Virus record (IMG/VR): IMGVR_UViG_3300027906_000182
Coordinates: 1 to 21,123 of that record
DNA length: 21,123 nt
Source: a virus
Direction: 5' to 3' (one strand)
Shown: piece by piece, positions 1-21,123 of the stretch
Layout of the letters: every line of letters starts with the position of its first letter
How positions within the stretch are numbered: position 1 is the first letter of the stretch
Position numbers and translations under genes: made by a program
The notes under the pieces: generated by a model
What the model was told of the DNA's origin: nothing
The model's input: the letters and a program-made list of their open reading frames with translations, nothing else
Databases searched by the model: none

Positions 1-917
1 TCTACCTTCTGATCCAAGTAAGACATAGCAGTCTCTCTATCTAGTTTACCTATCTTGTGTGCATAGGTTAAGTCACTTGCTATTGTAAGTATATTGTTCT
101 CCCAGTGTGTTTCAACCTTCTCTTCTTCTCCTTTAATACTGAACCACTCCTGTACCTCATCCATAAAGACCTTTGGCTTATCGAATAGTGTAGGTGACAG
201 TATCATTGGTGAGGCTTGATGAACTAATTTAGGAAGTAAGTCTGCGTATAGATGAGCATTATCACTCACCACATAGTAACTACCCAGTTCTACTTCTAAC
301 ATTGAAGCCATATACTCTTGTAGTATTGTCATATGTACTATGTTAGCTCCCAACATACCTAGTATAACGTCATTAGACCTATTGAATACAGTCATATCAA
401 GTTTGTTATCTTTCACTGCGAACTTGATAAGCATATTACAAGGTAAGTCTCTGTACTCATTCTCTGGGTGTAAGTCATACTCCATATCCCACATAGCCAG
501 TATACTTCGTCTATCGTTGGGATAACTCTTTAGCCTATGTAGTAAGATAGGTAATTGATCGACACCATTGAAGTGTTCTCTCCATCTATGTCCATAGGCA
601 GCATGGAATGTTTCTCCATCATCACTGTAGTCTGCCATCTTCTTTACATACTTAGTCAGTGAGTGAGTATCATTACGACCTGCAAGCATCCACAATGCTT
701 CTACCAAGTGGAAGGTTGGATTGGCATCCCTACTAGGTGAGTAAAGTATCCTGTCTGTCGGATCATTAAACTTCACTGTTATAGGGTGAGGCATCTCGTA
801 TACCTTACCATTCCTACTGTCGCTTTCAACTCCAACTGATTTAATTACGTTAGGTAAGTCATTGAACGCATCGACAACACCTGCATACTCGAATGAGCTA
901 TTCTTTTTGAAATTCAT
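1..917 (-). CDS. Thymidylate synthase-family protein (3' end beyond window)
   Basis: The open frame runs from an ATG at 917 to the left edge without a stop, giving 305 residues with the C-terminus missing. Family hallmarks in order are a YGHRWR segment at about 108-113, the paired arginines of the dUMP phosphate site (DRR at 135-137), the catalytic cysteine C160 in DLPCN, then FNRSND, LGMLGANI and an HLY motif further on. Thymidylate synthases convert dUMP to dTMP using methylene-tetrahydrofolate, which would supply phage DNA synthesis. The asparagine of LGMLGANI seems to match the residue that favours dUMP over dCMP, so a hydroxymethylase is less likely but not excluded. The residue after the catalytic Cys is Asn, where classical enzymes have His. 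The start follows an AAAGGA ribosome site and lies three bases after the previous gene's stop, so the two are co-transcribed. The family call is firm; the exact substrate is not. Confidence 0.85.
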   Translation of the reverse strand, partial: MNFKKNSSFEYAGVVDAFNDLPNVIKSVGVESDSRNGKVYEMPHPITVKFNDPTDRILYSPSRDANPTFHLVEALWMLAGRNDTHSLTKYVKKMADYSDDGETFHAAYGHRWREHFNGVDQLPILLHRLKSYPNDRRSILAMWDMEYDLHPENEYRDLPCNMLIKFAVKDNKLDMTVFNRSNDVILGMLGANIVHMTILQEYMASMLEVELGSYYVVSDNAHLYADLLPKLVHQASPMILSPTLFDKPKVFMDEVQEWFSIKGEEEKVETHWENNILTIASDLTYAHKIGKLDRETAMSYLDQKV

Positions 918-920
918 TTA

Positions 921-1205
921 TTATCCTTTCTCTTCTACAAATTCAATTAATTGTTTAGTAGCAGTATCGGTTAACTCTATTTCTCCGTCTTTAGATACCA
1001 CTATTTCTTTATTAGTCATTAAATCAAAACATAAGTTTGAGAATTGTAAAAACAAAATGTGGTATTCAGGTACGGACATTATTAAGTCCATACCCTTTGA
1101 CCTTTCCCACAATCTCACTATAGAAATCTCTAAGTATAATTGACCATCAATTTCTATAGCTATTTCTTTTTCTTTTTTAGGGAATAAATCTATTACTTTT
1201 CCCAT
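921..1205 (-). CDS. Small hypothetical protein, 94 aa
   Basis: I do not recognise this protein. It begins with a basic stretch (KKEK near residue 10), followed by alternating hydrophobic and acidic segments that suggest a compact alpha/beta fold. No signal peptide or membrane segment is visible. The ATG shares one base with the stop codon of the upstream ssDNA-binding gene (TAATG), with only a weak ribosome site, so translation is probably coupled to that gene. The thymidylate synthase gene follows after three bases. Being between a DNA-binding protein and a nucleotide enzyme suggests a replication or nucleotide-metabolism accessory role, but that rests on context alone. Confidence 0.7.
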   Translation of the reverse strand: MGKVIDLFPKKEKEIAIEIDGQLYLEISIVRLWERSKGMDLIMSVPEYHILFLQFSNLCFDLMTNKEIVVSKDGEIELTDTATKQLIEFVEEKG

Positions 1206-1687
1206 TAGAATTCAGCTTGAGCTCCGTCTCCAACTATATCGAAGTCTATGCTTGTACTTCTTTCGTATGGAACTAGCTCAGTTACTTGTACTGCAGAGAG
1301 AGTTGTGCTTACTCCTTCACGACCATTAAACTTATATGGTGCTTGAAATACTCTAACAGCTCCTCGACTACCATAACCGATAGTGCTTGGATCCATTGTT
1401 TGTCTGTTGCCATCAACGACATCAGGTGGACTGTTCTTTTGATCAGTTATTTTACCTTTGTCCTTTCTATACAGTCCTCTAGTCAAGTTGGCGAACCAAT
1501 AGTTCTCCTCCTTGTTCTCCTTTACATTCAGGTAGAAGTCTTTCTTCCAACTGTCTGCAGCACTCTTGTCAGAGGTTCTGATTTGTGCTTCCCATTGCTC
1601 TGTACCGAATGGGTTGGCAGGCTGATCTAATTTAGTGTAGAACAATTCTACGTCTTTGATTATCACAGTTCTCTTTTCTTGTAACAT
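1205..1687 (-). CDS. Probable ssDNA-binding protein, gp2.5/OB-fold type (copy A)
   Basis: This 160-aa protein likely coats single-stranded DNA during phage replication. It has the layout of phage gp2.5-like/DUF2815-type binding proteins: an N-terminal strand pair (VIIKDVELFYTKLD), a QWEAQIRT strand, a central basic-aromatic part (YWFANLTRGLYRKDKGK), a glycine-rich IGYGSRGAVRVF strand, and a LSAVQVTELVPY strand. It ends in an acidic tail, SIDFDIVGDGAQAEF. An acidic tail ending in phenylalanine is the known interaction signature of T7 gp2.5 and related proteins. A second gene at 4196-4663 shares the same beginning and end. AAAGGAG lies 8 bases before the ATG. A terminator lies just upstream and the thymidylate synthase pair follows. 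The role is inferred from sequence pattern, without alignment. Confidence 0.7.
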   Translation of the reverse strand: MLQEKRTVIIKDVELFYTKLDQPANPFGTEQWEAQIRTSDKSAADSWKKDFYLNVKENKEENYWFANLTRGLYRKDKGKITDQKNSPPDVVDGNRQTMDPSTIGYGSRGAVRVFQAPYKFNGREGVSTTLSAVQVTELVPYERSTSIDFDIVGDGAQAEF

Positions 1688-1710
1688 ATAGTATACTCCT
1701 TTGTTAGTGT

Positions 1711-1740
1711 AAAAAATAGGGGAACCATTTGGCTCCCCTT
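1711..1740 (-). terminator. Rho-independent terminator after the DUF3310 gene
   Basis: A 9-bp stem (1718-1726 with 1731-1739) and a 4-base loop are followed, reading leftwards, by A and six T. One position is A/C on the plus strand but G-U in minus-strand RNA, so the structure fits leftward transcripts. The next start codon (1687) is only 24 bases beyond the T-tract. Confidence 0.85.
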
Positions 1741-1744
1741 TAGT

Positions 1745-2008
1745 TTATTCTTTTATGTCTGAAGGTTCTTTACCTTCTTTGACTTGTATCAAGTAGTTCA
1801 AGTACCACTGTACTTTCTTTAGCTCTTGAACATCATTGTCTTTCTTACCGAGTCTCATCATATACTTGTACATCTGACCCAGTAGGTGTGCTTCGATTCC
1901 ATTGAAGTCCTTTAGTATGTAGTACATAGTATCCATATACTCATACCCTGGAATTATGTCCTTGTAGTGCTTAGGACTAATGGAATCAGGATCTAATTGT
2001 TTAGTCAT
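1745..2008 (-). CDS. DUF3310 family protein
   Basis: The 87-aa product matches the DUF3310 pattern common in phages: an N-terminal SPKHYKD, then IEAHLLGQMYKYMMRLGKKD, then a C-terminal LKKVQWYLNYLI helix. The family is sometimes annotated as nucleotide kinase-like, but its biochemical function is not established. I place the start at the second ATG (2008), because AAAGG lies 7 bases upstream of it; the ATG at 2014 lies within the ribosome site. It overlaps the end of the upstream 65-aa gene, so the cluster from 2756 down to here is translationally linked. A strong terminator follows. Confidence 0.8.
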   Translation of the reverse strand: MTKQLDPDSISPKHYKDIIPGYEYMDTMYYILKDFNGIEAHLLGQMYKYMMRLGKKDNDVQELKKVQWYLNYLIQVKEGKEPSDIKE

Positions 2009-2198
2009 TGTCATCCTTTCGTTGTAGTACCACTGTACTTTCAGGTGGGTTGATTATCTTTCTAGTAGTCAAGATATTCTTACACTGAAACTCAAGAAAC
2101 TCTAGTGTATTATTGTTCAGAGTTTCTAGATTGATTTCGATACCATCAGTGAATCTTCTATTTACATCACAACTATGGCTTGGTAACATCACTTTCAT
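2001..2198 (-). CDS. Small hypothetical protein, 65 aa
   Basis: I do not recognise this protein. It is soluble, with an acidic/asparagine-rich centre and a charged KDDND end. Its ATG overlaps the previous stop as ATGA, and its own end overlaps the DUF3310 gene, which is typical of a packed phage early operon and supports it being real. No domain motif is visible. Confidence 0.65.
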   Translation of the reverse strand: MKVMLPSHSCDVNRRFTDGIEINLETLNNNTLEFLEFQCKNILTTRKIINPPESTVVLQRKDDND

Positions 2199-2389
2199 TC
2201 GTATTCTCTTAACACTTTGAGCTTGTCCAGTGCAGTTGCTTTTGCATCAAGGAACTTATCAAGCTCTTCTAAGAGGTGAGGGTGTTCACCTATTGCAGTT
2301 GGATTTTCTAGGTAGTTTGTTATGTTGTAATCAGCCACTAATACATCGGCTTCATACCTTGCCTTTAAGGCTTGTGTTGCTATTCCCAT
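2195..2389 (-). CDS. Small helical hypothetical protein, 64 aa
   Basis: I do not recognise this protein. The sequence is strongly helix-forming, with ALKARYEADVLVAD near the N-terminus and a leucine/lysine-rich C-terminal helix. It overlaps both neighbours by a few bases, and GGAG of the upstream gene's end serves as its ribosome site. There are no cysteines, no signal peptide and no membrane segment. A small DNA- or protein-binding accessory is possible, with no direct support. Confidence 0.65.
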   Translation of the reverse strand: MGIATQALKARYEADVLVADYNITNYLENPTAIGEHPHLLEELDKFLDAKATALDKLKVLREYE

Positions 2390-2565
2390 CTCTTTACTCC
2401 TGTTATTTCAATGTCAACGTTTGGATCTTCATCTTCAAGTATAGTTACTATATCATCTGCCATCCTACTCAGGTCTACGAAGTATCGTATACGACCATTA
2501 TTGTTTTCTTGGTAGTCAGGATCTTCATCAATATCAACATAATCATCTATTTCTAGCTTAGCCAT
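2380..2565 (-). CDS. Small acidic hypothetical protein, 61 aa
   Basis: I do not recognise this protein. It is very acidic, with runs such as DDYVDIDEDPDY and TILEDEDPNVDIEI, and could be a DNA-mimic or a partner of a basic protein; this is speculation from charge only. Its ATG shares one base with the stop of the upstream gene, and GGAG lies 5-8 bases before it. It is the second gene of the packed five-gene run 2756-1745. Confidence 0.65.
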   Translation of the reverse strand: MAKLEIDDYVDIDEDPDYQENNNGRIRYFVDLSRMADDIVTILEDEDPNVDIEITGVKRWE

Positions 2566-2756
2566 CAGTTACTCCATACATAGGTTACGTCATCGTCCTC
2601 ATAGTGCTCGTCTATTATTGCATCTCTTACATTATCAGGCATATCTGACAACAGACCTGCCACTGTATACTCTCCTTTCCCATCTAGGGTTTCCATCAGG
2701 GCTCTTTTATAGAAACTATACATAGCTGGTTGTCTTTTATTCTCTTGTTCGTCCAT
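2565..2756 (-). CDS. Small acidic hypothetical protein, 63 aa
   Basis: I do not recognise this protein. The N-terminus is hydrophilic (DEQENKRQ), a helical SFYKRALMETLDG follows, and the end is acidic (DEHYEDDDVTYVW). AAGGAG is well placed before the ATG at 2756. It is the first gene after the hairpin and promoter-like motif at 2777-2820, so it probably opens a five-gene leftward unit that ends at the 1711-1740 terminator. Confidence 0.65.
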   Translation of the reverse strand: MDEQENKRQPAMYSFYKRALMETLDGKGEYTVAGLLSDMPDNVRDAIIDEHYEDDDVTYVWSN

Positions 2757-2776
2757 AAGGTTCTCCTTAAAGTTAT

Positions 2777-2820
2777 CCTTATAGGGGGATTTTGGAACCC
2801 CTCCTATAAGGGTGTTTTTT
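2777..2820 (+). other. Strong hairpin between minus-strand genes, T-tract on the plus side
   Basis: CCTTATAGG (2777-2785) pairs perfectly with CCTATAAGG (2803-2811), and GGG/CCC extends the stem inside. The T-rich run (2815-2820) follows on the plus strand, although genes on both sides are on the minus strand. It would therefore terminate rightward, antisense-directed transcription. Leftward it is a hairpin with no T-tract, and its right arm carries a promoter-like motif. Confidence 0.6.
2802..2816 (-). promoter_or_regulatory. Candidate phage promoter motif, copy 1
   Basis: Read leftwards this is AACACCCTTATAGGA, nearly the same as AACACCCCCTTATAGGA at 7239-7255 on the plus strand. Both copies point toward the genes that follow them. 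The TATAGG end resembles the initiation region of T7-family RNA polymerase promoters. No RNA polymerase gene lies in the window. Confidence 0.4.
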
Positions 2821-2825
2821 ATGCT

Positions 2826-3062
2826 TTATAATATATTCTGGATAGTTGAGTAGCAATGGTCAAGGCTATCTTGAGCTGCTTTTACTTCTTCTTTAGCCCA
2901 ATCAATACAGCCTTGGAGGTCTTGTATTTCCTCTATAACGGCATCTACTTCCTCGTTATGTTCTTCTGGAATATAGTCATAAAGTTTATTTATTAGAGTC
3001 TCTAGTTGCTCTGCATTTCCTCTGCAGGTTTCTAGTTTATCTATTCCTTCTGATAAGCTCAT
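2826..3062 (-). CDS. Acidic coiled-coil-like hypothetical protein, 78 aa
   Basis: The function is unknown. Nearly the whole protein is predicted helix with heptad-like leucines/isoleucines (LETLINKLYDYI, AVIEEIQDLQGCIDW), and it is strongly acidic with three cysteines. GAAAGGAAA lies before the ATG. It stands as a single gene between the terminator at 3086-3119 and the hairpin at 2777-2820. Its start lies only 24 bases after a terminator T-tract, so its transcript must come from readthrough or from a promoter embedded in the terminator region. Confidence 0.65.
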   Translation of the reverse strand: MSLSEGIDKLETCRGNAEQLETLINKLYDYIPEEHNEEVDAVIEEIQDLQGCIDWAKEEVKAAQDSLDHCYSTIQNIL

Positions 3063-3085
3063 AGGATTTCCTTTCTGTTGTTTGT

Positions 3086-3119
3086 AAAAAAATAAAGGAC
3101 ACCCTAGAGTGCCCTTTAT
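3086..3119 (-). terminator. Rho-independent terminator after the nucleotidyltransferase-like gene
   Basis: AAAGGACAC (3094-3102) pairs with GTGCCCTTT (3109-3117), with a G-U pair only in minus-strand RNA. A T-tract of seven follows leftwards. It begins a few bases after the stop at 3123. Confidence 0.85.
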
Positions 3120-3122
3120 TTG

Positions 3123-3689
3123 TTATGCTTGTTTCCACAAGTGAGGAACAAATGCGTAATCACTGAATCTACCTATTATCTTTTGAAGATAATGATGGTT
3201 CCATTGATCTCTGTTCATTTCGTGGATTGTTTTACCTTTGAAAGACATAGCATAAGCCCAATCACATTCAATCTTTCCATTTATCCCCATCCAAATCCTT
3301 GAGATACTTATTGGAAAATTCTTTATTATCTTTAGTGGATCTTCATCTACATTGATAAATTGGATTGTCCTGTATTGCAGATTACCAGTGGTACAAGTAT
3401 ATTCAGCTACACTGTTGATGTAGCTATTCTTGTATGGACCAGTGTAACCATATACAGTATCAAATTCTATCTTCTTGAAAGAAGTAGGAATCCAATTAGG
3501 TTGATCAGGTACATTGTAGAAGATATCTAGGTCACGACATCCCCAATTATGATGCCAGTCTCTGGTTGCACCACCTGCAACGTAGCAAGTTCCACCACTG
3601 GGTAATTCAGCATTTAGCTTTCTGAGTAATCTCAAAGCACTTTTCTTTTGTGCTTTAGCCCATTTACTCTCTAATTTAATAATGGTCAT
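3123..3689 (-). CDS. Stand-alone nucleotidyltransferase-like protein, 188 aa
   Basis: The N-terminal half carries the signature of the pol-beta/CCA-adding nucleotidyltransferase fold: a YVAGGATRD glycine turn (36-44), then RDLDIF (52-57) with the paired metal-binding aspartates D53 and D55. In CCA enzymes and poly(A) polymerases this segment binds NTP and magnesium. The protein has only about 188 residues, so the long RNA-binding body of those enzymes is absent. The substrate could be tRNA, another nucleic acid, a protein or a small molecule. The second ATG (3689) is preferred over 3704, because AAAGGA lies between the two. It is a single-gene unit between terminators. The fold call is fairly good; the function is open. 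Confidence 0.6.
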   Translation of the reverse strand: MTIIKLESKWAKAQKKSALRLLRKLNAELPSGGTCYVAGGATRDWHHNWGCRDLDIFYNVPDQPNWIPTSFKKIEFDTVYGYTGPYKNSYINSVAEYTCTTGNLQYRTIQFINVDEDPLKIIKNFPISISRIWMGINGKIECDWAYAMSFKGKTIHEMNRDQWNHHYLQKIIGRFSDYAFVPHLWKQA

Positions 3690-3716
3690 AGGTATTCCTT
3701 TCATTTTATTAAATCT

Positions 3717-3754
3717 AAAAAAATAGACACACTAAGATTTCTCCTAGTGTGCCT
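3717..3754 (-). terminator. Rho-independent terminator after the 24-aa membrane peptide
   Basis: A 10-bp stem pairs AGACACACTA (3725-3734) with the matching arm ending at 3754, with a G-U pair in minus RNA. Seven T follow leftwards. It lies 4 bases after the stop of the 24-aa frame, which supports that frame being translated. Confidence 0.85.
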
Positions 3755-3758
3755 GAGT

Positions 3759-3833
3759 TTATAGTGTACGATAATAGTATATCCATCTAATAATGAAGAA
3801 TAGAGCTACTATCATAGCCAATATGAATGTCAT
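3759..3833 (-). CDS. Tiny single-span membrane peptide, 24 aa
   Basis: The frame encodes a short peptide that is almost entirely hydrophobic for its first 18 residues (MTFILAMIVALFFIIRWI), followed by tyrosines and an arginine. It would be one membrane helix with a positive end. It starts two bases after the stop of the 60-aa gene (TAATATG) and ends just before a terminator, so it fits exactly into the transcription unit. Small phage membrane peptides can act in superinfection exclusion, lysis control or host inhibition; which applies here is unknown. Its shortness keeps the confidence moderate. Confidence 0.5.
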   Translation of the reverse strand: MTFILAMIVALFFIIRWIYYYRTL

Positions 3834-3834
3834 A

Positions 3835-4017
3835 TTATTGCCATCCCATCACTGTATCAACAAATCTAATCTTTTCGTGTGTATCAGTATTCTGACTCAT
3901 TTCACGATCTTGCATCTCATAACCTGTATGAGCATTAAGAGTTTTGATTTGTTCATCAGTTAGGTTTTCAAGGTTAGCTATTATGTGAGCTACAACACAA
4001 GATAGAGGTGTATCCAT
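3835..4017 (-). CDS. Small hypothetical protein, 60 aa
   Basis: I do not recognise this protein. It has an N-terminal helix containing VVAHIIANLENL, then TDEQIKTLNAHTG, then a polar C-terminal half. TAGGAG lies before the ATG. The ATG shares a base with the stop of the 33-aa frame upstream, and the 24-aa membrane peptide follows, making a three-gene mini-operon between two terminators. Confidence 0.6.
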   Translation of the reverse strand: MDTPLSCVVAHIIANLENLTDEQIKTLNAHTGYEMQDREMSQNTDTHEKIRFVDTVMGWQ

Positions 4018-4118
4018 TAGGCACTCCTATTAGGGTTGTATGATAATAATTGACCTTGGATAGTTATCCAATATGGCTTACCTTCAATGTAGCCATAGAA
4101 ATAGACTGGTGTGTTCAT
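4017..4118 (-). CDS. Tiny hypothetical protein, 33 aa
   Basis: The frame has a very good ribosome site (AAAGGAG) and encodes an aromatic-rich peptide (MNTPVYFYGYIEGKPYW). It ends with its TAA overlapping the next ATG (TAATG). It is the first frame after the terminator at 4148-4184. The peptide looks beta-forming and is not a membrane segment. The function is unknown. Confidence 0.55.
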   Translation of the reverse strand: MNTPVYFYGYIEGKPYWITIQGQLLSYNPNRSA

Positions 4119-4147
4119 AATAAACTCCTTTCGAACTTGTTTAGTCT

Positions 4148-4184
4148 AAAAAAAAAATAAGGATACCCTTTCGAGTATCCTTAT
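4148..4184 (-). terminator. Rho-independent terminator after ssDNA-binding copy B
   Basis: A 12-bp stem (ATAAGGATACCC at 4157-4168 with the arm ending at 4184) and a short loop are followed by ten T reading leftwards. It sits directly after the stop at 4196 and is one of the strongest terminators in the window. Confidence 0.9.
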
Positions 4185-4195
4185 CTTTAGTTGTG

Positions 4196-4663
4196 TTAGA
4201 ACTGATTGCTGAATTCAGTTTTAGTATCATCTATAATATCAAAGTCAATACTATCGAGTTCATATTTCTTGTACTCGATGACTTGTACCTTCCTTAACTG
4301 TGTATAGAACTTACCATCTTTCTCGTATTTTAGAACTATTATGTTGGCTTTAGTTCCATTCCCCATCTCCATAACTTCTGTAGGAGATAATGCATTCCCT
4401 CTCATATCAGTTACAGGAACACTGTTAGCTTTACCTTTAGCATTGAATTCAGGTAGTCTAACATTGATTGATAGCATATCATCAGCTACATCACAAGGTC
4501 TAGCTGGTTGCCTTGAGAACTCAGCTAATTCAACCATTCTAGATGATGGAAAGTCAAGTCTAACTTCAAATTGCTTTACACCAAACTGGTTAGGTTGAGC
4601 TGAATTAAGCTTTGGATAGGCTAAAAGTACATCACGAATGATGTGTAGAGTAGTATTTGGCAT
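4196..4663 (-). CDS. Probable ssDNA-binding protein, gp2.5/OB-fold type (copy B)
   Basis: This 155-aa protein has the same plan as the product at 1205-1687. It has an N-terminal strand with IIRDVLLAYPKLN, then FGVKQFEVRLDF, then a C-terminal LRKVQVIEY strand followed by SIDFDIIDDTKTEF and a final phenylalanine. The shared SIDFDI and acidic, Phe-ending tail argue for common ancestry and for interaction with replication proteins. The centre differs: it lacks the glycine-rich, basic-aromatic segment of copy A, so it may bind DNA differently or have another role such as recombination. It is a single-gene unit bounded by terminators, with AAAGGA before the ATG. Confidence 0.6.
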   Translation of the reverse strand: MPNTTLHIIRDVLLAYPKLNSAQPNQFGVKQFEVRLDFPSSRMVELAEFSRQPARPCDVADDMLSINVRLPEFNAKGKANSVPVTDMRGNALSPTEVMEMGNGTKANIIVLKYEKDGKFYTQLRKVQVIEYKKYELDSIDFDIIDDTKTEFSNQF

Positions 4664-4690
4664 ATTTAGATTCCTTTCATATGCAGTTGT

Positions 4691-4708
4691 GGATACCTTA
4701 TGATATCC
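4691..4708 (-). other. Leader hairpin before ssDNA-binding copy B
   Basis: GGATA and TATCC flank an 8-base loop in the short space between the terminator at 4710-4740 and the ribosome site of the gene starting at 4663. A comparable leader hairpin precedes the 196-aa gene. It may protect mRNA 5' ends or modulate readthrough. Confidence 0.35.
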
Positions 4709-4709
4709 T

Positions 4710-4740
4710 AAAAAAAATAGGACACCATTACAGTGTCCTT
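4710..4740 (-). terminator. Rho-independent terminator after the 88-aa gene
   Basis: AGGACAC (4719-4725) pairs with GTGTCCT (4733-4739). Eight T follow leftwards. The stop of the 88-aa gene is at 4746. Confidence 0.85.
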
Positions 4741-4745
4741 ATTAG

Positions 4746-5012
4746 TTATTCGCCTTCTGCCCCTAGATTATTTCTTATGCATTGGAATACATAGTCCATA
4801 TCACTGGCATATTGAGTCTGGCTTGGTCTAGTTGGATTATCGCAGTCCAGAACTACCCACCTTACAATTTCATCTTCTTCTGCTCCATCGTAAGTTGGTG
4901 TTATTGACCTAGCAAATGATAGCTCCTTACCATTAATTATGATTGAGAAGCCATCATTCTTGCTATTGTTCCAAACTCTTACTTTGGCTGGTCTTTCGAA
5001 TATTATACTCAT
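4746..5012 (-). CDS. Hypothetical protein, 88 aa
   Basis: I do not recognise this protein. The first half alternates basic and hydrophobic residues in a beta-like way (KVRVWNNSKNDGFSIIINGK). The second half is acidic, with an EEDEIVRWVVLDCD segment and a helical C-terminus. AAGGAG inside the end of the upstream gene precedes the ATG, which lies two bases after that gene's stop. It shares a two-gene unit with the 101-aa gene, ended by the 4710-4740 terminator. Confidence 0.6.
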   Translation of the reverse strand: MSIIFERPAKVRVWNNSKNDGFSIIINGKELSFARSITPTYDGAEEDEIVRWVVLDCDNPTRPSQTQYASDMDYVFQCIRNNLGAEGE

Positions 5013-5014
5013 AA

Positions 5015-5320
5015 CTAAAGCTCCTTATCATCGTGGATTAATTGATATGCACTATCCATAATATCAACATACCAAGGTTCAATATTTACCTCAATACTAT
5101 CTTCAAGTGTTTCTTGAATTTGATTTACTGCATTAGGTCTAGCTATATCTAGAGCTTTCATTACTTTTTCAAGCTTATCGAAATGACCTGCTTGTAGAAG
5201 CTTGACTATATCATCTGTATTACTTCCTGATATTCTTTTAACTATATTCATTAGAGCCTTGACTAGTTGTACATTTTCCCAGTGGGCAATACAGATGTTC
5301 TTTCTTTCTTCTTCTGTCAT
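5015..5320 (-). CDS. Hypothetical helical protein, 101 aa
   Basis: I do not recognise this protein. It is mostly helical, with the acidic N-terminus MTEEERKN, amphipathic helices around NVQLVKALMNIVKRI and LEKVMKALDIARP, and an acidic C-terminus. The start is set at 5320, where AAAGGAG lies 8 bases upstream; the longer frame to 5356 has no ribosome site. It is the first gene after the 12-bp repeat array, so any promoter or origin function in 5321-5553 would act on it. Confidence 0.65.
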   Translation of the reverse strand: MTEEERKNICIAHWENVQLVKALMNIVKRISGSNTDDIVKLLQAGHFDKLEKVMKALDIARPNAVNQIQETLEDSIEVNIEPWYVDIMDSAYQLIHDDKEL

Positions 5321-5553
5321 AGTTGTTCTCCTTTTATGACTGTTGATGTTCGGCACTCATACCATTCACAGTATTCGTGCAGTGTTCTCCTCTCGTAAAT
5401 GCCATTTAAGGGCACTTTAAGTGTAAGAGGTAGAGAAAACCCTTGCAGGATCCCAAGAGGTCTCCGACAAGAGGCTAAGAGGTACCCTAAGAGGTACCCT
5501 GAGAGGTACCCTAAGAGGTACTCTAAGAGGTACTTTAAGAGGTACTGCCCTCT
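5321..5553 (-). promoter_or_regulatory. Long leader/intergenic region with repeats
   Basis: This is the largest gap between same-strand genes in the window. It contains the 12-bp repeat array at 5476-5547, degenerate copies of the same motif at about 5453-5475, and a short dyad CACTTTAAGTG at 5413-5423. No frame with a ribosome site is seen. It probably holds the promoter of the 101-aa/88-aa gene pair and may be a replication-origin or protein-binding region. This is inferred from structure. Confidence 0.45.
5476..5547. repeat. Six tandem 12-bp repeats
   Basis: The unit is TAAGAGGTACCC, repeated six times without spacers. Copies 1 and 2 are identical, copy 3 has one change (TGAG), and copies 4-6 differ only in the last two bases. 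Copies 1-3 contain the palindrome GGTACC, so each unit is close to a dyad. Degenerate AAGAGG copies lie just left of the array. The layout resembles iterons or a multi-site protein-binding array. Confidence 0.9.
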
Positions 5554-5589
5554 AAAAAAATGAGCCCTCAGGGGTGACCCTGAAGGCTC
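5554..5589 (-). terminator. Rho-independent terminator after the 196-aa gene
   Basis: GAGCCCTCAGGG (5562-5573) pairs with CCCTGAAGGCTC (5578-5589) as a 12-bp stem with one G-U pair in minus RNA. Seven T follow leftwards. The T-tract runs straight into the repeat array. Confidence 0.9.
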
Positions 5590-5607
5590 GGTTGTGGACT
5601 CGAAGGC

Positions 5608-6198
5608 TTACTTGAGTAGCCCTGAGTATAGGGATGAGACCTCCGACTCGGTACTAGTCATACTAGACTGAGGCTGAGATCCAGCCGAGCGAAAAGCACA
5701 GAACCAAGGAGACACCACAGAAGATGAATCCCTGTAACTGTTAGACGCACGACCAAACTCCATTGGCACTTTACCAACAACAACCCCCAACAGAACTTTG
5801 AGGAACTGAAGGCGATCATCATCGTCAAGACCAATTAGCTTACACTTCTTCTCCCAATCCCTTCCAGTCTTTAGTTCTACCACAGGCAGAAATAAAGTTC
5901 CGTAAGGGTCGAAAGGAGCCCCATCAGCCTGATGGTGAACTTGATTACCAAAAGTAATCCCACCATTAGCTGTTGGTCGCTCATAACGAACACAGGATTG
6001 AAGAAATGACTTCATATCAACAACTTGATCTGAAGTACTCGCTACAAATGCTTCACTGTTCCATAAGAAACTCTCAGCAGGCTTAGTCACCTGCTTCTTA
6101 GCTTTCCTCATATGAAGAGTGTAGAATTTGGGAGTCATCCCTATTGAAGGACTTGTTTTGAGAGCGATGTCCTTAAGTTGCTCAAGAGAATTGACCAT
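5608..6198 (-). CDS. Hypothetical protein, 196 aa
   Basis: I do not recognise this protein. The N-terminal part is mixed and basic (LHMRKAKKQVTKP). A central glycine-rich segment (ANGGITFGNQVHHQADGAPF) and a hydrophobic stretch (LPVVELKTG, FLKVLLGVVVGKV) follow. The last 40 residues are serine-rich and probably disordered. I place the start at 6198, because AAAGGA precedes that ATG and sits between it and the ATG at 6222. Base use is visibly richer in G and C than in neighbouring genes. It stands alone between two terminators with a structured leader, which suggests separately regulated or high-level expression. An abundant DNA-binding or host-interaction protein is possible, without direct support. 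Confidence 0.65.
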   Translation of the reverse strand: MVNSLEQLKDIALKTSPSIGMTPKFYTLHMRKAKKQVTKPAESFLWNSEAFVASTSDQVVDMKSFLQSCVRYERPTANGGITFGNQVHHQADGAPFDPYGTLFLPVVELKTGRDWEKKCKLIGLDDDDRLQFLKVLLGVVVGKVPMEFGRASNSYRDSSSVVSPWFCAFRSAGSQPQSSMTSTESEVSSLYSGLLK

Positions 6199-6260
6199 AA
6201 TGGTAAATTCCTTTCTGGGCAATAGCCCACTGAGGAGCCTGCTTAAGTGCAGGATCTCCT
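6199..6260 (-). promoter_or_regulatory. Structured leader of the 196-aa gene
   Basis: Reading leftwards, two hairpins precede the ribosome site: CCTGC/GCAGG inside a GGAG/CTCC pair, and GGGC-TATT-GCCC. Both lie in the 62 bases between the upstream terminator and the ATG. The second would sit just before AAAGGA and could influence translation or mRNA stability. Confidence 0.4.
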
Positions 6261-6293
6261 AAAAAAAAATAGGGGAGCCATTACAGCTCCCCT
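6261..6293 (-). terminator. Rho-independent terminator after the 99-aa gene
   Basis: AGGGGAGC (6271-6278) pairs perfectly with GCTCCCCT (6286-6293). Nine T follow leftwards after one A. The stop codon of the 99-aa gene is at 6299. Confidence 0.9.
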
Positions 6294-6298
6294 CGGAA

Positions 6299-6598
6299 TT
6301 AGTTATCGTTAACAACAGAAGGCTTATCATAAAGATGAGGATTAAGAGCATTACTTATCTCTTTAGCAGTTATTAAATCCTGTTTCTTAACAGCCTTAAT
6401 TGAATCGTTTAACTCCTTAACAGACTTAGCATCAAGGAAAATCACAATCTCCCCAGTTGGTTCATCTGTCTCGCTGTCAAACACTTCATGATCAGGGTCT
6501 GTTAACAAGCGTTGTATATGAGTCAAGAGACGATTCCTCTTAATCATATTGCTTGTATTTTGAAAGCCTGCTCTGTTATATTTGATAATCTTCGTCAT
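6299..6598 (-). CDS. Hypothetical protein, 99 aa
   Basis: I do not recognise this protein. A basic N-terminus (MTKIIKYNRAGF, MIKRNRLLTHIQRLL) is followed by an acidic strand region (SETDEPTGEIVIFLDAKS) and a helical C-terminal half. The start is set at 6598, which has AACAGGAGAT upstream; a longer frame to 6652 would read through a terminator stem and has no ribosome site. The leader shares a 16-base motif with that of the next gene upstream (6676-7041), suggesting common control. Confidence 0.65.
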   Translation of the reverse strand: MTKIIKYNRAGFQNTSNMIKRNRLLTHIQRLLTDPDHEVFDSETDEPTGEIVIFLDAKSVKELNDSIKAVKKQDLITAKEISNALNPHLYDKPSVVNDN

Positions 6599-6603
6599 AA
6601 CAT

Positions 6604-6619
6604 ATCTCCTGTTATTGCA
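6604..6619 (-). promoter_or_regulatory. Conserved leader motif, copy 1
   Basis: Read leftwards this is TGCAATAACAGGAGAT, differing by one base from the motif at 7048-7063. It contains the ribosome site of the 99-aa gene and extends well upstream of it, so more than the Shine-Dalgarno is conserved. Confidence 0.5.
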
Positions 6620-6632
6620 AGTTAAAATTCCT

Positions 6633-6668
6633 AAAAAAATAAAGGGAGCCATTTCTGACTCCCTTTAT
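6633..6668 (-). terminator. Rho-independent terminator after the 121-aa gene
   Basis: AAAGGGAG (6641-6648) pairs with CTCCCTTT (6659-6666), extended by A/T pairs. Seven T follow leftwards. The stop codon is at 6676. Confidence 0.85.
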
Positions 6669-6675
6669 TCAACCT

Positions 6676-7041
6676 TTATTCTTTTTGAGCCTTAAGCTTA
6701 TCTAAAAGCCTAATTAGCTCTCTCATCTGAGGGTCTCGATTAAAGATACGAGTTGACCTCGCACTCATCTTATCCTCATAATCCTTGCTGAAAAGAGTAT
6801 ACAAATCACGAGTGTGTGGATGTTCCTTCTTTACAATCTTCTGGATCACCTTTATTATATTATGAAGACAAAACTGATGCATATCTCGTTCATAATGAAC
6901 ACAGTCATAATCACCGACATTAGCATCAGGTTTATCTGCTCTATCCTTTGCAGCATAGACAACCGTATTCAGGTGTTCTAGCTCTTGGACTAGCTTAACT
7001 AATAAAGAATGAGAGTTAAAAGAATTATATTGCTTCGACAT
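6676..7041 (-). CDS. Hypothetical protein, 121 aa, first gene of the leftward arm
   Basis: I do not recognise this protein. It is basic and mostly helical, with SLLVKLVQELEHLNTVVYAAKDRADK near the N-terminus, several histidines and cysteines in the middle (DYDCVHYERDMHQFCLHNI), and a charged C-terminal helix (ELIRLLDKLKAQKE). The long open frame to 7233 is not credible before 7041: it would translate a terminator stem, while ATG 7041 has AACAGGAGAT at good spacing. As the first leftward gene beyond an attenuator-like leader, it may be an early host-takeover or regulatory protein. That is inference from position. Confidence 0.65.
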   Translation of the reverse strand: MSKQYNSFNSHSLLVKLVQELEHLNTVVYAAKDRADKPDANVGDYDCVHYERDMHQFCLHNIIKVIQKIVKKEHPHTRDLYTLFSKDYEDKMSARSTRIFNRDPQMRELIRLLDKLKAQKE

Positions 7042-7047
7042 AACAAA

Positions 7048-7063
7048 ATCTCCTGTTATCGCA
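7048..7063 (-). promoter_or_regulatory. Conserved leader motif, copy 2
   Basis: Read leftwards this is TGCGATAACAGGAGAT, the counterpart of 6604-6619. It includes the ribosome site for the 121-aa gene starting at 7041. Confidence 0.5.
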
Positions 7064-7075
7064 GTTGGTTGTTTT

Positions 7076-7108
7076 AAAAAAAGCCCCCTCGGTCGCAAGA
7101 CCAAGGGG
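7076..7108 (-). terminator. Intrinsic terminator in the leader of the leftward arm (attenuator-like)
   Basis: A 10-bp stem (7085-7094 with 7099-7108, one G-U in minus RNA) and a tetraloop are followed leftwards by C and seven T. No minus-strand gene lies upstream of it before the divergent terminase gene. It therefore sits between any leftward promoter in 7110-7274 and the first gene, and would act as an attenuator or early/late switch. Confidence 0.75.
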
Positions 7109-7197
7109 AAGTTTGGGAGAAAACTAGAGAGGGAGGAAGAGAGGTGTCCACACAAGGGGAGAGAGGGGAAGAGGGGGTGCGAAACTTGAGAGAGGTA
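7107..7197 (+). other. Purine-rich strand-asymmetric tract in the divergent region
   Basis: The plus strand here is dominated by G and A (runs such as GAGAGGGAGGAAGAGAGG and GGGGAGAGAGGGGAAG), broken only briefly. Leftward RNA would be C/U-rich and poorly structured, and rightward RNA GA-rich. No gene is supported in it. Candidate roles are a packaging-initiation site beside the terminase gene, a Rho or protein loading site in the leftward leader, or a triplex-forming element. Confidence 0.5.
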
Positions 7198-7238
7198 CAT
7201 CATCCTCGGCACATCTTTTTTATATACAAACAAAGGAT

Positions 7239-7255
7239 AACACCCCCTTATAGGA
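7239..7255 (+). promoter_or_regulatory. Candidate phage promoter motif, copy 2 (before terminase)
   Basis: AACACCCCCTTATAGGA lies 20 bases before the terminase ATG and repeats the minus-strand motif at 2802-2816, with two extra C. The CTTATAGGA end resembles a T7-family RNA polymerase start region. No convincing sigma-70 -35/-10 pair is seen near it. Confidence 0.45.
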
Positions 7256-7274
7256 AATTTAGAGGACAGCCGAT

Positions 7275-8900
7275 ATGAAGAATAAAAGAAAATTAGAATT
7301 GGCTAAAGAAATACATAAAAGGAAAAAGACTATTGCTTACAAAGAAGACTTTGAACTCTTTTCAAGAGAGCAGTTGTCTATCATTACCAAGAACGCAAGT
7401 GAAGGGTTTGTACCTTTTACGTTTAATGAAGCCCAAAAAAGAATCAACAAACAACTTGAAGAACAGAGAAATAAGACAGGGAAGGTCAGAGCTATTATTC
7501 TAAAAGCCAGACAACAAGGAATCAGTACTTACTGTGCTGCAAGGGTTTTTTGGAAAACTTTTTATACTCCTTTTACTAGGTCGGTTGTTATGGCACACGA
7601 CAGTGCAACTAGTGATGCCCTCTTTAATATGTCCAGAAATATAATTGACAATATGGAGGAACCACCTCTATTACAAAAGAGTAATGCAAAGGAGATATTA
7701 TTTGAGCACAATAAATCAGGCTACAGACTTTATACAGCTGGTTCAAAAGAAGCTGGGAGAGGAACAACTCCAACTATTGCTCACCTATCGGAGGTCGCAT
7801 TCTGGCAGTTCGATGAGCAAATATTGGCAGGACTTTTCCAAGGCATTAGCCAAGAAGAAGGAACAGAAATAATTTTAGAGAGTACAGCAAATGGTGCAAG
7901 TGGAGAATTTTACAGGCTCTTTCAGGGAGCTGTTCGAGGTGAAAATGAATATATACCCATTTTTCTACCTTGGTTTGTAACTCCAGAATACACTAGAAAG
8001 GCTCCAGAAGTATTTGAATTATCAGAACACGAAGAAGAACTGGTAGAAAAATATGATTTGACCAATGATCAGCTGTACTGGAGAAGACTTAAAATAGGCG
8101 AGTCAGGGGAACGAAAGTTTGTTCAAGAGTACCCCAGCACTGCAGAAGAAGCATTTTTGGTGACTGGTAACAGTGTATTCGATCAAGAGACTCTTTTGTC
8201 TATCAAAACTACCATTCCAGAATATTTGAGAAGGTATGACGAAAACAGTAGTTACTTCGAAGATCACAAGGAAGGACACCTTGAAGTGTGGAAACCACCA
8301 TCCTTCGAGAATAAGTTTATAATAGGAGCAGACGTTGCCCTTGGAGTAGGTCAAGACTACTCTGCAGGAATAGTATTTAATCAGGACAGAGAGATTTGTG
8401 CTTTGTTCAGAGATAACTACACAGACCCCAGTGTATTTGGGGATATCTTATTTTATCTCGGCAGATACTACAATAATGCGTTACTTGCAGTAGAAAGTAA
8501 TAGTCTTGGTATAGCAACACTCAATAGACTAAAACAAATGAATTATGTGAATCTTTACTACCAGACTAAAGCTGCAAACCTTTTGCACGAAGAAGGTCAA
8601 AAACCAGGATTTCGCACAACGGTTTCTACGAAACCAATGATAATAGGTAATTTGAAGAGAGCGATAGAAGACAACGATGTAATGATTCCTTCAGAAACAA
8701 TACTACAAGAATTAAAAACTTATGTCTCTTTTGACAATGGTTCTACAGGAGCCATAGCAGGCAACTACGATGATACAGTCATTGCGTTAGCCATCGCACT
8801 AGAAGCATACAGAACACACCAACATAGATTGACAGATGATACTGTCTCTTGGAAAGAAAAAATAGGTCAAATACAGGAGGATCGAACACAATGGCTATGA
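7275..8900 (+). CDS. terL: Terminase large subunit
   Basis: This is the motor that cuts concatemeric phage DNA and pumps it into the prohead through the portal. The 541-aa length is normal. The ATPase half has a Walker A-type segment ILKARQQGIST (75-85), a Walker B-type IAHLSE (168-173) and the coupling motif LESTANG (201-207). The RNase H-like nuclease half shows IIGADVALG with D353, LLAVESNS with E407 and GNYDDTVIALA with D499/D500, the expected acidic metal ligands. AGAGGA precedes the ATG. It is the first gene of the rightward late arm, and its end overlaps the ribosome site and first codons of the next gene. Confidence 0.95.
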   Translation: MKNKRKLELAKEIHKRKKTIAYKEDFELFSREQLSIITKNASEGFVPFTFNEAQKRINKQLEEQRNKTGKVRAIILKARQQGISTYCAARVFWKTFYTPFTRSVVMAHDSATSDALFNMSRNIIDNMEEPPLLQKSNAKEILFEHNKSGYRLYTAGSKEAGRGTTPTIAHLSEVAFWQFDEQILAGLFQGISQEEGTEIILESTANGASGEFYRLFQGAVRGENEYIPIFLPWFVTPEYTRKAPEVFELSEHEEELVEKYDLTNDQLYWRRLKIGESGERKFVQEYPSTAEEAFLVTGNSVFDQETLLSIKTTIPEYLRRYDENSSYFEDHKEGHLEVWKPPSFENKFIIGADVALGVGQDYSAGIVFNQDREICALFRDNYTDPSVFGDILFYLGRYYNNALLAVESNSLGIATLNRLKQMNYVNLYYQTKAANLLHEEGQKPGFRTTVSTKPMIIGNLKRAIEDNDVMIPSETILQELKTYVSFDNGSTGAIAGNYDDTVIALAIALEAYRTHQHRLTDDTVSWKEKIGQIQEDRTQWL

Positions 8901-9262
8901 GCGAAAAGTCTTTGGAAAACCTCAAAACAATTAATTCTCCAGAAATGGCTGAAGAGTACAGATTAAAAGGTCTTGAGGTAAGAAGAAAAAATAAAGAAAA
9001 TAGAGAATTGGCTAAACAAACTATTATGGCAATGAAAGAAATGGGCGAAGATGCACCAGATGCTATCCAAGCACTTAACTATGTATTAGTTCAAGCTATG
9101 GAAAACAATGATCAAGAACAGATCGTAAAGGTTGCGAGCATACTGGCTGAGTATCAAGCACCTAAACTATCTAGACAAGATGTAACACAGACAAACTTAG
9201 ATGTCGCAGACCTATCAGACGAAGAATTAGAGCAGGAGTTAAAGTCCTTTGCTCTCAATTAA
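8891..9262 (+). CDS. Possible terminase small subunit, 123 aa
   Basis: A helical, charged protein translated from within the last codons of the terminase large gene. ATG 8891 has AGGAGG 10 bases upstream, so the 14-codon longer form from 8849 is rejected. Visible parts are an N-terminal LENLKTINSPEMAEEYR with RRKNKENRELAKQ, which could bind DNA, helices in the middle, a KLSRQDVTQT stretch, and an acidic DLSDEELEQELKSF end. Short helical DNA-binding proteins next to terL that end in DEEL-type tails are often small terminase subunits that recognise the packaging site. Finding it after terL instead of before is less common, so the call is tentative. Confidence 0.5.
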   Translation: MAMSEKSLENLKTINSPEMAEEYRLKGLEVRRKNKENRELAKQTIMAMKEMGEDAPDAIQALNYVLVQAMENNDQEQIVKVASILAEYQAPKLSRQDVTQTNLDVADLSDEELEQELKSFALN

Positions 9263-9283
9263 TACCATTGTCCTCACTTTGTC

Positions 9284-9310
9284 TGGGCTGCAAAGGGTAT
9301 AAAAAGCCCA
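9284..9310 (+). other. Weak hairpin in the short gap before the 139-aa gene
   Basis: TGGGCT (9284-9289) pairs with AGCCCA (9305-9310) around a 15-base loop. No T-tract follows, so it is not a terminator. It could be an mRNA processing or stability element. Confidence 0.3.
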
Positions 9311-9326
9311 CCTCAAGGAGATTATT

Positions 9327-9746
9327 ATGAACGAAGAAGAATATAAAGATATATTAAAAAAAATGTATAGTGATATACAAAAAAGACAAGGTTCTTATGG
9401 AATTACTCCTGATGATATGAGAGACGTTGGTGTAAGATCAGGACTTTTTGAAATTAAAAAAGATACTATGGAAAATGCTTATGGGTCAAAACCTAATGCT
9501 GAAGCTGTTTTTAAAAATACACAAGATAAATATAGAAAATTAATGGATGAAAAAAAAATTAGAGACTCTTATTTTAAAAAGGAATATATGAAAAATTTAT
9601 TTAAACTTGGAAAATTTGCTGGTGGACCACTTGCATTGCTTGGAATAAAAGAATATCTTACAGGAGATTCATTAAATCCTTATGATGCTCGAAACGAATT
9701 ATTCAGAATGTCTGAAGCTAACAGAGGACCATTATCAGTGAGGTAA
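9327..9746 (+). CDS. Hypothetical protein, 139 aa
   Basis: I do not recognise this protein. It is lysine-rich and polar for about 90 residues, then carries one moderately hydrophobic stretch (FAGGPLALLGIKEYL) and a polar end. Codon use is extremely A/T-rich compared with the terminase and portal genes, as in the next gene and the 371-aa gene. AAGGAG lies before the ATG. The location between packaging and portal genes is compatible with a virion internal protein or a later-acquired gene. Confidence 0.65.
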   Translation: MNEEEYKDILKKMYSDIQKRQGSYGITPDDMRDVGVRSGLFEIKKDTMENAYGSKPNAEAVFKNTQDKYRKLMDEKKIRDSYFKKEYMKNLFKLGKFAGGPLALLGIKEYLTGDSLNPYDARNELFRMSEANRGPLSVR

Positions 9747-9755
9747 AATAAGATT

Positions 9756-10073
9756 ATGGAAAAAGTAGGTACTAAAACTGATTTGATGACTCAATTTAGA
9801 AGACCTGTGTATGTAACTCCTTGGGGTGAATTAGTATCAGAGAAATCTAATACGATGAGAGTGGATGATAAATGGTTAAATATACCTTCTATACACGGAG
9901 GATATCGATACAAAGAACCTGAATTATATAGAATGCTTATGGATGGAAAAATAAAACCTACTTCCTTTCACGAAACACACATAGATGCTATAAATGCTGC
10001 AAAGGAAAGAAGTAAAAAGTTAATGAGGCTACCACTGGGGTATGGACCTCTATCAATGTTTGGAGGACGTTAA
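9756..10073 (+). CDS. Hypothetical protein, 105 aa, phage-type small domain
   Basis: The layout TPWGELVSEKSNTMRVDDKW, NIPSIHGGYRYKEPELYRML, GKIKPTSFHETHIDAINAAKERSKKL recalls a small domain I have seen in phage proteins, often inside large internal virion proteins. In that domain a nutrient-like 'IPSI..G..Y.E.EL' strand-helix is followed by 'I.PTS.H....DAI.AA..RSK'. The recollection is a pattern and names no function. Here it stands alone. Composition is AT-rich. The stop overlaps the ATG of the 39-aa frame (TAATG). Confidence 0.6.
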   Translation: MEKVGTKTDLMTQFRRPVYVTPWGELVSEKSNTMRVDDKWLNIPSIHGGYRYKEPELYRMLMDGKIKPTSFHETHIDAINAAKERSKKLMRLPLGYGPLSMFGGR

Positions 10074-10192
10074 TGTTTATTATATACTATATGAAGAGTA
10101 TACTTTCTAGTTGGATAGAAGGGTTGCTCAGGAGTTGGGAATGGCTAAAGACGATCTTCAGGAAATTAATACCCAAAAGAAGTTCCAAGTAA
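10073..10192 (+). CDS. Small cationic amphipathic peptide, 39 aa
   Basis: The frame starts with its A shared with the previous stop (TAATG) and has GGAGG 6-7 bases upstream. It encodes MFIIYYMKSILSSWIEGLL followed by a tryptophan/arginine/lysine-rich segment ending KRSSK. The N-terminal half could be a membrane helix or amphipathic helix, and the C-terminal half is strongly basic. It overlaps the start of the EF-hand gene in another frame. Such a peptide could be a small holin-like or membrane-active protein; this is a guess from composition and position next to other envelope proteins. Confidence 0.45.
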   Translation: MFIIYYMKSILSSWIEGLLRSWEWLKTIFRKLIPKRSSK

Positions 10193-10482
10193 AATCAAAA
10201 TTTGAGGAATACGATGAGGATGGTGACGGAGTCATCAGTGACGATGAATTGAAACACACGAAAGAAATAAAAGTAACAGAATCAACTTTGAGAAAAGAAC
10301 TGGCTCAGCTTAGAATGGCTAGGTATACTTTGATAGCTATGGGAGCTTTTACTTTGGCTATGTTCTTTATAGAAATAGAAAGGGTAGAAGCACTTGCAGA
10401 CATAAGTAATTTATTCTATTTGAGTGGAGCAGGAATAGTTGGTGCGTATATGGGGATGAGTGCATGGATGTCAAAAAGATAA
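10141..10482 (+). CDS. EF-hand protein with two membrane segments, 113 aa
   Basis: Residues 25-36 form a textbook EF-hand calcium loop, DEDGDGVISDDE, with every ligand position (1, 3, 5, 12), Gly6 and Ile8 in place. A charged helix follows, then two membrane spans at about 62-79 and 88-110, and a short basic end. The loop is single, where classical EF-hands are paired. ATG 10141 (CAGGAG 6 bases upstream) is preferred over a TTG at 10111 without a ribosome site. It overlaps the peptide gene before it and the coiled-coil gene after it. A two-TM membrane protein in a cluster with a lipoprotein suggests a holin or envelope-signalling role. The calcium site is well supported; the function is not. 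Confidence 0.65.
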   Translation: MAKDDLQEINTQKKFQVKSKFEEYDEDGDGVISDDELKHTKEIKVTESTLRKELAQLRMARYTLIAMGAFTLAMFFIEIERVEALADISNLFYLSGAGIVGAYMGMSAWMSKR

Positions 10483-10643
10483 AAGCAAATGGTTGGGATA
10501 ACCACGAAGATAGTTTTGAAGAGACTATCAGAAGAGAAATGCTACACTTCAAAAAAGAAAATGAGATTCTCAGAGAAGACATTAAACAATTAACAGAAAG
10601 TTACTATAAATTATTAAAGAGGAAAGAATGCGAGTGCGAATAA
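10464..10643 (+). CDS. Small coiled-coil protein, 59 aa
   Basis: This frame encodes a short charged protein. After a polar start (MDVKKIKANGWDNHED) a continuous helix with heptad-type spacing (EMLHFKKENEILREDIKQL) runs nearly to the CECE end. It overlaps the EF-hand gene by 19 bases and the lipoprotein gene by 16, each in a different frame, which is typical of real phage overlaps. No membrane segment is present, so it is not an obvious i-spanin, although it precedes a lipoprotein gene. The function is unknown. Confidence 0.55.
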   Translation: MDVKKIKANGWDNHEDSFEETIRREMLHFKKENEILREDIKQLTESYYKLLKRKECECE

Positions 10644-10828
10644 TACTATTACTATTTATTCTGTCTTCCTGTTCTTATTTACCAGAACCATTAAATGACC
10701 CCTACATTTCTACCTTTGGTAAGAAGTGTAATGAAGAAACTTGGAGTTATATTTGGATTTATAAACGAGGACAAGACTTGACAGCATCAGAAGAACAATG
10801 TAAAATACCGATAAGGAGAGACAAATGA
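10628..10828 (+). CDS. Small predicted lipoprotein, 66 aa
   Basis: The N-terminus MRVRIILLLFILSSC is a lipoprotein signal peptide, with two arginines, a hydrophobic core and a lipobox L-S-S-C, so Cys15 would be lipidated and the remaining ~50 residues anchored in the envelope. The mature part has two further cysteines that could form a disulfide. A short lipoprotein in a phage late operon can be an outer-membrane spanin (Rz1-like) or a superinfection-exclusion lipoprotein. The mature part is not proline-rich as Rz1 usually is. Its stop overlaps the next ATG (ATGA). Confidence 0.65.
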   Translation: MRVRIILLLFILSSCSYLPEPLNDPYISTFGKKCNEETWSYIWIYKRGQDLTASEEQCKIPIRRDK

Positions 10829-11145
10829 GAATACTTATACTATTAATGACACTATTACCTTTCACAGCTACAGCAGGAATGCTTGGGCTAGACTCAAAGG
10901 TAGAAGGTACTTATAATTTAGAAACAAATAAGGACACCTTGACAGGTGAAATAGGTAAGACAATCGAAGCATATGGATTATCTATAACTAGTGATGTTGA
11001 TTTTGACATCTTAGAATTTGAATATGGTGGTTTAGATTTTAAATCAGCTTACAATATTGGGTCTATCGAAGTCTATGCCAAATCAGGTCTTGATACAGAC
11101 TGGGAAATGGAAGATATTGTAGTAGGTTTTTCAGCAAAGTTCTAA
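10825..11145 (+). CDS. Small exported beta-rich protein, OmpA/porin-like end
   Basis: A clear Sec signal peptide (MRILILLMTLLPFTATA, cleavage probably after TATA or TATAG) is followed by about 88 residues with alternating hydrophobic strands: KVEGTYNLET, LSITSDVDFDI, SAYNIGSIEVYAKSG and a final IVVGFSAKF. A terminal phenylalanine after alternating residues is the classic recognition signal of outer-membrane beta-barrel proteins. The length would give only about half a typical barrel, so it may oligomerise or be periplasmic. It is coupled to the lipoprotein gene by a 4-base overlap. It may modify the host surface, for example by exclusion or lysis; the role is inferred. Confidence 0.55.
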   Translation: MRILILLMTLLPFTATAGMLGLDSKVEGTYNLETNKDTLTGEIGKTIEAYGLSITSDVDFDILEFEYGGLDFKSAYNIGSIEVYAKSGLDTDWEMEDIVVGFSAKF

Positions 11146-11164
11146 ATAAATAAAGGGGTGGTTT

Positions 11165-12280
11165 ATGCAAATAAATAGTGGTGAAGACCTTATTACTGAT
11201 AATTTAGATAGTTATTTAAATAAAACACCTATCGATAACGACAAATATTATGGGGTAATGAATAAAGCATTTCCATATGATTATAACAAAAATTTAAATT
11301 ATGAAGATCCTATTCTTTCAAATGAAATATTTAAACAAATGAAAGAATTAAAAAAAAATTTAATAGATGAAGGAATTGCAGTTGCACATAGCTATTTTGA
11401 TTACTCACCAAATAAAAAATATTATTATCCTTTAGCTGAAGTCGGTTATCCTACTAGCGATGAAGGTAAAAATCCTGAAATGACTGGAAAATATTTTGCA
11501 GTTTCAAATCCTAAAGCTAAACAAAAATATGGTAATATTCAAGATCCTGATAAAAAAATATATGAATATTTTGAAGATTTTCCTGAAGGAATAGAAAATA
11601 TGCCAGGAATTAATGTTCCTATGACCCCTACTTTAGATAATTATTTTACAATGGCTGAAGAAGCAGCCCATGCTAGGCATATGGCAGATAAAAATGAAAC
11701 TGGTGAATATGATAAACGAGCAGGTAATGTAAAAGAAGTTGGTCCTCTTCAAGCTTTAACTGGGAGAACTGATGAAGAATTTATTGCTAAAGATATAGCT
11801 AAACAAACTATGGGAGGATATTTAACTCCTGATACGCAAGCATTAATGGATGCTACTAAACAAAGATATGTAAATAGATTAATGCAAAAAGTTTATGCTG
11901 ATCAATATGAATACGATAAAAGAAAAAATCCAGATACAGTTATATCTTATCTTAATTCGTTATTAGATGGTGGTGTAAGATATAATAGAATTGACGATGC
12001 TTATGATGCAGTAGGAATTACTCCAAAAGAATTTGCATTAAAAGAATTTGATAGATACTACCCATTTTTTAGTAATGATAAATTTTTAAATTTTAAACCA
12101 AAATTAGCAGAAAGAAATAAATTTATTAATTTTGTAGAAAATGATATGCTTAGATCAAATTATTATCCATATGAAGATCCTATTAATACATTTACAAATT
12201 TTGAATTAACAGATGAAGATATAGCAGGTTTTCAAACCTACGAAGATTTTAAAAAACAAAGGTCCAGGAGCGACAAATGA
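11165..12280 (+). CDS. Hypothetical protein, 371 aa
   Basis: I do not recognise this protein. It is tyrosine-, asparagine- and lysine-rich and largely soluble. One segment stands out: TMAEEAAHARHMADKN at roughly 163-178, with clustered Glu and His that could bind metal, but it lacks the standard HExxH order. The coding sequence is strikingly AT-rich, with frequent AAA, AAT and TTA codons, like 9327-10073 and unlike the flanking portal gene. AGGGGTGG precedes the ATG, and its stop overlaps the next ATG. A position between envelope and portal genes could fit an ejected internal protein or a lysis-related enzyme. Neither is demonstrated. Confidence 0.6.
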   Translation: MQINSGEDLITDNLDSYLNKTPIDNDKYYGVMNKAFPYDYNKNLNYEDPILSNEIFKQMKELKKNLIDEGIAVAHSYFDYSPNKKYYYPLAEVGYPTSDEGKNPEMTGKYFAVSNPKAKQKYGNIQDPDKKIYEYFEDFPEGIENMPGINVPMTPTLDNYFTMAEEAAHARHMADKNETGEYDKRAGNVKEVGPLQALTGRTDEEFIAKDIAKQTMGGYLTPDTQALMDATKQRYVNRLMQKVYADQYEYDKRKNPDTVISYLNSLLDGGVRYNRIDDAYDAVGITPKEFALKEFDRYYPFFSNDKFLNFKPKLAERNKFINFVENDMLRSNYYPYEDPINTFTNFELTDEDIAGFQTYEDFKKQRSRSDK

Positions 12281-12426
12281 GTAGATACAATGAACAAAAA
12301 ATTTTAGACGAAAGAAAAGCTAAGATAAAGAAAGTTAAAGAAAGGGTTATGACTGCCCCCACTAAGTACACTGTTAAAGACTTAGAGGAAGCTAAAACTA
12401 TTCTCACAGGCAGAGGTAAAGTATAA
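12277..12426 (+). CDS. Small basic protein before the portal, 49 aa
   Basis: The frame has CCAGGAG 6 bases before its ATG, which overlaps the previous stop, and ends with its TAA overlapping the portal ATG (TAATG). The peptide is helical and lysine/arginine-rich (DERKAKIKKVKERV), with a second short helix DLEEAKTIL. It is probably a real linker gene in a coupled translation chain. The function is unknown. Confidence 0.6.
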   Translation: MSRYNEQKILDERKAKIKKVKERVMTAPTKYTVKDLEEAKTILTGRGKV

Positions 12427-14579
12427 TGGCAGAAATGGGTTATAAAGAGAAGGTTAATGATGAACAGTTAATAAGCCTTATAAGTTCAGGAGTGCAAAGT
12501 GCAACTGGAGATTGGCTAAACAGTTCAGACCTCACTAGAGAAAGACTTAAGGCAACATACGAGTATGCAGGATTACCTGTTGCTCATCTGACTCCTCAAG
12601 GTGTAAGTACTATTGTTGATACAAGTACAACAGAAGTAGTTGAAGCTTATACTGCTGTGTTATCAGATTTATTTCTTAATAATCAAAAGATTGCTAGGTT
12701 TGTACCTTATGATGATACCCCTGGAGCTTTTAAAGCTGCTGCTGATGCCTCTAATTTAGTAAACTACTGCATATTTAAAAAGAATAAAGGTTGGGAAATA
12801 CTTCAGACTTGGATGAAAGCATCTTTACTTTGGAAAAATGCTGTCATAAGATGGGATTATATAGAAGATTACGATTATATAATAGAAGAATATGAAACAA
12901 TAGATCAACAAAGATTAGACGAAATACTTGCTGATGAAAGCTATGAAGTAATTGGTGACTTAAGTTTAGATGAACAATCAAATAATATAGCATACCTAGA
13001 TGTAAGACTTAGAAAGACTATTGATAAAAGTAGAATAAAGCTAGAAGTCATACCTCCAGAAAATTTTAGAATATCTAATGAGGCTAAAGAAATAGAAGAT
13101 GCTGTTTTTGTCGGTATACAAAATCAACTGACAAGATCTGAAATAAGAAAGTATTATCCTGAGTGGGCAGAAAATATTTCTGAAGATGAATGGGCAGAAT
13201 TAAATAATGGAGAAGATTGGCTTGGCTCTGGTAAATACAGTGAAGACGTAGCTGCAAGAAAAGATATAACTGGTCAAAGATATTGGTCACACAATGATGG
13301 AAAAGATGAATACCCAGTAGAAGCTAATAGAGAATTAACTTTGACAGAGTCATGGTTAAGGGTTGATAGGGATGGTGATGGAATTGCCGAGTTAAAACAT
13401 TTTATAACTGTAGGCAATCACATCTTATCAGAAGAAGATATTAAGACAATACCATTAGCCTCAATCGTACCTATAGATATCCCTCATGAATTCTATGGTT
13501 TATCTATGGCTGATTTTGCTAGGAGCTCTACTCTAGCTAGTACTGCTATCCTTAGAGGATTTGTAGAAAATACTTATCTTACTAACTACAGTCCTAAGCT
13601 AGCTGATCCTAATGTAGTAGACTTCAGTGCTCTACAAAATATGAAACCTAAACAAATCATTCCTACTAATGGTAATCCAGCAGCTGCAGTGGCTGCATTA
13701 GCTCCAGAAGCTATTTCAACTGGAACTGTACCATTATTAGAACATTTACAAATTATAAAAGAACAAGCAACAGGAATGTCTAAAGCTGCACAAGGCTTAA
13801 ATGACACACTGTATGTCTCAGGGAATTCTGAGCAAAAATTGTCAGCTGTACAATCAGCTGCTCAGAAGCGAATCCAGCATATCGCTCGTAGATTTGGGGA
13901 AACTGGATTCAAGCAACTTATAGAAGGTGTTTACCAAACAATGTATGATAATATGAAAGGTAAACAAACTTACAATATGGATGGTGTATATAAGACTATT
14001 AATATGAGTGAGCTTCCTTCTAAAATGGATGTTGAAATATTCTTAGATATAGGCGAAAATTCTAATATGAATAAAATAACTAAATTAGGAAGAATAGGTT
14101 CAGAAATACTTCCTGCATTAAATAATCAGGGTTCAGGGATGGTGATAAAGCCTGAAGCACCTGCAGTATTAGCAACTCAGTTAATTGAATCTATGAATTT
14201 AGATAGTAATGATTATCTCGAAGACTATACAACAAATGAATTTAAACAGAAAGCAGCTGAAGAAATACAAAAACAATCTCAAATGACTGAACAAGCTAAA
14301 CAATTAGAGCAAAGGAAAGCTCAAGCCGATGCTGCTCTACAAGAGTCTAATATACATTATACTAATGCACAGGCTAAAAATACATTTGATGATAACTCTA
14401 AACAGTTAGCAGTATCCATTGATAAACATTATCAAGAGTGGGCTGATCTTTCTATTAAAGCAGTTAAGGAAGGTGCTCAATTACCAGAGCATCCAAGTTA
14501 TGATCAAATACTAATGATGGCTAGGCAAATACTTATGCCACAACAAACACAACAACAACCAACTCAGGGAGAACAATAA
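12426..14579 (+). CDS. Portal (head-tail connector) protein
   Basis: This 717-aa protein forms the dodecameric ring through which DNA enters and leaves the capsid. Length, position between terminase and scaffold/capsid genes, and features are typical of podovirus-like portals. They include an acidic-rich wing region, the segment DRDGDGIAELKHFI at about residues 315-328, an IPHEFYGLSMADFARSS segment at about 355-371, and a long C-terminal glutamine-rich helical part from about 615 onward (KQSQMTEQAKQLEQRK) ending in QQQPTQGEQ. The DRDGDGIAEL motif is common in portals of phages using SU10-like capsids. No protease or other fusion is seen. Confidence 0.85.
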   Translation: MAEMGYKEKVNDEQLISLISSGVQSATGDWLNSSDLTRERLKATYEYAGLPVAHLTPQGVSTIVDTSTTEVVEAYTAVLSDLFLNNQKIARFVPYDDTPGAFKAAADASNLVNYCIFKKNKGWEILQTWMKASLLWKNAVIRWDYIEDYDYIIEEYETIDQQRLDEILADESYEVIGDLSLDEQSNNIAYLDVRLRKTIDKSRIKLEVIPPENFRISNEAKEIEDAVFVGIQNQLTRSEIRKYYPEWAENISEDEWAELNNGEDWLGSGKYSEDVAARKDITGQRYWSHNDGKDEYPVEANRELTLTESWLRVDRDGDGIAELKHFITVGNHILSEEDIKTIPLASIVPIDIPHEFYGLSMADFARSSTLASTAILRGFVENTYLTNYSPKLADPNVVDFSALQNMKPKQIIPTNGNPAAAVAALAPEAISTGTVPLLEHLQIIKEQATGMSKAAQGLNDTLYVSGNSEQKLSAVQSAAQKRIQHIARRFGETGFKQLIEGVYQTMYDNMKGKQTYNMDGVYKTINMSELPSKMDVEIFLDIGENSNMNKITKLGRIGSEILPALNNQGSGMVIKPEAPAVLATQLIESMNLDSNDYLEDYTTNEFKQKAAEEIQKQSQMTEQAKQLEQRKAQADAALQESNIHYTNAQAKNTFDDNSKQLAVSIDKHYQEWADLSIKAVKEGAQLPEHPSYDQILMMARQILMPQQTQQQPTQGEQ

Positions 14580-14580
14580 T

Positions 14581-14865
14581 ATGGCAACAGTAACTTTAAG
14601 CAGTGCTGGTGTAGGTGCTGCACAATCAGGATCAGCAGTATCAGGAACTGGTATAATAGTTATTAATGACAGCGATGCTGCAGTTACATTTGATGTAACA
14701 ACTGGAGGATCAACAGTAGAGCAATCAGATATAACTGTACAGAAAAAAGACTATACAATAATAACAGGACTTGCTAGTGCTGCTAAAACACTAACAAGTG
14801 TTAAAACTGCTCATGGAACAAGTGCACAAAGTGGTGAAAAATTATATATTCACTTAGCAGCTTAA
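14581..14865 (+). CDS. Small beta-rich Ala/Ser/Thr-rich protein, 94 aa
   Basis: The protein is rich in small residues with short alternating strands (TGIIVINDSDAAVTFDVTT, SDITVQKKDYTIITGL) and has no signal peptide. It starts one base after the portal stop, with GGGAG upstream. The composition fits a head-decoration or small structural protein with an immunoglobulin-like or beta-sandwich fold. That is inferred from composition and place in the head gene cluster. Confidence 0.6.
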   Translation: MATVTLSSAGVGAAQSGSAVSGTGIIVINDSDAAVTFDVTTGGSTVEQSDITVQKKDYTIITGLASAAKTLTSVKTAHGTSAQSGEKLYIHLAA

Positions 14866-14880
14866 ATAAATTAAACTAAA

Positions 14881-14901
14881 TGTAATGCCGAAAGGGTTAC
14901 A
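14881..14901 (+). other. Small hairpin upstream of Hsp20
   Basis: TGTAA and TTACA flank a GCC-GAAA-GG core with one mismatch or bulge, closed by a GNRA-type loop. No T-tract follows, so it is not a terminator. It lies 26 bases before the Hsp20 start and could be an mRNA stability or processing element. Confidence 0.35.
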
Positions 14902-14927
14902 CTAATCTTGCTTAAAAGGAGAATGAT

Positions 14928-15329
14928 ATGAATCAATTATTTGATATAACGAAATTTGCAATAGGGTTTGATGAGATGATGGATAGAGTCCATTATCAAC
15001 AGAATCAATCTACAACTTATCCACCTTACGATATAATAAAGGTAGATAATTTTAATTATAAAATAGAAATGGCTCTTGCTGGATTCAGTAAGAATGATAT
15101 TGAGGTTGAAGTAGCAGAAGGTATTATTACTATAAGCTCTAATAAAGAAAATGACCAAGATAAAAGTAAGCTATACAGAGGTATATCTTACAGAAAATTC
15201 ACTCGACAGTTTACAATAGCTGAAGATATTGAAGTACAAGATGCCAAACTAGAAAATGGTCTTCTCACTATTTCGTTAGAAAGAATTGTACCAGATGAGA
15301 AGAAACCGAGGATGATAAAGGTAAAATAA
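14928..15329 (+). CDS. Hsp20/alpha-crystallin small heat-shock protein
   Basis: This is a 133-aa small heat-shock protein of the IbpA class, an ATP-independent chaperone that keeps proteins from aggregating. The alpha-crystallin domain is clear: YDIIKVDNFNYKIEMALAGF, then NDIEVEVAEGIITI, FTRQFTIAEDIEVQDAKLENGLLTISLER, and a C-terminal PRMIKV segment. The LENGLLTISL strand and FTIAEDI loop are close to bacterial IbpA. AAGGAG precedes the ATG. Its place between portal and scaffold suggests a role in capsid protein folding or assembly, as proposed for Hsp20 genes of marine T4-like phages. It is co-transcribed with the head genes. Confidence 0.9.
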   Translation: MNQLFDITKFAIGFDEMMDRVHYQQNQSTTYPPYDIIKVDNFNYKIEMALAGFSKNDIEVEVAEGIITISSNKENDQDKSKLYRGISYRKFTRQFTIAEDIEVQDAKLENGLLTISLERIVPDEKKPRMIKVK

Positions 15330-15665
15330 ATGGATAAATATAGACAGACAGCTGAGAAGAAGCTGGGAAATAAAAAGTCTTATGGAAATCACAAAGTTCA
15401 CCCTGAAGAATTAGCCAGAGTAGCCCATGTCAAAGGACACTTTGCAGCTAAAGAAAGGGATGAATTCTTTGATGAAGTATACGGAGACGTATTAGTAGAC
15501 TATTTTATAGAGTGGCTAAAGACAGATCCACATGAAACAAAATCTCGAGAGTTCCTCTACTCTTCTGCTATGGCACTTGGAAGTGTCAAAGAGAAAATGA
15601 TAAACTTCGAGACATATGGTAAGAACATACCACACCTTAAGGAGGACAGTGATGAGGGAAATTAA
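15330..15665 (+). CDS. Hypothetical protein, 111 aa, head operon
   Basis: I do not recognise this protein. It is helical and charged, with a basic histidine-containing N-terminus (KLGNKKSYGNHKVHPEEL) and an acidic C-terminus. The centre has DVLVDYFIEWLKTDP. It starts directly after the Hsp20 stop, and its end overlaps the next gene. A conserved small gene in the head cluster may be an assembly accessory. No direct evidence. Confidence 0.6.
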   Translation: MDKYRQTAEKKLGNKKSYGNHKVHPEELARVAHVKGHFAAKERDEFFDEVYGDVLVDYFIEWLKTDPHETKSREFLYSSAMALGSVKEKMINFETYGKNIPHLKEDSDEGN

Positions 15666-15846
15666 TTATAAAGAAATAATCAATAATATAGATGAAATGA
15701 CTAATACTATGGAGTATGATGCAATGAGAAGTCCTGGAAAGATGAAGTTAAATGCAGATACTCTTTTAAATTTACATAAACTCAAATCTATATATGAAAC
15801 TAAATTACCAAAAACACCTAAGAAAAAGGAGGTGAACAATGGTTGA
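15652..15846 (+). CDS. Small hypothetical protein, 64 aa, head operon
   Basis: I do not recognise this protein. The start at 15652 has AAGGAGG 6 bases upstream, so the longer form from 15616 is rejected. The protein is helical with a lysine-rich end (KLPKTPKKKEVNNG) and overlaps both its neighbours. The last codons supply the AAGGAGG ribosome site of the scaffold-like gene, coupling the two. Confidence 0.6.
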   Translation: MREINYKEIINNIDEMTNTMEYDAMRSPGKMKLNADTLLNLHKLKSIYETKLPKTPKKKEVNNG

Positions 15847-16933
15847 TAAAAATACCGAAGCAACAACGGACTCTACCCTACCAAAGGATGACTCCATAGC
15901 AACGGAAAGTCGAACTGAAGAAGCTTTGCTGGCTGACATTGTACGAAACTCTGATTTTGTAGAATCTCTACCCAATGAGCAAGTTCCTGAAGTTGACACA
16001 GCTGAATCTGAAGAAGACCCAGAGTCAGAAGAAGCTGTTGAAACAGAAGAAGTTGAAGAAGAATCTGTACCAGAAGTAGAAAATGATGAAGATGAGGATG
16101 ATGAGTCTACCCAAGAATCTGAAGTTATTGCTGCTGATGATCTAGATTTAGATGCTAAAGTCTCTGTCAAAATTGATGGAAAGGACACTGAAGTATCTTT
16201 AGGGGAAATCGTTAAAGGTTACTCTACTGAACAATCTCTTTCAAATAAGGGTCGTGAACTTGGCACTGCGAGACAACAATTAGAAGAAGAATTTGGAAAA
16301 AGGTTTGAGGGGATACAAAACCTTACTAAAGCATCTGCTGCCTTGTTGTACAAAGACGAACAAACTCATGCTAAAGAATATCATAGTATCGAAAAACAAA
16401 TAGAACAAGCTAGAGATAGTGGAGATACATTTGAATTGGGTGAGTTAAAAGATAAACGAGAGCAAGCTCAAAAATTATATTGGGAAGCTAAAAAAGGTCG
16501 TGAATCTTTATTACAAAATGTACAAAAACAAAATGAACAAATAATGGATAAACAATGGCAGGATGGTCTTAAGAAATACAATGATACGATATCTAATTTA
16601 ATTCCTGATTATAATGAAACCTTAGTTAAAGACATTCGAAAGTTTGCCTTAGACGAAGGTCTACCAGAGAATATGATAAATACTATTATTGATCCTAATA
16701 TTGTTAAATTTGTTGATGATTATAGAAGGCTAAAACAAGGTATAACTAAGGGTACTGCTAAACGAAAAACTAAAGTAGTTAAAAAAGTACCTGTTAAAAA
16801 GAATAAAACAATAGCACAGAAAAACCTAAATAAAGCAGAAATAATAAGGCAGAAAGGCTTACAAGAAAATGCATCAGAAGCTGATCAAATGAATTTTCTA
16901 AGACAACACGCAGAGCAATCATTAAGTAGTTAA
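15839..16933 (+). CDS. Scaffold-like protein, 364 aa
   Basis: This protein probably directs capsid shell assembly and is then removed. It has a long very acidic, low-complexity N-terminal part (about residues 50-95, nearly all Glu/Asp/Val/Ser), a short folded motif KVSVKIDGKDTEVSLGEIV with KGYSTEQSLSNKG at about 108-138, long helical coiled-coil stretches rich in Gln/Glu/Lys, and a basic tail with repeated lysines. Acid N-terminus, coiled coil and position directly before the capsid gene are the usual scaffold pattern, and the IDGK-(T/E)VSL-GY element occurs in scaffolds of SU10-capsid phages. AAGGAGGTG gives a strong ribosome site. It could also have protease partners elsewhere; none is seen here. 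Confidence 0.75.
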   Translation: MVDKNTEATTDSTLPKDDSIATESRTEEALLADIVRNSDFVESLPNEQVPEVDTAESEEDPESEEAVETEEVEEESVPEVENDEDEDDESTQESEVIAADDLDLDAKVSVKIDGKDTEVSLGEIVKGYSTEQSLSNKGRELGTARQQLEEEFGKRFEGIQNLTKASAALLYKDEQTHAKEYHSIEKQIEQARDSGDTFELGELKDKREQAQKLYWEAKKGRESLLQNVQKQNEQIMDKQWQDGLKKYNDTISNLIPDYNETLVKDIRKFALDEGLPENMINTIIDPNIVKFVDDYRRLKQGITKGTAKRKTKVVKKVPVKKNKTIAQKNLNKAEIIRQKGLQENASEADQMNFLRQHAEQSLSS

Positions 16934-16955
16934 CAAATTTACGGAGGTAAAGTAA

Positions 16956-18107
16956 ATGACAAATATACTAGCAAGCCGTGGCACTAGTGGACCAGGAGGT
17001 CCATCCAGAACTACGACTGCTAACGTCTCTCAAAGAGAAGACTTAGCAAATTTTATTTCAATGATTACTCGAGATGAGACTCCTTTTATGGGCTCAATCG
17101 GTAAAACTAAAGCAACTGCTATTTATCATGAATGGCAAACTGACACACTAGAAGCTCCTGGGGATTCAAGAATTCCTGAAGGTCAAGACTACCTAGAGCC
17201 TGGATCTAGTACTCCTACTCCTTCAGCTGGAGCTAAATTCCAATCTGTTGGTCCTCACAGAACTCGACTAGGTAACTATACACAGATCAATGGTAAAACT
17301 ATTGCTGTGTCTGGAACAAGACGAGCTGTAGACCAAGCTGGTGTGGCAGACGAATACGCTTACCAACTTAAGAAGCGTGGTACTGAATTACGTAGAGACG
17401 TTGAGAGAGATATGATTCACTCAATGAACGTATCTGCTGCTATTGGTGCTAAAAATGGTGATGCAAGATCTGCAGGTTGTGTGTATTCATTTATCAATGA
17501 TACAGCTACAACTGCTTATGTTGGTCAATTTGAATCACCAGGATCTGCAGCTACTCCAGTAGCTATGGGTGATGGTACTCAAGTTGTTCACTCAACTATT
17601 TCTGGTGCTGGTACTGCTCCAACTAAAGGTAGTCTTGCATTGACAGATGTCGATTCTGTTATGCAAAAGATTTACCAAGAGGGTGGTAAGGCTACAAGAA
17701 TAATGCTCTCACCAAAACTACGAAGAGACTTCTCTGATCTTATGGTCAGTGATACTGGTGTAGTTAGAAATATTGACGAAAAAGGAAAGCTGAGACAATC
17801 AGTTGACGTTTATATGTCAGATTTTGGTGATATTATGGTAGTTCCAAACTATATTATGGGTCTAGGGCATAACCTATACCTTAAAGGTCATAATGGTGTT
17901 ACCCATACTGGTTCAGGTACTACAAACCTAGCTGATTTCACTGCATTGATCTATGATCCAATGTGGTTTAATATTGCTACTTTAAGACCACTATCAGAAG
18001 TCGATGTAGGTCAAAAAGGTGACTCAACTGTCGGTATGATGGTTGAAGAATTCACTCTTGAGGTACGTAATCCAAAAGGGTGTGGTGCAATCTACGGATT
18101 GAGCTAA
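16956..18107 (+). CDS. Major capsid protein, SU10/DUF5309 family
   Basis: This 383-aa protein is the main shell subunit with the HK97 fold. Family features are an N-terminal QREDLANFISMITRDETPFMGSIG segment, then HEWQTDTLEAPGDSRIPEGQD, a basic helix region GTELRRDVERDMIHSMN, a glycine/serine/threonine-rich E-loop-like centre, and a C-terminal VVPNYIMGLGHNLYLKGHN, DPMWFNIATLRPL, EFTLEVRNPKGCGAIYGLS. This matches the SU10 major capsid family (DUF5309). GGAGG lies before the ATG. A strong terminator follows the stop, as expected for a highly expressed gene. Confidence 0.9.
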   Translation: MTNILASRGTSGPGGPSRTTTANVSQREDLANFISMITRDETPFMGSIGKTKATAIYHEWQTDTLEAPGDSRIPEGQDYLEPGSSTPTPSAGAKFQSVGPHRTRLGNYTQINGKTIAVSGTRRAVDQAGVADEYAYQLKKRGTELRRDVERDMIHSMNVSAAIGAKNGDARSAGCVYSFINDTATTAYVGQFESPGSAATPVAMGDGTQVVHSTISGAGTAPTKGSLALTDVDSVMQKIYQEGGKATRIMLSPKLRRDFSDLMVSDTGVVRNIDEKGKLRQSVDVYMSDFGDIMVVPNYIMGLGHNLYLKGHNGVTHTGSGTTNLADFTALIYDPMWFNIATLRPLSEVDVGQKGDSTVGMMVEEFTLEVRNPKGCGAIYGLS

Positions 18108-18116
18108 ATCTAAACA

Positions 18117-18151
18117 AGGGGTAGTCCTAATAGGGCTGCCCCTATTTTTTT
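18117..18151 (+). terminator. Rho-independent terminator after the major capsid gene
   Basis: An 11-bp stem (AGGGGTAGTCC at 18117-18127 with the arm 18133-18143, two G-U pairs) is followed by A and seven T. It separates the capsid gene from the BMP pair; the next ATG is 14 bases after it. The loop region contains CCTAATAGG, which weakly resembles the candidate promoter motif. Confidence 0.9.
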
Positions 18152-18164
18152 ATGAGGAGATAAA

Positions 18165-19193
18165 ATGAAAAAATTTATATCAATATTATTAACTGTACTA
18201 TTAATACCAACAATGTTATTCGCCAGTAGTGGTGAGTTTAAAAATCATGTCAAAGTAGGCTTTGTTTATGTTGGTCCAGTTGGAGATCATGGTTGGACTT
18301 ATATGCACGACCAAGGTAGACTGATGTTAGAGGAAGAATTAGGAGATAAAGTAACTACAGTATATGTAGAGAGTGTTCCTGAAGGTCCAGATGCTGCAAG
18401 AGTTATGAGGGATATGGCACAAAGTGGTGTCGATATAATCTTCACAACTTCATTCGGATATATGGATCAAACACTAAAGGTAGCAAAAGAATTTCCAGAT
18501 GTAAAGTTTGAACATGCCACTGGATATAAGAGAGCTGAGAATGTTAGTGTTTACAGTAGTAGATTTTATCAAGGTAGATATATACAAGGTGTAATTGCAG
18601 GGCATATGAGTAAAGAAGGAAAGGCAGGTTATATTGCCAGTTTCCCTATTCCAGAAGTTATAAGGGGAATAAATAGTTTTTACTTAGGTGCTAAGTCAGT
18701 TAACCCTGAGTTTGATGTGGATATTATTTGGGTTAATACTTGGTATGACCCAGCTAAAGAATCTCAAGCTGCAGAAGTATTGATTAGTAATGGTGCTGAT
18801 ATAATTACACAGCATACAGATAGTCCTGCTCCACTACAAACAGCAGGAATTAAAGGTATAATGGCATTTGGTCAAGCTTCAGATATGATAGCATTTGCAC
18901 CAGATACTCAGTTAACTTCTATATTAGATAACTGGGGACCATATTACGTTTCTAGAGTGAAAGCTCTTATGAATGGTATGTGGGAAAGCGAAGATACTTG
19001 GGGAGGAATGAATACTGGAATGGTAGGAATGGCTCCTTATACTAATATGCCTGATGATATTAAGGCTATTGCTATGAAATTAGAACAAGATATTTTAGAT
19101 GGAACGTTTAATCCATTTGATGGGATAGCTAGTGATGGTGATTTACTAGGAATGATGAATTATGTAGAAGGTATTGATTCGACAATACCATAG
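18165..19193 (+). CDS. BMP-family periplasmic substrate-binding protein (Sec signal)
   Basis: This 342-aa protein belongs to the basic membrane protein (BMP/PnrA/Med) family of ABC-transporter substrate-binding proteins, whose characterised members bind purine nucleosides. Visible features are a Sec signal (MKKFISILLTVLLIPTMLFA, cleavage after A20, no lipobox cysteine), VGFVYVGPVGDHGWTYMHDQGR, DAARVMRDMAQSGVDIIFTTSF, the hinge-like SFPIPEVIRGINSFYLGAKSVNP, NTWYDPAKESQAAEVLISNGADII and AFGQASDM. These are complete for the family, with no truncation or frameshift. GAGGAG precedes the ATG, directly after the capsid terminator. A second BMP gene follows after 8 bases. It should be soluble in the periplasm of a Gram-negative host. 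No permease or ATPase genes are present. The ligand is unproven. Confidence 0.92.
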   Translation: MKKFISILLTVLLIPTMLFASSGEFKNHVKVGFVYVGPVGDHGWTYMHDQGRLMLEEELGDKVTTVYVESVPEGPDAARVMRDMAQSGVDIIFTTSFGYMDQTLKVAKEFPDVKFEHATGYKRAENVSVYSSRFYQGRYIQGVIAGHMSKEGKAGYIASFPIPEVIRGINSFYLGAKSVNPEFDVDIIWVNTWYDPAKESQAAEVLISNGADIITQHTDSPAPLQTAGIKGIMAFGQASDMIAFAPDTQLTSILDNWGPYYVSRVKALMNGMWESEDTWGGMNTGMVGMAPYTNMPDDIKAIAMKLEQDILDGTFNPFDGIASDGDLLGMMNYVEGIDSTIP

Positions 19194-19201
19194 GAGGACA
19201 G

Positions 19202-20194
19202 ATGATTAATAGAAGACAATTTGGAGCTGGTGCTGCTGCTATAACAGCCTTATCAGCTTTTCCTGTTTTAGGTAATACTAAGATTAAAGTAGCAGGAATA
19301 TATACAGTACCCACACAGCAGAAATGGGCAGCAAGACTACACCTTGCACTTGAAGCTGCTGCTAAGATGGGTAAGATAGAATATGTTTATTCAGAGAATA
19401 CAGCTAACACTGACTATGTTAGAGTGATGAGAGAATATTGTGAGAGTGGTGTTAACTTAATTGTAGGTGAAGCATTTGGAATTAGTAAAGAAGCTAGAAA
19501 AGTAGCTGATGATTATTCAAGTGTCTCATTTTTAATGGGTGATCCATTTAAACCTCACGGAGATAACTTCTCTGTCTTTGATAACTATATTCATGAACCT
19601 TGCTACCTTATGGGTAAAATAGCAGGGGCTATGACAAGGTCAAATAAGATAGGTATGGTCGGAGGTTACGCAATCGGTGAAGTCAATAGATTATTTCATG
19701 CTTTTATGGACGGAGCTAAGTCTGTAAATCCAGCTGTACAATTTAAAGTTACCTTTATAGGTTCTTGGTATGACCCACCAAAAGCTAAAGAAGCTACATT
19801 TGCCCAAATAGAATCTGGGTGTGATGTTATGTATGCTGAAAGAGCAGGGGTAGTAGATGCCTGTAGAGATAAAGGTATATTGGCATTTGGTAATGTAAAT
19901 GATATGAACAAAGAAGAGAATGGAAAGGATGTAGTTGTTACTTCTGCCTTATGGCATATGGAGTCAGCAATTAATCATGCCATCGATAGAGTTAAATCAG
20001 GTTCATTTACAGCTGAAGAATACCATAATTGGACTATGATGAAAATGGGTGGAGCTACACTAGCACCATACTATGAGTTCGAGGATAAGATTCCTCTAGA
20101 CATTAAATTAGAAATTGCAACACTATCTAACAAAATTAAGTCAGGCGAGTTTGTAGTTAATATAAATGATGAGGAACCTAAATCAACTTTTTAA
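19202..20194 (+). CDS. BMP-family periplasmic substrate-binding protein (Tat-type signal)
   Basis: A 330-aa homologue of the previous protein. The N-terminus MINRRQFGAGAAAITALSAF has the twin-arginine motif N-R-R-Q-F followed by a mild hydrophobic core, so folded export by the Tat system is predicted, unlike its neighbour. The family core is intact: IKVAGIYTVPTQQKWAARL, YVRVMREYCESGVNLIVGEAFG, GMVGGYAIGEVNRLFHAFMDGAKSVNP, GSWYDPPKAKEATFAQIESGCDVM and ILAFGNVNDMN. The two proteins share segment order and the [W/S]YDP(A/P)K motif but differ strongly elsewhere, so they are diverged paralogues or a co-inherited pair and not a recent duplication. GGAGG overlaps the region before the ATG. A hairpin terminator follows. 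The ligand is unknown. Confidence 0.92.
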   Translation: MINRRQFGAGAAAITALSAFPVLGNTKIKVAGIYTVPTQQKWAARLHLALEAAAKMGKIEYVYSENTANTDYVRVMREYCESGVNLIVGEAFGISKEARKVADDYSSVSFLMGDPFKPHGDNFSVFDNYIHEPCYLMGKIAGAMTRSNKIGMVGGYAIGEVNRLFHAFMDGAKSVNPAVQFKVTFIGSWYDPPKAKEATFAQIESGCDVMYAERAGVVDACRDKGILAFGNVNDMNKEENGKDVVVTSALWHMESAINHAIDRVKSGSFTAEEYHNWTMMKMGGATLAPYYEFEDKIPLDIKLEIATLSNKIKSGEFVVNINDEEPKSTF

Positions 20195-20198
20195 ATGA

Positions 20199-20219
20199 GG
20201 GGAGCTTCGGCTCCCTTTA
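20199..20219 (+). terminator. Hairpin terminator after the BMP pair
   Basis: GGGAGC, a UUCG loop and GCTCCC (20200-20215) are followed by TTTACTATA. The T-tract is short, so it may be leaky or act as an mRNA 3'-end stabiliser. With the terminator at 18117-18151 it brackets the BMP pair. Confidence 0.65.
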
Positions 20220-20236
20220 CTATATGGAGAATAAAT

Positions 20237-20419
20237 ATGACGTTAGCCGAATGGAAGAGACTTAAAATACTTCATGATGCTGAGGTAACAGCAGGAAAAA
20301 AGAGAGGACCTTTTACTATACCTAAACCTAAGAAAATAATAGGTGGACCTAAGATTGGAACAATGAACATTAGTAAATACTATAGTAAAGGTGGTTACGT
20401 AATAACAGGAAGAGATTAA
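20237..20419 (+). CDS. Small basic hypothetical protein, 60 aa
   Basis: I do not recognise this protein. ATG 20237 (GGAGA upstream) is chosen; the frame open from 20195 would translate the terminator hairpin. The protein is basic, with an N-terminal helix (LAEWKRLKILHDAEVTAGKKR) and a proline/lysine/glycine-rich second half (PFTIPKPKKIIGGPK). It may be a small structural or DNA-associated protein of the virion. It resumes the phage late gene order after the BMP cassette. Confidence 0.6.
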   Translation: MTLAEWKRLKILHDAEVTAGKKRGPFTIPKPKKIIGGPKIGTMNISKYYSKGGYVITGRD

Positions 20420-20439
20420 TTAACATAACGGAGGGAAAA

Positions 20440-20676
20440 ATGTACGTTATTAAAACAAATGCAGGTAATATATTTCCAGTAGAGAAGTGTATGTATAGAG
20501 TAGGAGCAGCAACAGGTGGTGGTTATAAATTAACTCATCTAATGCTTATAAATGTAAGTGGTACACCAGCACCAGCATTACAAGAAGGATCTCCAACAGT
20601 AGCAACAGCTGGAGACTTATTAGGTTATATTGGTAAGTCAGGTAGATTTACAGCTATCACAGAACCTGCCACTTAA
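20440..20676 (+). CDS. Small hypothetical protein, 78 aa
   Basis: I do not recognise this protein. It is glycine/alanine/threonine-rich with beta character (YRVGAATGGGYKLTHLMLINVSG) and an AGDLLGYIGKSGRF segment. GGAGGG lies before the ATG. A small structural role, such as decoration or tail, is plausible from composition and position only. Confidence 0.6.
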   Translation: MYVIKTNAGNIFPVEKCMYRVGAATGGGYKLTHLMLINVSGTPAPALQEGSPTVATAGDLLGYIGKSGRFTAITEPAT

Positions 20677-20690
20677 TAGGAGAAGAGGAC

Positions 20691-21038
20691 ATGGCTAAAG
20701 AAAATGAATTTAAATTCCAAAGTGCTACTGTCGATCCAAGAAAAGGTATGAAAGCTGGATTTGATTTACAGACAGGACAATGGGAAGCAAAACAAGATAT
20801 AGATCAGTATAAACAACAAGCTAAATTTGATAGAGATAGAGAACAATATTTTGGTAGAAAGAAAAATACTTCTGGTTTTCGTAAGATGGCTACTATACCA
20901 GATATTGTAGCTATTAAAATAAATGAAGATCATGGAATAGATTTACATTCTACTACATTTATGAAAGATAGAGATAAAATGAAAAAGCTTAAGTACATAC
21001 TTCAAACAGAATACCCTGATCTTCTTGTAAACACTTAG
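20691..21038 (+). CDS. Hypothetical protein, 115 aa
   Basis: I do not recognise this protein. A polar, glutamine- and lysine-rich first half (QDIDQYKQQAKFDRDREQYFGRKK) is followed by IPDIVAIKINEDHGIDLHS and a helical, acidic end. AGGAGAAGAGG supplies the ribosome site. It precedes the probable adaptor gene. In phages of this layout such small genes are often virion or tail accessories; the assignment here is only positional. Confidence 0.6.
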   Translation: MAKENEFKFQSATVDPRKGMKAGFDLQTGQWEAKQDIDQYKQQAKFDRDREQYFGRKKNTSGFRKMATIPDIVAIKINEDHGIDLHSTTFMKDRDKMKKLKYILQTEYPDLLVNT

Positions 21039-21048
21039 GGAGACGTAT

Positions 21049-21123
21049 ATGGCAAGAACGTATGCACAGTTTACAGCATTAGTTAGGAATTGGTCTAATA
21101 AAGATTCCACAGTATTATCTGAT
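21049..21123 (+). CDS. Probable tail/adaptor protein, 5' end only
   Basis: Twenty-five codons are present before the window ends, starting at ATG 21049 with AGGGAG upstream. The sequence MARTYAQFTALVRNWSNKDS, continuing TVLSD, resembles the N-terminus of head-tail adaptor or tail-tube-type proteins seen after the capsid gene in podovirus-like phages, typically M-A-T-Y-x-E-L-V-x-L-V-R-x-W-x-N-R-D. This is a pattern recollection on a short fragment, so the assignment is tentative. Confidence 0.45.
   Translation, partial: MARTYAQFTALVRNWSNKDSTVLSD

Follow-up and report, generated by a model that had tools for sequence, protein, structure and literature searches.

The window analysed here, a 21,123-nt podovirus fragment related to the Roseobacter phage CRP-7 (MK613349), carries nine leftward intrinsic (Rho-independent) terminators of an ordinary kind, eight of which fall in the interval from the divergent junction to P_L, a leftward promoter of the T7-like type. 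The arrangement is informative, and we infer from it that the first leftward phage promoter is preceded by an early zone that is leaky and organised by cassettes. We put at about an even chance the proposal that transcription in this zone is attenuated step by step at leaky terminators and is handed over to a T7-like polymerase.

The terminators were located with a detector that requires a stem of -8 kcal/mol or better followed by T>=5. Applied to region 1-7274, it returned on the minus strand exactly the nine sites claimed in a first-pass annotation of this DNA, and one site on the plus strand. Dinucleotide shuffles of the region (n=200) gave a mean of 0.32 terminators and a maximum of 2, and an independent scan recovered seven of the nine. 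The stems are not weak, with energies of -12 to -25 kcal/mol by RNA folding. The earlier remark that G-U pairs favour the leftward RNA was likewise borne out, this RNA being more stable than that of the opposite strand at eight of the nine hairpins (for example -20.2 vs -11.6 and -21.3 vs -14.8 kcal/mol) and equally stable on both strands at 7085. The sites are as follows.

7076..7109, minus strand: terminator 1 (hairpin 7108-7085), in the leader, ahead of any gene; the first leftward start codon is 34 nt on
6633..6670, minus strand: terminator 2 (hairpin 6670-6637), 3' of gene 6676-7041
6261..6293, minus strand: terminator 3 (hairpin 6293-6271, loop CTGTAATGG), 3' of gene 6299-6598
5554..5589, minus strand: terminator 4 (hairpin 5589-5562), 3' of gene 5608-6198 and followed by a 12-bp tandem repeat
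4710..4739, minus strand: terminator 5 (hairpin 4739-4719), separating genes 4746-5012 and 4196-4663
4148..4188, minus strand: terminator 6 (hairpin 4188-4153), 3' of the SSB-like gene 4196-4663
3717..3754, minus strand: terminator 7 (hairpin 3754-3725), preceding the nucleotidyltransferase-like gene 3123-3689
3086..3121, minus strand: terminator 8 (hairpin 3121-3090), 3' of gene 3123-3689 and the final one ahead of P_L
1711..1739, minus strand: terminator 9 (hairpin 1739-1718), between the DUF3310 and Gp2.5-like SSB genes and the sole one downstream of P_L

The spacing of one terminator after every one to five genes, as first described, breaks down at terminator 1, which follows no gene, and between 3086 and 1711, where there are six genes and a phage promoter at 2819. 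Most sites do have the next start codon at about the described distance of 24-30 bases past the T-tract (23-34 nt), with three exceptions at 46, 62 and ~230 nt.

Our comparison covered ~80 relatives. The large terminase is 61% identical to that of CRP-7 and mostly 77-99% identical to those of many IMG/VR contigs, and the portal and capsid are of the SU10 type. CRP-7 and the contigs share a T7-like RNA polymerase and, where the late arm ends, a second RNA polymerase of the single-subunit kind; CRP-7 differs in that terL is preceded by genes of its own strand. In the window, the leftward arm includes genes for the SSB-like, nucleotidyltransferase-like, DUF3310 and Gp2.5-like SSB proteins and for thymidylate synthase, and for leftward genes 1-5 no homologue was found in the relatives examined. 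A search of Rfam gave no match within the window, and the thymidylate synthase gene, used as a query for a longer relative, returned nothing usable. One relative, G001, is probably a complete genome: its ends overlap at a terminator T-run when read by eye, and the exact-match end test gave 0 because the T-run lengths differ.

TATAGG-type sites with the consensus AAACACACCCTTATAGG(G/A) are common to the relatives, and the window has two of them. They are listed here with other features of the window.

2802..2819, minus strand: P_L, phage promoter of the T7-like type directed leftward, AAAAACACCCTTATAGGA; terL lies 4.46 kb to its right
2826..7041, minus strand: variable early zone, in which small genes form cassettes closed by terminators; several of the genes lack a homologue in the relatives examined
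7173..7235, minus strand: conserved, single-copy junction element AAAAAAGATGT...GTACC...TTTCG...CCCCC
7238..7255, plus strand: P_R, rightward phage promoter TAACACCCCCTTATAGGA, just upstream of terL
7275..8900, plus strand: terminase large subunit gene, which opens the late arm
18117..18151, plus strand: detector-found terminator after the major capsid gene, in a position like that of T7 Tphi

The two promoter sites score 28.5 and 29.0 bits under a motif model built from these same genomes, the window's own two sites included, so that the stronger argument is that P_L turns up again at 2.3-4.7 kb in those relatives in which it was detected. In 634 kb of shuffled window, no motif site reached 22 bits. 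CRP-7 has no strong matches to the motif. Given its likeness to T7 promoters, the motif would be read by the T7-like polymerase. The predicted P_L transcript starts with a hairpin.

In 23 arms taken together, 45 leftward terminators precede P_L, in 81.5 kb of sequence, and 3 follow it, in 115 kb (p = 2e-14, a value that overstates independence because some arms come from related phages), compared with 1 upstream and 3 downstream on the opposite strand of the same arms. The terminators thus belong to a zone that P_L does not drive. This makes less natural the suggestion in the first-pass annotation that a phage polymerase ignores these signals, since they precede the first leftward promoter that the T7-like polymerase would use. 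Individual arms among the 23 have between zero and eight ahead of P_L, and the number differs widely between contigs; contig L003 has nine and ends before any P_L. The early zone of many relatives holds few terminators or none, so the arrangement is not essential. The late arm of the window has one strong terminator (18117), and a post-capsid terminator is present in 14 of the 17 relative loci checked.

Conservation of individual hairpins is partial. In a block that L003 shares with the window at 73% identity, both hairpins flanking the SSB-like gene are kept at the same places; that of terminator 5 is identical, and that of terminator 6 differs by one A-U to G-U change and by the length of its T-run. 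Many relatives, on the other hand, keep the SSB-like or nucleotidyltransferase gene with no detected terminator beside it. Hairpins of one phage are more like each other than like those of other phages (within-phage score 0.123 vs 0.039 in label shuffles, with 0/2000 shuffles as high), strongly so in L013, L017, L066 and L068 and weakly in the window, which suggests copying inside the genome or exchange of cassettes. The L066 and L068 arms are too unlike each other for reliable alignment or for counting of pair changes.

A search for a single-subunit RNA polymerase, proposed as a check in the first-pass annotation, turned up two kinds in the relatives. Neither gene is in the window, a PF00940 search of whose 21-kb record was negative; as the window is a fragment, its presumed polymerases are assigned from its relatives. 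The T7-like enzyme was found in 8 of 15 relative records, most of the others being short fragments. The second polymerase is encoded in each of the seven relatives for which the record extends as far as the late arm's end and, by a weaker match, in CRP-7, where it is gp33, annotated as a hypothetical protein. Complete copies are 1,180-1,274 aa long. Single-sequence searches against Pfam, PHROGs and PDB gave nothing, and the identification is based on motifs (invariant motif A and C aspartates and K/R-x7-YG), on weak PF00940 matches in 4 of 8 members and on the predicted fold. The structure was predicted from an alignment of seven sequences, CRP-7 gp33 being left out, and the resulting model is of moderate confidence (pLDDT 70.5, pTM 0.67). 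The 50 Foldseek matches listed for it are all single-subunit RNA polymerases (mitochondrial, N4 and T7), with E-values of 3e-8 to 4e-5 and TM to query of up to 0.46. In comparisons with N4 gp50, the PDB profile search gave no N4 chain and tblastn gave no phage. The gene is convergent to that of the T7-like polymerase and ends a run of large late proteins, one of which has an SLT transglycosylase domain. Judging by gene position alone, the second polymerase would be packaged in the virion. This protein family is the most interesting by-product of our analysis. The CRP-7 paper describes only the T7-like RNA polymerase.

We propose that the stretch from the divergent junction to P_L would be an immediate-early zone of exchangeable small-gene cassettes punctuated by terminators; its genes are small and poorly conserved. 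Leftward transcription would enter through the conserved element of the junction and would be the work not of the T7-like polymerase but of another enzyme, either host RNA polymerase or the second, putatively virion-borne single-subunit enzyme of the relatives. Each terminator would be leaky, serving both as a step-down attenuator and as an mRNA 3' end. The replication and polymerase genes downstream of P_L would form a terminator-poor operon of the T7-like polymerase, which would take over once made. Terminator 9, at 1739, lies downstream of P_L and speaks against this model.

Among the three readings offered in the first-pass annotation, graded attenuation fits best, with stems that begin ~10 nt past stop codons. 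The median distance from stop codon to stem is 10 nt (n=56), and that from T-tract to next start codon is 30 nt (n=59). In E. coli, a terminator 5 bp past a stop codon fell from ~90% to <10% efficiency because the ribosome masks the hairpin (PMC4824070). Such a short distance favours readthrough, since the hairpin can be covered by a ribosome terminating behind host polymerase; by analogy, a leak under host polymerase with coupled translation is plausible. Masking applies only if transcription and translation are coupled, and it cannot explain readthrough at terminator 1, which has no gene upstream. The post-capsid terminator likewise lies 8-16 nt past its gene, so the short stop-to-stem distance may partly reflect compact genomes.

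The junction element is a candidate early promoter, packaging site or origin. RNAalifold over 44 sequences gave it no consensus structure (energy 0), and a structured leader RNA was rejected on this ground. A leader peptide starting at the conserved GATGT was also rejected, as its frame, read by eye, runs straight into a stop codon in several relatives. E. coli-type sigma70 promoters are not above chance in the leftward arm, so that a sigma70 promoter for each unit was rejected, with the proviso that Roseobacter promoters may differ. N4-like hairpin promoters with 3-nt loops were rejected as well, there being no conserved one in the junction; the arm as a whole has 14 such stems vs 8.7 in shuffles.

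Host polymerase and the second phage polymerase are both candidate readers of the early zone. A possible, if tentative, version of the attenuation model is that an ejected N4-like polymerase of phages outside the Schitoviridae reads the early zone from the junction element, with the terminators grading its output, and leads to the T7-like polymerase, which reads the rest from P_L and P_R. The relatives resemble N4 (Schitoviridae) in having two single-subunit-type phage RNA polymerases, one of them a large late protein beside ejection-type proteins. They differ from it in the size of this protein (~1,200 residues vs ~3,500 in N4), in their SU10-type portal and capsid, and in that no hairpin promoter was found.

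The T7 early region has a single terminator after several genes. Like T7, the window has small early genes before the phage promoters, a TATAGG promoter and a terminator after the capsid gene; it differs in that its early zone has eight terminators and no recognised host-type promoter, whereas T7 has strong host promoters.

We considered it unlikely that each cassette has its own promoter in or near the hairpin, of the N4 hairpin type or as a T4-type promoter with stem-loop, with the terminators separating independent units. T4-type PeSL cassettes are fast-changing small early genes with early promoter stem-loops between them that are alike within one phage. The present phage group shares with them its fast-changing small early genes and the similarity of stem-loops within a phage, and the short distance from hairpin to next gene and the N4-like second polymerase of the relatives would also suit this arrangement. 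No promoter was found beside each stem-loop of the window, however: sigma70-like sites and 3-nt-loop hairpins fail as described above, and the sequences after the terminators, read by eye, are little alike beyond their ribosome-binding sites. In N4, early promoters take the form of small DNA hairpins whose loop bases are conserved (PMC4496689).

Processive antitermination, by which a put- or nut-like junction RNA or an early protein would let polymerase pass all downstream terminators, appears quite improbable. It would account for a conserved single-copy element exactly where the leftward leader starts and for a terminator ahead of the first gene in the window, L003, L040, L017 and others. 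The element, however, lacks a consensus RNA structure and is equally conserved in L021 and L082, which have no detected terminators, and no antiterminator of the N or Q type was recognised among the arm proteins scanned, several of which are orphans.

Similarly doubtful is a chief role of the hairpins in protecting mRNA 3' ends or insulating P_L, with attenuation incidental. The last terminator does lie ~270 nt upstream of P_L, and terminators can add to the stability of upstream mRNA (PMC11696848). However, a single terminator would suffice for insulation, and the genes after the hairpins need readthrough because no promoter was found for them.

If the attenuation model is right, the terminators would mark the hand-over point between two transcription systems in abundant marine phages, readable from sequence alone. 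The second polymerase (CRP-7 gp33) would then extend the virion-type polymerases beyond the N4 family, to which a recent preprint describes the large virion-associated polymerase as unique (PMC12633501). The relatives, finally, range from nine terminators to none while sharing neighbouring genes, a natural series in which the tuning of early gene dosage may be tested.

In CRP-7-type phages the late arm, the rightward genes from terL on, ends with an unannotated gene predicted to encode a second single-subunit RNA polymerase, distinct from the T7-like enzyme.

Second RNA polymerase (predicted) in relatives' records:
L094:6333-10130, - strand
L100:9818-13453, + strand
L097:15552-19376, + strand
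L102:10890-14450, + strand
L110:826-4368, - strand
L001:9753-13460, - strand (CRP-7 gp33)

The late arm of the window also contains a gene for an HSP20-type small heat-shock protein (14928-15329), present in a few relatives as well. Directly past the capsid terminator, the hairpin after the major capsid gene, lie two neighbouring genes for Bmp/PnrA-type substrate-binding proteins (18165-20194), not found in any of the relatives examined and matched only distantly, in unannotated gut phage contigs.

The leader of the leftward arm (7110-7200), which lies between the conserved junction element and terminator 1, is strongly C+T-rich, and the relatives' leaders are likewise pyrimidine-rich and variable in sequence. 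In the non-coding gap past terminator 4, a 12-bp unit, CTAAGAGGTACC, is repeated in tandem about six times (5475-5545). Two SSB-type genes (1205-1687 and 4196-4663) share one arm; one is Gp2.5-like by PHROG, and the other matches only a PHROG whose function is unknown, and that weakly, its putative 'SSB-like' label being based on likeness between the two families in relatives. An inverted repeat (2774-2814) overlaps the leftward T7-like promoter motif P_L, with CCCCCTATAAGG present on its other arm too, and thus the P_L transcript would begin with a hairpin.
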